DNA from: a virus
Length of the DNA: 64,000 bases
IMG/VR virus record: IMGVR_UViG_3300017987_000006
Span: 114,260-178,259 of that record
Reading direction: 5' to 3' (one strand)
Positions within the stretch are counted from its first letter, which is position 1. Each line of letters starts with the position of its first letter. The notes under the pieces were generated by a model. That model worked only from the letters and a program-made list of their open reading frames with translations. It made no database searches and was not told where the DNA came from. Positions 1 to 64,000 of the stretch are shown piece by piece. Made by a program: the position numbers and the translations under genes.

Positions 1-461
1 CTGATCGGAAACGTGATACGCATCTCTTCCTTATCGAACCCCACCTCGTATTCTTGCAGCACCTTCTTATCGAAGCCGGCATCCACCAAATCTACCGGGT
101 GATAGTCGAAGATTCCCAGGAGCCCCTCGTTCAGCACCATCTGCTCACGAATCGGATCGGACCTGCCAATCTTCTCGTCTTTTCTGGTGCGCTTGGTAAG
201 CTCTGGGCCGGCGCGATCCATGATGACGGCTCTCAGCTTTCTGGGCGCTCCAATTTCCTTCAGGAAGGTGTACAGAGATCCCTTGATCTGACAGCCGTGA
301 CAGATGAACATTCCAGTCTCGGTGGACATGTAGAACGCACCCTCCGTCTTCTCGACGTGGAACGGGCACGCGCCATAAATGTTCCGCCCATCGCTAGTGG
401 TCTTCCACCACTTCAAGTACCGTGTGCCTACATCCTCAATCAGCTTCTTCAGATCGCTCAT
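1..461 (-). CDS. DnaG-like DNA primase, N-terminal part (cut by window edge)
   Basis: This is a leftward reading frame starting ATG at 461 and running off the left end, so only about 153 residues are visible. It reads MSDLKKLIEDVG, then a CHC2-type zinc motif with CPFH (near residue 32) and CHGC (near residue 56), spaced as in DnaG primases. The last visible residues (RITFPI) look like the start of the region before the TOPRIM core. Primases of this family lay down RNA primers for DNA replication. The start overlaps the end of the DnaB-like helicase gene by 26 nt, the usual primase-helicase pairing. The zinc motif makes the family call fairly safe; the catalytic TOPRIM domain lies outside the window. 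Confidence 0.8.
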   Translation of the reverse strand, partial: MSDLKKLIEDVGTRYLKWWKTTSDGRNIYGACPFHVEKTEGAFYMSTETGMFICHGCQIKGSLYTFLKEIGAPRKLRAVIMDRAGPELTKRTRKDEKIGRSDPIREQMVLNEGLLGIFDYHPVDLVDAGFDKKVLQEYEVGFDKEEMRITFPI

Positions 462-1914
462 CTTCCTTCTCTTTCTCAAGGCTGAGTTGGCGGCCTCTTT
501 GCTTGAAGGCGCGCTCTTCTTCCTTGGCTTGAGCAATTTCTTCAGCTCGGAAACGTGCGAGTACTTGCCGATGTGACTCGAAGATCTGAGTCATCTGAAA
601 TTTGACGGCAGGGACGGCCACAAGCTCGAACCCAGCCATTTTGATCTCTCTCGCTCCAGAAATGATTACCGATAGGAGTGTGTCTCCGTCATCGCTCTCA
701 GTTTTGATCACACGTAGGGCCAGATCACACGCCTGAGCGAAGGCGTCACTGTATGCGATCTCCGCCATCGTAGACCCTTTGGTTTCCTCCCCAAGCCGGT
801 TGGCCTGGGAAGTCGCCAGCAAAGGGATCTTGTACTCGCGGGCTATCTCTTTCAGTCCGTAGGCGATCTCGCCCTTGTCCTGGTACATCACGCCCGATCC
901 CTTCTTGACAGCCTGGATCAAGTAAACGGAATCGGCGCATACGATGTCCGGCTCGAACTCCTCGATCTTGGCCCGCAGCTCCATCAATCCGCTCGCGGAG
1001 CTATTGCCCCACCCGCTGGTGAACAGCACAGACCGATTACGGTTCTTCTGCTTGAAGATCCGTGTCTCCTCCTCCTTCAGGTGCTGCACCGTGTCGACCA
1101 GCGTGGCCTCGTCCTCAGCAGACAGCTTTCCATTGCGAAAGGCCTGGTAGTCTACTCCGATCATGCGTGCCACGAAACGTGTCCGTAGCTGCTGCGGTGC
1201 CATCTCCTTGGTGAAGACAAGGACGCGACAATTGTGGTGAAGGTAACACTCCACGGCCACGTCCATGAGCAACCACGTCTTTAGGCTCTTCGGCCTGCCG
1301 TACAGCAGGATGAACTCCGTGTTCAGCATGCCCCTGGTCTGTTCGTTCAACGGGTGAAACTGCTGACCCGTCTTCTTTGAGACCTTTGGCTTGCCGCTCT
1401 TCGTGTGGTACCCCCACCCCATCGGGTATGGAATACCCAGATACCCAAGTTGATCTTTCGCCTGGTAGTACTCTCGCAGGATGTCACCGCTGGAGTCCGC
1501 GAGGATTTCATCGTCTCCGACCTCGCTGCCGGCGGCTATGGACTTCGCATCCTGGTACATGCACTGGACGGCCCCTCGCGGGTCATCCTCGTACATGTCC
1601 TTGATCTTATCGTTGATCTCTTCCACCCTCCCCCGGACCCATTCGTCCCGAACCTCCTGACACAGGGCCTCGATGGTCATGTGCTCTGGAGGGTCCGGGA
1701 GGTCGAGTGTGGGGTACTGGTTCAATACCATGTCCAGGGTCGGAACTGAGTTCCTGGTCTTCTTACCCTGAAAGTAGTCGATCAAGTAGTTGTAGAGAAG
1801 CCGCCCGTCATCGGTGCGGAACATCTCATACCTGATCCCCTCGTGCATCATGGTCTTCATGCCGCCGGTCTCGATGACCTTCGACAGAAGGAGAAGCTCG
1901 TAGTGACTTGCCAA
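436..1914 (-). CDS. DnaB-like replicative helicase
   Basis: This 492-residue protein is a RecA-fold hexameric helicase of the DnaB type, expected to unwind the replication fork. Residues 206-213 (GRPKSLKT) form a variant Walker A with Pro in place of the usual second Gly. A Walker B-like strand (PDIVCADS) and a LLATSQANR segment, typical of the DnaB/RadA group, follow. The first 150 residues are helical and would be the primase-interacting N-terminal domain. The start is a TTG with GGAGGAG just upstream. It lies between the primase (26-nt overlap) and a small Sm-like gene in the leftward replication operon. Confidence 0.85.
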   Translation of the reverse strand: MASHYELLLLSKVIETGGMKTMMHEGIRYEMFRTDDGRLLYNYLIDYFQGKKTRNSVPTLDMVLNQYPTLDLPDPPEHMTIEALCQEVRDEWVRGRVEEINDKIKDMYEDDPRGAVQCMYQDAKSIAAGSEVGDDEILADSSGDILREYYQAKDQLGYLGIPYPMGWGYHTKSGKPKVSKKTGQQFHPLNEQTRGMLNTEFILLYGRPKSLKTWLLMDVAVECYLHHNCRVLVFTKEMAPQQLRTRFVARMIGVDYQAFRNGKLSAEDEATLVDTVQHLKEEETRIFKQKNRNRSVLFTSGWGNSSASGLMELRAKIEEFEPDIVCADSVYLIQAVKKGSGVMYQDKGEIAYGLKEIAREYKIPLLATSQANRLGEETKGSTMAEIAYSDAFAQACDLALRVIKTESDDGDTLLSVIISGAREIKMAGFELVAVPAVKFQMTQIFESHRQVLARFRAEEIAQAKEEERAFKQRGRQLSLEKEKEDERSEEAD

Positions 1915-1923
1915 CGGCTCCTC

Positions 1924-2247
1924 CTATGCGGGGCTCAGGTATTCGATTTTCCCTTTGTTGTAGACCCGGGGAGTTCCGTCCACCTCTACACCGAGGGTGT
2001 AGCGATCGGTGTAGAGCAGCTTCCCGACGATCGGCTCTGACAGAGAGTCCGGTAGGAATTCTACCTCCCTGCCGATCCAGCCCTTCACCCGGCTGTGCCA
2101 GTTGTCGTCCACCTGGAGGATGTCCCGCAGCTTGTGGACCACGACCTTCAACTGCGAGACCGACTCCCTCAGATTTTTGAACTCGTTGTAGAAGTGCCCG
2201 ATGTTGATCTTGGGCGGCCTTCTCTTCTGACCATTATTCTCGGTCAT
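1924..2247 (-). CDS. Small protein with possible Sm/Hfq-like C-terminal fold
   Basis: This 107-residue protein has a charged helical N-terminal half (about residues 15-50). Its C-terminal half holds short beta-strand-like segments: GREVEFLPDS, then GKLLYTDRYTLGVEVDG, then VYNKGKIEYLSP. The order G-x-V-x-F, GxL, DxYxLxV and a terminal KxxIxxIxP-like strand resembles Sm/Hfq folds that bind RNA. That is a fold impression from pattern only; no family is confirmed. AAGGAGGTGCAGC precedes the ATG. It sits between the DUF932-like gene and the DnaB-like helicase. Confidence 0.6.
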   Translation of the reverse strand: MTENNGQKRRPPKINIGHFYNEFKNLRESVSQLKVVVHKLRDILQVDDNWHSRVKGWIGREVEFLPDSLSEPIVGKLLYTDRYTLGVEVDGTPRVYNKGKIEYLSPA

Positions 2248-2258
2248 GCTGCACCTCC

Positions 2259-3389
2259 TTACGCGGCGCGAGCCATGTACTCTCCAGCCAGCTGCTCCAG
2301 CTCGAACCGCTTGTCCATGTCCTTTTCCTCTTGCGAAGCTCGGGAGATGGCTTGGAAGATGCCGTAGCGGTTGTGCAGGGGCTCGATGGCGAAGACCTCC
2401 TTGGCTCGGTCCTGGAATGTCTGCGTTGTCTTCTTCCGGTTCAGGAACTTCAGCATCTCAGCTTCGGGATCTTCCACGGGTTGGTCCTGCAGCGCAACCA
2501 TCATCTTCTGGTTCTTGGAGATGACGGTCGGGAGCTTGCTGAGAGAATCGTCCAGCAGCGTGTCGATGGCGTCATCGCTGATGCCGCGGTGCATCCGGTA
2601 GAGGATGCGACCATCTGACACCGTCACGATGGCACCGTTCAAGCAGACCAACCTGAACGTTGAGGCGTCGATCGTGACGGCCGTGTACCCCACCTCAGAG
2701 TTACGCAGGTGGAATCCTTGGTGGACGATGTCGTTCTCCGGCAGCAGGCCCTCAGCTTCGGCCGCGTTGTAGAAGCGGCGCACCTGCTCGTTGGGATGGT
2801 TCCTGTCGATAGGTCCCAGGTTGGTCTCTTTCGTCACTACCGTGTAGTGGCTGGACTTGTCGCAGTGAAAGCCCGTGCCGAATCGGTTCTTCATGAACCG
2901 CATCTCGTTGGTGTTGATCCGCTTGTTGCGGCTCATCCGGTCGAAGATTCGAACATCGTCGATGGCCGAGTACGTTGGGCTCAGGATGGCCCTGACGAAC
3001 CCGTTCGCGTCGCCGTTGCCGGGGTCGTCCTTGTCGTACCGACGCGCTCTGATCTTTCTCGTATCGTGGGTGCGGGAAAACCGTCGGTGCAGCTCCTGCT
3101 GGATCTCCTCTGCCTTGATGTGCTCCGGGTCGAACCACTTGCCCCAGTTCACGCCCAGAATCGATCCGAGCTGGCGTTGCGCCCAGTCGGTCATCGAGAG
3201 GCGGCCCAGCTTTGGGACTTCCATGTGAACGCTCGGGAAAACCGTGTTTCCATCGGGGACGATGCGAACGTCCTCCAGGTCGACAACCTTGTCCTCGTAG
3301 TTGCGCTCGTGCAAGCGGGTGATCATGTTGAACACCGCGCTAAACTTGAGCATCTTCTTCCGCTTCATCAGCAAGTCCTGTGGGTTCAT
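2259..3389 (-). CDS. DUF932-like phage protein
   Basis: This 376-residue protein carries the GFHLRNSEVGYTAV and RLVCLNGAI segments that characterise the DUF932 group of phage and plasmid proteins, whose molecular role is not established. I chose ATG 3389 (MNPQDLLMKRKK) because AGAGGG precedes it; the longer frame back to 3461 begins inside the upstream gene and adds a low-complexity extension. It still overlaps the upstream gene by 50 nt, which suggests translational coupling. The C-terminus is helical and charged. It belongs to the replication operon, so a role in DNA replication or recombination is plausible but not shown. Confidence 0.7.
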   Translation of the reverse strand: MNPQDLLMKRKKMLKFSAVFNMITRLHERNYEDKVVDLEDVRIVPDGNTVFPSVHMEVPKLGRLSMTDWAQRQLGSILGVNWGKWFDPEHIKAEEIQQELHRRFSRTHDTRKIRARRYDKDDPGNGDANGFVRAILSPTYSAIDDVRIFDRMSRNKRINTNEMRFMKNRFGTGFHCDKSSHYTVVTKETNLGPIDRNHPNEQVRRFYNAAEAEGLLPENDIVHQGFHLRNSEVGYTAVTIDASTFRLVCLNGAIVTVSDGRILYRMHRGISDDAIDTLLDDSLSKLPTVISKNQKMMVALQDQPVEDPEAEMLKFLNRKKTTQTFQDRAKEVFAIEPLHNRYGIFQAISRASQEEKDMDKRFELEQLAGEYMARAA

Positions 3390-3669
3390 GAAGGCCCTCT
3401 TTTTTTCCTTCGGCCGTGGCCGGTTGTTGGTTGAAAATTGTTGCTGCCACATCACTCTCAAGCAGATCGATGAACTTGGTCATCGCCTCCTGCGTCTCCT
3501 TGCTTGCTACTTCGTGCGCCGACATCTTGATCGCCCCGTATGGGGTGGACGTCTTCGTGTCCAGGTACTGTGCTGTCAGCTTGATCGTCACACCGATGCC
3601 CGTCCTGTTCAGCTCTGCGCTGACGATGGAGACAGCATCAAACCGAGGACTCCCTTCGATCTTCTTCAC
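3340..3669 (-). CDS. Unknown protein, possible distant relative of the next upstream gene
   Basis: This 109-residue protein is unrecognised. It opens MKKIEGSPRFDAVSIVSAEL, followed by beta-strand-like GIGVTIKLTAQYLD and an acidic C-terminal tail. The order and length of segments resemble the 113-residue product encoded just upstream (3666-4007), so the two may be diverged duplicates. The start overlaps the upstream stop as ATGA, and the end overlaps the DUF932-like gene by 50 nt. Confidence 0.6.
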   Translation of the reverse strand: MKKIEGSPRFDAVSIVSAELNRTGIGVTIKLTAQYLDTKTSTPYGAIKMSAHEVASKETQEAMTKFIDLLESDVAATIFNQQPATAEGKKEGLHEPTGLADEAEEDAQV

Positions 3670-4007
3670 TTCTTCTTTCCTTCCAGGTATTCACGCAGAT
3701 ACTTGTTCAGGTTTCGTGCGAGGAACTTGTGCGCTAGGTGCGCAGCACTCTCGTTGGCCACTTCAATCTCCGCTACGGACTGTCCACACGACAGCTTGAT
3801 GAAGCATGTCGATTCGATGGACATCCCCTTGTCTTCTCCGAGCCTCCAAGGTTTGACGCCCAGCGTGACACCGACTTCGGCCGGGCCGGGGGAGATGTCG
3901 AAGTGCTCCCAGTCCGTCTTCCGATCATCTAGGACAACCTCTCCGTTCTTCTTGACCGTTGTGTGCTGCTGCGCTGGTCCAAGTTGCCGCCGCTTGAACT
4001 TTCTCAT
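3666..4007 (-). CDS. Unknown protein
   Basis: This is a 113-residue protein if started at ATG 4007, whose ATGA overlaps the stop of the upstream gene exactly. The longer frame to 4028 would add seven residues with no ribosome site. It has a basic N-terminus (MRKFKRRQ), a middle with beta-like segments (EVGVTLGVKPW, STCFIKLSCG) and a helical basic end (LARNLNKYLREYLEGKKK). No family is recognised. It lies in the tightly coupled run from the uracil-DNA glycosylase to the helicase. Confidence 0.6.
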   Translation of the reverse strand: MRKFKRRQLGPAQQHTTVKKNGEVVLDDRKTDWEHFDISPGPAEVGVTLGVKPWRLGEDKGMSIESTCFIKLSCGQSVAEIEVANESAAHLAHKFLARNLNKYLREYLEGKKK

Positions 4008-4468
4008 AGCACCAGCGCCTTCGGGCATCCTGCGATGAGCGAGAGCGTCGGCGGCTTCTCGCTGTAGGCTTTGAAGGCCTTGTCACGGTCCAGCTCGCCC
4101 TGCCGGATCATTTGATCGAGCCTCTCCTCATCCACAAGGTACGTGACCTTCTCCGTCAAGAAGTGCTGAGAGATCCTAGCCGGAAACAGCCGTGCCAGCT
4201 CGGTCCCATCCCAGACCTGGGTACGCTTCTTGAGTGCCCCCAGCGGCCCGATGATGAGCTTCTTCTTGTCCGAGTTCTTCAGCTCCGCCTTGATGGAGGT
4301 CGTTGCCTCCTTGAGCGAGACGTTGTAGTCGTCCACGAGAGAGCGCAGCTCGTCCATGAAGTCGTCGTTGTCATCCATGAACTCGTGCAGCGCGTCTCGT
4401 GCTTTCTCGAAACGCTTGACCGCCCCTTTGGCGGTCTCGGCTCTACGCCGATTCGGTCGTTTTCTCAT
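4004..4468 (-). CDS. Helical protein of unknown function
   Basis: This 154-residue protein starts at ATG 4468, which overlaps the stop of the glycosylase gene as ATGA; a longer frame to 4606 runs inside that gene and is not credible. It begins with very basic MRKRPNRRR, followed by a long helix or coiled coil (about residues 15-70). The middle holds LIIGPLGALKKRTQVWDGTE. The shape loosely recalls Gam-type host-nuclease inhibitors, but I see no diagnostic motif, so the function stays open. Confidence 0.6.
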   Translation of the reverse strand: MRKRPNRRRAETAKGAVKRFEKARDALHEFMDDNDDFMDELRSLVDDYNVSLKEATTSIKAELKNSDKKKLIIGPLGALKKRTQVWDGTELARLFPARISQHFLTEKVTYLVDEERLDQMIRQGELDRDKAFKAYSEKPPTLSLIAGCPKALVL

Positions 4469-5232
4469 GTGAGCAGTCCTCCTTGCACTAGAAACATATC
4501 GCGCATTTTGTATCCTCGATCGGGCATGGGAGTGTCCCAGTATACCTGCCGAAGTTTGTCTAGCAGGTAGGCCGCGCGCCTCCACGCAACCAGGGCCTGG
4601 CCCCATACTCCTATCTTTCTCTTGTCCCCGCTCCGCGCGAGAAAAGCGGGGTGATACATCGACATCACCGGGTAGGTGACGTCGGTCGCCTTGCCGCGGA
4701 TAACGCAGTGCTGCACCTGTCCTTGGACGTTCCGCATCGTGACTGAGCGCTGACCCGTCACCTCGAGCACGGCGGGCTTACCCATCGCCACTACCAACAG
4801 TGGATCAATCTCGTACAGGACCTCCTCCCAGAACGGCCGACAAGCAGCCCGCTCCTTACTGGACGGGTCCCTGTTCTCTTCTCGCTTACGACCAGATCTC
4901 TCATCGGTGGAGATGGAGAACGGACGACACTGGACAATGTTCATCACGAACACGCTTCTGCGATCTATCTTCACGGCCTCCAGGTACTCATTGAGGATGT
5001 CTCCCGAAGGTCCTATGAAGGGAGCGCCTTCGAGATCTTCTTCCTCCCCCGGGCCGATGCCGATGATGACCATGTCCGCATCGACGTTTCCATCCGGCAT
5101 TACGATTCTTCCAGCAGTGCCGTCCGTTTTGAGTTTCTTTTGCTCTCGCAGCTCTCCAAGTCCGCACTTTGTACACCCGCGCCATTTCCTAAAAATGGAG
5201 AGCACCCTCTGCTCTCTTTCGGTTGGGCTCAT
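4465..5232 (-). CDS. Family-4 type uracil-DNA glycosylase
   Basis: This 255-residue protein removes uracil from DNA in base-excision repair if it follows its family. Motif 1 is GIGPGEEEDLEGAPFIGPSG, motif 2 includes NIVQCRP, and the C-terminal motif is MYHPAFLAR with the expected HP pair. Cys20 and Cys23 (GCTKCG), the Cys of VQCRP and one in AACRP fit the four ligands of the family-4 iron-sulfur cluster. Its stop overlaps the next gene by 4 nt, and it follows the SF2 helicase with a 4-nt overlap, so it is part of the replication/repair operon. An insertion of charged residues (about 110-125) lies between the cluster cysteines. Confidence 0.85.
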   Translation of the reverse strand: MSPTEREQRVLSIFRKWRGCTKCGLGELREQKKLKTDGTAGRIVMPDGNVDADMVIIGIGPGEEEDLEGAPFIGPSGDILNEYLEAVKIDRRSVFVMNIVQCRPFSISTDERSGRKREENRDPSSKERAACRPFWEEVLYEIDPLLVVAMGKPAVLEVTGQRSVTMRNVQGQVQHCVIRGKATDVTYPVMSMYHPAFLARSGDKRKIGVWGQALVAWRRAAYLLDKLRQVYWDTPMPDRGYKMRDMFLVQGGLLT

Positions 5233-7091
5233 TCTTGGTCTCTCCGAGGCTTGAGCGTTTTGAATTCATACGGGCCGCCTTCATCCGACGGCCAGCGCCT
5301 CAGCTGCAGCTTCAGTTTGTTGCACATCCTGTGGAAGAGATAGATATAGACATCGTCGTAGATCACCACGAGCGGATTCTTCATCCCTTCGTGGTGGCGA
5401 TACCCCTGGATCCGCCCCATCCCCTGCTGCAGCGCGTTCTTTCCTCCTTCCGGGTGTTGTGAGCCGAATGGCGTCATCCAGAACAACGTGTCCAGGCTGT
5501 CTTCGTCGATGGCCTCCATCACCAGCTGGTGTGTTCCAAAGATCAGCTGCTTCGTTCGGAGCGCTTCCCACCTCTCTTTCACCTTCACTGAGCCTGTGCA
5601 GATACCTGTTGAATATCCCTCCTCCAAGAACTTGGCGTGCATCAGACGAAGGTGGTCTACGCTGTGACTCAGCGCCAGCACCTTTCGTCCTGCCGCGATA
5701 GCATCTCGCAGGTCTTTGGCGATGTACTCGTTGCGTTCTTCCATCCTGCCGACGTATGATCGCAGCAGTCCTATGTTGGGCTTTCCGGCCTTGTCGATGA
5801 CGTACTCGTTGTAGTCTGCTGGGGATATCTGAAATAGCGTTTGACGGAAACGGATGTCTGTGGGGACGTCCTGTGACAGGTCTTTGTGGAATGGTTCGCC
5901 GAGGTGGTAGTTGTAGACCACCTCGGTGCCGTCTTCGCGGTTCACCGTAGCGCTGAGCCCGAACCTCCGACCGCAGAACATTGTCGCGGTGATACAGAAG
6001 TACGGGGCCGCTAAATGATGACAGTTGTGGACTACTACATTGGACGAGCTTACTTGGTAGGTAGGGGTTCCGCCGATTTGGAGATTGTATACAAGACCGT
6101 TTGGACAACGTCCTCCAAATGTTCCATCGGGCGTAGAGTCTACCCGCCGGACAGCCTTCACCTTTTGCTTCTGCGCAGAGCACAGCACCGTGTCATCGCT
6201 GCTTAAAGCCAAAGCAGGGACCCACCCTCTGGCGGTCCAGAACGGGTGCTTTGGCGTACAAACGATCTCTACTCCGTCTATGAGGACAGAGACCAGTGCG
6301 TGTGGACGCGATACGAAGATCCTTTCAATAGGCCGCTTCGAGAACAATCCCATGTGTTCATCAAACGACCAAACTAGATCTCCCACTCTTCGCCTCTCTA
6401 TTGGCACACCATCAACCAGAGTCCCGGCTACAAAGCACTCATCCCATATGATAGTCCCAAACCATCTACGCATCTCTGGAGTTACCTGATCGGCATACTT
6501 TGCCAGTGTGTGCAGCGTGGCGACAACGATTGGCCGTTTCCAAGTCCACCTGCTGGGACTCCCACGGATCAATCCGATTCCGCCATCGAACTCCAAAAAT
6601 TCCCTGATCTTCTCTTCCCACTGATCAAGTATCGTCGTCTGGTTTACGATGACTAGGGCGTTGTGCCCGAAGTGGGCGATGGCGTGCAACGCGATTGTTG
6701 TTTTTCCTTTCCCACAATTTAGGTTCAGCAGCCCGTTGTCCGCCTTGATGAATGCGGCGAACGCTTTGCGCTGCGTGTCCTTGTCCGGCTGCAGCTTGTC
6801 CAGGACGACGTTGCTCTTGAACACCGCCCGCGGGAAATTCCCTGGCGTGATGTCTACGATGGGGAATGTCAGCTGGCCGTACGTGTCGGGAGGAACATAC
6901 TCTCGCGGCACAGCGATGTGGTGTGGGCTGTCCTCCCAGAGCTGAAGGAACTCCATCCCCTCTTCTCCGCTGACCTCGAACTCCAAACTGGCCTTGATCG
7001 ATATCGTGTTGACGTGCTTCTTAGGAAGCCACATCCGTGTCCCCAGGTACGCCCTTTCGGGGTCCCTGACGATGAATTTGAAACCTTCCAT
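5229..7091 (-). CDS. SF2 DNA/RNA helicase interrupted by a mini-intein
   Basis: This is a superfamily-2 helicase of the UvsW/RecQ-like phage type, expected to remodel replication or recombination intermediates. Motif I is NCGKGKTT, motif II is DECH, motif III is LSAT, and motif VI is the QGMGRIQGYR segment. Motif II is split after DE by a 138-residue intein at 6024-6437. I chose ATG 7091 (MEGFKFIVRD), preceded by GGAGG. The longer TTG start at 7163 would place a palindromic operator-like repeat inside the coding region. Without the intein the protein is about 482 residues. It is transcribed leftward after the small Cys-rich gene. Confidence 0.85.
   Translation of the reverse strand: MEGFKFIVRDPERAYLGTRMWLPKKHVNTISIKASLEFEVSGEEGMEFLQLWEDSPHHIAVPREYVPPDTYGQLTFPIVDITPGNFPRAVFKSNVVLDKLQPDKDTQRKAFAAFIKADNGLLNLNCGKGKTTIALHAIAHFGHNALVIVNQTTILDQWEEKIREFLEFDGGIGLIRGSPSRWTWKRPIVVATLHTLAKYADQVTPEMRRWFGTIIWDECFVAGTLVDGVPIERRRVGDLVWSFDEHMGLFSKRPIERIFVSRPHALVSVLIDGVEIVCTPKHPFWTARGWVPALALSSDDTVLCSAQKQKVKAVRRVDSTPDGTFGGRCPNGLVYNLQIGGTPTYQVSSSNVVVHNCHHLAAPYFCITATMFCGRRFGLSATVNREDGTEVVYNYHLGEPFHKDLSQDVPTDIRFRQTLFQISPADYNEYVIDKAGKPNIGLLRSYVGRMEERNEYIAKDLRDAIAAGRKVLALSHSVDHLRLMHAKFLEEGYSTGICTGSVKVKERWEALRTKQLIFGTHQLVMEAIDEDSLDTLFWMTPFGSQHPEGGKNALQQGMGRIQGYRHHEGMKNPLVVIYDDVYIYLFHRMCNKLKLQLRRWPSDEGGPYEFKTLKPRRDQE
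6024..6437 (-). other. Mini-intein (138 aa) in helicase motif II
   Basis: The insert begins with Cys (CFVAGTLVDG, block A) immediately after DE. It contains a block B-like TPKHPFWT with the conserved TxxH, and ends VVVHN followed by Cys of the extein (CHH). All standard splicing residues are present: Cys1, block-B His, penultimate His, terminal Asn and Cys+1. There is no room for a homing endonuclease. Splicing restores the DECHH motif II, so helicase activity should depend on excision. Confidence 0.92.
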
Positions 7092-7104
7092 CCGGCCTCC
7101 AGGT

Positions 7105-7148
7105 GCTCTCCCCAGGTCTGGAGAATACTCCCCAGGTCTGGGGAGAGC
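7105..7148. promoter_or_regulatory. Tandem palindromic operator-like repeat
   Basis: A 14-bp unit CTCCCCAGGTCTGG occurs at 7108 and 7128, exactly 20 bp apart. The second copy is part of a perfect 18-bp palindrome (CTCCCCAGGTCTGGGGAG, 7128-7145) and the first is a near-palindrome. An 11-bp inverted repeat, GCTCTCCCCAG with CTGGGGAGAGC, bounds the block. It lies between the Cys-rich gene and the chosen helicase start. Binding by a dimeric repressor, or an mRNA hairpin that affects helicase translation, are both possible. Confidence 0.55.
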
Positions 7149-7173
7149 TATCCGTTCTTCCAAGTCCCTGAAA

Positions 7174-7515
7174 TTAGAAGCGCCACCAGCTGAAGAAGTC
7201 CTCGATCTCTCTACCGGCCTCCCTACATGCTCCTGTAGCGATCATGCAGAACAGGTGCTTCGCCGGGCTCCTTCCTTCTGGGATCTCCCGCGGTCGCTCG
7301 ATATTATCGTATCTGCGTCTGGAATGCTCCATCCTGGGTTCACTCCGCTGTACCGGAATGCTTGTTCCTCGTCTCTTCTCTCGGACCTTTTCGCCGCACG
7401 ACCTGAAATAGTCACACCGCTGACAGTCGTAGGACCCGGGATCAAAATACTGGTCCCTACCGTAGCAGTCCAGCTCCCTCTCGGCCGGGTATCGATCGCT
7501 GTATCTCAGTCCCAT
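7174..7515 (-). CDS. Small Cys-rich (zinc-binding?) protein
   Basis: This 113-residue protein is the first gene of the leftward replication operon. Four cysteines, C17, C31, C34 and C40 (spacing x13, x2, x5; core CQRCDYFRSC), suggest a zinc or iron-sulfur site. The middle is rich in Arg and Glu, and the C-terminus ends DFFSWWRF. AGGAGGAAGA precedes the ATG, and a GGTATAAG-type promoter lies about 40 nt further upstream. Function unknown. Confidence 0.65.
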   Translation of the reverse strand: MGLRYSDRYPAERELDCYGRDQYFDPGSYDCQRCDYFRSCGEKVREKRRGTSIPVQRSEPRMEHSRRRYDNIERPREIPEGRSPAKHLFCMIATGACREAGREIEDFFSWWRF

Positions 7516-7551
7516 TCTTCCTCCTAGAAGTAGTTGATTCAGTGTCGGAAG

Positions 7552-7566
7552 CCTTATACCGACATT
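7552..7566 (-). promoter_or_regulatory. GGTATAAG-class promoter for the leftward replication operon
   Basis: Read leftward, TGTCGGTATAAGG occurs about 40 nt before the first start codon of the operon. The same core is found before most other leftward genes in the window. No sigma70-like -35 hexamer sits 16-18 nt upstream. Confidence 0.6.
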
Positions 7567-7586
7567 TTCTAGTTTCTTTTGGCTTC

Positions 7587-7616
7587 TTGACGTTTTAGAT
7601 CTAGGGCGGTTAGGAT
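7587..7616 (+). promoter_or_regulatory. Sigma70-like promoter for the rightward block
   Basis: TTGACG and TAGGAT are separated by 18 nt, about 30 nt upstream of the rightward gene at 7649. The site is divergent from the GGTATAAG promoter, so this short gap drives both directions. Confidence 0.55.
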
Positions 7617-7648
7617 GTAGGGCATCGCCTCAGACCAGGAGCTTTAGA

Positions 7649-8881
7649 ATGATCAACGCCCTGCTGGATATGTACGACGACCCCTCCGGCATCGTTCTCA
7701 AAGAGAAGGTCGCTTCGCTGGAGGATGTACCGGAGTTTATCAAGCAGGCTGAGCGCCTGGACCGAGAGACGCTGGACAAGCTACCTGATGACGTCTTCGC
7801 CCTGGTCATGCTGGACAGCGGAGACAAGATGCGTAAGTACGCCTGCACCGACAAGGGAAACACCGCCCTCTCAGTGCTCTACTTCATGGAGACCAAGAAC
7901 AACCTTCCGGCGGAGGCTCAGAAGACAGCGGCGAAGAATCTGATGGAGGCCTGTCGATGGTACAGCATGGAGCCCCCCGCCGAACTTGAGAAGACCGCCC
8001 TTCTCGGCCCGGCGATGGGAGCAGTAACCCTTGGCATGGGGGCAATGGAAGGCAACCGCCGATACAAGCAGCGCAAGGCGGCGCTTCAGCAGGGTGCAAC
8101 GGGGTCGCAGATCATGAAGATGAGCGAGATGGGAGCCAACATCATGCCCAAGACCAAGGTACCTGAGAAGACGGCCTCCCTGAAGCCCCACGTCGACATC
8201 ACGGGCAAGCACCCACCGCAGCAAGTAACCCAGGAGACCGGAAGGTTCTACGCGCTCACCAAGGAGGGTGGGGCCCGATACCCAATCGACACCATGGGTC
8301 AAGTCCAGAAGGCGATCACGTATTTCGAGAAGTACGCCGAGCGCTTCACACCTCCTGATCGCCACCTCTTCTGTGCGAACGTGTCTCGGAGGGCGGACGA
8401 GCTCGGCGTACCCGTGACTGAGAAGATCGCCAAGTACGGAGCGTCCACCATGGCCCAGGATGCCCCCGTAGCGATTTATCAGCGCCAGAGGATGTTCCGT
8501 GAGGGGACCAGCGAGCACGGCCTACTGCAAGAGATGCGCGAGAAGTGTGCCTCGATCAAGCCCGAGTTCCTGGCGGTCACGCTGGAGAACTTTGATAAGC
8601 AGGCGGGGCTGGACAGGCTGTGGGACAACGGTCTGCCAGATCCGTACTACTCGATCTTCGGTGTGGAGAAGCGAGCTGAGTACAGCTTCACCACCGCGAA
8701 CGACACGATCAACGAAACACGCTTGAAACGCTGCGCCAAGGAGTGTAAGAAGCAGGTCCAAGATCTGTTCAACGAGGATGTGGCGGAGGAATTTTCCAAG
8801 GACCCGGTGCAGATTTTCGATTCCCTTCCCCTGGACCAAAAGCGTATTATCATGCGACTGGCATCCCAGGTCGAAGAATAA
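7649..8881 (+). CDS. Unknown protein of the virion module
   Basis: This 410-residue protein is unrecognised. It is mostly helical with a central basic stretch (GNRRYKQRKAALQQ, about residue 135) after a small hydrophobic Gly/Ala segment (LGPAMGAVTLGMGAM). Several EKxA-type peptides recur (ELEKTA, PEKTA, TEKIA, VEKRA), the same short signature scattered through the virion proteins of this phage. AGGAG precedes the ATG. Position at the head of the rightward block before the portal suggests a structural or assembly role. Confidence 0.7.
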   Translation: MINALLDMYDDPSGIVLKEKVASLEDVPEFIKQAERLDRETLDKLPDDVFALVMLDSGDKMRKYACTDKGNTALSVLYFMETKNNLPAEAQKTAAKNLMEACRWYSMEPPAELEKTALLGPAMGAVTLGMGAMEGNRRYKQRKAALQQGATGSQIMKMSEMGANIMPKTKVPEKTASLKPHVDITGKHPPQQVTQETGRFYALTKEGGARYPIDTMGQVQKAITYFEKYAERFTPPDRHLFCANVSRRADELGVPVTEKIAKYGASTMAQDAPVAIYQRQRMFREGTSEHGLLQEMREKCASIKPEFLAVTLENFDKQAGLDRLWDNGLPDPYYSIFGVEKRAEYSFTTANDTINETRLKRCAKECKKQVQDLFNEDVAEEFSKDPVQIFDSLPLDQKRIIMRLASQVEE

Positions 8882-8894
8882 AGGAGAGATCACG

Positions 8895-9641
8895 ATGACA
8901 AAAGAGAGCAAGGCATTCGGTACGCAGCGCGCCAACAAGCAGCACCTCGTGCTGGGTAAGGGCGGCGTGGCTGGTGAGGTCGCAGATCTCCGCCGCGACG
9001 TGGAAGAGGGCTTTCAGAACAACGAGGAGCGCGCGGGCTTCCCCGAGGTCGACTGGGTCGATGGCGGCGCGATGTCCGTGGACGGCGGAGACGACTTCGT
9101 CATCAAGGGATCGAACCTGCTGCAAGATCAGGAGTTCGACTCGGTGACGCTGGGCACCGGCAACGCGGCCGTCACCTTCTCGGCGTTGAAGCCGGGCGAG
9201 GGCAGCGGGCTCTCCGTAGTCATCGAGCAGGGTGTTGGGGCTCTGGCGGTCGATCTGACAGACGGGCTTCTGACCGTCACGCTCGCCGCGGCGAACAGTA
9301 CGGCCACCGAGGTAGCTGCGGCCGTCAACGCCGACTCCGATTGTATCGGGGTGATCCTGGCCGTCGCCGGTGGAACCGGTGCGGATGACGTCGTGGTAGC
9401 GACCGAGACCGAGTTGACCGGCGGCGTCGGCACCTACGCCGAGAACAAGGTCCTCATCTCTGGCGTGGAGGCGCTGCCGAAGCAGGAGGCCGACTCGTGG
9501 GGCGACGACTCGATCACCGTGAAGACGCCAGATCTGACGGCTGAGACCGATGCTCGAGCGGAGGGCGACCTGGCCACCATCCGTGTTATGGTGGACGGTA
9601 AGCTGTCGCTTCAGGCGACCATGGCGCTGGGCGCGGCATAA
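8895..9641 (+). CDS. Beta-rich virion protein, unknown
   Basis: This 248-residue protein starts at ATG 8895 after AAGGAGAG. A charged N-terminus (MTKESKAFGTQRANKQ) is followed by beta-rich, Gly/Thr/Val-rich sequence (DSVTLGTGNAAVTFSALKPG, then LTVTLAAANSTATEVAAAVN). This resembles the inserted domains of the tail sheath at 47636 (xxVTF..., DIDAAVTAIN). A surface or tail-associated structural protein is the best guess; no family is recognised. Confidence 0.7.
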   Translation: MTKESKAFGTQRANKQHLVLGKGGVAGEVADLRRDVEEGFQNNEERAGFPEVDWVDGGAMSVDGGDDFVIKGSNLLQDQEFDSVTLGTGNAAVTFSALKPGEGSGLSVVIEQGVGALAVDLTDGLLTVTLAAANSTATEVAAAVNADSDCIGVILAVAGGTGADDVVVATETELTGGVGTYAENKVLISGVEALPKQEADSWGDDSITVKTPDLTAETDARAEGDLATIRVMVDGKLSLQATMALGAA

Positions 9642-9653
9642 CAGCGAGATCTG

Positions 9654-10460
9654 GTGTCCCGGGACTACGAAGCTGAGCTCCGGGAGGTCCTGGAAAAGAC
9701 GGGTCAGTCAGCCGGCATCACCAACACGACGGACGAGTCGGCCGAACACGTCGAAACCACGTCTCCGGAGACAGAGCACACGGAGGCGGAGAAGGTTGTT
9801 GTTACGCCCTTCTCCGCCGCCAAGCTCTTTGTGCACCACGACACACATCCTCTGGTCTTGGACATCAAGCTGATGGATCAGTATGGGCTCTCGTGGTTCG
9901 AGTGGGAGCCCACGACGTTGTGGCGAGAGATCATGGACGATTTTCGGACGCCCTCGATCTCGGACCACGTCAAGAGCAAGATCCAAGCCCTACGTACGAC
10001 GCACATCACAGATAAGGCGTTCGCGAAGTGGGAGACGTTCTCCGTCATCACGCAGGCACTGAACAACAACATTCCAGACTTCGAGATCATGCGGAGGCCC
10101 ACCATCTCCCAGCTGTTTGCGGCAGTGGACATGATGACTATGGTTCGCAACGATGTCCCGTTCAGCGAGGAGATCGAGTACTGGTGCGGGGCCGCACTGC
10201 TGGATGCGGGGGTGGTGTGTGCCCCCCAGCCCATCGCTTTCTGCCAAGACGCAATCCTGGAGATTCAGGAAGAATTGGGAGTAGAGGTTGACCCAGCTCC
10301 CGTAAAGGAGAAATATAGACTATTGCTGTCTGTCCCCGCGGAGGAGGTGGAGCTCAGGGAGAACCCGGTGGACATCCAGGTGATGAAGCTGATCATTGCC
10401 AGGGACTACCTTTCTTTGCGTCGCGGCCAGATGAAAGAACAGCTGAGGGCCCTACGATGA
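9654..10460 (+). CDS. Unknown protein upstream of portal
   Basis: This 268-residue protein starts at GTG 9654 with only a weak ribosome site (GCGAGAT). The first 45 residues are acidic and Thr/Glu-rich. The rest is a compact helical domain with aromatic motifs (LSWFEWEPTTLWREIMDDF). No family is recognised. Its stop overlaps the next ATG as ATGA, so the two are probably translated together. Confidence 0.65.
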   Translation: MSRDYEAELREVLEKTGQSAGITNTTDESAEHVETTSPETEHTEAEKVVVTPFSAAKLFVHHDTHPLVLDIKLMDQYGLSWFEWEPTTLWREIMDDFRTPSISDHVKSKIQALRTTHITDKAFAKWETFSVITQALNNNIPDFEIMRRPTISQLFAAVDMMTMVRNDVPFSEEIEYWCGAALLDAGVVCAPQPIAFCQDAILEIQEELGVEVDPAPVKEKYRLLLSVPAEEVELRENPVDIQVMKLIIARDYLSLRRGQMKEQLRALR

Positions 10461-11338
10461 ATGCATACAAGACCCTGGCCTTTGTAGACGAGCTGGAGAA
10501 GCTGGCCCTCGCACCTTCGTTGGTCCAGCGGGCCCTACGGTCTGGTGTCGGCCGTGCTGTCGTCAGCAACGTCCCGAAGGTCTGGGGCTCTGGTTTCGGG
10601 CGCGCGGCAGCGGGAGCCCTGCCTGGGGCGGCCATAGGTGCTGTGGCAGACCCGCAGGACAGTGTTCGGGGGGCAGTCCTGGGCGGTCTTGCTGGAGCTG
10701 GAGCTGGCTATGCATCACCCCTGCTCACGGCTGGGGGTCGCGCTCGTGCTAGAGAGGCCCTGAAGCAGTGGGGCAGGGAACAGAAGCACTCCTTCGTTGG
10801 TGGTGAACTCCCCATCAAAAAAAGCATGAAGCCGGAAGAAATCGCGAAACTTCGATCTGCGGAGAAGGCCGGGCTGACTAGTCTGCCGGGCGTAGTCAAG
10901 GGGATGGCAAAGAGGCCGCTACAGACGATGAAGGCTGGTTGGCAACACGCTGGAGGTCTGGGCAAGGCTATGATCGTGGGGGATGTGGCGCTGCAGGCTC
11001 CGGGCCTTGTAGACCCAACCACCCCAGAAGGAACGGGGGAGAAGGCCCTGCGGATGCTCGGAGGGACAGCAGGATTTCTTGCCGGAGGAAAGCTGCCGAT
11101 GTTGGCTAGCCTGGCCCCCATGGCCGGGCTGGCGTACCTCGGCGGGAAGGCTGGTCGCGGGATCGATGTGTTGACAGGCGAGAGAGCAAAGAAAAAGAAG
11201 ATGATGACTGCGGCGCAGCAGGCCGAAGCCGACAAGTTTTTGCGGGTCAGGCCTACTACTGCTCTCGCTCAGCGGGAGGCGCGGAAACTCGTCCCGGCCG
11301 GGTACATCCCGGCTGGGTACGGACCGGGGGTTGTCTGA
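10457..11338 (+). CDS. Gly/Ala-rich protein with N-terminal DELEKLA tag
   Basis: This 293-residue protein begins MNAYKTLAFVDELEKLALAP, sharing the AFxDELEKhA signature with the products at 36853, 46524 and 56162. The tag is followed by glycine-zipper-like hydrophobic stretches (GAAIGAVADPQ, GAVLGGLAGAGAGYASPLL, GTAGFLAGGKLPMLA) separated by basic segments. Such composition suits a membrane-active or DNA-ejection virion protein, by inference. It sits immediately upstream of the portal, overlapping its ATG by one base. Confidence 0.65.
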   Translation: MNAYKTLAFVDELEKLALAPSLVQRALRSGVGRAVVSNVPKVWGSGFGRAAAGALPGAAIGAVADPQDSVRGAVLGGLAGAGAGYASPLLTAGGRARAREALKQWGREQKHSFVGGELPIKKSMKPEEIAKLRSAEKAGLTSLPGVVKGMAKRPLQTMKAGWQHAGGLGKAMIVGDVALQAPGLVDPTTPEGTGEKALRMLGGTAGFLAGGKLPMLASLAPMAGLAYLGGKAGRGIDVLTGERAKKKKMMTAAQQAEADKFLRVRPTTALAQREARKLVPAGYIPAGYGPGVV

Positions 11339-12513
11339 TGGACCTCGGAACAGTTGGCGCTACACGCTTCTCCAGATCTCGCGGCAGGATAACTGGATCT
11401 GGAACCAGCGGCATCAGCTATCCGAGCCCGTTCTTCGATATCGGGCATACGTACCTGCCCACCACCGTCAAGCAGATGTTCAGGTGGTGTCGGTACTACT
11501 TTTTAGTTCACCCGCTGATCAACTCGATCATCTTCAAGATGGCCCAGTATCCGATCACGGACCTGGTCTATCACACCGACGATCCGCACTTGAAGGACCG
11601 GTGGAGGGAGATCTTCGAGGACGTTCTCAAGTACCGCTGCTTCCAGATGGAGATCGGTCTCGACTTCAACACGTACGGCAACGGGTTTGTCTCAATGTTC
11701 TTTCCGTTCCGGAAGATCATTGAGTGCACGAACTGTCATAACAGCGAGGCCGCAAAGGACGCCAGGTACTACTTCCGCAACTTCCAGTTCTATTGGAAGT
11801 GCCCACGCTGTGGGCACCACGGGCCGACCAAGGTCTATGATCGGTACATCAAGTCGACGCGGGGAATCCGCCTCTTGAGGTGGAACCCGGAGGACATCGA
11901 CGTTCGATACAACGATCTGAACGGCCAGTACACCTACTTCTACGACATTCCCGTGAAGTTGAAGAACGACATCATCATGGGGCGGAGACATATCGTGGAG
12001 GAGGTGCCGCAGGTCTTCATCGAAGCGCTTCGACGGAAGAAGGCTATCGTCTTCAACAACGACAACATCTACCACTTCCGACGCCCGACACTGGCTGGCA
12101 AAGATCGAGGGTGGGGAATCCCATTGATCTTGCCGGTGCTGAAGGACGCCTTCTACCTGCAAATACTGAAAAAATCTCAAGAATGTGTGTCTTTAACCAG
12201 CGAGCTGGAGACATCGGGCGGGCTGGTGCAGGCGGACGATGTTAGGGTTGGGGACCTCGTGAGAACTCATACGGGCGCGTGGAAATCCGTGGAGAAGAAG
12301 TGGTATCGGGACGCCCGAGAAGAAGAGGTCGGCAGGAAGATCACTCTCACGAGTCTTCGTGGGTATCCGACAACGTATTCTCCACAACATCCAATCTTTA
12401 CGATCCGCAGAAACGGGATTAATAGACGGACGGACACGAGAGAAGCTCCACGCTCCTCAATAATTTTGAGCAGGCCGCATCTTTATGAGGAGGTCCTTTG
12501 TCCGGCAGAGTAG
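11338..12513 (+). CDS. Portal protein, N-terminal part plus N-half of intein (ends at in-frame TAG)
   Basis: Residues 1-282 are the N-terminal half of a portal protein, the dodecameric ring through which DNA enters the head. The segment includes HPLINSIIFKMAQYPITD, a four-Cys zinc ribbon (CTNC and CPRC, about residues 122-160), and GWGIPLILPVLKDAFYLQ, as in portals of large myoviruses. At 12184 an intein starts after KKSQE (CVSLTSELET). The frame meets TAG at 12511-12513, but the intein and portal continue in the same frame directly downstream. Genes here normally use TAG as a true stop. The full portal therefore needs readthrough, suppression, trans-splicing, or correction of a sequencing error. 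Confidence 0.75.
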   Translation: MDLGTVGATRFSRSRGRITGSGTSGISYPSPFFDIGHTYLPTTVKQMFRWCRYYFLVHPLINSIIFKMAQYPITDLVYHTDDPHLKDRWREIFEDVLKYRCFQMEIGLDFNTYGNGFVSMFFPFRKIIECTNCHNSEAAKDARYYFRNFQFYWKCPRCGHHGPTKVYDRYIKSTRGIRLLRWNPEDIDVRYNDLNGQYTYFYDIPVKLKNDIIMGRRHIVEEVPQVFIEALRRKKAIVFNNDNIYHFRRPTLAGKDRGWGIPLILPVLKDAFYLQILKKSQECVSLTSELETSGGLVQADDVRVGDLVRTHTGAWKSVEKKWYRDAREEEVGRKITLTSLRGYPTTYSPQHPIFTIRRNGINRRTDTREAPRSSIILSRPHLYEEVLCPAE

Positions 12514-13464
12514 TTGGGTATCGGGGAGTACGTCCTCTATCCGCGGTATCTCCCCGTGCAGGAGACAACCTACGTTGACGTTGCTTTAAGGACCGGGTTG
12601 GTGAGTACTGACGGGTTCGTCTATAGTGGGTGCTGTGAGGACACCGCTGTCGCTTTCGAATCTTTGGAGCGGGGAGAAAGGGTACCACACGACAACCCGG
12701 GGCGAGTAGCGAAGAGGGCGATTCGTGATGGGCGCACTCCGAAGAGAATGCCCAGGATCATTCCCATGACGGACGACCTGGCTTACATCCTCGGTTGGTA
12801 TGCTGGTGATGGGAGCTGCAATGCCAGAAGTGTATTTTTCAGCCTTGGGAAAGGGGATGATTCCCTTTCTCTCATCGGGGCTATTCAGCGAGAGTTCGGG
12901 GTTACACCCACCGTGGAGGAGGGAAAATCTGTGAACACGGTGGTACTGTCCGACGTCATCGTACGTCATTTGATCAAGGGCCTAGTACCCGGGACAGCTC
13001 GACATAAAAAAGCCCCAGAAGAGGTGCTCAACGCCCCAAACAGCATGAAACTTTCATACCTGCGTGGGTTGTGGGAGGCAGACGGGTCAGCAGGCGAAAA
13101 GAGTATATGCATCACCTCCACCAGTCGAAACCAAGCATATGACGTATATAGGATCGCGATCCATGTTGGCTGTATCGCTTCCATCGGAAAATCGAAGCCG
13201 AGCGTTAGCGTAATTGATGGAAGAGAGGTACGAAGCAAAGGATCGTACAATGTGACCGTATGCAATGCGTCGGCCGATCGTCTGCGTTCTTTGTGGGAGT
13301 GCGGGGAGGGCCCTGATATTACATCAGGGAAAAGCGGGTTCTTTTGGGGTGACTACTTTGCCACCAGGATCTGCGCAATTGAAGAGGTTGAGGAGGCACA
13401 GTATATAGACTTCAAGGTAGCCGATGACACCACGTTCTGTGTCCCGGGTACGGCCACAAAGAAT
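12184..13464 (+). other. Intein with LAGLIDADG endonuclease in portal gene, carrying an amber codon
   Basis: The insert is 1281 nt. It starts with Cys after KKSQE, has a block-B-like YSPQHPIFT, and two LAGLIDADG-type motifs (LAYILGWYAGDGS and LSYLRGLWEADGS). It ends VPGTATKN before Ser of the extein (SIALDHIVPL). The penultimate residue is Lys instead of His, and the terminal Asn is present. The TAG at 12511 sits between the N-terminal splicing domain and the region leading into the endonuclease (PAE-stop-LGIGEYVLYP). Natural split inteins are divided in a comparable place. Confidence 0.88.
12511..12513 (+). other. In-frame amber codon inside portal intein
   Basis: The codons read GAG TAG TTG GGT ATC GGG with homology continuing through on both sides. 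A perfect AGGAGGT lies at 12488-12494. The TTG immediately after the stop (12514) is in frame but 19 nt from that site. One base change from CAG, AAG or GAG would create the stop. Confidence 0.85.
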
Positions 13465-14652
13465 AGCATTGCGCTCGATCATATCGTCCCACTTCGCGTG
13501 ATGTTCCCGCAGACCGGCTCGGCAACCGCCGACCCATTCTCGATGGTCAACCTCTCGGAATGGAAAGATCAAATCGCTGAGGAGATTCAGCGTTGGAGGC
13601 TCGATAATAACTACATTCCGATCCTCCCGCTCCCCATCGGTAATCAGACCATCGGAGGCGATGGTCGGGCGTTGTTGCTCGGGCAAGAGATCAGAGTGTG
13701 GTCGGAGCAGATCGTCACCGGGCTGGGGATCCCAATCGAGCTCATCTTCGGCGGCCTGTCCTACAGCGGTAGCAATGTATCGCTGCGTATGCTCGAGAAC
13801 ATGTTCATCAACTATATGCACGATCATATCGACCTGACGAAGTGGGTGGTGCGTAAGATCTCTTCTTACATGGACTGGCCATCGATAACGATCAAGTTCA
13901 AGCCGTTCAAGATGGCGGACGACTTGCAGCGTAAGGCGTTCAACCTGCAGCTCTCCCAGGTCGGAAAAATCTCTGACGATTCCCTGCTGTCTGATGCAGA
14001 TTTCGATCCGGACCACGAGGACAAACAGATCGAGAACGAGACCAACCGGCGAGCGGAGGCACAGAAAAAGGCCAGGCTGGCGCAGGCCGAGATCGAAGGC
14101 GCGAGTCAAATGATCATGATGCGCTATCAGATGAAGGCGCAGCAAGAACAGATGCAGATGCAGATGCAGGGAGCTCCGGCTCCCGGGGAGCCGGGAGCAG
14201 AGGCGCACGGCGTCGCGGAGGAGAGTGGGATGCAGCCGCAGCAGCCCCCGCCAGAGCAAGGTGGACCTGGGACTGCTCCGCTTCCTCAACAGATGATGGC
14301 TGCGCAGGCGCTGCCACCAATTCCGGCCCAGGCCCGCGCCGAGCTACCGCCAGCAATGTCGGAGATGGAGTCACCGCTGAACATGGCGCAGCAAGTGGGT
14401 CAGGTTAATCAAGACCAGGCTGGCCAGATGAACGTGGATCTCATAGCGCAAGCTCAGATGGTGGCGGGGCAGCTGATGCGGATGGACGAGAACAGCCGGA
14501 CGATGGTGCTGATGAACTTGAGACAGCAGTCGCCTGAGTTCTACCAGGTCGTGTTGGGGCTAATGCAGAGCATGGTGGCCGGCGGCCCCACCGCAGAACC
14601 GCCGCCCGAGCAGCAGGCTCCACAGCGGGGCCGCGAGGCCGCCGCAGTCTAG
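12514..14652 (+). CDS. Portal protein, C-half of intein plus C-terminal portal
   Basis: This frame continues the portal gene after the TAG; TTG 12514 is the first possible start. Residues 1-317 are the endonuclease and C-terminal splicing part of the intein. After TKN the portal resumes at Ser (SIALDHIVPLRVMFPQTGSA). It contains GLGIPIELIFGGLSYSGSNV and FINYMHDHIDLTKWV, which match the clip and stem regions of large-myovirus portals. The last 180 residues are Gln/Pro/Met-rich low-complexity sequence. Its stop overlaps the stop of the convergent leftward gene (shared CTAG at 14649-14652), with no terminator between them. Confidence 0.78.
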   Translation: MGIGEYVLYPRYLPVQETTYVDVALRTGLVSTDGFVYSGCCEDTAVAFESLERGERVPHDNPGRVAKRAIRDGRTPKRMPRIIPMTDDLAYILGWYAGDGSCNARSVFFSLGKGDDSLSLIGAIQREFGVTPTVEEGKSVNTVVLSDVIVRHLIKGLVPGTARHKKAPEEVLNAPNSMKLSYLRGLWEADGSAGEKSICITSTSRNQAYDVYRIAIHVGCIASIGKSKPSVSVIDGREVRSKGSYNVTVCNASADRLRSLWECGEGPDITSGKSGFFWGDYFATRICAIEEVEEAQYIDFKVADDTTFCVPGTATKNSIALDHIVPLRVMFPQTGSATADPFSMVNLSEWKDQIAEEIQRWRLDNNYIPILPLPIGNQTIGGDGRALLLGQEIRVWSEQIVTGLGIPIELIFGGLSYSGSNVSLRMLENMFINYMHDHIDLTKWVVRKISSYMDWPSITIKFKPFKMADDLQRKAFNLQLSQVGKISDDSLLSDADFDPDHEDKQIENETNRRAEAQKKARLAQAEIEGASQMIMMRYQMKAQQEQMQMQMQGAPAPGEPGAEAHGVAEESGMQPQQPPPEQGGPGTAPLPQQMMAAQALPPIPAQARAELPPAMSEMESPLNMAQQVGQVNQDQAGQMNVDLIAQAQMVAGQLMRMDENSRTMVLMNLRQQSPEFYQVVLGLMQSMVAGGPTAEPPPEQQAPQRGREAAAV

Positions 14653-15191
14653 GTCAGGCTGACTCGTTTCAAGGTCGGCCATGACGGTATCTTCTCCTCC
14701 TCGTCTTCTTCAACTCCTGGATCTGGGAAATCGTCCTCAAACCCTAACAGCCTGGTGAGCGCCCAACCGTCGTATTCACGGACCCGCATCTCTAAACAAT
14801 CAGAGCACATGTTGATACGTAATACTCTGGAGCGACCATCAAAGAACTCCTGGATATCTTCGCACCAGACCGTGTCCGGCCCGTGAATCTCGAATCTTCC
14901 GGCCTCAATCTCGTAACAAGACTCCTCTCCGATGAGGTCCTCGGGGCAAAACCCGCAGTCTGTGTGATCGTCCCCAACCTCTTCGAACCCAAGACCGATC
15001 TCCTCCAAACACCCCAGGTGCGCCCATCTTACGTCTTCCCCGTCTTGGTAACACCTGGGATGAAAGTACCATTCATTATGCTTGCGGCTTCGTCGAAGCC
15101 TCCCCACGCGGATGCAAAAGGCTTCAACGTCCAGGCCGATCTTATTTTCGCATATAACGCAGCTTGGGCTTTCGTCTCGTTCTCTTCCCAT
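14649..15191 (-). CDS. Cys-rich zinc-binding protein, unknown
   Basis: This 180-residue protein has many paired cysteines and histidines: CVIC near residue 11, FHPRCY, HLGCLEE, CGFC near residue 79 and CSDC near residue 130. Together they suggest several zinc knuckles. The C-terminus is acidic (EEDEEEKIP). AGGAGGACCAGG gives a good ribosome site for ATG 15191. It is the last gene of a leftward cassette wedged between portal and RNA polymerase. Function unknown; an RNAP-associated factor is possible but purely inferred from position. Confidence 0.65.
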   Translation of the reverse strand: MGRERDESPSCVICENKIGLDVEAFCIRVGRLRRSRKHNEWYFHPRCYQDGEDVRWAHLGCLEEIGLGFEEVGDDHTDCGFCPEDLIGEESCYEIEAGRFEIHGPDTVWCEDIQEFFDGRSRVLRINMCSDCLEMRVREYDGWALTRLLGFEDDFPDPGVEEDEEEKIPSWPTLKRVSLT

Positions 15192-15297
15192 CCTGGTCCT
15201 CCTTCGCCTTCTTTAGTTTTCTGACGACGCTTCTCAGCGTTTCATGGAGTGCCATGAGAAGACCCACAACAAAACCACTTTCGAACATCTCTCGCAT
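15142..15297 (-). CDS. Small basic protein, tentative
   Basis: This 51-residue frame opens with ATG overlapping the stop of the upstream acidic gene (TGATG) and ends inside the zinc-protein gene. It begins MREMFESGFVVGLLMALHET, a weak hydrophobic helix, and ends in a very basic tail (KRTRRKPKLRYMRK). There is no separate ribosome site, so it would rely on coupled translation. It could be a chance frame. Confidence 0.35.
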   Translation of the reverse strand: MREMFESGFVVGLLMALHETLRSVVRKLKKAKEDQDGKRTRRKPKLRYMRK

Positions 15298-15428
15298 CAG
15301 TCATCCTCGTCGTCTGCATCTTCATTCTTGTCTTCGTCATCTTCGGCCTGCCCGCTATTCGGATCTAGCGCATCATCCAACCAGTCCTCCGCCTCTTTGA
15401 GCTGTGATTGATCTTCGTCTTCGGGCAT
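15297..15428 (-). CDS. Small very acidic protein
   Basis: This 43-residue protein begins MPEDEDQSQLKEAEDWLDDA and ends in a run of Asp/Glu. CAGGAGAAACC precedes the ATG, and a GGTATAAG-class promoter lies about 40 nt upstream. Such small acidic phage proteins often mimic DNA or bind host enzymes, but nothing in the sequence identifies a target. First gene of the leftward cassette opposite the RNA polymerase. Confidence 0.55.
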   Translation of the reverse strand: MPEDEDQSQLKEAEDWLDDALDPNSGQAEDDEDKNEDADDEDD

Positions 15429-15465
15429 GGTTTCTCCTGTGTAAAAGTTACTGACCATCTTAGTC

Positions 15466-15482
15466 TTCTTATATCGACGAAT
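15466..15482 (-). promoter_or_regulatory. GGTATAAG-class promoter (variant CGATATAAG)
   Basis: Read leftward, TTCGTCGATATAAGAAG lies about 40 nt before the acidic miniprotein. It matches the recurring element apart from GA for GG. The rightward sigma70-like promoter of the polymerase gene begins only 20 bp away, so the two are divergent. Confidence 0.5.
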
Positions 15483-15491
15483 TCGATTGTT

Positions 15492-15520
15492 TTGACTCGC
15501 AAAATGTGGGCTGCTATGAT
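15492..15520 (+). promoter_or_regulatory. Sigma70-like promoter of the RNA polymerase gene
   Basis: TTGACT and TATGAT are separated by exactly 17 nt, 28 nt before the polymerase start. This is one of the best sigma70 matches in the window and suggests the host polymerase transcribes the phage polymerase gene. Confidence 0.7.
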
Positions 15521-15547
15521 CTTCGTCGTATACACAGGAGTCATCTA

Positions 15548-18500
15548 ATGGCGAGGCTCGCACCTGAAGAGGGGTTCGCCCTCCTCAAAGACCAGGTAGC
15601 GGAGACTGTCAAGGAGATCTTCCCGATCAAGGGAACCAAACACACTCTCCGCCTGGACGACATCGAAGTCAAAGACAACAAGGACATCGAGGACATCCGC
15701 TCCCAAAAGAAGGCGCGGCTAGAAGGCCGCACCTGGTCCGTTCCGGTCAACGGTAAGTTGTCTCTCGTTGATAACAAGACCGGGAAGGTGGTCGATCGGC
15801 GGACTCAGAGGATCATGAGCTTGCCCAAGGTGACCAACAGGCACTCCTACATCGTGGATGGTCAGGAGTACCAGATGGACAACCAGTGGCAGCTCAAGCC
15901 CGGCGTCTATTCCAGGCGTGATGAGAGGGGCGAGCTGGAGTCCATGTTCAACCTGAAGGGTAAGCACGCCTTCAAGGTGAAGTTCGACCCAAAGACAGCC
16001 AAGTTCTCCATGCTCAAGGGGACCACCAACGTTCCGCTCTACCCCATTATGCGCGAGCTCGGGGTGACGGACGAGGACCTCGAAAAGTCGTGGGGCAAGC
16101 AGATCTTGCAGTCCAACAAGGTCAAGTCTTCAGACGCTGCGCTCGAGCGGTTCTACAAAGCCGTAAACAGAGAAAAGCCCTCGGACCCGCGCCAGGCCAG
16201 GGAGTTTTTGCAGGAGTTCATGGACGGGGCGAAGATGGACCCCGACGTCGCCCGCATCACGTTGGGCGATAAGCATGACACTGTCGGCGGAAAGACGATC
16301 CAGCTCGCCTCGCAGAAGCTGTTGGGCATCAGCCGCGGTGACGTGAAACCAGATGCACGCGACAGCCTGATGTTCAAGAACTTCCGCTCGACAGAGGACT
16401 TCGCACGCGAAGCGCTTCAGACCAGGAGTGGAGAGATCTTACGGCGCGTCGGAAATAACCTGGACCGGAAAGGAAAGATCCAGGAGATCGTCGGGCCGGA
16501 CATTTTCAACCGTCCCATCAATGCGCTGTTCAAGAAGGCCAACCTGTCCAACCGACCAGACCAGACCAACCCGCTAGAAATGATCTCCGGAGCGATGAAG
16601 ACGACGATCATGGGTGAGGGTGGTATCACGAGCGAGCATAAGATCACTGAGGATGCAAAGCTCATCGATCCTTCCCACCTCGGTTTTCTCGATCCGATCC
16701 ATACTCCTGAATCGGCGCGAACAGGCGTGTCGTTGCATCTTCCTCTTGGGGCGCGAAAGAAGGGGAACAAGCTCGTCACCAAGATGTACAACATCAAGAC
16801 GGGTAAGATGGAGGATGTCGATCCCGAGACGGCGTACAACGCCAATATCGTCTTGCCAGATCAGGTGAAGTGGAGGGATGGAAAGCCCGTCCCAATCGGC
16901 AAGACCGTCAAGTTCAGCGGCCAGGAAAACGAAATCACAACGGGCAGTATGAAGGGGGCGGACTACGTAATGCCGGCCCCGGCACAGCTCTTCTCTGTCG
17001 CCTCCAATATGATCCCCTTCCTTCAGAACGACTCCGGGAACAGGGCAACGTACGCCAGCAAGCAGATGGAGCAGGCCATCCCACTGAAGCATCGAGAGTC
17101 TCCGTTGGTGCAGACCGTCATCGCCGCAGGGAAGAAAGAGACCAGCCTCAACAAGTTCATGGGGAAGATCAATTCCCATACGACTCCAATTGATGGAGAG
17201 GTTGTGCAGGTCAAAAGCGATAGCGTGGTGATCAAGGGAGCGGACGGGAAGCGCAAGGAGGTTCAGACTTACGACCACTTCCCGTTGAATGACGACAAGA
17301 GCTTCTTGCACTCGACGCCGCTGGTGAAGGTTGGCGATAAGGTCAAGAAGGGGCAGACCGTAGCCGACACGAATTTTACCAAAAAGGGAGATCTGGCACT
17401 CGGATCGAACTTGACGACGGCGTATGTCCCGTTCCACGGGTACAACTACGAAGATGGTGTGGTGATCTCCGAGTCCGGGGCGAAGCAGCTCACGAGCGAG
17501 CACATGCACCGTAAGGGCCTGGACGTCGGCAAGGAGCACACGCTCAGCAAGGACGCGTTCCTCAAGCACTACGGGATGACGCTCAAAAAAGACCAAGCTG
17601 ACAAGCTGGACGACGCGGGCGTGATCAAAAAGGGACAGAGGGTTGGTCCGGGAGACACCCTGGTAGCGGCCTTGCGGCATCGGGAAGAGACGGACGAGGA
17701 CAAGATCCGTAGGCGGATGCACAAGTCGTTGGTCAAACCATACGACAACGTCTCCGTCACCTGGGACAACGATCATCCAGGCGTCGTGACGAACGTGGTG
17801 AAGCGAGGCAAACGCGCAGAGGTTCATGTCAGGACTGAGGAGCCGGCGGAAATCGGCGATAAGATCAGCGGCAGGCATGGGGACAAGGGCATTATCACCC
17901 GCATCGTCCCAGATCACGAGATGCCCACAACCAAGGACGGGAAGCGTGTTCATCTGGCGCTGAACCCGGCGGGGGTTGCTGGACGTATCAATTTGGGACA
18001 GGTCCTTGAGGCAGCGGCCGGGAAGATCGCCGAGAAGACTGGAAAGCCATACCGCGTGCAGAATTTTGACGGCACTGAGGATATGACCGAGCGTGTCCAG
18101 AAAGAGCTCAAAGAGCACGGTCTGTCCGACAAGGAAGAGCTCATCGACCCCAAGACCGGCAAGACGATGGGGAGGGCTTTGGTGGGGCCGCGGTACATGC
18201 ACAAGCTTAGACACCAGGTCGGAAAGAAGCTCGTAGCCCGTGCTGGAGGACCGGACTACGCCTACGATATGAATCGCATTCCGAAGCGTGGCGGTCCGCA
18301 CGGGGCGCAGGCGTTGGACTCTTTGGGGGTCTACGCGATGTTGGCTTCCGGAGCCAAGGCGAATCTTCGTGAGATGCAGACTTACAAGAGCAACGCGGAG
18401 AACAACGATGAGCTGTGGTCTGCGGTTCAGACTGGAGATCCACTCCCAGCTCCCAGGCCCTCATTCGCCTACAACAAGTTCGTCGGCATGCTCAAGACTA

Positions 18501-21500
18501 TCGGCGTCAACACGGTCAAGCAAGGCAACACACTGAACCTGATGCCGCTGACGGACAAGCAAGTCAGGGAGATGAGTGAGGGTAGGACGATCAAGGACGC
18601 CGGGAAGATGGTCCTCGGGAAGAACCTCAAAGAGGAGAAGGGAGGCATCTTCGATAAGGACGCGACGGGCGGGCTGAACGGGACCAAGTGGTCCCATATC
18701 GAGCTGCCCGAGCGGATGCCGAATCCGATCTTCGAGAAGGCCATTGTCAGCCTCACCGGCATCAAGAAAAAAGATCTCGGCGCGCTGATGGACGGCAGCA
18801 AGGCCCTCAACACCAAGACGGGTCAGTTCACGTCGCCGGAGGAAGGGGTCTCGGCGGGAAAGGCTGTCGAGCACCTGCTGAAAAAGATCGATGTGGACGC
18901 GGAGCTCGCCTCCGCACAAAAGCAGATCCAAAACCCAAGCCTGAAAGGAGACAGGCTGGACAAGGTTAACAAGAAGATCAAATATCTGCGCTCGTTGAAG
19001 AAGCTGGGAATGACGCCGACGGAGGCGTACATGACCAAGACCGTGCCTGTCCTCCCGCCATCCATGCGTCCTCTGGCCGTGCGCCCCAACGGAGAGCTCG
19101 GTGTCGAAGATCTGAATGGGATGTACAAAGGTCTTGGCATCGCCATCAACAAGATGAAGGATGCCAGCCCGCTGCAGCTACCGGAAAAGATCAACAAGAG
19201 ACGAGCGGCGATCTATGATGCGATGAAGGGTCTGGCCGGGACTGGGGGGTACCTCAACCGAGACTACCGCGGGGTACTCGACATCATCGCCGGGAAGAAA
19301 GCGCAGGGTCCGGAGGGAAAGCCTGGGAGTCCGCGGGAGAGTTACTTCCAGTCCAAGTTGATCAAACGGAAGCAAGATCTGTCGATGCGGTCCACCATCA
19401 TCCCCGAGCCTGAGCTCGGCCTGGATGAGGTTGGGATCCCTCGCAAGGCTGCGATGGAAATGTACAAGCCGTTCATCGTCAGGGAGTTGGGGAACTTTGC
19501 TGGGCTGAGCCCACTGGCGGCGCAGCAAGCCATCAAGGACAGGGACCCGCTGGCCGCGCGTGCGCTGGAACGTGTGGTCAAAGAACGTCCGGTGATGTTG
19601 AAGCGCGATCCGGTCCTCCATAAGTACGGAGTACAAGCATTCAAGCCGGTGCTCACTAGCGGCAAGGCGATCAAGATCCATCCCCTGGTGACTGGCGGAT
19701 TCAACGCCGACTTTGACGGCAATTGTGTTGACGGCTGCTCCGAATTGGTGATAAGGTGTTCTGGTCTTGCGAGGGAGCACTTTATGAAATTCGGAGCAGA
19801 GTCTTTGACAGTGGCGAGAGATCCTGCGCTTGGGATCAATGCCGACCGTATTATGATCAAGAACTTTCCACGGGAGGAAGAACCACACAGGTACGATCGA
19901 AATGGCGCTGCCGTCTACCGTGTCCCGGACGGATTGCAGGTCCTTTCGTACGATCACTTCTTGGGTGAGTCGACGTTCGAGGACGTCACTGAGCTAACCA
20001 TCGAGGAGGACTGTCCTGTAGTCGAAGTGCGTTATGCGTCTGGACACAAGGTTACTGCTTCTACTAATGAGTCTTTGTGTGTCTATGACCACGAGACGGG
20101 AATGCTGCGCAAGGCACGGCCGGAGGAATCTGTAGGGGCACTAAGCCCTGTCATCTCGTCTCCTCCCGGTGATAAGCACGACAAGTTTTTCGGGTGGATG
20201 GTAGGCGCTTTTGTGTCTGATGGATTCTTCACCAACGGGCGCATCGGAATCACCAAAGTCGATGACGAGTTCCGCTCAACGTTTGGGGATGCTCTAAGAA
20301 CGTTCGGCGATGTGTACGCAAGCAACACATACCGCAGAGAAAAAAAGGCACCGACCGATTTCTCAGAGCATAGCGTCAAAGATCACTACACCGTGGGGGG
20401 AGAGATCAAAGACCTGTTCATGAGGTGCTACACCGTAGAGTACAGATCTTATCTACGGGATGGAACGCGGAGCGGCGAATTAAAGAATAAGCGGGCAGCA
20501 CTATACAAGCGCCTACCACAGGACATCGGCGACTATTCCAGAGATGCCTTGCTCGGTGTATTGTCCGGCTTGTTGGATGGGGATGGGACACTTTCCTGGA
20601 GCAGGTCTAAAACGAAGGAGCAGTTCCTGGCTTCGTATTCCACCAGCTCCCACCAGCTGATGGAAGACGTCCGATATTTGTGTCACTTGCTAAATGTTCG
20701 CTGCTCTGTGTCACCAGTCTACCCCCGTGCGAATAGGGCGCAGAGGCACATCAACTATGTCATCTCATTCAGCACCGTAGATATTGAGAAGCTGGCTGGG
20801 GAGTTGCGCCTCGCTGCTTACTCGGATACGTTGATCAAACTGGCAGCGAACCCGCTGTCCAAGGATGATCGGGACGTGGTTCCTGTGCCGATATCGATCT
20901 TACGCGGCATGATCAGTAAGAAGAGTGTGGTGTTCAAAAAAGACCCAAAGCTCTGTAGATCGCTGGCTACGTTGGCGTCAAAAAATAAGAGACGTCCGAG
21001 GGTCTCCAGAGACACGGCGCTCAGAATGGTCCCCTATCTGAATTTGGAAAACGCACTGGAAGCATATTGGTCATCCTTAGTGAAATCTGATGTCCGATGG
21101 TCTTACGTGAAAGAAGTCGAAGATAAGGGAAAGACGACCGTATACGATTTGGTCGTGCCTACTACCAAGATCTTCGCGGTCAATGGTGGGCTGGTGGTGT
21201 GGGACACCATGGCGGCATTCGTTCCTCTGACCTCCGAGGCGGTGGACGAGGCGCGGAAGATGTATCCATCCAGGAACCTTTTCAGTCCCGCTACCGGAAG
21301 CTTGATGTACAAGCCGACGAAGGAGAGTCAACTTGGGCTCTACAAGCTGACCCAGCAGGGCAAGCGGACGGACAAGGCGTTCAAGACCGTGGCCGAAGCT
21401 GCGAGGGCTGCCTCAGCAGGATCCGTGGGGATGACTGATGTGGTCAAGATTGGCGGACAGCAGACCACCATTGGGCGCGCTCTGGTAGCCAACGCGCTAC

Positions 21501-23248
21501 CTCAATCCATGCGCGGCGGTGTGATGAGCGGGAAGACCCCACTGGACGGGAAGGGGCAGACGGAGCTGCTGACTCGCTTGGCGAAAGATCACAAGGGGTC
21601 ATTCGGCGAAGTCGTCAACAAGATCAAAGACCTCGGAAACAGCTACGCCACGCAGACCGCTTCTTCGCTTGGCCTCGAAGATCTCCGCGCCGACAAGAAG
21701 CTGCGGGACCGCATCCTAAAGTCCGCGGACGCCAAGGTGAAGGAGATCATGTCGGGGAAGGGGACGAAGGAGCAAAAGCAGAAGAAGGCGATCCAGATCT
21801 ACGACAAAGCATCGGAGGCAATGATCAAGGCTGCCGAAATCGACCACGCCAAAAACCCTACTGAGCTATTTCAAATGTTGAAGGCGGGGATCAAACCGCA
21901 GATGGGCGCGTACCGTCAAATCACCATGGCTCCGATGCTGATGATGAACGCCAAGGGCAAGGTCATTCCAGATCCAATCCGCAAGTCCTACTCTGAGGGC
22001 ATCGATGTGGGCGACTACTGGACGCAGATGTCCGGGGCGCGCAAGGGCGTTGTACAGAAGGTCCAGTCTGTCCAGGAGCCTGGGTACTTTACCAAGCAGG
22101 TAATCAACTCGGTGATGAACAACGCCATCGGGGAGCAGGACTGCGGGACCAAGAAGGGGATCACACTCCCTATAGAAGAGCGCGACGTGCTAGATCGATA
22201 CCTGGCAAAGGACACCAAGTCAGGACGCAAGACCTTCAAGGCAGGGACCTTGATCACTCCCGGTGTTCGCGACAGTCTCAGGAACAACCGCGTCGGCCGT
22301 GTCGTCGTTCGTTCTCCGCTCCGATGTGAGCACAGCGGAACGGGGATTTGTGCTCGGTGTTATGGTAACGATGAGGATGGGGCTCCCCCACCCACCGGCC
22401 GGAACGTCGGCATCATCAGCGCCCAAGCCATCGGCGAGCGGGCAACTCAGCTCGCCATGCGGACCTTCCACGAAGGCGGGGTGGCCCCTGTCGGCGCGGC
22501 GGGGAAGCAGAAGGCCGCACTGACGGACGAGTTCAACCGGGTGCAGCAGCTCGTTCAGATGCACCAGAACATCCCTGGGTCTGCTCCTCTCAGCTCAGTC
22601 AACGGGAGGATAACCAAGATCCAAAAAGATCCTGCTGGCGGGAGCAACGTGTTCATCTCGGCGGGAGATAAAGAAGTACGCCACTATGTCCCACAAAACC
22701 GGGGCGAGCCGCTGACGTTTGTGGGGGACAGGGCCAGAAAGCTGACGCGTGGTATGCAGATCCAAAAGGGTGCTCCCCTCTCGGCCGGTCCGATAAACCC
22801 GAACGAGCTGTTGCCCCTGGCGGGAGTGAACAAGGTGCAGGGATACCTGGCCGGACAGATGTACGATCTGTACAAGCAGCAGGGGATACGTCGGAGGAAC
22901 ATCGAGACCGTCGTCAAGAGTATGACGAACCTGACCAAGGTTTCTGACCCGGGCGGACAGTCGGACTTCATTCGAGGCGACTTCGCCCCTACGTCCAAGC
23001 TCCAAGCGCTCAACAAGAAGCTGGTCGCGCAGGGAAAGAAGCCTATCGCACACAGGCCGGTGTTGAAGGGGGTCAAAACGTTGCCGCTCGACATGCAGAC
23101 AGACTGGATGGCAAGATTGAACCATGAGCAGCTTGCTGGTACAGTCGTCGATGCGGCGAACCAAGGATGGAGCAGCAATATCCACGGAGAGCATCCGATC
23201 CCAGCGCTTGCCTACGCAGCTGAATTCGGAAAGAAGAAACCATACTAG
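15548..23248 (+). CDS. Single-chain RNA polymerase, fused beta-beta' subunits, with intein
   Basis: This 2566-residue protein combines both large subunits of a bacterial-type RNA polymerase. The beta part (about 1-1000) has GDKISGRHGDKGIITRIVP, LNPAGVAGRINLGQ and the C-terminal YMHKLRHQVGKK and LREMQTYKSNAEN segments. The beta' part includes VLPPSMRPL, RPVMLKRDPVLHKYGVQAF, the catalytic NADFDG, the bridge-helix region GARKGVVQKV, zinc ligands (EQDCG; CEHSGTGICARC) and the trigger-loop start AMRTFHEGG. The N-terminal beta' zinc ribbon is missing. An intein (19724-21205) interrupts the catalytic motif; the spliced product would be 2072 residues. ATG 15548 follows ACAGGAG. No alpha, omega or sigma gene is seen in the window. 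Confidence 0.93.
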   Translation: MARLAPEEGFALLKDQVAETVKEIFPIKGTKHTLRLDDIEVKDNKDIEDIRSQKKARLEGRTWSVPVNGKLSLVDNKTGKVVDRRTQRIMSLPKVTNRHSYIVDGQEYQMDNQWQLKPGVYSRRDERGELESMFNLKGKHAFKVKFDPKTAKFSMLKGTTNVPLYPIMRELGVTDEDLEKSWGKQILQSNKVKSSDAALERFYKAVNREKPSDPRQAREFLQEFMDGAKMDPDVARITLGDKHDTVGGKTIQLASQKLLGISRGDVKPDARDSLMFKNFRSTEDFAREALQTRSGEILRRVGNNLDRKGKIQEIVGPDIFNRPINALFKKANLSNRPDQTNPLEMISGAMKTTIMGEGGITSEHKITEDAKLIDPSHLGFLDPIHTPESARTGVSLHLPLGARKKGNKLVTKMYNIKTGKMEDVDPETAYNANIVLPDQVKWRDGKPVPIGKTVKFSGQENEITTGSMKGADYVMPAPAQLFSVASNMIPFLQNDSGNRATYASKQMEQAIPLKHRESPLVQTVIAAGKKETSLNKFMGKINSHTTPIDGEVVQVKSDSVVIKGADGKRKEVQTYDHFPLNDDKSFLHSTPLVKVGDKVKKGQTVADTNFTKKGDLALGSNLTTAYVPFHGYNYEDGVVISESGAKQLTSEHMHRKGLDVGKEHTLSKDAFLKHYGMTLKKDQADKLDDAGVIKKGQRVGPGDTLVAALRHREETDEDKIRRRMHKSLVKPYDNVSVTWDNDHPGVVTNVVKRGKRAEVHVRTEEPAEIGDKISGRHGDKGIITRIVPDHEMPTTKDGKRVHLALNPAGVAGRINLGQVLEAAAGKIAEKTGKPYRVQNFDGTEDMTERVQKELKEHGLSDKEELIDPKTGKTMGRALVGPRYMHKLRHQVGKKLVARAGGPDYAYDMNRIPKRGGPHGAQALDSLGVYAMLASGAKANLREMQTYKSNAENNDELWSAVQTGDPLPAPRPSFAYNKFVGMLKTIGVNTVKQGNTLNLMPLTDKQVREMSEGRTIKDAGKMVLGKNLKEEKGGIFDKDATGGLNGTKWSHIELPERMPNPIFEKAIVSLTGIKKKDLGALMDGSKALNTKTGQFTSPEEGVSAGKAVEHLLKKIDVDAELASAQKQIQNPSLKGDRLDKVNKKIKYLRSLKKLGMTPTEAYMTKTVPVLPPSMRPLAVRPNGELGVEDLNGMYKGLGIAINKMKDASPLQLPEKINKRRAAIYDAMKGLAGTGGYLNRDYRGVLDIIAGKKAQGPEGKPGSPRESYFQSKLIKRKQDLSMRSTIIPEPELGLDEVGIPRKAAMEMYKPFIVRELGNFAGLSPLAAQQAIKDRDPLAARALERVVKERPVMLKRDPVLHKYGVQAFKPVLTSGKAIKIHPLVTGGFNADFDGNCVDGCSELVIRCSGLAREHFMKFGAESLTVARDPALGINADRIMIKNFPREEEPHRYDRNGAAVYRVPDGLQVLSYDHFLGESTFEDVTELTIEEDCPVVEVRYASGHKVTASTNESLCVYDHETGMLRKARPEESVGALSPVISSPPGDKHDKFFGWMVGAFVSDGFFTNGRIGITKVDDEFRSTFGDALRTFGDVYASNTYRREKKAPTDFSEHSVKDHYTVGGEIKDLFMRCYTVEYRSYLRDGTRSGELKNKRAALYKRLPQDIGDYSRDALLGVLSGLLDGDGTLSWSRSKTKEQFLASYSTSSHQLMEDVRYLCHLLNVRCSVSPVYPRANRAQRHINYVISFSTVDIEKLAGELRLAAYSDTLIKLAANPLSKDDRDVVPVPISILRGMISKKSVVFKKDPKLCRSLATLASKNKRRPRVSRDTALRMVPYLNLENALEAYWSSLVKSDVRWSYVKEVEDKGKTTVYDLVVPTTKIFAVNGGLVVWDTMAAFVPLTSEAVDEARKMYPSRNLFSPATGSLMYKPTKESQLGLYKLTQQGKRTDKAFKTVAEAARAASAGSVGMTDVVKIGGQQTTIGRALVANALPQSMRGGVMSGKTPLDGKGQTELLTRLAKDHKGSFGEVVNKIKDLGNSYATQTASSLGLEDLRADKKLRDRILKSADAKVKEIMSGKGTKEQKQKKAIQIYDKASEAMIKAAEIDHAKNPTELFQMLKAGIKPQMGAYRQITMAPMLMMNAKGKVIPDPIRKSYSEGIDVGDYWTQMSGARKGVVQKVQSVQEPGYFTKQVINSVMNNAIGEQDCGTKKGITLPIEERDVLDRYLAKDTKSGRKTFKAGTLITPGVRDSLRNNRVGRVVVRSPLRCEHSGTGICARCYGNDEDGAPPPTGRNVGIISAQAIGERATQLAMRTFHEGGVAPVGAAGKQKAALTDEFNRVQQLVQMHQNIPGSAPLSSVNGRITKIQKDPAGGSNVFISAGDKEVRHYVPQNRGEPLTFVGDRARKLTRGMQIQKGAPLSAGPINPNELLPLAGVNKVQGYLAGQMYDLYKQQGIRRRNIETVVKSMTNLTKVSDPGGQSDFIRGDFAPTSKLQALNKKLVAQGKKPIAHRPVLKGVKTLPLDMQTDWMARLNHEQLAGTVVDAANQGWSSNIHGEHPIPALAYAAEFGKKKPY
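19724..21205 (+). other. Large intein with LAGLIDADG endonuclease at the RNAP active site
   Basis: The insert spans polymerase residues 1393-1886 (494 aa), starting CVDGCSELVIRC after NADFDGN and ending GGLVVWD before TMAAFVPL. Two LAGLIDADG-like motifs (GWMVGAFVSDGF and LLGVLSGLLDGDG) mark a homing endonuclease. The block-B His appears replaced by Glu (VTASTNESL), the penultimate His by Trp, and the terminal Asn by Asp. Cys1 and a Thr at +1 remain. The boundaries follow alignment to standard block F (VYDLVVPTTKIFAVNGG). Confidence 0.85.
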
Positions 23249-23257
23249 GAGACCGAG

Positions 23258-23638
23258 ATGAATCAAGAACACATGACCAAGATGGCGACGGCGTTCCTCA
23301 GCGAGCTGTCAGAAATCGAGAAGCAGGGCTTTGCCCCGCTCCGCTTCCTGGCCGGTGGTGTGCGCCGACTTGGGGTCGGCATGGCCAACGTTGGCCGGCA
23401 GGGTGGATTCCTCGGTGCCATTGGAGGAGCAGGGGCTCGCCGCGCTGGGGGGGTAAGCAGACACATCAAGCAGATCTATCGATCTGGCGCAAAGCCCGTC
23501 GCAGTGAAAGGCGTCGAAGGCGGTGGCAATATGTTCGGCGGGCTGAAGGCCCTCGCTCGATCACCATACGGCCAGATGGCAGCAGTCCCGGCGTTGGCCG
23601 CGGGCGGGCTGTACGCCGGCAAGAAGCTGTTGGGGTGA
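23258..23638 (+). CDS. Small Gly-rich protein with EIEKQG tag
   Basis: This 126-residue basic, Gly/Ala-rich protein begins MNQEHMTKMATAFLSELSEI then EKQGF, a variant of the AFxDELEKhA tag. Glycine-zipper-like runs (GGFLGAIGGAGARRAGG; AAVPALAAGGLYAG) follow. AGGAGACCGAG precedes the ATG, only 9 nt after the polymerase stop. A minor virion or membrane-associated role is inferred from the tag and composition. Confidence 0.6.
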   Translation: MNQEHMTKMATAFLSELSEIEKQGFAPLRFLAGGVRRLGVGMANVGRQGGFLGAIGGAGARRAGGVSRHIKQIYRSGAKPVAVKGVEGGGNMFGGLKALARSPYGQMAAVPALAAGGLYAGKKLLG

Positions 23639-23641
23639 TTT

Positions 23642-24868
23642 GTGGCGGAGGTTCTCGGTCCCCCCCGCATGGTGAGTACTGACAACTCACCGACCACGGC
23701 AGAACACGGACCCGCGTGGATCCATAAAGCCGCCGTCACCAATGTCAACCTACGTAACTGGACTGTCGATGTACTGACCGAGCAGGACAACGAATACCAC
23801 ACCGAACTGCAGGTGGCCTCTCCGTACTTCCACACAGAGAACGGGGAGGGTATCTATGCAATGCCCGAGGTCGGATCGATTTGTCTACTGGCAAAGCTGT
23901 CTGACGAAGCCACCCCATTCATCCTTGCGTTTTTGGGATCGTTTGAACTCGAGGGAGCACAACTCGACAATCTCACAGACCGGGCTGGGGAAGCGGCGAA
24001 CGCTGAGGAGGAGACGGGGACGACGCCGACCACTTCAATGTCGACGGGGGCCGGGCAGACGACGAACTCAGCTTCGGCCAGAGGAGGCAGGCCGTTTCTG
24101 AATCCCGGGGACATCATGCTTCGTACCCGGGACAAAAACTTCATCGTGCTGAAACGCGGTGGAGTAATCCAGATTGGCTCTACCCCGACATGTCAGACGG
24201 TCTACGTCCCCATCCTCAACTGCCTCCGCCAGTTTTGTGAAAACTACGAGATGATAACGCCCGGCGGGCTAACCACCTGGGCCGTTCAACGCCAGCAGAA
24301 TGACCCGGCCGGTCTCGCTCCTATCTTGTATCGAATGACGATCAGAGACAAGGCTCAGAATGATAAGGCTGACGTCCAGATTAAGGTGGGTCACATCTCG
24401 GATACGGTGCGATACGAGATGGAGATCGCTCCGCAGGGAATCCAGGTCAATGATGGTGCTGTTACTGGATCTAAGCTGAAGATGACCATTGATGTGAACG
24501 GGAATCAGACGTTCACGATGGAGGGAAGCCTCAGCTATACCATCCAAGGCGGCAGGAGCTACACAGTCCAAGGTACGGATACACTCAGCGTGACAGGCGC
24601 TAGATCGGTCGAGGCGAACAGCATTCAGGAACGATCAAGGACTACACACACGCTGAATGCGCTATCGAGCTTGGAGGACATAACGGGAACAAAGACGATT
24701 AAGGCGGCCATGGTCATGCTCGGAAAAGCCCCGTCGGAACCAGCTGTGCTGGGCGTCAAACTGTTGACGTGGCTGGCAAGCCATACGCATCCTGCACCAA
24801 GGGCCCCATCTGAGCAGGCACCACAACTGGCCACAATACTCTCTTCTAAGGTAGTGTTGACACCATGA
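23642..24868 (+). CDS. Baseplate spike / gpV-like protein
   Basis: This 408-residue protein starts at GTG 23642. The N-terminal 110 residues look like the OB-fold of phage baseplate spike proteins (WTVDVLTEQDNEYHTELQVA; GIYAMPEVGSICLLAKLSDE). A Thr/Ser/Gly linker follows, then GDIMLRTRDKNFIVLKRGGV, a segment common in gpV/gp5-type spikes. The C-terminal half has beta-helix-like repeats (GNQTFTMEGSLSYTIQGGRS and onward) and a late His-rich ASHTHPAP. It would form the trimeric membrane-piercing tip of the contractile tail. The stop overlaps the next ATG. Confidence 0.7.
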   Translation: MAEVLGPPRMVSTDNSPTTAEHGPAWIHKAAVTNVNLRNWTVDVLTEQDNEYHTELQVASPYFHTENGEGIYAMPEVGSICLLAKLSDEATPFILAFLGSFELEGAQLDNLTDRAGEAANAEEETGTTPTTSMSTGAGQTTNSASARGGRPFLNPGDIMLRTRDKNFIVLKRGGVIQIGSTPTCQTVYVPILNCLRQFCENYEMITPGGLTTWAVQRQQNDPAGLAPILYRMTIRDKAQNDKADVQIKVGHISDTVRYEMEIAPQGIQVNDGAVTGSKLKMTIDVNGNQTFTMEGSLSYTIQGGRSYTVQGTDTLSVTGARSVEANSIQERSRTTHTLNALSSLEDITGTKTIKAAMVMLGKAPSEPAVLGVKLLTWLASHTHPAPRAPSEQAPQLATILSSKVVLTP

Positions 24869-25224
24869 AGGTATCACAGCAGGGCCTGGAGGACGCGCTA
24901 AAGAAGTATCTCCAGGAGCTCGAGCCGGTGGCCAAGAGCGTGGCCACGAAGAACGAGGTGAAGCAAGAGCCTCGGCAGGGAGGTGGGACGGATGTATCTG
25001 TCGTGCAGACCAAGGGTGACGTGTATATGGACAGGCAGAACGCCACGGCACTGGCAAAATCTATTGCCAAATCGGTGCATGAACATGTAGTAGGATACAT
25101 GGACGACCCAATGGTGACGAAGCTCAACGAGCTGATAGCGCAGTACAATCAGCTCAGATCTGACTTCGTCACGGGCGGGGGATCGACGACATCAACAGCC
25201 GTAGACCAGATTCCCACGAGCTGA
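24865..25224 (+). CDS. Small helical protein downstream of spike
   Basis: This 119-residue protein (MKVSQQGLEDALKKYLQELE) is helical with a central linker and ends in Gly/Thr/Ser-rich sequence. Its ATG overlaps the spike stop, so it is probably co-translated and may be a spike partner. No family recognised. Confidence 0.6.
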   Translation: MKVSQQGLEDALKKYLQELEPVAKSVATKNEVKQEPRQGGGTDVSVVQTKGDVYMDRQNATALAKSIAKSVHEHVVGYMDDPMVTKLNELIAQYNQLRSDFVTGGGSTTSTAVDQIPTS

Positions 25225-25226
25225 TC

Positions 25227-25255
25227 GTGACAAACCGGCGCGGAAGTTGTAGACT
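25227..25255 (+). promoter_or_regulatory. Sigma70-like promoter
   Basis: GTGACA and TAGACT are separated by 17 nt in the gap before the gene at 25277. AGGAGAT follows at 25263. The -35 and -10 each match consensus partly. Confidence 0.4.
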
Positions 25256-25276
25256 CGCGCCTAGGAGATAGGAACA

Positions 25277-27283
25277 ATGGAACTTTTCCTGGATGATCCA
25301 AATGGCCTACCCAAGTTTGCTGCGGCCTTTACCAGGCTGTCCGAGAACCCGGACGAGTGGCAGGCGGAAATCGTCAACGAGCTGTTTCGTCAGGCCCCGT
25401 ACGCCGGTGAGTTCACGGCCAAGGTCATCATGAACGAACTGGACCCGGAACGTAGGTATGGGATGGGAGCCGTCGAGCTGAAGACCCGCCAGGCCGTGGG
25501 CCCCCAGGACCACTCTGTCCCGGAGTATGTCCAGGGCGTGAACAAGGTGTTGATCCCGGTTGTTATCAAGGAGGGCAAACTTTCCCCTCTGGACGTCTTC
25601 CTGAGCAGCGGCAAAGCTATGCCACTGACCGAGCACCGCCTCCGCAAGGCCATGTTCCGGCCACAGCTGTTCGAGGCCGTGGCCAAACGGCCAGGCGACC
25701 AGGACATGATGAACACGCTGTTCCCACCGTACCGTTCGGGGGGATTCGGCCTGGGCGGGAACAGCCGCGTGGGCACGATGGAGCAGGGCAAGACCGCCTC
25801 GGCAAACATCCCGCTCGTGGACGCAATCCACAACACCATCAAGGAGGCGGACGTAAAGCGTGTGGAAGATCAACTCAACGCTGACCCTACGCTGCAAGCC
25901 GCCATCCTCAGAAACGAGGCGACCGCGGGCTTCATGGCAAAGCTGGCGCGACCACGTAAAGCTCTGTCGGACAGGCAGCTGACCAAGATAGCGATGGGGC
26001 TCGTTCGGCCGAAGGTGATCCAGGTATCCAAGTCGCGCGGCGGGTTCATGATTAAGACCGCCGCGCCAGACACTCTCGCCCCAGAGGAAAACGAGGTCAC
26101 CCGTCCGGATGCGGAGTCCATCGTCGGCAAGGACGTCGTCAAGAACGTTGAGCGGGACGGGACCGTTACTATCTCCACCGACCCGGTCGTCCGCGACTCG
26201 TTGTCCGATGCTAAGATCAAGGTCGTCGATGAGTTCGGCGAGTATAAGGTCAGGACCAAGGACGGCAAGGAGCTCGTGGGGTGGGTCTTTCCACGCTGCG
26301 TCGATCTGGGGGGCGTCAACCTGGCGCTTGCCATCTTCTCCAACGGGTCCCAGTCAGGTGTGCAGGAGAACATCGCCGCCAGCCCGGTAGGCAAGGGCAC
26401 AAATCTGATCGATGGCGAGCCGGAGGGATTCGGTTGTTTCTACCTGGCACGCCAGGGTGGGGCCGTGGCCATCGTCCCGATGGACATCAAGGGGCACGGC
26501 GTTGGGCCGGATGGAACAGACGAGTTTCAGGTTTCCACGATGTTGGGCGACGCTGCTCGCATCCGCAAGGTGGAAGGGCTGAACAAGGTCGCAGAGATCG
26601 GAGACGGGGTCTACGGCATTCCCCAAGACTGCGGGTGGCTGCCACTCAGGAACATGACCAAGCTGGCCGATAGTGCCGACGAGTTCACCAAGACGGCGCA
26701 GGTGCGCGGCTCGCTAGATCGGATCGAGGTGATGTACGATCAGTCTGGCGTTTACAGCATGCGTGGCAAGCCGATGGAGAAGTTGGCCAGCGCTGGGGTC
26801 CGACACCAGTACGTCGACCAAGATCAGACCGTGTTTAACATGGCACTTCTGGGGGTCCATCCATCCACAGCAAAAGAAAAGCTCGCGGAGGCCCGCAAGG
26901 CTTCGCGATGGTGTTCAATCGAAGGAGTGAGGCCGGTCACTCTAGCATCTGAGAAGTACGCTGCGGCGAAGGCGGAGGCCCGCACGTTCATCGAGAACAT
27001 GCCTCGTATCAAGTCCCTGCTACTGAAGGAAGCAGCGGCCTTGGACGATCCCATGTCGGTAGACAAAGTGCTGTCGGTAGGGTTCCTGAACCCAGAGAAC
27101 ATCAGCACCTTCGTATCCTACCTGCCCGAGTTCGAGGACGTACTCAGCAAGCTCAGCGAGCTGTTGATCGCTTCAAGGCTCGGTCTGTCGACAGTGGACA
27201 CTGGGGCTCTCGAGCGCGTCGTGCAGCACTTGGATAAGGTGACTGGCGGGCTCAGAGAGTTAAACCAGCATCCACAGGCATGA
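25277..27283 (+). CDS. Large unknown virion-module protein rich in EKxA motifs
   Basis: This 668-residue protein is unrecognised. It begins MELFLDDPNGLPKFAAAFTR. Through its length it has repeated K-x-A peptides (QGKTA, LTKIA, MIKTA, LNKVA, MTKLA, FTKTA, MEKLA, LLKEA), the same short signature found in other virion proteins here. The central region (VVDEFGEYKVRTKDGKELVG, GWVFPRCVDLGG) is beta-rich. The C-terminal 150 residues are helical. Its stop overlaps the next ATG by 4 nt. A structural or injected protein is suggested by context only. Confidence 0.7.
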   Translation: MELFLDDPNGLPKFAAAFTRLSENPDEWQAEIVNELFRQAPYAGEFTAKVIMNELDPERRYGMGAVELKTRQAVGPQDHSVPEYVQGVNKVLIPVVIKEGKLSPLDVFLSSGKAMPLTEHRLRKAMFRPQLFEAVAKRPGDQDMMNTLFPPYRSGGFGLGGNSRVGTMEQGKTASANIPLVDAIHNTIKEADVKRVEDQLNADPTLQAAILRNEATAGFMAKLARPRKALSDRQLTKIAMGLVRPKVIQVSKSRGGFMIKTAAPDTLAPEENEVTRPDAESIVGKDVVKNVERDGTVTISTDPVVRDSLSDAKIKVVDEFGEYKVRTKDGKELVGWVFPRCVDLGGVNLALAIFSNGSQSGVQENIAASPVGKGTNLIDGEPEGFGCFYLARQGGAVAIVPMDIKGHGVGPDGTDEFQVSTMLGDAARIRKVEGLNKVAEIGDGVYGIPQDCGWLPLRNMTKLADSADEFTKTAQVRGSLDRIEVMYDQSGVYSMRGKPMEKLASAGVRHQYVDQDQTVFNMALLGVHPSTAKEKLAEARKASRWCSIEGVRPVTLASEKYAAAKAEARTFIENMPRIKSLLLKEAAALDDPMSVDKVLSVGFLNPENISTFVSYLPEFEDVLSKLSELLIASRLGLSTVDTGALERVVQHLDKVTGGLRELNQHPQA

Positions 27284-28155
27284 TTGAAGAGTACCGTAGC
27301 CCCAGCGAGTTCTTCATCCGCTTCTTGTTCTCGGCACAAGAAGATCCGGACGTGGATGAAGTGCGGGCCAAGTTGATCAACTTGGGTCTGGACTGTGTCG
27401 ATATATCCTACCTCGAGTCTCTGTCACAGACGATGGAGCCCAGGCCCGACGATTATCAGCCGGACAATCCACGCCACCGACCGACCAGGGAGTATTTGAA
27501 GAAGCATAAGATCTACGACATGTGGAATCCAACGCCGGCCGTCAAGGAGGCTCAGCTCATCCTCCTCGACGTTTTTTTACGTGAGAAGCTCGAGCCGATG
27601 CTTCTGTCCAGCATGCCTCATCACCAGATAGCCAACCGGTTGCGGAAGTACACCGCCATTGCATTGTCCGAACAGGGTGTCCTGGCCTACGCACACTACT
27701 TTTGGAACCGCTCATTGATGCCGCAGTCTCTTTGGGTTGACTACCTAAAGCGCCGCTTTGGGAACTCCTACGTTCAAGGCGTGCAGACCCCCCGCGACTT
27801 GGCCTCAAAACACATGCCGTGGGTGGTGAACATCTCTGGTCCGTATGGTACGTTCAACACGGCCGAAGCATCGGCCAGGATCGGACAGATCGCATTCAAG
27901 CACGCCCTGGAGCTGGAGCACGAGAAGGCCACGGTCGAGACGACGATGGCGCTCAAAAACTGTATGATCACTATCGAGAAAGCAGACGTAATCATGCGCC
28001 GCAGCGAGGTTGCACTGCGCGACGTGTTGCGGCAGTTCCAGCGGTTCCGTGTGAAGCTGGCTGACGCGAAGATCGTACCCATTCAACAGCTGACGGATGG
28101 GAACTACAGTAAGTCCGGAGAGGGTACGGACACGGACAACGAGGAAGACTTCTGA
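27280..28155 (+). CDS. Unknown protein upstream of terminase
   Basis: This 291-residue helical protein (MIEEYRSPSEFFIRFLFSAQ) contains aromatic-rich LAYAHYFWNRSLMPQSLWVD and a C-terminal coiled-coil-like stretch (HALELEHEKATVETTMALKN). It ends in an acidic tail (TDTDNEEDF). Two genes upstream of terL it could be a terminase small subunit or packaging factor, but I see no HTH to support this. ATGA overlap with the preceding gene. Confidence 0.65.
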   Translation: MIEEYRSPSEFFIRFLFSAQEDPDVDEVRAKLINLGLDCVDISYLESLSQTMEPRPDDYQPDNPRHRPTREYLKKHKIYDMWNPTPAVKEAQLILLDVFLREKLEPMLLSSMPHHQIANRLRKYTAIALSEQGVLAYAHYFWNRSLMPQSLWVDYLKRRFGNSYVQGVQTPRDLASKHMPWVVNISGPYGTFNTAEASARIGQIAFKHALELEHEKATVETTMALKNCMITIEKADVIMRRSEVALRDVLRQFQRFRVKLADAKIVPIQQLTDGNYSKSGEGTDTDNEEDF

Positions 28156-28168
28156 TCAGGAGGCTAAG

Positions 28169-28681
28169 GTGAATGATCTACCGAGACCAGCTTTCAGTAC
28201 TGTGGCTGAAATCGACAACGGCATTGACGTAGTAGGCAACGCTTCGGATACCACGGTGGAGAACGTGGAAAAGGCGGTCCCCGCGTGGACGCTCGTGTCT
28301 GACAGCAACATCGCCTGCGTCCGGTACCTCAAGTCGGGGGACGATTTGATCTACTGCATCTTTCGTGGAGCCGAGGTTCCTGAACGCTTCTGGGGAACGG
28401 GGGAGTTCGGGCTGTGCGTGTTGAGCGCCGTAGAAAGTAGTTGGCCGTACGACGACCCGAAGGTCGAGTTCATCCCGGCGCTATTTCGAGAAGAGGGCGT
28501 GGCTGACGATCCCCGCAGCGGTCCAGCGAAATATCCGGACTACTTCTACGGCGGGTACAGAGTGGAGGTGAAGAACGCGTTGAAGAAGCCGGTGTTGACG
28601 GAGGAGAAGATCGAGAAGCTGTCAGTCCGACTGGAGGAGGCAGCAGACGCCGCCATAGCTAAATGGTCGAACGGGAGCTAA
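28169..28681 (+). CDS. Unknown protein immediately upstream of the structured RNA region
   Basis: This 170-residue protein starts at GTG 28169, with AGGAGG five bases upstream; the longer frame to 28097 lies inside the previous gene. It is a mixed alpha/beta protein with RYLKSGDDLIYCIFRGAEVP and RFWGTGEFGLCVLSAVES and a helical C-terminus. No family recognised. The TAA stop runs into a G-rich hairpin that begins the large non-coding region before terL. Confidence 0.65.
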   Translation: MNDLPRPAFSTVAEIDNGIDVVGNASDTTVENVEKAVPAWTLVSDSNIACVRYLKSGDDLIYCIFRGAEVPERFWGTGEFGLCVLSAVESSWPYDDPKVEFIPALFREEGVADDPRSGPAKYPDYFYGGYRVEVKNALKKPVLTEEKIEKLSVRLEEAADAAIAKWSNGS

Positions 28682-29030
28682 AGGGGGGTGCGGCCCGCAG
28701 GCCGCCCACCATTGATCGACAAAGACGCACCGAGGCACAACATCCGCCTCGAATGGATGCGCGCTTTGCATCCTTCAGTGCGTCCTTGCCGAGCAGGCAT
28801 GTAGGCACTAAGTTGATCCAGCAAGGAGAAAACACCGTTGGTGTAAAACGCTCGGACGCGTTGGTACAGTCGTCCGTAGGACCGGTGCCCAATGAGCGAG
28901 GCGAACGACTCGGATGATGAACGTCGCTCGAACTTCAACTAGAGACGAACGTCTCGCTACGGCTGGTGAGGCCGCCTCCCTCTGTAGGGCCGGCAGGGAG
29001 GTGGAAACGCTAAGCGTGTTTCCATCAAAG
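28682..29030. ncRNA. Candidate large structured RNA next to terL
   Basis: About 350 nt without a convincing gene fold into many perfect helices. These include GCGGCC/GGCCGC at the left; GACGCAC/GTGCGTC enclosing hairpins CGAGGC/GCCTCG and GGATGC/GCATCC; CCTTGC/GCAAGG; ACACC/GGTGT; AACGC/GCGTT; CCGTAG/CTACGG enclosing GAGCGA/TCGCTC and GAGAC/GTCTC; then a 10-bp CCTCCCT helix and GGAAACGC/GTGTTTCC. Two helices contain G-U pairs only if read rightward. Against that, a GGTATAAG promoter at its right edge points leftward, and the left hairpin has a C(TGCG)G tetraloop on that strand. The strand is therefore unresolved. It matches no RNA class I can name. Confidence 0.6.
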
Positions 29031-29044
29031 ACCTTATACCGAAC
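29031..29044 (-). promoter_or_regulatory. GGTATAAG-class element at the right edge of the structured RNA
   Basis: Read leftward the sequence is TTCGGTATAAGGT, an excellent match to the recurring element. No leftward gene follows; the structured region does. It is also only about 20 nt before the terL start, which has no visible ribosome site. Confidence 0.5.
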
Positions 29045-29059
29045 AATGGACCATTATTG

Positions 29060-30937
29060 ATGCTTGTCGACCTTGCCAAAAAACGCCGTATCGAGGCCAA
29101 CAGGATCGTCCCTGTGTCTTATGTGGCCCAGGTCGGGGCCGATGGTAAGACCTACTCTGAGCCGTACCTCGATTACGCTGACGGCCCAGATGGAGAATAC
29201 GGGGCCGGGGAAGAGGAGTACTACGACTTCGATGATGAGCCTCGTGACCCAACCGCAGAGGAGTTCGCGGCAGGTAACTTTATCTACAATGTGTCCCCGT
29301 CCGAGTTCACAGAGACGGCAATCAAGATCGCTACCAGCGGCAAGGCGTCTAACTTCTCCTTCACCGAGCGCCCCTACCTGGCCCGCATCTACAACACTAA
29401 CTCCCCGAGAACATTACTAAAATTCGCGCGACAGACTGAAAAGAGCACGACGCTCGGCAACAAAATGATCTGCTACGCCTGTTTGATCAACCACTTTCGG
29501 GCGCTCTATGTAGCGCCGTCGGCGGAGCAGGCCAAGACGTTTTCCAATGACCGTATCGCAGATGTGATCAATCTGTCTCCGTTAGTCAAGGCGTACACCA
29601 ACACATATCTGACCAACGCAGTCTTCCAGAAGAAGTTCATCAACTACTCCAACATCCGACTCCGTTACGCCTACTTAACGGCCGACCGTGTGAGAGGAAT
29701 CCCTGCGGACAAGATCGATATTGACGAGCTGCAGGACATCCTGGTCGACAACATTCCCGTCATCGAGGAGTGTGCATCGCACTCGGAGTGGAAGATCTTC
29801 ACCTATTCCGGGACGCCCAAGTCGCTTGACAACACCATCGAGCACTACTGGTCAAACTTCTCCACGCAGAACGAGTGGGTCGTTCCCTGTGATCGTCACG
29901 GTACGCCAAATAATCCTTCGTCGTGGCACTGGAATATTTTAGACGAGGACAACATCGGCAAGGATGGACTCGTCTGCGACAGGTGCCACGAGCCCATCGA
30001 CCCGAACCATCCGATGGCGCAGTGGGCCGCCATGCAGCCGATGACGGACGCCAACAAGGACAAGGTTACCTACGAGGGGTACCGCATTCCTCAGATCATG
30101 GTGCCGTGGATCTTGAACAAAAAGGACGGCTGGGCAAGCGTCCTGGAGAGACAGGAGCGGTACAGCCGGCAGAAGTTCTACAACGAGGTCCTAGGTATCA
30201 GCTATGATTCAGGAACACGTCCCATTACCAAGGCACAGCTCAAAGCGTGCTGTAGGCCGGAGATTAGACCTGGAGACTACGAGCACTTCAGGTCTGTCAC
30301 CGCGGGAACTGAGGTCTTCGCTGGATTGGATTGGGGTACGGGAGAGCAATCCTACACAGTGATCTCCCTTGGCGCATACATGGGAACTGGCAACTTTACG
30401 ATCTTTTGGATCCATCGCTTCACCGGAAAAGACCTGGAGCCTCCGGCACAGCTAGATCGTATCTGTACGATCTTAACCCAGTTCAATGTCAAGCTGTGTG
30501 GCTGTGACTACGGCGGCGGGTTTGATCGCAACGATCACCTCATCAGAGCCTTTGGCCCGCAGAAGGTGTTCAAGTTTCAATACAACAATAACCAAAAGAA
30601 GGGGAAGGTGTACTGGGAGGAACGCCTGCGAAGATTCGCTGTGCACCGCACAGAGGTGATGAGCGATGTATTCGGGGCGCTGGTAAGGAAGCAGATCGAC
30701 CTGCCGAACTGGGATGACTTCATAGAGCCGTACGGTCAGGACATCTTGAATATCTTCAGCGAGTACAATGAGACGACCAGGATGACCAAGTTCAACCACG
30801 CGCCGGGAACGACGGACGATTCGTTCCACTCGATCTTGTACTGCTTCCTCGCCTCTATGATCAGATTCCCGCGCCCAGACATTATGGCCGAGATGCAGGA
30901 CACAGGGGAAGACGACTATCCAAAGCGGAGGCGGTAG
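29060..30937 (+). CDS. terL: Terminase large subunit
   Basis: This 625-residue packaging motor starts at ATG 29060 (a TTG sits just before). The ATPase domain has a Walker A-like RQTEKSTT near residue 124, with Glu where Gly is usual, and Walker B KIDIDELQD near residue 220. The coupling motif is TYSGTPKS. The C-terminal nuclease has the RNase H-like FAGLDWGTGEQSYTV, then CGCDYGGGFDRND, and a last Asp in TTDDSFHS. A CDRH plus CDRC zinc-binding insert lies near residues 275-315. There is no clear Shine-Dalgarno sequence. The enzyme cuts concatemeric DNA and drives it through the portal. Confidence 0.9.
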   Translation: MLVDLAKKRRIEANRIVPVSYVAQVGADGKTYSEPYLDYADGPDGEYGAGEEEYYDFDDEPRDPTAEEFAAGNFIYNVSPSEFTETAIKIATSGKASNFSFTERPYLARIYNTNSPRTLLKFARQTEKSTTLGNKMICYACLINHFRALYVAPSAEQAKTFSNDRIADVINLSPLVKAYTNTYLTNAVFQKKFINYSNIRLRYAYLTADRVRGIPADKIDIDELQDILVDNIPVIEECASHSEWKIFTYSGTPKSLDNTIEHYWSNFSTQNEWVVPCDRHGTPNNPSSWHWNILDEDNIGKDGLVCDRCHEPIDPNHPMAQWAAMQPMTDANKDKVTYEGYRIPQIMVPWILNKKDGWASVLERQERYSRQKFYNEVLGISYDSGTRPITKAQLKACCRPEIRPGDYEHFRSVTAGTEVFAGLDWGTGEQSYTVISLGAYMGTGNFTIFWIHRFTGKDLEPPAQLDRICTILTQFNVKLCGCDYGGGFDRNDHLIRAFGPQKVFKFQYNNNQKKGKVYWEERLRRFAVHRTEVMSDVFGALVRKQIDLPNWDDFIEPYGQDILNIFSEYNETTRMTKFNHAPGTTDDSFHSILYCFLASMIRFPRPDIMAEMQDTGEDDYPKRRR

Positions 30938-30942
30938 AGCTA

Positions 30943-30985
30943 AGGGGGTTTCTACGCCCCCCAACGCCCCCGCCGAAGCGGGGGA
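30943..30985. terminator. Bidirectional terminator hairpins after terL
   Basis: GGGGG/CCCCCC (30944-30962) is followed by CCCCCGC/GCGGGGG (30967-30984). The second hairpin has a TTCG tetraloop on the leftward strand and CGAA on the rightward one. It separates convergent genes. U-runs are weak on both strands. Confidence 0.6.
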
Positions 30986-30989
30986 CGCT

Positions 30990-31364
30990 CTAGCCGAGCC
31001 ACTTCTCGGCGAACCTCGTGACGAGTCTGGTGCGCTCCCAGCCCGCCATCCTGCTGATTCCTTCGAGGGCGAACGCGCCGCCTCCGGCGAAGCCGGCGAC
31101 AGCCGCGATGGCCGTCAGCTTCGACTTCTTGTTCCCGCCCCACAGGGCAGACAGGATCTCACTGAACCCCTCCGGCTGCTGGCCGACGAGGAACCAGGCC
31201 TCGATCTTCCGGTAGTCCTTCTCGGACAACTTCGCCTTGGCCTCTTTGAGGAGGGAGTTTACGGTGATCTCCTCCTCCTCCAGCCCCTTTAGCACCTCGG
31301 GGAACTCCTCGACCATCTGCTCCAGCAGCGGCTTCTGATTTTTTCGCTCTTTCCTGGTGGGCAT
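30990..31364 (-). CDS. Small protein with one membrane segment
   Basis: This 124-residue protein starts at ATG 31364 with AAGGAGAAGAGGC upstream. It has a basic start (MPTRKERKNQKP), a Glu-rich helix and one hydrophobic Gly/Ala stretch (TAIAAVAGFAGGGAFALEGI) that could cross a membrane. It ends with basic, aromatic residues. Function unknown. Leftward, with its own GGTATAAG-class promoter (GGGATAAG) at 31408. Confidence 0.55.
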   Translation of the reverse strand: MPTRKERKNQKPLLEQMVEEFPEVLKGLEEEEITVNSLLKEAKAKLSEKDYRKIEAWFLVGQQPEGFSEILSALWGGNKKSKLTAIAAVAGFAGGGAFALEGISRMAGWERTRLVTRFAEKWLG

Positions 31365-31405
31365 GCCTCTTCTCCTTGTTAAAGTTTTGGGATTCCCAGA
31401 CACTA

Positions 31406-31418
31406 TTCTTATCCCAGT
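31406..31418 (-). promoter_or_regulatory. GGTATAAG-class promoter (variant GGGATAAG)
   Basis: Read leftward, AACTGGGATAAGA occurs about 40 nt before the start at 31364. This is the usual distance for this element. Confidence 0.4.
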
Positions 31419-32170
31419 TTTTTGATCCGATTTGCACCAGATGGGTGTTGGATCTCAGAGGCGATGTAGCGATCTAGGGAATCCTCGGACTCTCCGAAGG
31501 AGGCGATGTGGCGCATTCGTACTGGCCCCACCCTTGCTGCGTGATTCTCCGATAGGATGAGCGCTGCTCTGGACAGGCTCTTGCGAGCTTTCTCAAGTAC
31601 GCGGTACGCCTGCTGCTGCTCTGGGTTGCCGGAGAAACCCTTGCGGCGGCGGAGGGCGGACATGAGGCCCAGGCAGAGCTCGTGGAATGGGTGCCACGGC
31701 TCGTGGTCCTGGGTGGGGCCGACCATCCTCTCCAACTCTATCTCGCTGAGCTGCAGAAAGACGTCTGCCCAGTCCCGCATCTTATCAAGGGGGACCTGCG
31801 TTAGATCTATGTCGAGATAGTCCGCGGCCTCATCGTACAATTCTATCAGCTCAGCTGTGCTGGAATCACGAAGCCCGGAAACATTCAAATCGGCTACGCG
31901 CATGAGGAAGTCTAGCCGGTCTTCCATGCTCTGGAGTTTGACCTTTACTCCGTGAAGTAGATCCCACAGATCGGATAAGTTGAGCTTTTTCTGGCCCGCT
32001 TCTTTGAGAGCGCGCAGGTCTGCCTTTCTGATCCACCACTTTTTGCCGTGGCCTCTGATCTTGCGTACTCTCAAAATGCCTGCCGAGATGTAGTTCTCGA
32101 CAGTCCTGGTGGTCTTGTTCAAGAACTTGGCGGAATCGACCACAGTCAAGTACTCTTGGACACTTCCCAT
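31409..32170 (-). CDS. MerR/excisionase-type HTH protein
   Basis: This 253-residue protein starts at ATG 32170, with GGAGG six bases upstream. The first 55 residues form a MerR or excisionase-like winged HTH (EYLTVVDSAKFLNKTTRTVE, then a wing with KKWWIRKADLRALKEAG). The rest is helical, with LLHGVKVKLQSMEDRLDFLM and other likely protein-protein contact helices. It is probably a DNA-binding regulator; longer starts at 32185 and 32197 are less well placed. It points away from the sigma70-like promoter at 32229, so it may control that divergent region. Confidence 0.65.
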   Translation of the reverse strand: MGSVQEYLTVVDSAKFLNKTTRTVENYISAGILRVRKIRGHGKKWWIRKADLRALKEAGQKKLNLSDLWDLLHGVKVKLQSMEDRLDFLMRVADLNVSGLRDSSTAELIELYDEAADYLDIDLTQVPLDKMRDWADVFLQLSEIELERMVGPTQDHEPWHPFHELCLGLMSALRRRKGFSGNPEQQQAYRVLEKARKSLSRAALILSENHAARVGPVRMRHIASFGESEDSLDRYIASEIQHPSGANRIKKLG

Positions 32171-32228
32171 CGGTTTCCTCCACATGCTACTCTCCATAAG
32201 TACCAACTGGACCGAATCGCGGCAAGAA

Positions 32229-32257
32229 TTGACCGATCTGTTTTTGGGGCGTAGTAT
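32229..32257 (+). promoter_or_regulatory. Sigma70-like promoter for the head module
   Basis: TTGACC and TAGTAT are separated by exactly 17 nt, 20 nt before the start at 32278. It is a good match to consensus and divergent from the HTH regulator gene. Confidence 0.65.
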
Positions 32258-32277
32258 TTGCTCCTTGAGAGGTGAAC

Positions 32278-33438
32278 ATGCCAAGCACCAGGGATGAGGG
32301 CTCGATCCCCCAGGGTATTCTCGAGCAGGCGTCAGCCAAAAGTGTTGATCCCGCTCATCTTCAGTTTCTAGGCAAGCAGGCCGCCGCGCTCTACGCCGAA
32401 AACAAGACGAAGCTGTCCGAGGCCGTCGTCAACGTCATCGGTAGAGAGGACCTCGGCCCCGAACACACACGCCGTGTGTGCGAGTTCGCCAACCAAGCCG
32501 CCTTCCAGAACGAGTGGGAAAAGGGCGGCTCCGTGCGTAACATCGAGTTCGAGGGCGGGGTGGCAGATCCATCCGAGGTCTTGAAAGAGATGCACGATGG
32601 GGCCAGGGACGATGCCGTCCGCGTGAGCTCGGACTACGATGCTCCGCCCCCGGCACGTGAGCGGGCGGACAGCTCGGTGGAGAATGAGATCTTCGGCAAG
32701 TACGCGCAGGCCAGCGTGCATCCATCGGAGGTCCCCTCCGGCATGCCGGACCTGTACGCTCTGCGGACGTCAATCAATGGGGCACAAGATCACATCCACT
32801 CCAAGATCTCAGGCCTCGAGGTCACCAAGGAGGCCGTGGAACGCGACCTGGGCGATGAGGTCTGCAACGCGGTCTTGAATGGCTCCAGCCTGTACAAGAT
32901 CGGCAGCGCCTGGACGAACTACACCGATCGGCCGGAGGTTTTTGAGGATGCCATGTCCGTTTCGATCTCCAGGATGGCCGAGCGCGGCGTGACCAAGAAC
33001 ACTCAAGAGGTCGAGAAGCTGGCCTCCCCGTCCGCTGTCGGTACGCTCCCGAACCCGAAGCACCCCGTCATCTCCCGCTTCGTGGAGTTCGTGAAGATCG
33101 CTACGGAGCTACACAAGCTCAAGGGCGCTCAGGACGTCCTCAGTGAAAAGACAGTCGAGGTGAACGAGGCAATCAAAGAGGCGGAGGGAGGAAAGGGCGG
33201 GCTACTCAAGGGACTGTATGCCGCGGGGAAGGGCGCACACAAGGCGTACTGGGGAGCGGGCAAGAAGATGTCCCAGGAGATGGCCAAGGCTGGTATCGAG
33301 AGCCCGACGGCGCACCTGTTAGCGAAGGCTGCGCCCACCGCGGGGGCAGTGGTCGCTGGGAAGGCGGCGTACGATTCTCCAACCGGTCAGCGCATCCGGT
33401 GGAAGATCCAAGATGCGGAATACCAAGATGCGGAATAG
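32278..33438 (+). CDS. Unknown virion protein, first of the head module
   Basis: This 386-residue protein starts at ATG 32278 after GAGAGG; a GTG two codons earlier overlaps that ribosome site. It is largely helical, with PSEVPSGMPDLYALRTSING and VEKLASPSAVG (an EKxA motif), and a basic C-terminal Gly/Ala-rich region (GAHKAYWGAGKKMSQEMAKA). The last residues repeat QDAEYQDAE, produced by a 15-bp tandem duplication. No family recognised. Confidence 0.65.
   Translation: MPSTRDEGSIPQGILEQASAKSVDPAHLQFLGKQAAALYAENKTKLSEAVVNVIGREDLGPEHTRRVCEFANQAAFQNEWEKGGSVRNIEFEGGVADPSEVLKEMHDGARDDAVRVSSDYDAPPPARERADSSVENEIFGKYAQASVHPSEVPSGMPDLYALRTSINGAQDHIHSKISGLEVTKEAVERDLGDEVCNAVLNGSSLYKIGSAWTNYTDRPEVFEDAMSVSISRMAERGVTKNTQEVEKLASPSAVGTLPNPKHPVISRFVEFVKIATELHKLKGAQDVLSEKTVEVNEAIKEAEGGKGGLLKGLYAAGKGAHKAYWGAGKKMSQEMAKAGIESPTAHLLAKAAPTAGAVVAGKAAYDSPTGQRIRWKIQDAEYQDAE
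33408..33437 (+). repeat. Tandem 15-bp duplication at a gene end
   Basis: CCAAGATGCGGAATA occurs twice head to tail, encoding the final YQDAE repeat before the stop codon. Confidence 0.7.
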
Positions 33439-33447
33439 AGGCGAACC

Positions 33448-34044
33448 ATGGAAGACGACGTCAGGTCAGCCCTACGGGGCTTGAATGAAGAGCGGGCCAA
33501 GGTGGCCTCTACCAAGGCTGCCAGCCTGTGGCAGGGGTTCAAAGCCGCGCTCACTCCCGTGCTCAAGGACACTGCCGCTTCAGCCACAGCTGCGGCCGCC
33601 ATCACGGCAGCCGGATACGGGGCGAAGAAAGGCTTCGATGCCATCCACGAGCGTGTCATGAAGCCCCGGGCGTTTCGCACCATGGTGGAAGAAAATCCGT
33701 TCCTGAAGAAGAGGAACCAAAAAGACGTTCAGCGCACGTTCAACACGCTGTACGCGCTGAATCCGAAGATGGCGAAAGACCCGCTCATCGCCGGCGGGTT
33801 TGTCGGCAAGCATACCGAGCGAACCGAAGTCGAGGACATGGGAGCCTATGTCGATCCACGCTCGGCCTCTCTTATGGCCGACATCGGTGGACGTCGCAAG
33901 GAACCTGTCTTCGAGGCGTTCACCGCCAGGGCGGTAAAGCCGCGCGAGCCGAAAGAAGGACACTACTGGTCCAAACAACCGGTCCAGCCGGCGGGACCCA
34001 AGAAGGTCTTCATGACCAGGAACGATCGACGCGGCCGAAGGTAG
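33448..34044 (+). CDS. Unknown basic virion-module protein
   Basis: This 198-residue protein begins MEDDVRSALRGLNEERAKVA. It has an Ala-rich hydrophobic stretch (SATAAAAITAAGYGAKKGFD, near residue 45) and a basic, Pro-rich C-terminus (KKVFMTRNDRRGRR). Its stop directly abuts the protease ATG. It may be a protease partner or injected protein; no family recognised. Confidence 0.6.
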   Translation: MEDDVRSALRGLNEERAKVASTKAASLWQGFKAALTPVLKDTAASATAAAAITAAGYGAKKGFDAIHERVMKPRAFRTMVEENPFLKKRNQKDVQRTFNTLYALNPKMAKDPLIAGGFVGKHTERTEVEDMGAYVDPRSASLMADIGGRRKEPVFEAFTARAVKPREPKEGHYWSKQPVQPAGPKKVFMTRNDRRGRR

Positions 34045-35916
34045 ATGAACTCGCTCCACCCATTGCTCGATAACGAGCCGGGCCTGATCAAAGTCTGTCA
34101 GTACCCGGCTATCGATGAGCACGGACAGCAGCTCGTCGAGTTCCTCCACCATCCAGACCAGCTGCACCACAGCTACATGGATAAGGTGGCGGCCCCGTTT
34201 CTTCCGGCAGTAAGGGAGTATATTGATCGGCTGAAGCCCGATGCGAACAGCATCTACGCTCTGGTCAACGCGCTTGGCGCGTACGAGTACTGGAGTAGCA
34301 ATACGAATGGCGACGCATTTGAAGAAGAGATGCTGATTCATCGTGGACCTGTTTGGGGATACGAAACGTTTCAGATTTATGCGCGGCCATTCATGCACCA
34401 CGCAAATAAGCAACCCAACGCTCGAGCCTTCGGGTCAGTGGAGCTGTCAGCGTGGAACCCCAACATGCACCGCATCGAGCTGGTCTGTCGCCTCGATCGT
34501 AAAGAAGCGGTGAAGGTAAACGCCACGCGCGTCATCGACAAGATCGATCACGGCGAGCTTCCTGAAACCAGCATGGGAACCAAAGTCCCCTACGATTTGT
34601 CATCCATAACCACAGACTGGGAGACCTACCGCAAGGCCCTGGCCACGTTTGATCCCGGCAGGCATAGGCATCCAGGCGTCGCCGCGTTGATCTATCATAA
34701 GACAGTGCGGCCGATCAGAGGTCTATCCATCACCAGGGACGACTACGACGAGTACTGCCAGAACAGGATGAACGAGATCTTACCGGATGGCCGGAAGGTC
34801 TTCGTCTACAACCCGTTCCCGCGATTCTTCGATATCTCCTTCGTCTTTATTGGCGCGGAGAAGCAGTCGAAGATGATGGCAAAGCTGGCCTCGGCCATGG
34901 GGCGGGCAATGATCGCCGTACCAGCCAACTACACCAGCACTGAGATAGATCAACCGAGAACTCATAAGGGGTTTGAGAAGGTGGCCGGGGTCGACTTCCA
35001 GCGATCTCGCGAGCGGCTCAGAAGCCTACGTGAAAAAAAGGCTTCCCAAAAGAAGCTCGCGGAGATTATAAAGGACGTCGTGCCTTCGCAATTCATGTCC
35101 AGAGCCGTTCCGATATTGGAGGATAGAGAGCCGGACTTGTCGCGAGAGGCACTTGATCGGATGTCGGAATGTTCACTGAACGAATCCTTGTCAACGCCCA
35201 CCATGATGGGAATCACGCTGAAGCCGCGGGAGTTTCAGCGTATCGTGGTCTGCCGCCTCGGGAGGGGGGACATGGCGGACAGGCTGGACCAGGAGGGGAA
35301 GATCTTCCGGGACGTGGACGATGTGGACAAATCGATCTCGATCGGACCGGGATTCATCAACAGGCTGTTGGCTGGCTTGTTGAAGGGATATGTGGGGGAC
35401 CGGAGCGCCTTTGGTCCGCCTTTGGCGCGCCGTATGATGCGGATTACCATTGTGGGCAAGCCGGCAGCAGACGAGTCTCCAGCGGAAGAACTGGAAGACA
35501 AGTTGCTAGACAAGGTCGCGGCTGCTTATAATGGCTATCGTGAGCAGGTGATCGAGAAGATCGCCGAGATGAGCAACGAACTTGAGCGGTACCCAGACGT
35601 AAAAGCTGAGGTACTCGGAAGGGACGAGACGGACATATTCGCTGGCCGGGAAAAGCTCGCTGCCGGGATCAACCCCAAGTTGTTGGTGGGGGCGATTCCG
35701 GCCACGTACCTTCTCTCGGCGCTGGCACGCAGAAAGGTCAGAAGCTCGGCGTGGACGGGCAAAGCCCCTGGGCTCCTCACGGAGTTCTTGGGCGACCATC
35801 CACACCTTGCGGCGACCGCGGTTGGTTTGACAGCACTGAAGGCGTCCGGATCGAAGATCCCTGACAAGATACTGAAAGGAGCACTCGACCTCGGAAAGAG
35901 GTTAGCCACAGGTTGA
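34045..35916 (+). CDS. Prohead maturation protease-like protein (fused)
   Basis: This 623-residue protein has, near residues 110-195, the arrangement of large-phage head maturation proteases: PFMHHANKQPNARAFGSVEL, AWNPNMHRIELVCRLDR and ETSMGTKVPYDLSS. The His of MHHANK and the Ser of TSMG are the likely catalytic pair of a herpes-assemblin-like serine protease. The C-terminal part is helical with EKVA, DKVA, EKIA and EKLA peptides, suggesting self-processing or scaffold-like function. It precedes acidic scaffold-like genes and the capsid gene, as a prohead protease would. The enzyme class is inferred from motif pattern only. Confidence 0.6.
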   Translation: MNSLHPLLDNEPGLIKVCQYPAIDEHGQQLVEFLHHPDQLHHSYMDKVAAPFLPAVREYIDRLKPDANSIYALVNALGAYEYWSSNTNGDAFEEEMLIHRGPVWGYETFQIYARPFMHHANKQPNARAFGSVELSAWNPNMHRIELVCRLDRKEAVKVNATRVIDKIDHGELPETSMGTKVPYDLSSITTDWETYRKALATFDPGRHRHPGVAALIYHKTVRPIRGLSITRDDYDEYCQNRMNEILPDGRKVFVYNPFPRFFDISFVFIGAEKQSKMMAKLASAMGRAMIAVPANYTSTEIDQPRTHKGFEKVAGVDFQRSRERLRSLREKKASQKKLAEIIKDVVPSQFMSRAVPILEDREPDLSREALDRMSECSLNESLSTPTMMGITLKPREFQRIVVCRLGRGDMADRLDQEGKIFRDVDDVDKSISIGPGFINRLLAGLLKGYVGDRSAFGPPLARRMMRITIVGKPAADESPAEELEDKLLDKVAAAYNGYREQVIEKIAEMSNELERYPDVKAEVLGRDETDIFAGREKLAAGINPKLLVGAIPATYLLSALARRKVRSSAWTGKAPGLLTEFLGDHPHLAATAVGLTALKASGSKIPDKILKGALDLGKRLATG

Positions 35917-35994
35917 CGTGAGAGGCTTCGTACCTTGATGACTTCGTCGCCGTTTGGAGAAGTAACAGACATCTGATCCAACAGGAGAAAGAAA

Positions 35995-36795
35995 ATGAAC
36001 GAATTCCTGGCCGAACTGTACGGCACGAACGAAATCATCAATGACGAGCCCGATCTCGAGAAGACCGCCGCGGAGGAGTTTCTGGTGAAGCTGGCCGCGG
36101 AGGAGGGCGTGGACCTGGACGATCTGAGCGACGAGCAGATCGGCGAGCTGCTCGAGGGCATCGAGGGCGAGATGGGCAAGCAGGCTTCGGCCGAGACCGA
36201 TGTCGAAGACGAGGCCCAGGAGAAGCTGGCCGAGGCCGACTTCATGGGTCGCGCGATGGCGCACGCCTACGTGAACGAGCTGGCCGAGATCGAGAAGCAG
36301 GCCGGGCTGGCCAGCCACCTGTCGAATGTCGTCAAGGAGAAGGGCGTCGGAGAAGCCATCAAGGAGCTGGGGCGCAGCCAGAAGCAAGCGCTGGTATCCG
36401 GTGCCCGCTCCGGTAAGGCCTTGGTCACCGGCAAGCTCCCAGACAAAGCCGCTAAAAGAGGCGGAAAGTATCTGGGTGTTGGCATCAAGCGCCGCAAGGA
36501 TGAAGGGGTGCGGGGCATGGCACTCCGCGCTCTCGGTCGTTCGGCTCAAACGGCAGCCCCGACCTTAGCAGCCGGTACAGCAGGGATCGGCGCTGCAGGA
36601 TACGGCTTGTCCAGCATGGGCAAGAACAAGAAGGCGTCCGATGAGGACTTCGAGCAGCTCGCGCAGCAGCGCGCCTATGAGATGCTCGAAGAAGCCGGCT
36701 ACGACGTCGAGAAGCAGGCTGAGGCTGACACCGCAGCGGCCATCGATGCGCGGGCGCTCGAGATGCTCGAGGCCGCGGGTTACCCCGTCGAGTAG
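35995..36795 (+). CDS. Acidic scaffold-like protein with repeated EKQA motifs
   Basis: This 266-residue protein has a strongly acidic N-terminal 90 residues. It carries DLEKTA, LVKLA, QEKLA, ELAEIEKQAGL and DVEKQAEAD peptides. A basic Gly-rich middle follows, then a Gly/Ala hydrophobic patch (LAAGTAGIGAAGYGLSSMGK). The end repeats a unit (AYEMLEEAGYDVE; ALEMLEAAGYPVE). AGGAGAAAGAAA precedes the ATG. Composition and position after the protease suggest a prohead core or scaffold protein, by inference. Confidence 0.6.
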   Translation: MNEFLAELYGTNEIINDEPDLEKTAAEEFLVKLAAEEGVDLDDLSDEQIGELLEGIEGEMGKQASAETDVEDEAQEKLAEADFMGRAMAHAYVNELAEIEKQAGLASHLSNVVKEKGVGEAIKELGRSQKQALVSGARSGKALVTGKLPDKAAKRGGKYLGVGIKRRKDEGVRGMALRALGRSAQTAAPTLAAGTAGIGAAGYGLSSMGKNKKASDEDFEQLAQQRAYEMLEEAGYDVEKQAEADTAAAIDARALEMLEAAGYPVE

Positions 36796-36805
36796 CACCT
36801 GATCG

Positions 36806-36829
36806 TGGGGGGCCTGCGGGTCCCCCGCG
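36806..36829 (+). terminator. G/C hairpin after scaffold-like gene
   Basis: GGGGGG and CCCCC pair across a short loop just after the stop at 36795. The U-run is weak, so it may attenuate rather than end transcription. Confidence 0.35.
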
Positions 36830-36852
36830 GTTAGTGCTCTTGGTCTTGGACT

Positions 36853-37104
36853 GTGGACCCGGCTGTGCTTACAGCGTTCTATGACGAGCTCGAGAAGATT
36901 GGGGCGGACGAGTCTGCGCCGAAGAAGACGTTCGAGTTCAAGCCTCCGGTCGCGCCACAACAGCTCAAGCCCAAGAGCATTAACCCAAGGACGAGAACTG
37001 GATCGGGCATGGGTTACACCAGGTCCAATGTGGAGGCCCCGGGAACGGACGTGTCGATAACGATGCAACAGAAGACGTTACCGCCACCATCGGCCCGGGC
37101 ATAA
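36853..37104 (+). CDS. Short protein with N-terminal AFYDELEKIG tag
   Basis: This 83-residue protein starts at GTG 36853 with no clear ribosome site. It begins MDPAVLTAFYDELEKIGADE, the clearest form of the recurring tag, followed only by Pro/Lys/Thr-rich disordered sequence. It closely parallels the 100-residue product at 56162. Apart from the tag there is no domain, so the tag itself is probably the functional part. Confidence 0.55.
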   Translation: MDPAVLTAFYDELEKIGADESAPKKTFEFKPPVAPQQLKPKSINPRTRTGSGMGYTRSNVEAPGTDVSITMQQKTLPPPSARA

Positions 37105-37117
37105 AAAGGAGAACGAC

Positions 37118-38218
37118 ATGCGTCTTACCCTGCAGGAAATGATCTCTGGGGCTATCGCGGAGGCCACCGAGAGGGAGAAGCTGGCGCAGGCCGGCGAGGA
37201 AGTCTCCGAGGAGGAGAAGAAAAAGGCCGAGGAGAAGAAAAAGGCCGAGGAGGCCAAAAAGGCGGCAATGGAGGGAGAGCCGAAGGAGAGCGCGGGGTAC
37301 AAGTGCGCGTCGGTCTCCACCGAGCTGGTGGAGAAGTTGGCCTCGGCCCAGGAGTACATCAACTCCAACCTGTCCGCCGTCGAGTGGGACAAGGTAGCGG
37401 TCGGTGAGGGCCTCGGGACACAGGCTGGCAATGCCCCGGCCCCGCAGGTTGGCCCGGGCACCGGCCCCGGATCGGACCTGCAGACCAACATGGAGTCCCC
37501 CGTGGCGGGACTCCAGTCGACCCAGACGGGTCAGGCGAAGAACAACCAGCCCGAGCCTGATGGCGCTACCGACAATGCGTCCAAGGCGGATGGTCAGACC
37601 AACGCCGCCACGGCGATGCAGACCGACATGACCGATGTGCCTGGGGGCACCGGCATGCAGCCCCAGCTGCAGGAGAAGTCCGCGGCTGTGAAGCGGGCGC
37701 GTGCCCTGTGGAGCCGTGTCAAGACGGCGGCGGACGCGGAGAACCCCGCGAAGATCGACGCGGGCAGCGAGCCGCTCGAGAACCCCAACGCCTCGGCTTC
37801 GGAGGAGGGTGTCCCCTCTCAGCCGGCGGCGGCGACCAGTCAAAGCAAGATGGTGGCTTCTAACGAGGCGGCCACCAACTACACCAAAGGAGATGCGAAG
37901 GCGGAGCCCAAAAAGCAGATGGGTGAGGTGATCACCGAGCCAGCCCAGAAGAAGTCAACGGATCCGGTCCTTCAGGAGAACCTGGCGGCAACCTCTCAGG
38001 CGGGTGTGAAGATCGCAGCCGTCAAGGCGGCGGCACGCCGGGCATATCTGCGCAAGATCGCGCAGGCCGGGGAAGCGGAAGATGCGACTCCGGAAGAGAA
38101 GGAAAAGGCCCAGAAGCTCAAGGAAGCTCTGGCCAAGAAGCAGGCCGAAGGTAAGGAGAAGGAGAGTCAGATGATGCCTCCGACTCCGATGCCGTCGCCC
38201 ACCACCCCCATGATGTAA
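37118..38218 (+). CDS. Scaffold-like, charged low-complexity protein
   Basis: This 366-residue protein has EKLAQAGEE near the start, a Lys/Glu coiled coil (about 28-50), VEKLASAQ and a long Gln/Pro/Thr/Gly-rich middle. The C-terminal helix region includes VKIAAVKAAARRAYLRKIAQ, and the protein ends in a Pro/Met tail. The composition fits a prohead core protein that is degraded or packaged during maturation. AAGGAGAACGAC precedes the ATG. It is followed closely by another small helical scaffold-like gene and the capsid genes. Confidence 0.6.
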   Translation: MRLTLQEMISGAIAEATEREKLAQAGEEVSEEEKKKAEEKKKAEEAKKAAMEGEPKESAGYKCASVSTELVEKLASAQEYINSNLSAVEWDKVAVGEGLGTQAGNAPAPQVGPGTGPGSDLQTNMESPVAGLQSTQTGQAKNNQPEPDGATDNASKADGQTNAATAMQTDMTDVPGGTGMQPQLQEKSAAVKRARALWSRVKTAADAENPAKIDAGSEPLENPNASASEEGVPSQPAAATSQSKMVASNEAATNYTKGDAKAEPKKQMGEVITEPAQKKSTDPVLQENLAATSQAGVKIAAVKAAARRAYLRKIAQAGEAEDATPEEKEKAQKLKEALAKKQAEGKEKESQMMPPTPMPSPTTPMM

Positions 38219-38236
38219 CCGGGAAGGAGATCAACG

Positions 38237-38623
38237 ATGGAGAAGATCAGTTCACAGAAGGTCGCAGCCGTCATGGCCACCATCCCGGGCGTCTTGCGGT
38301 CTCTCGCCAAGGAGCGCGACGAGCTCCTGGAGAAGAACGCAGCTCTGCAGAGCAAGGTCGTCGACTATGAGCGTCGAGCTCGAGTAGACGGTCTGGCCAA
38401 GATGGCCTCGGACAAGCATCTCGATTCGCTCGGGGAGACCCACGAGGAGAAGATCGCGACGATCGAGACCGCCATCGAGCAGGGCAAATCCCTGGATGTC
38501 ATGGAGGAGGCCGTGAAGATGTCGGCCGCCCACATGTCACTCGGGGAGGTGAGCGGGGACGAAATCTCCGCAGGTGGTGGCGACTCGCAGCTGGAGGCCT
38601 ATCTTCGCGGCGAGATCGACTGA
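38237..38623 (+). CDS. Small coiled-coil scaffold-like protein
   Basis: This 128-residue protein (MEKISSQKVAAVMATIPGVL) has a coiled coil from about residue 25 to 50 (ERDELLEKNAALQSKVVDYE) and GLAKMASDKH. It ends in an acidic stretch. AAGGAGATCAACG precedes the ATG. Lying between the larger scaffold-like protein and the decoration protein, it is likely involved in head assembly; this is inference. Confidence 0.6.
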   Translation: MEKISSQKVAAVMATIPGVLRSLAKERDELLEKNAALQSKVVDYERRARVDGLAKMASDKHLDSLGETHEEKIATIETAIEQGKSLDVMEEAVKMSAAHMSLGEVSGDEISAGGGDSQLEAYLRGEID

Positions 38624-38675
38624 AGACGGAAGGGCACAAAACGAACGTTGACACAAACTCAGAAGGAGAAGGCAA

Positions 38676-39134
38676 ATGGCAGTTGAGAACTTCAGGCTCC
38701 ACTCTCCCGTAGAGAAGCTGGAGCGCCGAGACATGCCGCTGGCCGACACCACGCTGACCAACCCCAACAACGCGAACCCGCTGCTGATGGGGGAGTTCAT
38801 GGAGCTCGACTCGACCAACCCGAAGAAGGTCGTGAGGGCGTCCGGGGACTACCTCTGCTGGGCGCTGTTCTCGGAGAGGGGTCGGACGGACGTGCAGGCG
38901 GCGCGGAAGGTCCCCCTGTTGTACATGGGGACCTACGAAGCAGACACCCTGATCTTCGACGACACGGCTCTGACCCACGGGGCGGCGCTGATGGTGACGG
39001 ACGTGACCATCGCCACCCTGACCAAGTCGGGCCTGAAGCTGCACGGCGGCGGCACCGAGCTGATCGTGGGATACGTCATGCGTCTCCCGTCGGTCAACGG
39101 CGACAAGCTCCGCTTCATGCAGACGCTGGTGTAA
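38676..39134 (+). CDS. Probable capsid decoration protein
   Basis: This 152-residue beta-rich protein lies 12 nt before the major capsid gene, the usual place for a head decoration protein. It shows VVRASGDYLCWALFSERGRT, LLYMGTYEADTLIFDD and LKLHGGGTELIVGYVMRLPS, typical of small barrel proteins coating capsids. The evidence is position plus composition; no direct family match. AGAAGGAGAAGGCAA precedes the ATG. Confidence 0.6.
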   Translation: MAVENFRLHSPVEKLERRDMPLADTTLTNPNNANPLLMGEFMELDSTNPKKVVRASGDYLCWALFSERGRTDVQAARKVPLLYMGTYEADTLIFDDTALTHGAALMVTDVTIATLTKSGLKLHGGGTELIVGYVMRLPSVNGDKLRFMQTLV

Positions 39135-39146
39135 AGGAGGAGAACG

Positions 39147-40274
39147 ATGTCAGCACAAGCACAAGCGATCACCGAACTCTTCTCCCAGCGACTCGAGTCC
39201 ACCGAAGGCCGCGAGAAGATCGCCGAGTACGGCGGCAACTACATCCGCGACCGTCTGCGCGAGGTCAGCTTTGCGCGGAAGGTCATCCCCACCCAACCCG
39301 TCACCCGCACCGACTGCCAGCGCAGCGTGAACCACGACACGCTGGTGAAGATCGTCGATGTGGAGCCCAAGAGCCGCGCGATGGCGATGACCTTCCGGGG
39401 TCAGCCTTCCGCGAATCTGATCAGCGCGCCGCGCGCCGAGATCCCCTTCCTGACGATCAGCTCGGAGAAGTTCGAGAAGTTCGAGCAGGAGCTCCTGGCC
39501 TACGAGATGCCGATCACCAAGGTGATCGAGGACAACTCGGTCAAGGACATCCAGGAGATCGAGGACCGCGAGTTCCTGATCCACATCGAGGCCGCCGTGC
39601 AGGCGCTGCAGGCCGAGGCCAACAGTGCCGCCACCGCACCCGCCCTCAACGCCACCGCCCTGCAGGGCGCGACGCCGCCGGTGGAGTTCTCGGTGCGCAA
39701 GGGCGAGCTCGCCCGCGCTTCGACCACCGACACCGCCGTGCCGCTGCCGCTGCAGCGTCCGGACATCGTCCAGCTGTACAAGCTGCTCGACGGCAACCGC
39801 CTCCGCGCCGAGATGACCCTGTTGACCGAGGTCGACTGGGACGACATCCTGATGTGGACGGTGGAGGACTTCGGCGATCGGATCCAGAGCGAGACCACGA
39901 CCGACGGGTACAAGTACAACACCCTGCTCGGCCGTGCCTACGTGCGGACGATCAAGACCGATCTCCTGCGCCCCGGCAACCTGTACACCTTCACCAAGCC
40001 GGAGTTCTTCGGGCGTTTCTACGTCCTGAACAACACGAAGTTCTACATCGACAAGATCGCGAACCTGATCACCTGGCAGAGCTGGGAGGACATCGCGATC
40101 GGCATCGTGAACATCGCGGCCGTCCGGAAGGTGGAGCTCTATAGTGGTGACGCCACCGTGAACGACACCGACAGCATCCTCTCTTCGGTCATCCCGTCGG
40201 ACGAGGAGGACCTCGGTGCCGTGAACAACCGCGTCGCGGAGGGTCTGCACTACCCGGCGGTGGAGCAGTTCTAG
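39147..40274 (+). CDS. Major capsid protein (HK97-like fold)
   Basis: This 375-residue protein has the layout of HK97-type capsid proteins. The N-terminal arm is helical (about 1-60), followed by an extended E-loop-like segment and a peripheral-domain helix (DREFLIHIEAAVQALQAEAN). The A-domain is beta-rich and ends TFTKPEFFGRFYVLNNTKFY. It includes REKIAEYGG near residue 24, an EKxA motif that could mark N-terminal processing. Very regular, GC-rich codon use and AAAGGAGGAGAACG before the ATG suggest high expression. A long G/C hairpin follows the stop. The family call rests on size, context and segment order. Confidence 0.75.
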   Translation: MSAQAQAITELFSQRLESTEGREKIAEYGGNYIRDRLREVSFARKVIPTQPVTRTDCQRSVNHDTLVKIVDVEPKSRAMAMTFRGQPSANLISAPRAEIPFLTISSEKFEKFEQELLAYEMPITKVIEDNSVKDIQEIEDREFLIHIEAAVQALQAEANSAATAPALNATALQGATPPVEFSVRKGELARASTTDTAVPLPLQRPDIVQLYKLLDGNRLRAEMTLLTEVDWDDILMWTVEDFGDRIQSETTTDGYKYNTLLGRAYVRTIKTDLLRPGNLYTFTKPEFFGRFYVLNNTKFYIDKIANLITWQSWEDIAIGIVNIAAVRKVELYSGDATVNDTDSILSSVIPSDEEDLGAVNNRVAEGLHYPAVEQF

Positions 40275-40288
40275 CGCACTCAACCCCA

Positions 40289-40320
40289 CGGGAGGGGGAG
40301 GAGTCTCCCCCTCCCTTCCC
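40289..40320 (+). terminator. Strong hairpin after capsid gene
   Basis: GGGAGGGGGAG (40290-40300) pairs with CTCCCCCTCCC (40305-40315) across a 4-nt loop, 15 nt after the capsid stop. Only two T residues follow directly. It could stabilise or terminate the capsid mRNA. Confidence 0.6.
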
Positions 40321-40423
40321 CAGCTACTTGGTCGGTCGTGCCCGCGATCCCCTGGCTGGTGAAAAGATGCTTCTCATGGAGCTCAACAATCGGGTACGAT
40401 AACCTGTCACGGAGGGAACTCAT

Positions 40424-41158
40424 ATGACAGATGAACAAGTCCAGACCGAACAGGAAGATCTGGATAAACAAATCCCTGCTGAGCAGGAAGCTCTGAAGGT
40501 TCCCGTCCGCGATGGGCGGGCCGCCGGTGCTTTAAAGCCCGGAAACCACTACATCATCAAAAACGTGGTGCGCCGCGTCCAGTCTCGTCTGAGGCGGTAT
40601 GCGGGTCCGACCAGACTCAAGTTCAAACAGTTTGTGGCGGGCCGTCGCCTGCTGCGGAACCAGAGCATGCCGCTCGACGCGGAGACTTTCGGAAAGTACT
40701 CCAAGGAGATCTTGGAGGGCGTCCGTGCGGGCGCGCTCGAGGTCATCGATCCAGACGGGTGGCGGTACTTTGCTGATGTCCACGGTTCAGTAAGCCGGTC
40801 TCGTGGAATGGAGGTCGTCTCGCTGGAGCCAAAGAAGGCACAGGCGGGAGAGCCTCCGCATCCGCCACCGGCCGAGCCCACGGGAGATGTGGATGCTCCA
40901 AATCCACCGACCACGGGAGAGGCCCCGTTGGAAGAGACTGATACTGCAGAGGAAACCGTCTCGGGGGAGGTAGAGCCGGACGACTTGACCGAGTTGCCCG
41001 GTGTTGGCTCAGGCCGCGCCAAGAAGCTCGTGGAAGCAGGTGTAGTCAGCTTCTCTCAGATCGCCGCAATGGAGCCGGAGTCACTGGCCGAGCTCCTGGG
41101 CGTGACGGAGGAGGTGGCCGAGAACATCATCGAGGCTGCCGACCAGGAGGAGGTGTGA
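40424..41158 (+). CDS. Virion-module protein with C-terminal helix-hairpin-helix domain
   Basis: This 244-residue protein has a basic N-terminal domain (YIIKNVVRRVQSRLRRYAGP), a Pro/Glu-rich linker (about 140-185), and a C-terminal helix-hairpin-helix pair. The latter reads LTELPGVGSGRAKKLVEAGV then IAAMEPESLAELLGVTEEVA. HhH domains bind DNA backbone non-specifically. The next gene encodes a shorter protein with the same C-terminal domain, so the pair arose by duplication or domain sharing. Placed just after the capsid gene, it may contact packaged DNA or the head-tail joint; this is inference. Confidence 0.65.
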   Translation: MTDEQVQTEQEDLDKQIPAEQEALKVPVRDGRAAGALKPGNHYIIKNVVRRVQSRLRRYAGPTRLKFKQFVAGRRLLRNQSMPLDAETFGKYSKEILEGVRAGALEVIDPDGWRYFADVHGSVSRSRGMEVVSLEPKKAQAGEPPHPPPAEPTGDVDAPNPPTTGEAPLEETDTAEETVSGEVEPDDLTELPGVGSGRAKKLVEAGVVSFSQIAAMEPESLAELLGVTEEVAENIIEAADQEEV

Positions 41159-41159
41159 G

Positions 41160-41594
41160 ATGGCCAAGGTCCCCGTCAAGAACACTTTCACCAAGGCGAT
41201 CCGTATCGGTCATGACGTCATCCAGCGTAAGCAGGTGATGTCGATCGAGGAAACCCTGCTCTACTCTCCGCGGGTTCAACGGCTCAAAGAGTCTGGGAAG
41301 CTGGATTTTCCCTACTATCCCCTGGAGAAGGCCCAGACCGAGGGCCAAAATCAAAATCCCGCGTCGGGGGTTGGCGGCGAGGTCGTGGAGGTCGTGGAAG
41401 TCGTGGAAGAGGACAATCTGAAGGTGCTCCCGCACATCGGAGACAGCCGTGCTGCCAAGCTCGAGTCCGTGGGCATTGAGAGCTTCGCGGATCTAGCATC
41501 AATGGATGCCGGGGTGCTGGACGGTCTGTTGGAAATCACCCACAGCCAGGCGGAGGAGATAATCGCCGCCGCGAAGGAGCTGCTGGGTGGCTGA
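41160..41594 (+). CDS. Second HhH-domain protein of the pair
   Basis: This 144-residue protein has a compact N-terminal domain (FTKAIRIGHDVIQRKQVMSI), a linker containing a VVEVVEVVEE repeat, and a C-terminal HhH unit (LKVLPHIGDSRAAKLESVGI; LEITHSQAEEIIAAAKEL). The HhH part is clearly related to that of the upstream 244-residue protein. The start follows GGAGGTGTGAG one base after the previous stop. The linker repeat is encoded by three copies of GTCGTGGA. Confidence 0.65.
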   Translation: MAKVPVKNTFTKAIRIGHDVIQRKQVMSIEETLLYSPRVQRLKESGKLDFPYYPLEKAQTEGQNQNPASGVGGEVVEVVEVVEEDNLKVLPHIGDSRAAKLESVGIESFADLASMDAGVLDGLLEITHSQAEEIIAAAKELLGG

Positions 41595-42102
41595 ACTCCA
41601 GGGCATGGGGGACATCCCTGGTCTATCTGACGAGTTCAACGGGTTCATCCACATGATGCGCCTGTGGATGCGAGATCATCCACAACTCAACCGATTGATC
41701 AGGGGCGTCGAACACTCGAACAGGTTGATCGCCTGGGCGGTACTGGACTTCGTATCCGATTTCAACCAGACCCCTCCTCCGCTTGGCTTGTACTCACTCG
41801 AGCAGCTGTTGCGTCTCGGGTATACAAGTCTGGCGCGGAGGGGGACGGCCATCGCCCTGTTCGAATCCACCTCTGTTCTGCAGATCAGAAACCAGCTCAA
41901 CTTTTCGGATGGCGGGATCAATGTTGCAGTGTCGGACAAAGCCCCCCAGCTTCAGTCCTGGCTTGCCATGTTCCAGAGCAAGTACGAGCAGGATAAGACG
42001 AAGATCAAGATCTCACTCAACATCCACTCGATCTTGGGCGAGTTCGGTCAGCACAGTGAATACGCGCTGATCAATTCATTTTACGGCGCTCTATTCACGT
42101 AG
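41587..42102 (+). CDS. Unknown structural protein (head-tail connector?)
   Basis: This 171-residue protein starts at GTG 41587, overlapping the previous stop by 8 nt. It has IHMMRLWMRDHPQLNRLIRG and LIAWAVLDFVSDFNQTPPPL, then a beta/alpha C-terminal half. Position between capsid and tail genes suggests a head-completion or connector role. No family recognised. Confidence 0.6.
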   Translation: MAELQGMGDIPGLSDEFNGFIHMMRLWMRDHPQLNRLIRGVEHSNRLIAWAVLDFVSDFNQTPPPLGLYSLEQLLRLGYTSLARRGTAIALFESTSVLQIRNQLNFSDGGINVAVSDKAPQLQSWLAMFQSKYEQDKTKIKISLNIHSILGEFGQHSEYALINSFYGALFT

Positions 42103-42111
42103 GAGAAGCCG

Positions 42112-42552
42112 ATGCTTTACGTCAGAGAGTTTGGATCACGAAAAGAGTTGGAGCTTTTCATCCAGGACAAAATCTTGGGAGGGAAGGTCTTTCCGGCCCT
42201 GGGGGACAACATCAACGTCAGAGCCAAGACCTTGACGTTCACCACGCCCCTGGTAACCATCACCTTCCCCGATACCTCAGCGTTCGAGACGGCGACTCCG
42301 GCGGAGATCCAGGCGGAGGCGGACAGCCAATCTTCAGGACGACTCTCGTTGGTGAAGGCTCCGGCCGGGCCTGCCGGGAACTTCCTTTTTGCGCTGCTCA
42401 CCGATGGCAACGTCTTCACCGGAGGAACGGCGGCGGCCGTCCTTGGGCTTGCCGCGGGAACAGTCGGGGCAAATAAGCTCGCAGTGGCCGATGTGGTCAA
42501 CGTCTACTACGTGGAGAAGTCCGCGCAGTACGGCATCGTCTACGACGCGTAG
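42112..42552 (+). CDS. Small beta-rich structural protein
   Basis: This 146-residue protein (MLYVREFGSRKELELFIQDK) contains TLTFTTPLVTITFPDT and an Ala/Gly/Val-rich C-terminal half. AGGAGAAGCCG precedes the ATG. It resembles neither a known fibre nor a connector clearly; a minor structural role is inferred from neighbours. Confidence 0.6.
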   Translation: MLYVREFGSRKELELFIQDKILGGKVFPALGDNINVRAKTLTFTTPLVTITFPDTSAFETATPAEIQAEADSQSSGRLSLVKAPAGPAGNFLFALLTDGNVFTGGTAAAVLGLAAGTVGANKLAVADVVNVYYVEKSAQYGIVYDA

Positions 42553-42566
42553 GAGGACCAAATCCC

Positions 42567-44657
42567 ATGGACAAGCTCTCAAGATACCTCAGCGCCGAAG
42601 AGACCCACGATATCCCGTGGGCGAAAGCCTCGGCGTTCTTTCTCACCATCAAAGAGCAGACCAAGGAGGCCGAGTCGCCGTCCCGATCTCTGACGCCTGA
42701 ACAGAGAGCGCGCATCAATCGCGCCGCATTCGCTCAGGACGCACAGCAGGCAAAGTACAAAGGGCTGATGTCTGGTATCCGCTCGTCTGCAGCCGCGGAC
42801 GTGCGAGAGGCGGAGAAGACCAAGCGGCAACGCGGGAAGCGTGTTGGCGGTGAGGTCGGGACCGTCGGCGGGGCCGCCGCGGGGTACATGGCTGGCCGCA
42901 AGGCTGGCATCGCCGGTAAGATCGGTGGAACGGCCATTGGGGCGCTGATGGGCCGCGGCTTGGGGAAGACGGTAGGGGAGGAGATCGATCGGAAGCGGAC
43001 GATCAAAAAGTACAACAAAGAATCGGCGAGCCCAGGCACCAACAAAAAGGCTGAGATGGAGAAGTGGACCACCAAAACCGCCTCCATCTCTCGCGTCCGG
43101 GAAATGTGGAAGCTGGCCGATGGGATTCCCGAGGGCGAGGCCCTTCCTGGCGGCGCGGACAACGAGCCTGTCGTTGTCGAACCTGAAGTGGCGAGTGAGG
43201 CCAAGCCCAGCACGATGGCCGAGGAGAAGATGACGCCCGACGTGCTGGAGCGACAACGCGCCGAGCAGCTCCTGGCCGAAGAAGCCATGGCAGATCAAAT
43301 GTCCGAGGTGAACGAGGCCGAGTACTACCGCCAGGTCGCTCAGGAGGCGATGCAGGGTCTGGAAGAGATGCAGGCGATGTTGCAGCAGACGCAGGCTGCG
43401 GCCGAACAAGCGGGACAGCAGGCGCAGATGTCCCAGATGCAGGCAGATCAAGCTGTGCAGCAGGCGACGCAGCAGAGCCAAGATCAGGCCATGCAGAACC
43501 AGCAGCTCACCGCGCAGTTGGAGGCACAGTCACAGGAGCTCGCTGGCAGTAAGCAGGCGATCATGCAGATGCGGCAGGCCATGCAGAACTACCGCGAGCA
43601 TCTACAGGACTTGGCGCTGCAAGATCCAACGGCCGCTGCTGGTCCGTCTCCAGAGGAGCAGGGGATGATGGAGCAGGAAGCCGCAGCGCGGGAGGAGGCC
43701 CAGGCCGCAGAGGCAGGTGCCGGAGCCCCAATGAGCGGCGAGTCCGCCAAGCAGGTGGAGGAAGCGCAGCAGGCACAGGAGGAGGCTGGTAAGCAGACGG
43801 CTCAGGCTGAGCGGGCTACGGCTAAAGACCAGGCCAAGCAGGAGGCGAAGGACGCGGGTGTGACGGTGAACGTCGGCGGTCAAACCAAGACGGCCTTTTC
43901 CAGGGAGGATGCGTTACTCGCCGTAGTGCTTCATGATCTGAGGCGTGGGAAGGCGATCGGAGCAACGAAAGCCCAACAAAAAAGGGAGTACCGCCAGCTC
44001 AAAAAGAGGGGGAAGGTCATAAGTGGGCCGGGGAGACCGGCAGTGGTGGCCCTGAGACAAAAGACGGCGGCCGACAAATCCACGAAGCGGAATGCAGCCA
44101 TCGCAGCTGGAATCGCCGGGACGGCGATCGGAGGCGGGCTCTTGCTGCGGAAGGCCGCGAAGAGCGGAAAGCTGAGAGAGCTTATCGCGCGGACCACCAA
44201 CAGGGCCAAGAAGACCGGAGATGTTCACCAGAGCAACATGAAGAAGTTGGAGGAGCTGACCGATCGTACCGGGAAGGTGAGAGACGAGCTCAAGGACCTC
44301 AACGCCTGGATGAGCAAGCAGGCCGATTGGTCCTCGCGTGCCGTCGGAGCAGGCATCGGAGCCGCCGGGGCCGCCGGGCTGCAGAGCGCATCCGACAGAG
44401 TGGGTCCGAAAGGGATCTCAGAGAAGGAGCGCATCCTGCGCGCCAAGCTCCGCCACTACCAGCAGAAAAAGGACAAGGGGGCTCTGGACAAGTACAAGGT
44501 CGTGATGACCAGAGCGCTGGCCGACACGGCAAAGATCAACCGTGAAGATCCACGCGCGGCCGCGGTGATAGCGGCGCTGGGTGGTGCGACAGCGGGAGCA
44601 GCTGCAGCTCCTGCGGTGGCTCGTCTAGGCAAGCGCATTCTAAGGAGAGGGAGATGA
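42567..44657 (+). CDS. Large Gln-rich, glycine-zipper virion protein (ejection?)
   Basis: This 696-residue protein has a glycine-zipper block near residues 95-135 (GGEVGTVGGAAAGYMAGRKA, GKIGGTAIGALMGRGLGKTV). A long Gln/Met/Ala coiled coil follows (about 215-345), then three more small Gly/Ala hydrophobic blocks (AAGIAGTAIGGGLLLRKAAK, AVGAGIGAAGAAGL, IAALGGATAGAAAAPAVARL). EKxA-like peptides (KTASI, KTAFS, QKTAA) recur. This composition suits a protein stored in the head and ejected through membranes, by analogy only. AGGAGGACCAAATCCC precedes the ATG, and the stop overlaps the next ATG. Confidence 0.6.
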   Translation: MDKLSRYLSAEETHDIPWAKASAFFLTIKEQTKEAESPSRSLTPEQRARINRAAFAQDAQQAKYKGLMSGIRSSAAADVREAEKTKRQRGKRVGGEVGTVGGAAAGYMAGRKAGIAGKIGGTAIGALMGRGLGKTVGEEIDRKRTIKKYNKESASPGTNKKAEMEKWTTKTASISRVREMWKLADGIPEGEALPGGADNEPVVVEPEVASEAKPSTMAEEKMTPDVLERQRAEQLLAEEAMADQMSEVNEAEYYRQVAQEAMQGLEEMQAMLQQTQAAAEQAGQQAQMSQMQADQAVQQATQQSQDQAMQNQQLTAQLEAQSQELAGSKQAIMQMRQAMQNYREHLQDLALQDPTAAAGPSPEEQGMMEQEAAAREEAQAAEAGAGAPMSGESAKQVEEAQQAQEEAGKQTAQAERATAKDQAKQEAKDAGVTVNVGGQTKTAFSREDALLAVVLHDLRRGKAIGATKAQQKREYRQLKKRGKVISGPGRPAVVALRQKTAADKSTKRNAAIAAGIAGTAIGGGLLLRKAAKSGKLRELIARTTNRAKKTGDVHQSNMKKLEELTDRTGKVRDELKDLNAWMSKQADWSSRAVGAGIGAAGAAGLQSASDRVGPKGISEKERILRAKLRHYQQKKDKGALDKYKVVMTRALADTAKINREDPRAAAVIAALGGATAGAAAAPAVARLGKRILRRGR

Positions 44658-45640
44658 ATCTCGATCAGTGGCTGAAGGAAGTCTACGATGAAGAGAACGT
44701 ATCCAAGGAAGCATCTGGTCTGGAGGCGATGCTAGACCAGATGAGCCTGGGAGATCTGCGCGACCTATCACTTGGCCGCACAACGCTCGAGAAGGTGGCG
44801 GCGAAGATGACGCAGACGAAGCGTGAGGCGTTGCCGTCTAAGTCGTTCGCCGTGCCTCAGAGCAAAGCGAAGAAGATAGGGGTGGCGGGGGAGATCAAGG
44901 GAGAGGCCAAGGGGAAGTACCCCATCCCGGACGTGAAGCATGCCCGCAACGCACTGGCCCGAGTTTCGCAGTTCGGCAGTCCAGCTGAGCGGGAAGCGGT
45001 GAGGAGCAAGGTCTACGGCAAGTTCCCGCATCTCAAGGCAGGATTCGAGCAGCGTCACGGGGAGAGCCCAACCTCGAAGGGGAACATCAAGAAGGTGGAG
45101 CAGGGCGGCATCGGCAAGTCTGCTGGCATGATGCGCCCGGACCAGCCGCGAGCCAAAGATCTGGTCAGCGGGCGCGGCCCGGAGGCCAGGGCAGCCAGGA
45201 TGGCCATTCGCGAGAAGCTGCGTGAGGGGTGCCCGGTTGGTGAGGAGATCGACAAGCAGCTTGGTATCAAGAAGGCCGCCTCGGCCCAGTTCGAGTTCAT
45301 GGACAAGGTCGCCAGGCATCTGGCCCACGTCCACACGGAGGAGGCGGAGAAGCTAGCGGTGGGGGGACGCGTGGGTAAGTTTCTGACGAAGCACAAGAAG
45401 GTTGGTTTGGGGGCCGTGGCCACAGCTCCCATCGCCTACATGGCGGGCGTGGCCAGCGGATACAAGCAGGGCAAGGGTATGGAGAAGCGCGACGAGTTCA
45501 CCTCCCCGGAAGCGCAGGCCAAGGCCAAAGTGATGAGCCGCGCGCTCAAGTCCACGAAGGGTGCTCCGCCGAACGTTCGCAAGGGCGCGGTCAAGGTCGT
45601 GGCCAAGGAGATGCGGAAAGCCGCAGCAGCCTTGAGGTAG
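44654..45640 (+). CDS. Virion-module protein with DUF6582-like segment
   Basis: This 328-residue protein carries LPSKSFAVPQSKA followed by KYPIPDVKHARNALARVSQF and KVYGKFPHLK. This is the layout of the short DUF6582-type domain seen in phage proteins, whose role is unknown. The C-terminal third has a Gly/Ala hydrophobic segment (GLGAVATAPIAYMAGVASGY) in basic surroundings. EKxA peptides recur (LEKVA, MDKVA, AEKLA). The ATG overlaps the previous stop. Confidence 0.65.
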   Translation: MNLDQWLKEVYDEENVSKEASGLEAMLDQMSLGDLRDLSLGRTTLEKVAAKMTQTKREALPSKSFAVPQSKAKKIGVAGEIKGEAKGKYPIPDVKHARNALARVSQFGSPAEREAVRSKVYGKFPHLKAGFEQRHGESPTSKGNIKKVEQGGIGKSAGMMRPDQPRAKDLVSGRGPEARAARMAIREKLREGCPVGEEIDKQLGIKKAASAQFEFMDKVARHLAHVHTEEAEKLAVGGRVGKFLTKHKKVGLGAVATAPIAYMAGVASGYKQGKGMEKRDEFTSPEAQAKAKVMSRALKSTKGAPPNVRKGAVKVVAKEMRKAAAALR

Positions 45641-46543
45641 ATGCTCAACGTCGAGTTCCAGAACCTCCTCGTCCGGTCCTTCACATTGGACTGGCTCGAG
45701 CTAAGCTGGGAGATCAAGAACACCACCCTCGATCCCCACGACTTCGATTGGTCCGTCGAGCGTAGTGAGTCTCCGCTCGGGCCGTGGGACCCACTCACGG
45801 ACGCCTTCCAAGACCGGTACCAGTTCATAGATAACCGCGTGAACCTGGAGCACCGCTGGCGTCAGTTGTACTACCGCCTCAAGAGCGTCAGGAAGAACGA
45901 CGCGACCGATGTGGTCTACTCGGACGCCGCCACGCTCGCCGCAGATCCCGATTTGATCGCTCAGGAGATCCGCTTACTTGAGCAGACGGTCTTCAAGGAG
46001 TTCATCGGACGGACCTGCTGGTTGTTTCCCGTCCGCACCTTCGGTCAGTACTGTCCACATTGCATGGACGTGGGTAAGGGCGGGACGTATCGAAAGATCA
46101 GATCGAACTGCTTGACGTGTTATGACACGAAGTACGCTCGGGGCTACATGGACCCGATGGAACTGAGTGTTCAATTCGATCCTTCACCGAAGGCTCAGCA
46201 GGCTTTGGGGACCGGCGAGACGCAACAGTCGAATACCACAGCCAGAATGAGTTACTTCCCATTGGTGAAGCCAGGCGATATAATCGTAGAGCCTGAGAAC
46301 AGGCGGTGGAGGGTGGTAAAGGTCTCCTCCACCGAGCGACTGAGAGCGAAGGTCCACCATGAGATGACCCTACATGAGATCTCCAAGGGCGATATCGAGT
46401 TCGCGATGGAGATCGACGTAGGAGAGCTCAGGAACCTCGCACCCAGCCCGGAACGCAACTTCTCCAACCCCCAAAACCTGGAAGCCTTCGAGGACGAGGC
46501 GATAGCAGCGACGTTGGTGGCTTATGGATACGACAACGAGTAG
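45641..46543 (+). CDS. Neck/adaptor-like protein with zinc ribbon
   Basis: This 300-residue protein follows directly on the previous stop. The N-terminal 90 residues look like an FnIII or beta-sandwich domain (LEHRWRQLYYRLKSVRKNDA). A zinc ribbon follows at about 145-166 (CPHC and CLTC). The C-terminal half has GDIIVEPENRRWRVVKVSS, a beta-rich segment seen in phage head-tail joining proteins. Position between head and sheath genes supports a neck or tail-completion role. Confidence 0.6.
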   Translation: MLNVEFQNLLVRSFTLDWLELSWEIKNTTLDPHDFDWSVERSESPLGPWDPLTDAFQDRYQFIDNRVNLEHRWRQLYYRLKSVRKNDATDVVYSDAATLAADPDLIAQEIRLLEQTVFKEFIGRTCWLFPVRTFGQYCPHCMDVGKGGTYRKIRSNCLTCYDTKYARGYMDPMELSVQFDPSPKAQQALGTGETQQSNTTARMSYFPLVKPGDIIVEPENRRWRVVKVSSTERLRAKVHHEMTLHEISKGDIEFAMEIDVGELRNLAPSPERNFSNPQNLEAFEDEAIAATLVAYGYDNE

Positions 46544-46895
46544 GGCGTTCTACGACGAGCTGGAAAAGATTTCCTCTTCCTCTGGTGAAGATCTCCGAGA
46601 CCCAAGCGGGGGGCGCGTTACCAAACAGAAGCTGAAGGGCCTGGTTCGTTATGGTGGGGCCGGAGCGCTGGGGGCTGGTGTTGGTTACGGCGTCGGCAAG
46701 ACGGTGGGCGGCAAGCTGGAAGGCAGTCTCGTTCGCGGCGGGATGCAAATCGGCAAGGCCAGAGCGCTGAGATATGCGCTTCCCATACTGGCTGCTACTG
46801 GTGCAGGATTGGGGTTGGCCCGGATGAGTCTCAGCAACAAGATGAAGAGGAAGATCTTAGAGGATGAGCGTCGCGTCAGCAAGCGTACCCCCTAG
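46524..46895 (+). CDS. Glycine-zipper protein with AFYDELEKIS tag
   Basis: This 123-residue protein begins MDTTTSRAFYDELEKISSSS, the recurring tag. A Gly-zipper segment follows (YGGAGALGAGVGYGVGKTVG) with a second hydrophobic block (ALPILAATGAGLGLARMSL), then a basic end. It overlaps both neighbours (20 nt and 32 nt), so its expression is coupled to theirs. A small membrane-active or internal virion protein is inferred. Confidence 0.55.
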   Translation: MDTTTSRAFYDELEKISSSSGEDLRDPSGGRVTKQKLKGLVRYGGAGALGAGVGYGVGKTVGGKLEGSLVRGGMQIGKARALRYALPILAATGAGLGLARMSLSNKMKRKILEDERRVSKRTP

Positions 46896-47643
46896 CACCG
46901 CTTACACTCCCAGCTGGGCGGAGAATCCCGTCCTGCAGCTGCGGAAGACGGTGCTCGGCTTCTTACAAGGTCTATTCGAAGAGGCTGAAGTTTCCTGCTT
47001 TCGCTGGCACGAGAGTTTGGAGGACACAGAAATCGTCATCACAGACGAGTTTCCGCTGAAGCTGGATGTCGTGGGTAAGCGCCCGGCCATCACGCTGGTC
47101 CGGGGCGCGATGTCGTGGAACAAGACATCCATCGGGGAGATGCTCTCCCTGAACATGGCTAACGATCAAAAGAAGCGGTCCGATTTAGTCAGCGGGACTA
47201 TCTCCATCAACTGCTGTGCCCGCGATGATCTGGAGAGCGAGTACATTGCGCTGATCGTCGCGCGGCATCTGTGGATATTGGGCCCACTGCTTCAAAAAGG
47301 CACGCCGATCCATGAGATCGGACGTGGGGTGCAACTCGGCTCGCCCAGTCCTGCCGGAGCGATCGTGGTGGGGGATACTGAGGGGGAGTGGATCAATACA
47401 CCCGTCACGACCCCTTATTTCATTCAGGAAACAAACTCCGTGCAGCCGCTAGGCCAGCAGCTGCTGCGGAGACTGTCGTTAAGACTTGGAGTTCGCGGAG
47501 GAGCCCAGGTTGGTAACACCCCCGTCAGATATCAGGCCAGGCAGACTGGTCTGCGACAGCCGACGATCAGGGGGAGACCTATTCGAAATGTCTCGTTCGA
47601 GCAAACGCTCGTGGTAACAGATGAGGAGAATCCAAATGGCTAA
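46864..47643 (+). CDS. Tail completion / terminator-like protein
   Basis: This 259-residue protein lies immediately upstream of the sheath. It shows VLQLRKTVLGFLQGLFEEAE, ITLVRGAMSWNKTSIGEMLS and SGTISINCCARDDLESEYIA, a layout like tail terminators that cap the tube. The C-terminal 60 residues are basic. It overlaps the previous gene by 32 nt and the sheath start by 8 nt. No strict motif exists for this family, so the call rests on position and shape. Confidence 0.55.
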   Translation: MSVASASVPPSTAYTPSWAENPVLQLRKTVLGFLQGLFEEAEVSCFRWHESLEDTEIVITDEFPLKLDVVGKRPAITLVRGAMSWNKTSIGEMLSLNMANDQKKRSDLVSGTISINCCARDDLESEYIALIVARHLWILGPLLQKGTPIHEIGRGVQLGSPSPAGAIVVGDTEGEWINTPVTTPYFIQETNSVQPLGQQLLRRLSLRLGVRGGAQVGNTPVRYQARQTGLRQPTIRGRPIRNVSFEQTLVVTDEENPNG

Positions 47644-50600
47644 CGAAGAACTCCTTCGCCCAGGAATGTCCGTAATCCAGCAGTTTCGGACGATCACCCC
47701 CACGATCGTTCAGCCGACGCTGGTTCCCTGTGTCGTGGGCCCGTGCTTCCAGGTCGTCGAGGCATTGGAGACCGACGCAACCGGCAACTCCGTGGTGAAC
47801 ACGGACGCCGTGCCTTCGGTTCCGCCCATCATCACCTCGATCTCGGCTGAGGACTACACCGGCCTGGACGGACTCACCCTGAAGGTCAGCGTGAACAACG
47901 GCCCCGAGCAGGAGGTCACCCTCTCCGACCCGACCGCGGCTGGTCTGACGGCAGATCAGGTCAAGAGCCAGATCTTGGCCACGAGCGGCATCAGCGGCTG
48001 GGCGGCATACACCGTGACCCGTGGCTCGAGCACCTACCTGCAGCTCCGCGGGAACAACTCCGGTGACGGTCAGTCTCTTCAGATCTTGGATGGCACGGCA
48101 AACGCCCAGCTGGGGCTGCCGGACTTCTTCGAGGCGACTGGTTTCTCGTCCTACGCGCAGGACAAGCGGTTCATCGCGCAAGACAACTTCCCGGACCCGC
48201 GGGACAACATGGACGAGCTCGACATCGATGAGGACTCGATCAGAGTCTTCATCAACACCGGCTCGGCGCTGCAGGAGGTCAAGAGGGACGAAACCTTTCT
48301 ACGCAACGGCTGGACCGCGTGGATCTTGGGCACGGCCATCTCGTTCCAGACTTCGAGCTTGAAGGACAAGGACCTCGAGGTAACGTTCGCGGTTGGTGGA
48401 ACCGAGCAAACCATCACCTTCGACGGCGACTACCAGGCTGTTGATGGAACGTTGGTCGTGCCGGCCGGCGTCTACGCCGACCCCGGCACCGACACCATCG
48501 ACATCCAGAAGAACAGCGATACGGCCGTGACCGTGACTTTCGCCAGCCCGGCGGACATCGATGCAGCGGTAACAGCGATCAACGCGGCGTGGGCAGCGAC
48601 CTATACCGGTGAGGACGTCTGCTACCGCGCCGACGCGGACGGATCGGCCAACCCAGCCGGCACCTACATTGCCTTCCAAGTTGGCGGCGCGACCGCGACC
48701 GGTGACTACGTGAAGGTCATCGAACCGGGCAGCGGCGACGCCTTCAGCGACATCGGCTTTACCTCCGCGCAAGGAGCGGTCGGTTCTTCGCTGGTCTACT
48801 TCATCAACACCACCTTGAGCTCTCCGACTGACTACCCGGCGGCGGTTGACGGCGGCAGCGATAAGCTGAAGCTATACTCCTACGACGGGTACATCAAGGT
48901 GGGTGATGGGGACGCCAACGCTACGCTCGGGCTGACCGATGACGAGGTGCAGTACGCGCTGGAGGGCGTGGATGATGGAGACGGGGACAGCACCTCACCG
49001 ATCGTCAGAATCCACAACGAGGACTTCACGCTCGATCCGACCAGTGCCTCGTTGACTGGGACCGGCGATCTGTCAGGCGACAACCAGGTCCACAAGCTGA
49101 CCTTCCAGCTCGCCATCGATGGCGAGCCGATGCAGGAGGTCGAGTTCAACGGCGGGCCGATCGTCCCGGCCAACCCCTACGCAGACCCCGGCACCGACAG
49201 CTTGGGCCTGATTGTGAACGGCACCCCGGTGGTGGTCACATTCGCCAGCCCGGCCGACATCGACGCTGCGGTGACTGCGATCAACACCGCCACCAGCCCC
49301 GTGGTCGTGGCCTACCGCTCTTTGAGCACGGGTGTAGCCGATGCAGCCGGAACCTACATCGCCTTCCAGGTGGGCGGCAGCACGGACGCTGGCGGTTCGA
49401 TCATCATCGACTACAGCGCCAGCACGGGCAACGCCTGGACGGATATCGGCTTTACCGGGACGTCTGACATCTACCAGACCCTCACCTCGGCCGAGATCGA
49501 GACCGCCATCGAGAACACGATGGGCACCGGGACGGCGGCCATCAGTTCTGACAACCTGGTGTTGAGCTCGGCCGAGACCGGGGTCGAGTCCAAGATCGAG
49601 ATCGGCCAGGGGACGGCCAACACCTTGCTGGGCTTCACCTCCGGCTACGTCACCAACGGCCGGGGGTTCAAGCCCAAGGCCGGGGACTACCTGTACGCCG
49701 ATGGCGAACTTCTGGGTATCATCGCTCAGGTCTCGCCAGGAGCGGTAGCTACGGACCTGCGGTTGGACAGAGAGCTGACCTACACCACACTGCTCAAGAA
49801 GAACTGGTACATCCAGGCCAAGAACATCGCAGATCCACAGCCTGCCGATCGCCCCACTCCGGACTTGGTCGTGGACCTGGCGGGTGACATCACGATCAAG
49901 CACGACATCCTCCGCGACACCCGTGGGGACGCTGTGGAGCTGGCAAGCGATCAGCTGATCGTGGCCTACGATGCGCTGCGGCTGGATGTTACACCCAAGG
50001 CTGATAACCCCGCGCTGCTGACCTTCGAGGGGACGGACGAGCTCGAGACGTCACTCGAGCCATTGAACACGGACAACCCCCTGGGCCTGGGTCTGTTCTT
50101 CGCGCTGCTGAATGCGCCAGGCGTGACGGTCAGCGGTATCGGTGTGAGTGCCACCAGCGCGGACTCGCCCAACGGAACACTAGCAGCCTACACCGAGGCG
50201 GCGACGTTCCTGGAGAGCCAGGAGGTCTACGCCATCGCTCCGCTGACGCACGATGGCGACATCCACTCGATGTGGCAGACCCACGTCAACAACATGTCCG
50301 ACCCGGACGCCCGCGGAGAACGCATCGTCGTGATCAACCCGGAGATGCCAGACCGAAACCTGGACACTCTGGTGGCCAGCGGGACGGACGCGGACAGCAC
50401 GGGCGTGACCAACGAGCTTGATACCAAGCTGTCTAACCTGGCCGCGCTGTTGCTCGCCGCCGGAGTCGACCCCACCGGGACCATCGAGGTGGACGATGGA
50501 GTCTACCTGGACATCGCCTCGGACTCCAGCAAGTACAGCATCTCAGCTGTGAGTGGGACCAAGATCACCATCCGGGTGACCTTCGCGCCTGGGGAAAACG

Positions 50601-51346
50601 ACGACAGCTACTACAGCTCGTCCAACCTTTCCTCCTCGCTGATCTCGGAGTCCTTCTCCATCAAGATCCGCGGCGCGGAGCTGCTGACCTCGGAGAACCT
50701 ACCGGATTACGCGGCCATTGCCTCGACCTACGCCGACCTGGGCACCGCCTACGGCGATCGACGAGTGTACATGACCGCTCCGGATCAGGCCGGAGCCACC
50801 ATCGATGGGCTCGAGCAGCTGATCGATGCGTTCTACGTGAACGCGGCCATCGCAGGCATGATCGGGCAGCAGCCTCCGCAGCAGGGATTCACCAACTTCC
50901 CGATCTCCGGGTTCACACGCATTGTAGGGTCGAACGACAAGTTCAGCGAGACCCAGATGAACGTGGGTGCGGGCGGCGGCACCTACTGGATCATCCAGGA
51001 GGTGGTCAACGGACCCCTGACGTGCCGTCACCAGTTGTCTACTGACACGAGCTCCATCGAGAAGCGGGAGCTGTCGATCACCAAGGTGGTGGACTACGTC
51101 GCGAAGTTCATGCGGGCAGGCCTGCGTAACTTCATCGGCAAGTTCAACATCACCCAGGGCTTCCTGGACACCCTATCGACCGTCATCCAGGGGCAGTTGA
51201 CCTTCTTGACGGAGAACGGAGTGATCATCGGTGGGGACCTGAACAACATCGTCCAGGACACCACTGAGCCTGACACGGTGCTGATCGATGTCACGTTGGA
51301 TGTCCCCTATCCGTGCAACTACATCAGGCTCGTGTTGACCATTTGA
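47636..51346 (+). CDS. Tail sheath protein with inserted duplicated domains
   Basis: This 1236-residue protein starts at ATG 47636 (MANEELLRPGMSVIQQFRTI) after GAGGAGAATCCAA. The C-terminal 200 residues are typical of contractile sheaths: RRVYMTAPDQAGATIDG, INGFTRIVG-like GFTRIVGSNDKF, RHQLSTDTSSIEKRELSITK and DYVAKFMRAGLRNFIGKFNI. Sheaths are usually 350-700 residues. This one is enlarged by beta-rich inserts, including two copies of a roughly 105-residue domain (nt 48458-48772 and 49162-49462), each with YADPGTD, ASPADIDAAVTAIN and GTYIAFQVGG. It contracts to drive the tube through the host envelope. Confidence 0.85.
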   Translation: MANEELLRPGMSVIQQFRTITPTIVQPTLVPCVVGPCFQVVEALETDATGNSVVNTDAVPSVPPIITSISAEDYTGLDGLTLKVSVNNGPEQEVTLSDPTAAGLTADQVKSQILATSGISGWAAYTVTRGSSTYLQLRGNNSGDGQSLQILDGTANAQLGLPDFFEATGFSSYAQDKRFIAQDNFPDPRDNMDELDIDEDSIRVFINTGSALQEVKRDETFLRNGWTAWILGTAISFQTSSLKDKDLEVTFAVGGTEQTITFDGDYQAVDGTLVVPAGVYADPGTDTIDIQKNSDTAVTVTFASPADIDAAVTAINAAWAATYTGEDVCYRADADGSANPAGTYIAFQVGGATATGDYVKVIEPGSGDAFSDIGFTSAQGAVGSSLVYFINTTLSSPTDYPAAVDGGSDKLKLYSYDGYIKVGDGDANATLGLTDDEVQYALEGVDDGDGDSTSPIVRIHNEDFTLDPTSASLTGTGDLSGDNQVHKLTFQLAIDGEPMQEVEFNGGPIVPANPYADPGTDSLGLIVNGTPVVVTFASPADIDAAVTAINTATSPVVVAYRSLSTGVADAAGTYIAFQVGGSTDAGGSIIIDYSASTGNAWTDIGFTGTSDIYQTLTSAEIETAIENTMGTGTAAISSDNLVLSSAETGVESKIEIGQGTANTLLGFTSGYVTNGRGFKPKAGDYLYADGELLGIIAQVSPGAVATDLRLDRELTYTTLLKKNWYIQAKNIADPQPADRPTPDLVVDLAGDITIKHDILRDTRGDAVELASDQLIVAYDALRLDVTPKADNPALLTFEGTDELETSLEPLNTDNPLGLGLFFALLNAPGVTVSGIGVSATSADSPNGTLAAYTEAATFLESQEVYAIAPLTHDGDIHSMWQTHVNNMSDPDARGERIVVINPEMPDRNLDTLVASGTDADSTGVTNELDTKLSNLAALLLAAGVDPTGTIEVDDGVYLDIASDSSKYSISAVSGTKITIRVTFAPGENDDSYYSSSNLSSSLISESFSIKIRGAELLTSENLPDYAAIASTYADLGTAYGDRRVYMTAPDQAGATIDGLEQLIDAFYVNAAIAGMIGQQPPQQGFTNFPISGFTRIVGSNDKFSETQMNVGAGGGTYWIIQEVVNGPLTCRHQLSTDTSSIEKRELSITKVVDYVAKFMRAGLRNFIGKFNITQGFLDTLSTVIQGQLTFLTENGVIIGGDLNNIVQDTTEPDTVLIDVTLDVPYPCNYIRLVLTI

Positions 51347-51392
51347 CGTGAGCAAAGAGGGCCACCCCTCTTTTTAGCTAAGGAGCAGAGAC

Positions 51393-52103
51393 ATGACTCA
51401 GTTCAGCGAATGGAGACCATACGAGCGCTACGTGCAGTCTGGGCTCGCAGATGGTCAGTTCCTGTCCGCGGCCTTCACCGTGCTGGCAGCGGGGCCTCCC
51501 AGGTTGGCCAACGTCGGCGGGGCGACCGTCACGGCTGGTGCATTGGCGGGAGCGGGAGCGGACCAGATCGTGATGCCGATTGGCATCATGCAGAACCTCA
51601 ACCTGTCCCACAACCGGCAGTTCAGTCAGATCTTCGAGATCGGCTCGGAGCGAAGCTACTTCATCAGCGGCCGGACCATCGGCCAGCTGACGCTGGCGCG
51701 CGTGATGTATCACGGACCCAGCCTCCTGCGGATGCTCTACGCCTACTACGAAGATCTCATCCCGCCGAACACGGTGAGCGCGGTCTTCGCCAATGCTGGC
51801 AGCGCCACCGTGGCCAACCCGCACGATGTCAAGATCCCACCCGGCTACGAGAACTTCTTTGTCAACTTGGCGAGTGATCTGTTCAACCAGCCCATCGGGA
51901 TCTTGTTGTACGTCCGGGATAGCAACGAGGACACAGTCGGGGCGGTCTACATGGAGAACTGCTATGTGCCGAACCACACCTGGGCCACGGACGCCCAGGG
52001 CGTGATGATCCAGGAAAACGCAGGCATGCAGTTCGAGCGGGCCGTGCCCGTCGCCGTCAGCGCCCTGAGCCTCATCACCGGCACCACCGGGGCCATCTTC
52101 TAG
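51393..52103 (+). CDS. Tail tube protein
   Basis: This 236-residue protein follows the sheath, the standard order in contractile-tail phages. It has MPIGIMQNLNLSHNRQFSQI, IGSERSYFISGRTIGQLTLA and PIGILLYVRDSNEDTVGAVY, a beta-rich layout with the GR-motif region common to tube proteins of large myoviruses. AAGGAGCAGAGAC precedes the ATG. It should assemble the inner channel of the tail. Confidence 0.75.
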   Translation: MTQFSEWRPYERYVQSGLADGQFLSAAFTVLAAGPPRLANVGGATVTAGALAGAGADQIVMPIGIMQNLNLSHNRQFSQIFEIGSERSYFISGRTIGQLTLARVMYHGPSLLRMLYAYYEDLIPPNTVSAVFANAGSATVANPHDVKIPPGYENFFVNLASDLFNQPIGILLYVRDSNEDTVGAVYMENCYVPNHTWATDAQGVMIQENAGMQFERAVPVAVSALSLITGTTGAIF

Positions 52104-52112
52104 GAGCCGCCA

Positions 52113-52760
52113 ATGAGGGGTCGACGCCTTGTGCCGGCTGGCGGAGAGCCGGCACACATCTTCGCCAAGGTAGCCCACGCCCGGGCCCACCATGAGACGT
52201 CCATCAGCGCCATCAACTCGGTCATGCGGAAGCTAGCGCGGCAGCAGGCCGCATCAGCACCCGAGGCTCCGGAACCCCTGGGAGAGTACGCTGGGTACGC
52301 CCCAGGTGGCCAGTTTGAGGCGGAACCGACATCGGTAGTACCTTCGGTCCAGTCTCCGGAAAGTCCGCTCTCAGAGCCTCTCAGGCCGTCTCACGGCCTC
52401 GGTCGTGATGACTTGCCGGTGCGGGCCGAGGCCCTGCTGGAAGGTCTCCACGAGGGGATGCTGGAGTCAGCGGAAGAGTCAGAAAAATCGGCTGTTTATA
52501 GACAACCAACTCCTCCGCCCCCTCTTAGACCTCGGGTGCTCCGGAAAAAGCCCATCAGCGCGGCGGCCAGAGCTGCCGCAGCACCCATTCGGGGAGTACT
52601 GAAGCGGCTGGTTCCTGGGGCCTTGTTAGCCTCGGCTGCTTATGGGCTCTACAAGGGAGTTCCGGCGGCGGCTAGGTTCGCCAAGCAGCAGGGGGCACGC
52701 CCGATGGCTTACAACTATGGGCTCAGCCAGCACCCGTACGGGTACTCTTCGGAGGGATAG
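52113..52760 (+). CDS. Disordered basic protein closing the tail operon
   Basis: This 215-residue protein (MRGRRLVPAGGEPAHIFAKV) has IFAKVA and SEKSA peptides. It also has long Pro/Ser/Glu-rich stretches and a hydrophobic C-terminal segment (LVPGALLASAAYGLYKGVPA). It ends in Tyr/Gly-rich sequence. AGGAGCCGCCA precedes the ATG. It is the last rightward gene before a strong terminator. Function unknown. Confidence 0.55.
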   Translation: MRGRRLVPAGGEPAHIFAKVAHARAHHETSISAINSVMRKLARQQAASAPEAPEPLGEYAGYAPGGQFEAEPTSVVPSVQSPESPLSEPLRPSHGLGRDDLPVRAEALLEGLHEGMLESAEESEKSAVYRQPTPPPPLRPRVLRKKPISAAARAAAAPIRGVLKRLVPGALLASAAYGLYKGVPAAARFAKQQGARPMAYNYGLSQHPYGYSSEG

Positions 52761-52831
52761 TTTCCGGTTGCTTCTTACCTCGGTTACCTCCGCTCTCCGG
52801 CTTAGGCCGGCGTGGTAAAGAGGCACAGTGT

Positions 52832-52868
52832 CCCGGTCAGGACCGGCCCCCTGACCGGGATTTTTTTC
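52832..52868 (+). terminator. Intrinsic terminator ending the virion module
   Basis: CCCGGTCAG pairs with CTGACCGGG across a 10-nt loop and is followed by A then seven T residues. It is the clearest intrinsic terminator in the window. Confidence 0.85.
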
Positions 52869-52894
52869 TTTGGAGTGTAGGATGTGGCTACTTG

Positions 52895-53410
52895 CTAGCG
52901 GCCTTTTTTCGTCCAGTTGAACGCGTCTGTGATGGACGAAGGAAGGTCAGACTGCAGATCAGATGGTCCGGCAGGGTACAAGCCTTCACTATCTTCTTGC
53001 CCACTTTCAACTTCATCAAGTACGGGCAATCGTTCACTGTCGGCTGCCGGCACATGCTCATGGGCTCCTCCGTGGTCTTCGTACTGGATCGTGATGTCAT
53101 CCAGCATCTCCTCATCTGGTGTGGACAAACTGTGGATAGGTTTCCGGCCGGATAAGATCTGTGCAGCCAGCTCTTGGTGCTCTGGTGTTGCCCAAGAGGC
53201 ATGTAAGGCTTCAGCAAGCACGGATAGATCTGTGCCAAAGGTATCGAGGTAAAGCGACCGATGCCGGGATGGTGATTTGTTCACAGACTTATCCCCAGGT
53301 ACATTGACGATGAGTGGAGGGCATGGAGGAAGCGGAGCTCCCACCACTTCATCGTGGCGGAGCGGCGGGTCCTCCACGTCATACGGCGCTGGGTATTTAA
53401 ATCGTGGCAT
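52895..53410 (-). CDS. Unknown acidic protein downstream of RHH regulator
   Basis: This 171-residue protein begins MPRFKYPAPYDVEDPPLRHD and is Pro-rich at the start. Its helical centre has LSVLAEALHASWATPEHQEL; the second half is Asp/Glu/Ser-rich and the end basic (WTKKGR). Its ATG overlaps the end of the RHH gene by 14 nt, with GCGAGGG upstream, so the two form a small operon. No family recognised; an antitoxin-toxin type pairing was considered but nothing in it looks like a toxin. Confidence 0.6.
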   Translation of the reverse strand: MPRFKYPAPYDVEDPPLRHDEVVGAPLPPCPPLIVNVPGDKSVNKSPSRHRSLYLDTFGTDLSVLAEALHASWATPEHQELAAQILSGRKPIHSLSTPDEEMLDDITIQYEDHGGAHEHVPAADSERLPVLDEVESGQEDSEGLYPAGPSDLQSDLPSSITDAFNWTKKGR

Positions 53411-53588
53411 GCCAAACCCTCGCGAGCTCTTCTTCGTAGTCCATTTGTCGCTGGATCAGGGCGCGGATGATGTCCGAGCACCCAATGTTTTCCCGAAACT
53501 TTTGAGACATCATATTACACTTCTTGTAGAGGAACTCACGTTGTTCTTTCCGCATGCGGACAGTGATCGTACAAACCTTGTTCTTCAT
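53397..53588 (-). CDS. Ribbon-helix-helix DNA-binding protein
   Basis: This 63-residue protein starts at ATG 53588 with GAGGAAATCTAC upstream. KVCTITVRMRKEQREFLYKK is a typical RHH strand followed by a helix, and SDIIRALIQRQMDYEEE supplies the second helix. RHH dimers bind DNA operators, so this is probably a transcriptional regulator. Its leader contains two hairpins, one terminator-like, between the promoter at 53723 and the start, which suggests attenuation. Confidence 0.7.
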   Translation of the reverse strand: MKNKVCTITVRMRKEQREFLYKKCNMMSQKFRENIGCSDIIRALIQRQMDYEEELARVWHATI

Positions 53589-53614
53589 GTAGATTTCCTC
53601 GTTCACAGCTAAAA

Positions 53615-53660
53615 AGTGATCGGGGAGGTTGCCCAGAAAGGAGATTGATCCCCGATCACT
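53615..53660 (-). terminator. Attenuator-like hairpin in the RHH gene leader
   Basis: Read leftward, AGTGATCGGGG pairs perfectly with CCCCGATCACT across 24 nt and is followed by TTTTT. It lies 27 nt before the ATG and after the promoter, so it could end transcription early. A smaller hairpin TGCTTG/CAAGCA (53680-53699) precedes it. Confidence 0.6.
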
Positions 53661-53720
53661 AACTTCCGCAGGGGGGCCGTGCTTGGGGGGGAGCAAGCAG
53701 GCCCACTGCTTCCGTCACCT

Positions 53721-53732
53721 TTCTTATACCAT
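53721..53732 (-). promoter_or_regulatory. GGTATAAG-class promoter for the RHH operon
   Basis: Read leftward, TATGGTATAAGA lies about 135 nt before the RHH start. It is divergent from the sigma70-like promoter at 53758. Confidence 0.55.
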
Positions 53733-53757
53733 AACGATCGCCGGTTTTTAAGGTTCG

Positions 53758-53786
53758 TTGACCGCTTCCAAACAGCGCGTTATGCT
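53758..53786 (+). promoter_or_regulatory. Sigma70-like promoter of the lipoprotein gene
   Basis: TTGACC and TATGCT are separated by exactly 17 nt, about 40 nt before the lipoprotein start. AAAGGAG follows at 53814. Confidence 0.65.
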
Positions 53787-53828
53787 CCGTCAACAACGCA
53801 GAAAAGGCACGTTGAAAGGAGCCAACAA

Positions 53829-54398
53829 ATGAAACGCTTTTTGATCACGATGATGGTGGGCGTCTGTCTGGGGATGATGCTCCCCGGCTTGACGGCTTGC
53901 CCAAACCCAGAGACCGGAAAGATCGATCCATACCTCACAGCACGAACCATCATCCTACAAGCAAACACAGCTCTCGGACTCGCAGACGGAATCTTCGGCC
54001 AGTGGTACCTGGGCAAGATGCTCACCGACCAAGACATCGCGAACAAAACAAAATTGATCTATGAGAAAACCAAAACCGGGGTGGCCAACGGGCTACAGAT
54101 CGCTTTGAACGGAGTGGCTATCGCTGAGCAGGCCAAGAAAGATCCGAACATCCAGCTACTGATGGGAGAAGCCGACAAAGCCTGGCAGAACCTACGCAAG
54201 TTCTTGACAGATCTACTGGCAAAACAGGAGGACGCGAAGCTGGTCACACTGGCCGACGCACCAAAGAAAGAGCCTCCTACATCTGCACCAGTCACTAAGG
54301 ACGATCCAAAAGCGCCACCGAAAGTGGCTGTCAAAACGTCGGCCATCACGGTGAAGGTCGACGCCCTCAAGAACCTCCCAAAGACCCTCTTGCCATAG
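53829..54398 (+). CDS. Phage lipoprotein
   Basis: This 189-residue protein starts at ATG 53829, after AAAGGAGCCAACAA. The first 24 residues are a lipoprotein signal (MKRFLITMMVGVCLGMMLPG then LTAC), with the lipobox Cys at residue 24. The mature part is helical, with a Pro/Lys-rich stretch near residues 145-170. It should be anchored in a host membrane. Phage lipoproteins can be outer-membrane spanins or superinfection-exclusion factors; it is longer than typical o-spanins. The only neighbouring lysis candidates are the membrane coiled-coil protein at 54790 and the lytic transglycosylase at 59664. Confidence 0.7.
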   Translation: MKRFLITMMVGVCLGMMLPGLTACPNPETGKIDPYLTARTIILQANTALGLADGIFGQWYLGKMLTDQDIANKTKLIYEKTKTGVANGLQIALNGVAIAEQAKKDPNIQLLMGEADKAWQNLRKFLTDLLAKQEDAKLVTLADAPKKEPPTSAPVTKDDPKAPPKVAVKTSAITVKVDALKNLPKTLLP

Positions 54399-54400
54399 CT

Positions 54401-54421
54401 AAGGGGGACTCGATCCCCCCA
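54401..54421. terminator. Hairpin between convergent genes
   Basis: GGGGG (54403-54407) pairs with CCCCC (54415-54419), preceded by GCTAA as in the hairpins after 28681 and 30937. It lies between the lipoprotein stop and the stop of the leftward gene at 54427. Confidence 0.5.
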
Positions 54422-54426
54422 GTTGA

Positions 54427-54633
54427 TCAACCGACGTACTGACGGTCGATCTCTTCGATCTGTCGATCTATAGTTTCAATCTCATCAACCTCTCGTTCTA
54501 AGTCTCTGATCTCCCTGAGGACGCGCTTCCTTAATCTTTGGCCGATTTCTTGTCCACAATCATCGAGAAAGATTTTGGACTGTTCGATCATTTCTTGTAG
54601 CACAGAAACAACGCCGTTGAGTCTCTCGCTCAT
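54427..54633 (-). CDS. Small coiled-coil protein
   Basis: This 68-residue, almost entirely helical protein (MSERLNGVVSVLQEMIEQSK; LEREVDEIETIDRQIEEIDR) ends QYVG. AGAGGAGATCTAA precedes the ATG, and a GGTATAAG-class promoter lies about 30 nt upstream. No family recognised. Confidence 0.6.
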   Translation of the reverse strand: MSERLNGVVSVLQEMIEQSKIFLDDCGQEIGQRLRKRVLREIRDLEREVDEIETIDRQIEEIDRQYVG

Positions 54634-54659
54634 TTAGATCTCCTCTCTGGTTTGTACAA

Positions 54660-54672
54660 TTCTTATACCCAG
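54660..54672 (-). promoter_or_regulatory. GGTATAAG-class promoter
   Basis: Read leftward, TCTGGGTATAAGA precedes the 68-residue coiled-coil gene by about 30 nt. Confidence 0.55.
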
Positions 54673-54695
54673 AAGAGGGATCAATTTCAGTGAGC

Positions 54696-54773
54696 TAAGA
54701 AAGGCCCCCGCAACGGTGTGCCTGCTCCGCGGCAGGGGCCTTAGAGAATCAAAGGTACCAACTCTAATCCTCC
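54696..54773 (-). ncRNA. Candidate short RNA or leader with terminator
   Basis: A GGTATAAG element at 54780 is followed leftward by about 75 nt. This stretch ends in the hairpin AAGGCCCC/GGGGCCTT (54742 to 54701) and TTTCTT. It contains GGAGG, then TTG and six codons before TAA (54741-54761), a possible micro-ORF. There is no larger gene inside, so it is either a small RNA or a regulatory leader. Confidence 0.45.
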
Positions 54774-54778
54774 AAAGC

Positions 54779-54790
54779 CCTTATACCGCT
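54779..54790 (-). promoter_or_regulatory. GGTATAAG-class promoter before the short RNA
   Basis: Read leftward, TAAGCGGTATAAG overlaps the end of the membrane coiled-coil gene and points into the candidate short RNA. Confidence 0.5.
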
Positions 54791-55320
54791 TACGTGTCGT
54801 CCTCTTGCATCTGGGCCGGGGGCTGCTGCGCGTTCCTCTTGATTATGGACCAGCTCTTGGGACGCTTGAACGATCTCGGCAAACGCTTGGGAGGCGGAGA
54901 AGCCGTAGGAGGGGCCGGTGCGGGCTCGAGCTTCTCCAGCTTCTTCTCGAACTTCTTCGTCAGTTCCTCGATGGTCCTGGATGTTCCTGAACCAGATGTC
55001 GCCCGGCGGGAGGCAAGAGCGAACCCAATGAAGAGCGCACGCACGCTGTCGGCATCTGCCTTGGCCGCGTTCAGCTCATTGCGAAACCGGAACTCGAGGT
55101 TACCCAGCTGCCTGTTGAAGTGATCTTCGATCTTCCCCAGGTCCCTGTTCAGATCATCCAGCTTCTTGACGAGCTCCTGGTGAGCAGCCCTGGACGCCTT
55201 CTCTGGGGCCTTTGATCGTGTCTCGATCAACGCCGTCACTGAGGCGATCAATGCTGCCAGCCCGCCCAGGAACGATCCAATCTGGACCCACTTTGACTTA
55301 GGTTTTCCGTTGATCGTCAT
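54790..55320 (-). CDS. Membrane-anchored coiled-coil protein (spanin-like?)
   Basis: This 176-residue protein starts at ATG 55320 with AGGAGG five bases upstream; the longer frame to 55368 has no ribosome site. One membrane helix lies at about residues 12-29 (GSFLGGLAALIASVTALIET). A long coiled coil follows (HQELVKKLDDLNRDLGKIED and onward), then a Pro-rich basic tail. The N-in membrane anchor plus periplasmic coiled coil is the plan of inner-membrane spanins, and a lipoprotein gene lies nearby. A membrane-scaffold role is the alternative. Confidence 0.6.
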   Translation of the reverse strand: MTINGKPKSKWVQIGSFLGGLAALIASVTALIETRSKAPEKASRAAHQELVKKLDDLNRDLGKIEDHFNRQLGNLEFRFRNELNAAKADADSVRALFIGFALASRRATSGSGTSRTIEELTKKFEKKLEKLEPAPAPPTASPPPKRLPRSFKRPKSWSIIKRNAQQPPAQMQEDDT

Positions 55321-55435
55321 GTAAACCTCCTGAATCCTGAGATTATCGATGATCAACTGGACGATCAACTATTTTTTGGTCAGCCGGAGGGCCAGGCCCC
55401 TATGTTCTGGGAGGCGGTTTTGAAAAAGTAGTAAC

Positions 55436-55536
55436 TTTGAAAAAAATCCTGTGTCATATGTATATGTCCGACATATGTATATGTAGATTTAAAAAAAATT
55501 ATTCTTTTTTTCTTAATAGGGGTTCCCAGACATATG
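55436..55536. repeat. AT-rich intergenic block with direct repeats
   Basis: This stretch is far richer in A and T than its surroundings. It contains CATATGTATATGT twice (55455-55467 and 55472-55484, 17-bp period), a third CATATG at 55531, and long A and T runs. No gene fits here. It could be a replication origin, a partition or operator site, or a transcription-control region. Confidence 0.55.
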
Positions 55537-55565
55537 GACCCCACCCCAAAAACGGGGTGGGGGGC
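55537..55565 (-). terminator. Hairpin after the 74-aa leftward gene
   Basis: CCCCACCCC (55539-55547) pairs with GGGGTGGGG (55554-55562) across a short A-rich loop. It lies 10 nt past the stop of the leftward gene at 55573. The AT-rich repeat block starts immediately beyond it. Confidence 0.5.
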
Positions 55566-55572
55566 ATGATCG

Positions 55573-55797
55573 TTATTGATCTACCTCTATCCTTCTCAGG
55601 ACGTGGTAGATCGCATCGAGGTCTTTTCCATTGATCGGCCAGTCTAACTTCCCCAGGAACTCCGCGGCCCGTTCATCGGGTCTGACCTGCAGGGTGCGCT
55701 TCCCAGGTATTTTCAACAGCAGGGTTCCGTCACCCATGTCCTTTACCCAGGCCCCCAGGCGGCGTGCGTTCTGCATGAACTCCTTATTGATGCTCAT
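55573..55797 (-). CDS. Small unknown protein
   Basis: This 74-residue protein (MSINKEFMQNARRLGAWVKD) is alpha/beta, with GDGTLLLKIPGKRTLQVRPD and a helical end. AAAAAGGAGATCAA precedes the ATG, and a GGTATAAG-class promoter lies about 30 nt upstream. No family recognised. Confidence 0.6.
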   Translation of the reverse strand: MSINKEFMQNARRLGAWVKDMGDGTLLLKIPGKRTLQVRPDERAAEFLGKLDWPINGKDLDAIYHVLRRIEVDQ

Positions 55798-55822
55798 TTG
55801 ATCTCCTTTTTGGGTTGTACTT

Positions 55823-55835
55823 TTCTTATACCGAT
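55823..55835 (-). promoter_or_regulatory. GGTATAAG-class promoter
   Basis: Read leftward, AATCGGTATAAGA precedes the 74-residue gene by about 30 nt. GAATTTC lies about a dozen bases upstream, as at the 60742 copy. Confidence 0.6.
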
Positions 55836-55860
55836 TTATGAGGAAATTCGGATCAGATCG

Positions 55861-55872
55861 TGGTATAGGATC
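55861..55872 (+). promoter_or_regulatory. Rightward GGTATARG-like element before the histone-fold gene
   Basis: TGGTATAGGATC lies about 50 nt before the start at 55920. It is one of the few rightward copies of the element. Confidence 0.4.
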
Positions 55873-55919
55873 TCTGCTTTCGTTGGGGAATTACCCCCGA
55901 CACAACATAGGAGGAAGAA

Positions 55920-56120
55920 GTGGCCAAGAAGAAGCAGAAAGAGATCCCAGCACTGGTGCGCGTCAGCAGCATGAAGGAGTACATCAAGGGGGCGGCGGAC
56001 GTGAACGTGTCCGGAGAGCTCGTCGAGGCGGTGAACGGGAAGCTGGCAGAGGTGCTTGCGGATGCCGTAGATCGGTGCCTTGGAAACAACCGCAAGACCG
56101 TTCGTCCGGTGGACCTGTAG
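55920..56120 (+). CDS. Histone-fold-like miniprotein (DUF1931-like)
   Basis: This 66-residue basic protein starts at GTG 55920 with AGGAGG five bases upstream. After a Lys-rich start it reads VRVSSMKEYIKGAADVNVSG, then a long helix (ELVEAVNGKLAEVLADAVDR) and NNRKTVRPVDL. The order short helix, loop, long helix and the closing NxRKTVxPxDL match the compact histone-fold family in archaea and bacteria (DUF1931-like). The third helix of a full histone is absent. It probably binds phage or host DNA, by family inference. Confidence 0.65.
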   Translation: MAKKKQKEIPALVRVSSMKEYIKGAADVNVSGELVEAVNGKLAEVLADAVDRCLGNNRKTVRPVDL

Positions 56121-56125
56121 GGCCC

Positions 56126-56155
56126 TTGCTAACCGGGGTCTGCCCGGGGTACACT
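56126..56155 (+). promoter_or_regulatory. Possible sigma70-like promoter with leaderless output
   Basis: TTGCTA and TACACT are separated by 18 nt. The -10 hexamer ends six bases before ATG 56162, so transcription would begin at or next to the start codon. No Shine-Dalgarno sequence precedes that gene. Confidence 0.35.
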
Positions 56156-56161
56156 CGGTCC

Positions 56162-56464
56162 ATGGATTTAGTAACCATCACCTCTATGCTCGATGAGCTG
56201 GAGAAGATTGCTATCTCTGGCCAGGTGCCCCGGGCACCCAAAGCGCCCAAGACTTCAGCACCACCTCCCCCGCCTGCTGCCCGCATGGCTCCCACGAAGA
56301 TGCCAAACCCGCCGTCGTTTGCTCCTCCAGCTCTTCCGCACTCCGGCGTTCCGGGGCAGCGGCATAGCGCGCTGGCGACGCAGAACACCCTCGGGAAACG
56401 TCTTCCACCAATCGATCCACGCGCGGCCGCGACGATGGTGAGGTATAAGGCCCCGGTTTACTAG
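56162..56464 (+). CDS. Short Pro-rich protein with MLDELEKIA tag
   Basis: This 100-residue protein begins MDLVTITSMLDELEKIAISG, the recurring tag. Pro/Ala-rich disordered sequence follows (PPPPPAARMAPTKMPNPPSF) and it ends MVRYKAPVY. It is the counterpart of the 83-residue product at 36853 but lies outside the virion module. There is no ribosome site; a leaderless start is possible. The end of the gene contains a rightward GAGGTATAAGG that could serve the next gene. Confidence 0.5.
   Translation: MDLVTITSMLDELEKIAISGQVPRAPKAPKTSAPPPPPAARMAPTKMPNPPSFAPPALPHSGVPGQRHSALATQNTLGKRLPPIDPRAAATMVRYKAPVY
56442..56451 (+). promoter_or_regulatory. Rightward GGTATAAG element before thymidylate kinase
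   Basis: GGTATAAGG occurs within the last codons of the tagged protein, about 30 nt before the kinase start. The distance fits the element elsewhere, but chance within coding sequence is possible. Confidence 0.35.
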
Positions 56465-56479
56465 GCCCAGGAGAACAAC

Positions 56480-57067
56480 ATGAAACCGCTATTCATCGTC
56501 CTGGAAGGGACAGATGGCGCTGGGAGCACGACCGCGTCGAAGCTCCTGGTCCAGACTTTGAACGACAAAGGCATCGAGTCCGTGTGGACAAAGGAGCCCT
56601 CAGACGGAACGATCGGAAGACACATCAGGAGAATCTTGAAGGGCGAGGAGATCGCAGATGAGGCGTCGATGTTTCCCATGTTCATGGCAGACCGCCACGA
56701 CCACATCGGAAATTTCATCCGCCCGGAGCTGGAACAGGGCAACACGGTGGTGTGTGATCGGTATGCCTACAGCACGTGGGTTTACCAGCAGGACAACTAC
56801 GGGATGGATGTGATTGAATTGATGCAGCGTCGCTGCCTACCGCCAAACTACACCTTCGTTCTGGAGTGTCCGGTGGAGGAGTGCATGAGGCGCATGGAGG
56901 GAAGGGACGTGATCGAGCGTTACGAGATCGAGGAGAAGCAACGGGAGTATGCCAAGCGCTACAAGCGTGTTCCTCCCATCGGATCTGAGCAGATCATTCA
57001 CCTGGACAGCTACGACTTGAACCCAGCTCAAATCGTGGACAAGATCCGCCGGGAGATCGGCTTGTGA
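56480..57067 (+). CDS. tmk: Thymidylate kinase
   Basis: This 195-residue protein phosphorylates dTMP to dTDP, feeding phage DNA synthesis. The P-loop is GTDGAGSTT near residue 10. The substrate-binding DRYAYST sits near residue 93, after the helical RHDHIGNFIRPELEQG, and a lid-like RRMEGRDVIERYE follows near 135. Length and order match bacterial and phage TMP kinases. CAGGAGAACAAC precedes the ATG. The stop overlaps the next GTG by 4 nt. Confidence 0.85.
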   Translation: MKPLFIVLEGTDGAGSTTASKLLVQTLNDKGIESVWTKEPSDGTIGRHIRRILKGEEIADEASMFPMFMADRHDHIGNFIRPELEQGNTVVCDRYAYSTWVYQQDNYGMDVIELMQRRCLPPNYTFVLECPVEECMRRMEGRDVIERYEIEEKQREYAKRYKRVPPIGSEQIIHLDSYDLNPAQIVDKIRREIGL

Positions 57068-57531
57068 GGGTCGGACTCATCGGGTGCGGCAAGGAGAAAT
57101 TAGATCACGCTGCACCCGCCAAGGACCTCTACGTTGGATCGTTCTTCAAGCTTTGCAAGCAGTGGATCTCCAAACCTGGTCGGGTAGACGAGTGGGCGAT
57201 CTTGAGCGCCAAGTATGGTCTGGTCCTGCCTGAGCAGGCCATCGAGCCGTACGATTGCACGCTCAACGGCGGGATGTACGCTGATTATAAAGCCCGGCAG
57301 TCGTGGGCGATCAGAACGAGCGGGGAGATAGTCAAGAGGTGGTGCGCGCAGAATACCGTGTTCATGATCTTGGCGGGGGCGAACTACCGCATGGCCGTGG
57401 AGTGGGTGCCGATGGTGGAGGATGTGATCCGGTGTTGGACCGACTGGAGGAGAGAGTCCGGCATGAGGAGGCCGCAGATGAGCATCGGCGTGATCAAGAA
57501 GTACCTCAAGAACGATGAGGGGTACTACTGA
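57064..57531 (+). CDS. DUF6884-like protein
   Basis: This 155-residue protein begins MRVGLIGCGKEKLDHAAPAK, with DLYVGSFF and EWAILSAKYGLVLPEQAIEP. This pattern is shared by the DUF6884 family found in phages and mobile elements. The family is related in layout to YaaA-like proteins; its role is not established. The start is GTG 57064 (overlap with tmk), and the stop overlaps the next ATG (TGATG). Confidence 0.65.
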   Translation: MRVGLIGCGKEKLDHAAPAKDLYVGSFFKLCKQWISKPGRVDEWAILSAKYGLVLPEQAIEPYDCTLNGGMYADYKARQSWAIRTSGEIVKRWCAQNTVFMILAGANYRMAVEWVPMVEDVIRCWTDWRRESGMRRPQMSIGVIKKYLKNDEGYY

Positions 57532-58016
57532 TGGGACACGGGATACGACGCCAGCGTTGGCAGGTGCTGCCCAAGTCCGGTGCCCGAATTTGCTGCGTTC
57601 AGATCAACGATCACCAGTTCAACGACCAGGACTGGTGGAGAGAGTCTCTGCTTCTGTGGCAGGAGATCCCAGATCACTTGAGGGCGTTTAAGAAGAAGGA
57701 GTGGGATTTTGTGCTTGTGGTGCCGCTCAGTTCTGTACGAGACTGCTGGTGCGGCAACGACGGGATGCAGGCTTGGAGGTTGAAGAGGAACGGGTATGTC
57801 GTTCCAGATCGATGCCGACAGGAGGGCGGATGCCCAGAGATGTGGAACACCGAGGCGGACGTGTCCAGGAAAAAGGAACTGGAGATATCCAATCTGGAGG
57901 AGATCGAAGAATACGTGGTTCTAGATTACGGAAGAGACGTTCACAAATCCGCCTTCCCGGAGGCAAGATCCCAAAATCTACTTCCGACTTCTTGTCCGCC
58001 ATTAAGACGGCAGTGA
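57531..58016 (+). CDS. Unknown protein
   Basis: This 161-residue protein has a Trp-rich first half (QDWWRESLLLWQEI) and two Cys clusters (DCWCGNDG; CRQEGGCPEMW). Its C-terminal 40 residues are less regular. No family recognised. It is coupled to the DUF6884-like gene by overlapping stop and start. Confidence 0.55.
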   Translation: MGHGIRRQRWQVLPKSGARICCVQINDHQFNDQDWWRESLLLWQEIPDHLRAFKKKEWDFVLVVPLSSVRDCWCGNDGMQAWRLKRNGYVVPDRCRQEGGCPEMWNTEADVSRKKELEISNLEEIEEYVVLDYGRDVHKSAFPEARSQNLLPTSCPPLRRQ

Positions 58017-58057
58017 ACACGTACAACAGGGGCCTGGAGCAGCTAAAAGGAGACAGC

Positions 58058-58177
58058 ATGTTCGATCTTGAGCACCAGATAGATCTGGCGCGGAGCTGCG
58101 TGTTCGAGATCGATGAGGTGCTGTCCCGGTGGAGGATTTGGCGAAAGCTAGTACGTGATGTACAATTCAATCGATGA
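58058..58177 (+). CDS. Small helical protein, tentative
   Basis: This 39-residue frame starts at ATG 58058 with AAAAGGAGACAGC upstream and reads MFDLEHQIDLARSCVFEIDE, ending in basic sequence. A GTG at 58013, overlapping the previous stop, would give 54 residues. Its end overlaps the convergent gene at 58148 by 30 nt. Confidence 0.4.
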   Translation: MFDLEHQIDLARSCVFEIDEVLSRWRIWRKLVRDVQFNR

Positions 58178-58510
58178 GCGGATAATCCTGATCAACTCAT
58201 TGCGACACATGGGCGCGCGTTTCCTTAGTATCTGATCTACTTTCTTGTCGGTCGCACATAGGTAGATGCCCGGCTCCTCGCGTGTTCTCCAGAAGTAGGA
58301 CAGGGAGATCCCGCCATGGTACTGGTCTGGTCCGTCTACGATTACGATTACCCTCCCGAACTTCTTGCGGTACCAGGCCGCCGCGATGAAGACTTCCCCG
58401 CCCGTGTTGATTTCACAGGCCAGTGTTGGCCAGGGCCCGTGACAGGTGTGCAGCCAGTTCAAACGCCCGCCTCTTGGAACGCCGTTAATCTCCTTGATCG
58501 TCGTTGGCAT
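58148..58510 (-). CDS. Unknown protein
   Basis: This 120-residue protein starts at ATG 58510 with GAGGAG upstream, inside the end of the previous leftward gene. It has LHTCHGPWPTLACEINTGGE, FGRVIVIVDGPDQYHGGISL and a basic helical end. The layout is beta-rich and enzyme-like, but no family is recognised. Confidence 0.6.
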   Translation of the reverse strand: MPTTIKEINGVPRGGRLNWLHTCHGPWPTLACEINTGGEVFIAAAWYRKKFGRVIVIVDGPDQYHGGISLSYFWRTREEPGIYLCATDKKVDQILRKRAPMCRNELIRIIRSSIELYITY

Positions 58511-58799
58511 TGAGGTGCTCCTCGATGGCGTTCTTCTCTTCGTCCGTCGCCGCCAAAAGCTCGGCGAGCTTGAGTATGCAGGCGTGGTCACCAGCAGCAG
58601 CGCCTTTGGCGATCTCTGCGGCGATCATGGACTGCGCCTCCCAGGCACGAATATCAGATCTGGAGAAGATCCCTTTTTGGTGGAGTAGGTTGATGAGCGA
58701 GACGATCTGGCCGGAGACGATGGCACCCTTTTCTAGTTCGCGTTGCTCTTCGGCTTCCATGATCTCTTGGAAGTCCTGTCTGAGCTGATCATTTTCCAC
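58485..58799 (-). CDS. Small helical protein
   Basis: This 104-residue protein starts at GTG 58799 with AAAGGAG five bases upstream (VENDQLRQDFQEIMEAEEQR). It is helical throughout and ends acidic. A GGTATAAG-class promoter lies about 25 nt upstream. The longer frame into the divergent H1-like gene is an artefact. Confidence 0.6.
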   Translation of the reverse strand: MENDQLRQDFQEIMEAEEQRELEKGAIVSGQIVSLINLLHQKGIFSRSDIRAWEAQSMIAAEIAKGAAAGDHACILKLAELLAATDEEKNAIEEHLNANDDQGD

Positions 58800-58819
58800 G
58801 TAAACTCCTTTCGTTGAAT

Positions 58820-58833
58820 AGCTTATACCGAAT
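58820..58833 (-). promoter_or_regulatory. GGTATAAG-class promoter
   Basis: Read leftward, GAATTCGGTATAAG precedes the GTG start at 58799 by about 25 nt. TTGACA lies at 58850 on the other strand, pointing to the divergent H1-like gene, without a clear -10. Confidence 0.6.
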
Positions 58834-58914
58834 TCTCGACGATTTGTGTTGACAATAACTCTGAGTGTGATCTTCTTCGAAAGATCGCTCAAGCCAAAAA
58901 ACGGAGGTAACAGA

Positions 58915-59406
58915 ATGAATATCAAACTGACAAAGATCGAGATGAAGATTCTTGCCGCCCTGAAGGGCGGGAAGAACAACGCCCGCGGCATTTCCGCCCT
59001 CGTCTTCGGCAAGAAGGAGGAGAATATCAAGCAGGGAGAGGTAAGGGACGTGCGCAACGGCCTGCGGAAGATCGTCAACCGACGGCTGGTGGACAATGCG
59101 GAGCGGGGTATGTACGCGCTGACCGCGACCGGAAAGAAAGCCGCCAAGTCCGGAGCCGGCGTTGTCGAGGCTATCAGTAAGACCACCAAGTCCAAGTCCA
59201 AGAAGACCACCAAGTCCAAGTCCAAGGCTAAGGCCAAGACCAAGACCGCCAAGAAGGCCAAGACCGCCATCGAGGTGGTGGACAAGACCACCAGCAAGCC
59301 TGCAGCCAAGAAGGCGAATGGTAACGGGAACGGGACCGCCCGCAAGGGGATGCCGACCTTCAAGCGGCGCAACCTCTCCAAGCCCTACACGAGGCAGGGG
59401 CAGTAG
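58915..59406 (+). CDS. Winged-helix protein with H1-like Lys-rich tail
   Basis: This 163-residue protein starts at ATG 58915, with CGGAGGTAACAGA upstream. Residues 1-75 look like a winged helix: KIEMKILAALKGG, RDVRNGLRKIVNRRLVDNAE and MYALTATGKKA as the wing. Residues 85-135 are a repetitive Lys/Ser/Thr/Ala tail (KTTKSKSKKTTKSKSKAKAK) like that of linker histone H1 or bacterial H1-like proteins. The end is basic and Gly/Asn-rich. It should bind DNA through both parts. Tail codons are repetitive AAG/TCC units, probably prone to slippage. Confidence 0.7.
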   Translation: MNIKLTKIEMKILAALKGGKNNARGISALVFGKKEENIKQGEVRDVRNGLRKIVNRRLVDNAERGMYALTATGKKAAKSGAGVVEAISKTTKSKSKKTTKSKSKAKAKTKTAKKAKTAIEVVDKTTSKPAAKKANGNGNGTARKGMPTFKRRNLSKPYTRQGQ

Positions 59407-59655
59407 ATGCCGGACTGCATCGGTCGGGCCGCCAGGGACTTCTTCCAGCTGTCGATCTACGATGCGCAGAACGATCACGTGGTGACGCTGCAGCTGAAGC
59501 GACACAGCGGAATGACCCCTGGAGATCTGGCCCAGCTCCAAAACTTCCTGTGGTGTCAGATCGGGCAGGCCATTCGAGATGATGCAGATCTCAGGCGCAG
59601 GCTGGAGATCGGTGGAGTTCGGGTGCTGTTGAACGCCCCGGAACGTGGTAACTAG
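59407..59655 (+). CDS. Small unknown protein
   Basis: This 82-residue protein starts directly after the previous stop (MPDCIGRAARDFFQLSIYDA). It is alpha/beta and ends VRVLLNAPERGN. Translation is probably coupled to the H1-like gene. No family recognised. Confidence 0.55.
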   Translation: MPDCIGRAARDFFQLSIYDAQNDHVVTLQLKRHSGMTPGDLAQLQNFLWCQIGQAIRDDADLRRRLEIGGVRVLLNAPERGN

Positions 59656-59663
59656 GGTGCAGT

Positions 59664-60239
59664 ATGTGGTTGGCCGTTGTGCTGAAGCTGTTCATGCCCG
59701 GGTCGGAGCAGTACGCCGCGGACATTGAAAAACAGGCCAAACGTTACAAGTTTGATCCACTCCTCGTTGCGGCTGTGGTCTTCAAAGAGTCGGGATTCAA
59801 GAAGGACTCCTGTTACAAGGGATCGCACGGGTTGATGCAAATCCAACTCCGCCCAAGATCATGTGAGGGATCGATGGCCCGGGCCATAGAGTTGGGTTTG
59901 TATCAACCGTCCAAGAACATCGAGCGTGGTGTGCGGATGATGGCGACGTGGCGCAGGTGGTGGCGCAAGTACCACAAGGACGATGGGTACCACTGGTTGC
60001 TACACTACAACCGCGGATTTGGATCGTGTCCTGATGGGAAGAAGTACTGTCCGACTGTTGAGAGAAGGCCCACTTCCGCGGGAAGCGGGTATGCAGACAG
60101 GGTGTTGAAAATATATCGCAGGCTAAAGAAGATCAGGGTCAGGCCCTCGCCGACCCGAAGGCCGGCGAGGGATTTGGGAGGCGTTGTGGACGCTACTTCT
60201 TCGCTTTCAGTTTCTCGGCGATGTCGGGGTTCTGCTTGA
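59664..60239 (+). CDS. Lytic transglycosylase
   Basis: This 191-residue protein is a soluble lytic transglycosylase-type enzyme that cleaves peptidoglycan, for entry or lysis. VVFKESGF supplies the catalytic Glu (residue 42), followed by SHGLMQIQLR and the later LLHYNRGFGSCPD and GYADRVLKIYRRL motifs. The first 11 residues are hydrophobic, perhaps a short signal or anchor. The last 35 residues read through a terminator-like hairpin (60142-60172) and antisense to the next gene, so the natural end may once have been near 60135. Confidence 0.75.
   Translation: MWLAVVLKLFMPGSEQYAADIEKQAKRYKFDPLLVAAVVFKESGFKKDSCYKGSHGLMQIQLRPRSCEGSMARAIELGLYQPSKNIERGVRMMATWRRWWRKYHKDDGYHWLLHYNRGFGSCPDGKKYCPTVERRPTSAGSGYADRVLKIYRRLKKIRVRPSPTRRPARDLGGVVDATSSLSVSRRCRGSA
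60142..60173. terminator. Hairpin within the 3' end of the transglycosylase frame
   Basis: CCCTCGCCG pairs with CGGCGAGGG across 10 nt and is followed by ATTTG. It lies between convergent genes, where a terminator is expected, but inside the open frame. Confidence 0.5.
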
Positions 60240-60684
60240 TGAACTCTCGCCTGTCAAAGGCAGGCGTGAAGTACCCGTCCTCCCAGACGTCGTACTTGAC
60301 TGGTACCGACTCGCCGATCTTGAAAACGCGTCGACCTAGGTTGACCGCCTCATTCTTGGCAGTCTTGCTGATCTTCTTCGGGTCGTGCACCTCGACCGAC
60401 AAGTCGTTGATCCTGATGGATTTGCGCCGGCCGTCGATGTCGAGGAAGTGGACCACCGCCATGAGCTTGTCGGGGAAGTCGTTGATCTTTCGTTTGAGAC
60501 CGAACATGTTCACCTCCTGGGCGCGGATGCCTGCCTTATATTCCCAGGAATGCCCTACGATCTCGCATGCCTGTGCAATCGTTCCGAGGTGTTTGATCTC
60601 CTTTCCTTTGAGAACCTTGTTTCTTTCGGTGTGAACATCGTCGGTGTCGATCGCGGCCATGTGTTGCTTGTTCAAAATTGCCAC
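60193..60684 (-). CDS. Unknown protein
   Basis: This 163-residue protein starts at GTG 60684 with AAAAGGAGGACACA upstream. It has HLGTIAQACEIVGHSWEYKA, LMAVVHFLDIDGRRKSIRIN and EDGYFTPAFDRREFIKQNPD. Mixed alpha/beta; no family recognised. A GGTATAAG-class promoter lies about 55 nt upstream. Its 3' end overlaps the convergent transglycosylase by 47 nt. Confidence 0.6.
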   Translation of the reverse strand: MAILNKQHMAAIDTDDVHTERNKVLKGKEIKHLGTIAQACEIVGHSWEYKAGIRAQEVNMFGLKRKINDFPDKLMAVVHFLDIDGRRKSIRINDLSVEVHDPKKISKTAKNEAVNLGRRVFKIGESVPVKYDVWEDGYFTPAFDRREFIKQNPDIAEKLKAKK

Positions 60685-60739
60685 TGTGTCCTCCTTTTGC
60701 GGTGTTCAAAAACAAACTGCGTGTGATTCCGGAACATGA

Positions 60740-60753
60740 TCCTTATACCGATC
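60740..60753 (-). promoter_or_regulatory. GGTATAAG-class promoter
   Basis: Read leftward, TTGATCGGTATAAGG lies about 55 nt before the GTG start at 60684. GAATTTC precedes it, as at 55823. Confidence 0.6.
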
Positions 60754-60779
60754 AAATTGCAGAAATTCGGAGGTGAGAA

Positions 60780-61436
60780 ATGATCACGGTCGGCATAGAT
60801 GAGGCCGGAGTAGGTACGTGGGCCGGGCCGATGATCGTGGTCGGAGCGGCTTTTCGAGAGGACACCAAGTTCCCGGAGCTCGTGCGGGACAGTAAGAAGC
60901 TGAGCTGTGACCAACGCGAGGGCCTGGTGGACGATATCTACGATCTGGCGGAGTGGGTGATCATCAAACGCTTGACGGTGGACTACCTGAACGCTGTGGA
61001 GGAGGTCTGGCCGCAGTGGGACAAGGTGGTACGAGAGATCGTCGCACAGAGTAGGGAGTGGGAGGCGGATGAGATTATTGTGGACGGCCTGCGGATGGTT
61101 GATGGGTTGGGCGGCGTCATATACGAGCCAAAGGCTGACGACACATATCCAGAAGTCTCGGCCGCGAGCGTTGTGGCCAAATACGTACAGACTTGCGCGA
61201 TGGAAGATCTCCATCGCGATTATCCGGGGTACGGATTCAATAAACACCACGGCTACGGAACGAAGGAGCACAAAGATCGACTGGAGGAGTTGGGGCCGAC
61301 AAGAGGTCACCGCATTTTCTACAAGCCGATCAAGGTCGTGGTGGACAATCTACCAGTTGAAGATCGGCACGAGTTAAGGAGGCTCGCGTTGAAGAAGATT
61401 CAGATATATACCAGCATCATCGATCACAGGAGGTAA
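60780..61436 (+). CDS. rnhB: Ribonuclease HII
   Basis: This 218-residue enzyme cleaves RNA in RNA-DNA hybrids, for instance primers. GIDEAGVGTWAGP carries the first catalytic Asp and Glu (residues 7 and 8). DSKKLS, the strand EIIVDGL, SAASVVAKY and HHGYGTKEHKD are all in family order. One residue departs from consensus: the usual DEAGRG is DEAGVG. CGGAGGTGAGAA precedes the ATG. Confidence 0.88.
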   Translation: MITVGIDEAGVGTWAGPMIVVGAAFREDTKFPELVRDSKKLSCDQREGLVDDIYDLAEWVIIKRLTVDYLNAVEEVWPQWDKVVREIVAQSREWEADEIIVDGLRMVDGLGGVIYEPKADDTYPEVSAASVVAKYVQTCAMEDLHRDYPGYGFNKHHGYGTKEHKDRLEELGPTRGHRIFYKPIKVVVDNLPVEDRHELRRLALKKIQIYTSIIDHRR

Positions 61437-61440
61437 CCAG

Positions 61441-61638
61441 GTGAATGTGAAGAAAGAAGAGAAGCGTCTGGCAAAACGGGCGCGGAAGATCGGCTTTGAT
61501 GTGGTGTGGTCCCCCGTGAATCAGGCATTCTTCATCAAGGAGATGCTCCCGCACGGGATCTACAAGATCAAAGGCATCAAGAGCGACAAGCAAGGAGTCG
61601 AGGAATGCCTCGAGCAGCTCGAGACCACGTTCAACTAG
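61441..61638 (+). CDS. Small unknown basic protein
   Basis: This 65-residue protein starts at GTG 61441 after AGGAGGTAACCAG. It reads VNVKKEEKRLAKRARKIGFD then VVWSPVNQAFFIKE, and ends with a helix. No family recognised; its position after RNase HII suggests a replication-related accessory role at most. Confidence 0.55.
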   Translation: MNVKKEEKRLAKRARKIGFDVVWSPVNQAFFIKEMLPHGIYKIKGIKSDKQGVEECLEQLETTFN

Positions 61639-61655
61639 AGAAGGATCGTGTCGCG

Positions 61656-62075
61656 TTGGCGCAGATCACTGATGAGGTGGAGGAGGAGCTCAAGAGGGAA
61701 GAGTTGGTGTGTGTAGAACGTCCACCGACGCGCCGGTGTGTGTCCTACAACAGGTATCCTCGACCGGAAACACATACGGTATGTATGGTGTGCCACGCTC
61801 CATGCTGCACGAAGATGATTGTGGTGTTGGAGCGTAGTGAGGAGGAAAAGTATCCGGTGGAGTATGTTCGCGACTACAAGAGGCCGCGAGCCCGCGCAAG
61901 GCTAAAGAGGAGATCTGACGGTTCCTGCATCTATTTCAACAAGAAAACTGCTCGGTGTGCGCGTTATGGGTCTCGGCCGCTGGCCTGCAGGCAGTTCTTT
62001 TGCGGCCGCGGTGTCCCTTTTGAGGATAGGGTCTGGTTGGACTTGGGGGGAGAACCGGAGGTGGGGGGTGGGTGA
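61656..62075 (+). CDS. YkgJ-like Cys-cluster protein
   Basis: This protein of about 139 residues probably starts at TTG 61656, since the frame upstream overlaps the previous gene. CMVCHAPCC followed by GSCIYFNKKTARCARYGSRP and ACRQFFC is the Cys arrangement of the YkgJ/UPF0153 family, thought to bind zinc or iron-sulfur. The role is unknown. It overlaps the RecD2-like gene by 8 nt. Confidence 0.6.
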   Translation: MAQITDEVEEELKREELVCVERPPTRRCVSYNRYPRPETHTVCMVCHAPCCTKMIVVLERSEEEKYPVEYVRDYKRPRARARLKRRSDGSCIYFNKKTARCARYGSRPLACRQFFCGRGVPFEDRVWLDLGGEPEVGGG

Positions 62076-64000
62076 TAAAGCAGAGACGATGGTCGCCGAG
62101 GTGAAGAGCATACGGTACGAGCGGGGGACGTTTCGTATTGTGAGTGTCGAGACTGAATGTATGCAGCGGGAGACGGTACTCGGTGATATCGAGGGTGTGG
62201 CGGTGGACATGGTATACGAGTTTTCTGGGCAGTGGAAAAAGCACCAGGTATACGGGAGGCAGTTTCGCGCCGTGACCGCGGTACCTGTTCGACCTACCAG
62301 CTCCTTCGGCGTACTAGATTTTTTGGAGCAGTTGCCTCAAATAGGTCCGGAGAGGTCGCTTTTGGTGATGGAGCACTTCGACAACGACTACAAAGAAGTG
62401 TTCCGGGTCATAGAAGAAGAACCAGAGAAACTCGTTGTGATCAAGGGGATTACCGCCGAGCGCGCAGCGGAGATAAAGATCCAGTTCGAAGTGCTGAAGA
62501 AGTTCAAGGACGACATCATTCTGTTGAAGGGCCTGGGGGTTACTGACCGCCAATGCCGCATCATCATTGAGCATGCGAAATTTCTTGGTAGAACCATCGA
62601 AGAGATCTTGGAGGAAGACCCGTACCAATTTGTCCGCGTACGTGGTCTGAGCTTCGGGGCGGCAGATAAGATCGCCCTGGGTTACGGGATAGACTCTGAC
62701 GATCCCAGGAGAGTGGACGCCGTGTTAGAACACGTTCTCGAGTGTGCGACAACGTCCGGACACTGCTTTTTGGATTACATTCTCCTGCGCTCGGAAACGT
62801 TGGACTACGGCATTGGTGGTGAGACAGCAGAAGAGGGGATAGAACGTCTTTGGGGTGCTGGTCGGCTGGTAGTGGAGCAGGATCACGTGTACCTTGGCAG
62901 GTTGTATAGGAGTGAGGTCGGAGTCAGTGAGGCCCTTCATCGGCTGTCCTATCAACATGACCTTGATGTGGACGAGGTCATGGAGGAGCGTGTAGAAGGT
63001 TGGGCGATCGAGCTCCACAAAGATCAACTCACTGCGGTCAGGAATGCACTGGTTAACAATGTGTCAATTATCACCGGAGGTCCTGGTACTGGGAAGACCA
63101 CGTGCTTGCGGAAGATTGTATCCGCGTTGGGCGGTATAGGCATCCGCAACAACATGGTGTTCTGCTGCGCTCCTACGGGAAAAGCAGCCATCCGAATGAA
63201 ACAGCAGTCCGGGATAGACGCTAAGACGATTCACAGGTTGCTGGAGGTAGACGCAGAGACGGGCTCGTTCGTGAAGAACGCTGAAAATCCTTTGTATTGC
63301 AGCGCGGTCATTGTGGATGAGGCATCCATGGTAGACATTGGGTTGATGGCGTCTCTCCTGAGGGCGATGAGTAGCAACACGCGGTTGATCTTGATCGGAG
63401 ACGTAGACCAGCTTCCGGCCGTCGGCCCAGGAAACGTTTTGAACGATTTGATCTCTTCCGGGAAGATTGAAACAACGCGACTGACAAAGGTGTTTAGGCA
63501 GTCCGAGCATTCTTGGATCTCCGAGAACGCCTCCGCGATCAAGAACGGAGAAATGCCAAACCTGGACGATGATGACAGCGAGGACTTCTTCTTCAAGGAA
63601 TGTAACTCGGCCGCGGATATACCGGACGTCATGGTGGATTTGGTCGGCGAGCTGCGGTCTTCTGGGGTTCTGAAGGACGACATTCAGGTGTTGTGTCCGC
63701 AGAAAAAGAAAGTGATCGGCACAGAGAACTTGAACGAGTTGTTTCAGGAGACGTTTAATCCTCATGAGGACGATAAGCCGTGGTGGTACGCGGCGCAGGG
63801 GCGTATCTACTTGAGGGACAGAGTCATCCACACCATCAACAACTATCAGCTGATGGTGATGAATGGGGAGATTGGGTCTGTGCGGCTGAAGGATGGGGGA
63901 CTGGACCTTGGGTACCTACAGGTGGACTACGGAGACAGGAACGTTGATTATGATGTGCTCAACCTTTACGAACTAAGGTTGGCCTACGCCTTGACGGTGC
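62068..64000 (+). CDS. RecD2-like helicase (cut by window end)
   Basis: The frame starts at GTG 62068, with GGAGGTG four bases upstream, and runs off the window, so about 644 residues are visible. The N-terminal 110 residues look like an OB-type domain. HhH-like segments follow (EKLVVIKGITAERAAEIKIQ; ILLKGLGVTDRQC; FVRVRGLSFGAADKIALGYG). Residues near 335 hold Walker A TGGPGTGKTT, and later motifs include IVDEASMVD and LIGDVDQLPAVGPGN. This is the RecD2/TraA-type SF1B helicase plan, a 5'-to-3' DNA helicase in repair or replication. Confidence 0.85.
   Translation, partial: MGDKAETMVAEVKSIRYERGTFRIVSVETECMQRETVLGDIEGVAVDMVYEFSGQWKKHQVYGRQFRAVTAVPVRPTSSFGVLDFLEQLPQIGPERSLLVMEHFDNDYKEVFRVIEEEPEKLVVIKGITAERAAEIKIQFEVLKKFKDDIILLKGLGVTDRQCRIIIEHAKFLGRTIEEILEEDPYQFVRVRGLSFGAADKIALGYGIDSDDPRRVDAVLEHVLECATTSGHCFLDYILLRSETLDYGIGGETAEEGIERLWGAGRLVVEQDHVYLGRLYRSEVGVSEALHRLSYQHDLDVDEVMEERVEGWAIELHKDQLTAVRNALVNNVSIITGGPGTGKTTCLRKIVSALGGIGIRNNMVFCCAPTGKAAIRMKQQSGIDAKTIHRLLEVDAETGSFVKNAENPLYCSAVIVDEASMVDIGLMASLLRAMSSNTRLILIGDVDQLPAVGPGNVLNDLISSGKIETTRLTKVFRQSEHSWISENASAIKNGEMPNLDDDDSEDFFFKECNSAADIPDVMVDLVGELRSSGVLKDDIQVLCPQKKKVIGTENLNELFQETFNPHEDDKPWWYAAQGRIYLRDRVIHTINNYQLMVMNGEIGSVRLKDGGLDLGYLQVDYGDRNVDYDVLNLYELRLAYALTV

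Follow-up and report, generated by a model that had tools for sequence, protein, structure and literature searches.

The open reading frame at positions 15548 to 23248 (plus strand) of the window, the 64-kb stretch of DNA analyzed here and the last part of a 178-kb genome record, encodes a single-chain beta-beta' RNA polymerase precursor of 2566 amino acids whose catalytic loop is interrupted by an intein. The explanation we favor, with considerable confidence, is that this precursor is inactive as translated and is spliced to a phage-owned, one-chain polymerase that would work with a phage sigma-like factor. Sequence comparison establishes the fusion, the double-psi-barrel core with its bacterial motifs, the loss of a zinc ribbon, the placement of the intein within the catalytic loop, and the conservation of a sigma-like gene in these phages.

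The frame is uninterrupted from its ATG at 15548, which is preceded by AGGAG and opens an MARL start common to this protein and its relatives, to the stop at 23246-23248. The same gene, intein included, recurs in contigs L003 (100% identical) and L004 (99.9%), one of the copies being cut at its start, so the window's frame contains neither a frameshift nor an assembly join. A first-pass annotation of this DNA had read a single frame passing from beta straight into beta', and this is borne out by the 2566 open codons, by Pfam domains in the expected order, and by the 2 further copies, with no frameshift or stop between the parts. The beta part (residues 1-988, 15548..18511, placed by alignment to bacterial beta ends) carries Rpb2_3 and Rpb2_6 (E 1.5e-61) up to about residue 902, and Rpb1_1, Rpb1_2, Rpb1_3, and Rpb1_5 follow in order from about residue 1117, the Rpb1_1 and Rpb1_3 matches scoring under the curated Pfam cut-offs. 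Downstream of the intein, the rest of beta' (21206..23245, Rpb1_3 and Rpb1_5; here and below on the plus strand) includes the F and G regions, a zinc site CEHSGTGICARC (22325-22360), the start of the trigger loop (22409-22480), and the C-terminal anchor. The protein therefore has the double-psi barrel domains of beta and beta', with their conserved motifs, that are expected of a two-barrel RNA polymerase, and every bacterial-like motif quoted in the first-pass annotation is found in it. The profile searches and structure prediction proposed there come down on the same side: NCBIfam models of fused beta/beta' and solved bacterial polymerase chains match the window protein, and for L005, an intein-free relative, the fused core modeled with AF2 (pLDDT 84) has cellular RNA polymerase chains or complexes as all of its 50 best PDB matches (E about 1e-43). 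Terminase and portal-like genes in the same window agree with the assignment to a phage. The chain had also been called complete, which holds in that full beta and beta' are fused, but what is encoded is a precursor with an intein, overlooked at the time, at the catalytic triad.

In alignments with bacterial subunits, the C-terminal anchor of beta, SFAYNKFVGMLKTIGVN, abuts the start of beta', LNLMPLTDKQVREMSEG (18512..18583), without a long linker. The beta' N-terminal zinc ribbon, already noted as missing, is absent from its place at 18644..18706, where GIFDKDATGG-LNGTKWSHIEL of the window aligns with bacterial GLFxxRIFGP-(zinc ribbon)-RMGHIEL, and in all fused phage members compared it is likewise exchanged for a few residues. 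The other beta' zinc site (CEH..C..C) has in turn lost its cysteines to replacement in the fused members L013 and L015, which indicates that even that beta' zinc is dispensable.

A profile-derived scan of IMG/VR recovered at least 555 relatives of the window polymerase, and in most of the best 80 of these loci a single frame encodes the entire chain, about 2050-2200 residues long. The beta-beta' fusion is not an isolated case: it is present in at least 70 IMG/VR contigs and is the rule across a large phage lineage. In the isolates Salmonella phage Arash and Vibrio phage D69, the fused gene takes in beta and the beginning of beta', and the remainder of beta' is a second gene. In a tree of the phages and 20 bacteria including Campylobacterota, with no archaeal rows, the phages make up one side of a branch with support of 100, so that the phylogeny earlier called for places the polymerase outside the sampled bacterial diversity; the row nearest to the window is the intein-free L005, and the 2 branches are equal (0.18 and 0.18). 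Natural fusions of rpoB and rpoC occur in a few bacteria, Helicobacter and Wolbachia among them, with beta and beta' likewise in a single chain, and the NCBIfam models of such fusions match the window protein. That a phage recently captured one of these genes, from which the window's also differs in having no long linker, is nonetheless hardly credible given the position of the phage clade in the tree and the missing zinc ribbon in all fused phage members compared.

No match to alpha (RNA_pol_L) occurs anywhere in the genome record, which extends to the whole record an absence first reported for the window. The reported absence of a sigma gene from the window also stands, but a sigma-like gene that had escaped notice lies elsewhere in the same record, at about G000:62319-63110, with Sigma70_r3 over the cut-off and weak matches to regions 2 and 4. 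All of the phage records tested that have a fused-type polymerase (13 of 13) contain a homologue, the one in Arash being annotated as a sigma factor, and none was found in Carin-5, where beta and beta' are encoded separately. With this conserved gene at hand, the unidentified phage specificity factor suggested by the first-pass annotation need not be invoked. The sequence GGTATAAG is enriched in the window (9 sites against 0.45 expected) and is a possible phage promoter element; 8 of the 9 sites are on the minus strand, many of them at 53-61 kb.

The mReC phages (Weinheimer and Aylward 2020, PMC7481178) are tailed phages whose beta and beta' can be aligned with cellular enzymes and fall separately from bacteria. 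That set comprises 97 contigs, with reported capsid family PF07068 and terminase family PF03237, and the text describes beta and beta' subunits with no mention of fusion, inteins, or sigma in mReC phages. The window phage resembles them in having a beta/beta' clade apart from the cellular ones, here in a tree with bacteria only and no archaeal rows. The fused-polymerase phages differ in their markers: a GpA-type terminase large subunit (29057..30937 in the window, plus strand) marks the lineage, with GpA (PF05876) in 13 of 13 related records and PF03237 not found here, and the Gp23-like capsid PF07068 has no match in G000 or in any of 16 related records, whereas it is detected in Carin-5, RHph, and, weakly, EP_H11. 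By these markers, the absence of the Gp23 capsid and the presence of the GpA terminase would set the fused-polymerase phages apart from the mReC group as described in PMC7481178. The single-chain polymerases of crAss-like phages also combine beta-like and beta'-like parts, but by the authors' own statement are too divergent for the beta/beta' profiles used in PMC7481178, profiles of a type that the window protein matches strongly. YonO (PMC5467207) is likewise a single chain with an aspartate triad, but it is about 100 kDa with few shared residues, whereas the window encodes a complete beta plus beta'. The phiKZ-like polymerases (PMC7598289) are also phage-owned and of multisubunit type, but theirs are split into several polypeptides where the window's is fused.

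The intein (19724..21205) comprises 494 residues, Cys1 to Asp494 (1393-1886 of the precursor), and interrupts the catalytic loop as NADFDGN/C...WD/TM. It matches Pfam Intein_splicing and LAGLIDADG_3, and its AF2 model, a HINT domain with a LAGLIDADG endonuclease, resembles PI-PfuI, TliVMA, and PI-SceI (Foldseek E about 1e-15 to 1e-11), with pLDDT <50 at the intein ends, so that the splicing center cannot be read from the model. Both endonuclease motifs, GAFVSDGFF (20204-20230) and GLLDGDGTL (20567-20593), retain their acidic residue. Compared with PDB chains and with cultured phages, the intein sequence gave no match. At the same point, intein-free relatives read NADFDGD-[T/A/Q/K/S] in 75 of 75 distinct sequences, and this identical junction argues for splicing to a functional polymerase. 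Tests for a class 1 intein found an in-frame insert, empty sites in relatives, a HINT fold, Cys1, and Thr+1. Residues usual in inteins are changed in the window: the block-B His is Glu (ASTNESL, 20057..20077), the penultimate His is Trp, and the terminal Asn is Asp (VVWD followed by Thr+1 at 21206-21208; 21194..21208). Their loss may argue against splicing, the block-B His being the most conserved intein residue, but exceptions to each of the 3 have been described, and inteins ending in Asp or Gln and the class 2 KlbA intein demonstrate that departures from the terminal Asn, His G:6, and Cys1 are compatible with splicing (PMC4031507).

Here, by comparison, a whole site-specific family has Asp ends. 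A DNA pattern and further scans place at least 20 distinct inteins at this catalytic site, and they sort into 3 subfamilies. Subfamily I (the window, L023/L189, L029, L082/L083, and L229) has Asn at -1, Cys1, a block B of S-x-N-E, a W-D end, and Thr+1. Subfamily II (L022, L024, L025, L028, L085/L087, L191, L205, L210, L235, L237, and L241) has Asp at -1, Cys or Ser as residue 1, mostly S-x-D-H, a W-D, Y-D, or Q-D end, and Thr or Cys at +1. Subfamily III (L192, L194, L195, and L196, with the partial L198 and L199 as probable members) has Asp at -1, Gln or Glu as residue 1, an S-N end, and Thr+1. In L192, L194, L195, and L196, this first residue leaves no N-terminal nucleophile, which makes a new class-2-like splicing route possible, and KlbA, with Ala1 and Cys+1, is unlike them. 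Known RNA polymerase inteins, in archaeal rPol A' and A'', eukaryotic RPB2, and others (PMC1635734), similarly sit at conserved positions in one of the two largest subunits, but the window's family lies directly after NADFDG[D/N] and before Thr, with an Asp end and a block-B Glu. Inteins read elsewhere in the same polymerase proteins have the canonical Asn end, and such canonical inteins (in L105, L099, and L025) are placed at the zinc site, where the trigger loop begins, and in the beta loop GRHGNKGIIT. Two candidates for the catalytic site were rejected: a pattern match in L027 reads NADFDGDC-IAVYVP with no intein, and a supposed split intein in Arash proved to be a gene break downstream of an intact AADYDGD through which gp206 reads.

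Members of the family bear on its mobility and its splicing. The inteins of L085 and L087 share 98.7% DNA identity between exteins of 75-78% identity on both sides, with abrupt edges at both junctions, a contrast that points to recent homing. L229 has a 290-aa mini-intein that has no endonuclease and retains all splicing blocks, and L029 has lost its endonuclease in part and likewise retains them, which suggests that splicing is under selection. In L197, a subfamily II intein is inserted 2 codons downstream (NADFDGDAM/S...WD/S), and the normal NADFDGDAMSVYLP results only if the terminal Asp is excised as part of the intein, which supports canonical boundaries.

The residue on the N-terminal side of the window's intein presents a paradox. 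The catalytic motif NADFDG-N (19703..19723) ends in Asn 1392 (19721-19723), whose counterpart in E. coli beta' is residue 464, the third catalytic Asp, so that the triad as encoded is DFDG-N followed by the intein. In the extein alignment, all 4 carriers of subfamily I have N in this column and the rest of the sequences have D (93 of 93), and L229, added afterwards, is a fifth subfamily I case with N. The window, L029, and L082 belong to 3 separate extein clades, each adjoining relatives with Asp, which indicates that the Asn travels with the element. Together with L082 and L029, the window retains about 130 of 132 near-invariant columns, the third Asp being their common departure, and no column of the extein alignment sets subfamily I apart in a way that would compensate for the Asn. 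These retained columns, and the equal branches to the window and L005, argue that polymerase function has been kept.

Canonical splicing would leave NADFDGN, and the most likely outcome in our judgment, although we give it not quite an even chance, is that the mature site is D-D-N and that the phage tolerates its weakened hold on metal. Standing against this is that we found no precedent for Asn in the catalytic triad, and that a YonO mutant is dead, in this case with all 3 Asp changed to Asn (PMC5467207). Next in order, though doubtful, is that splicing in subfamily I restores the catalytic Asp, either by a junction shifted by one residue (NADFDG-D-TM) or by conversion of Asn to Asp. The residue to the left of the insert tracks the intein subfamily (N in all 5 of subfamily I), all members of subfamilies I and II at the site have D to its right, the Asn has moved with its element across 3 clades whose neighbors have Asp, and no compensating column was found; the D...D arrangement of subfamily II would be an intermediate in which a shift of the junction is neutral. 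Yet a shifted junction would require chemistry without a known counterpart, with Asp at +1 and Asn as intein residue 1, and L197 shows that an intein of a related subfamily takes its terminal Asp away with it. In subfamily III the last intein residue is Asn, and the catalytic Asp is therefore the left one. A shift common to all members is weakened by the same L197 and subfamily III inteins. That splicing itself delivers the third Asp in subfamily I, by shift or conversion, and that the polymerase becomes competent only through the splicing reaction, is a little more doubtful still.

Decay of the element appears unlikely by the same comparisons. If the intein were degenerate and the phage polymerase dead or being lost, replacement of the 3 usual splicing residues and of the third catalytic Asp would be expected, but those replacements are conserved in 5 divergent members, one of which (L229) has a stable mini-intein, the exteins keep their invariant residues, all 2566 codons are open, and evolution is no faster; we consider this reading improbable. 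Slightly less probable again is that the insert stays and regulates the polymerase, or that the chain is cut without joining and works as 2 pieces. HINT domains can cleave without ligating, and beta' is naturally divided between 2 genes in Arash and D69, but in both phages the break comes after the catalytic loop and not within it, and a 494-aa domain left in the metal loop would be expected to obstruct the active center. Removal of the insert as an RNA intron has in its favor the group I intron that interrupts the same gene in Vibrio phage D181; a scan with Rfam found no intron match in 15300-23400 of the window, and the insert keeps its frame open and has the blocks and fold of a HINT domain, so that we give this very little credence.

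If the precursor is spliced to a one-chain polymerase, as we favor, it would be inactive at first because 494 residues follow the second catalytic Asp. The HINT domain would fold, form a thioester at Cys1, transfer it to Thr+1, and cyclize the terminal Asp, and the intein would thereby excise itself and join the polymerase halves by ligation. The mature chain, which has no alpha, could then assemble with the sigma-like protein, be directed to phage promoters, and transcribe phage genes. The endonuclease may meanwhile spread the element among related phages at the same codon, a catalytic site that a host presumably cannot lose.

A widespread phage lineage thus combines a bacterial-like polymerase in one chain and without alpha with a matching sigma-like gene, and it offers a small natural system in which to ask what portion of the cellular enzyme is needed. 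Its intein family has repeatedly settled at the most constrained residue of transcription, and the inteins of one subfamily accompany the change of an otherwise invariant Asp. Either a polymerase works with Asn among its three metal-binding residues, or the chemistry of protein splicing has a new form here.

Further mobile elements lie in and near these genes. The portal-like gene of the window (11338-14652) also bears an intein, which starts CVSLTSELET and ends ATKN before Ser and is broken by an in-frame TAG at 12511-12513; the TAG may be a nonsense change, a sequencing error, or a natural split. In L099, L005, and L085, the portal genes are continuous at 1439-1953 aa, larger than intein-free ones, with up to about 3 inteins. 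In Vibrio phage D181 (L016 21494-21774), the group I intron (RF00028, E 1e-26) lies in the beta part of the polymerase gene and is followed by a homing endonuclease, and D69 has the same gene region without this interruption.
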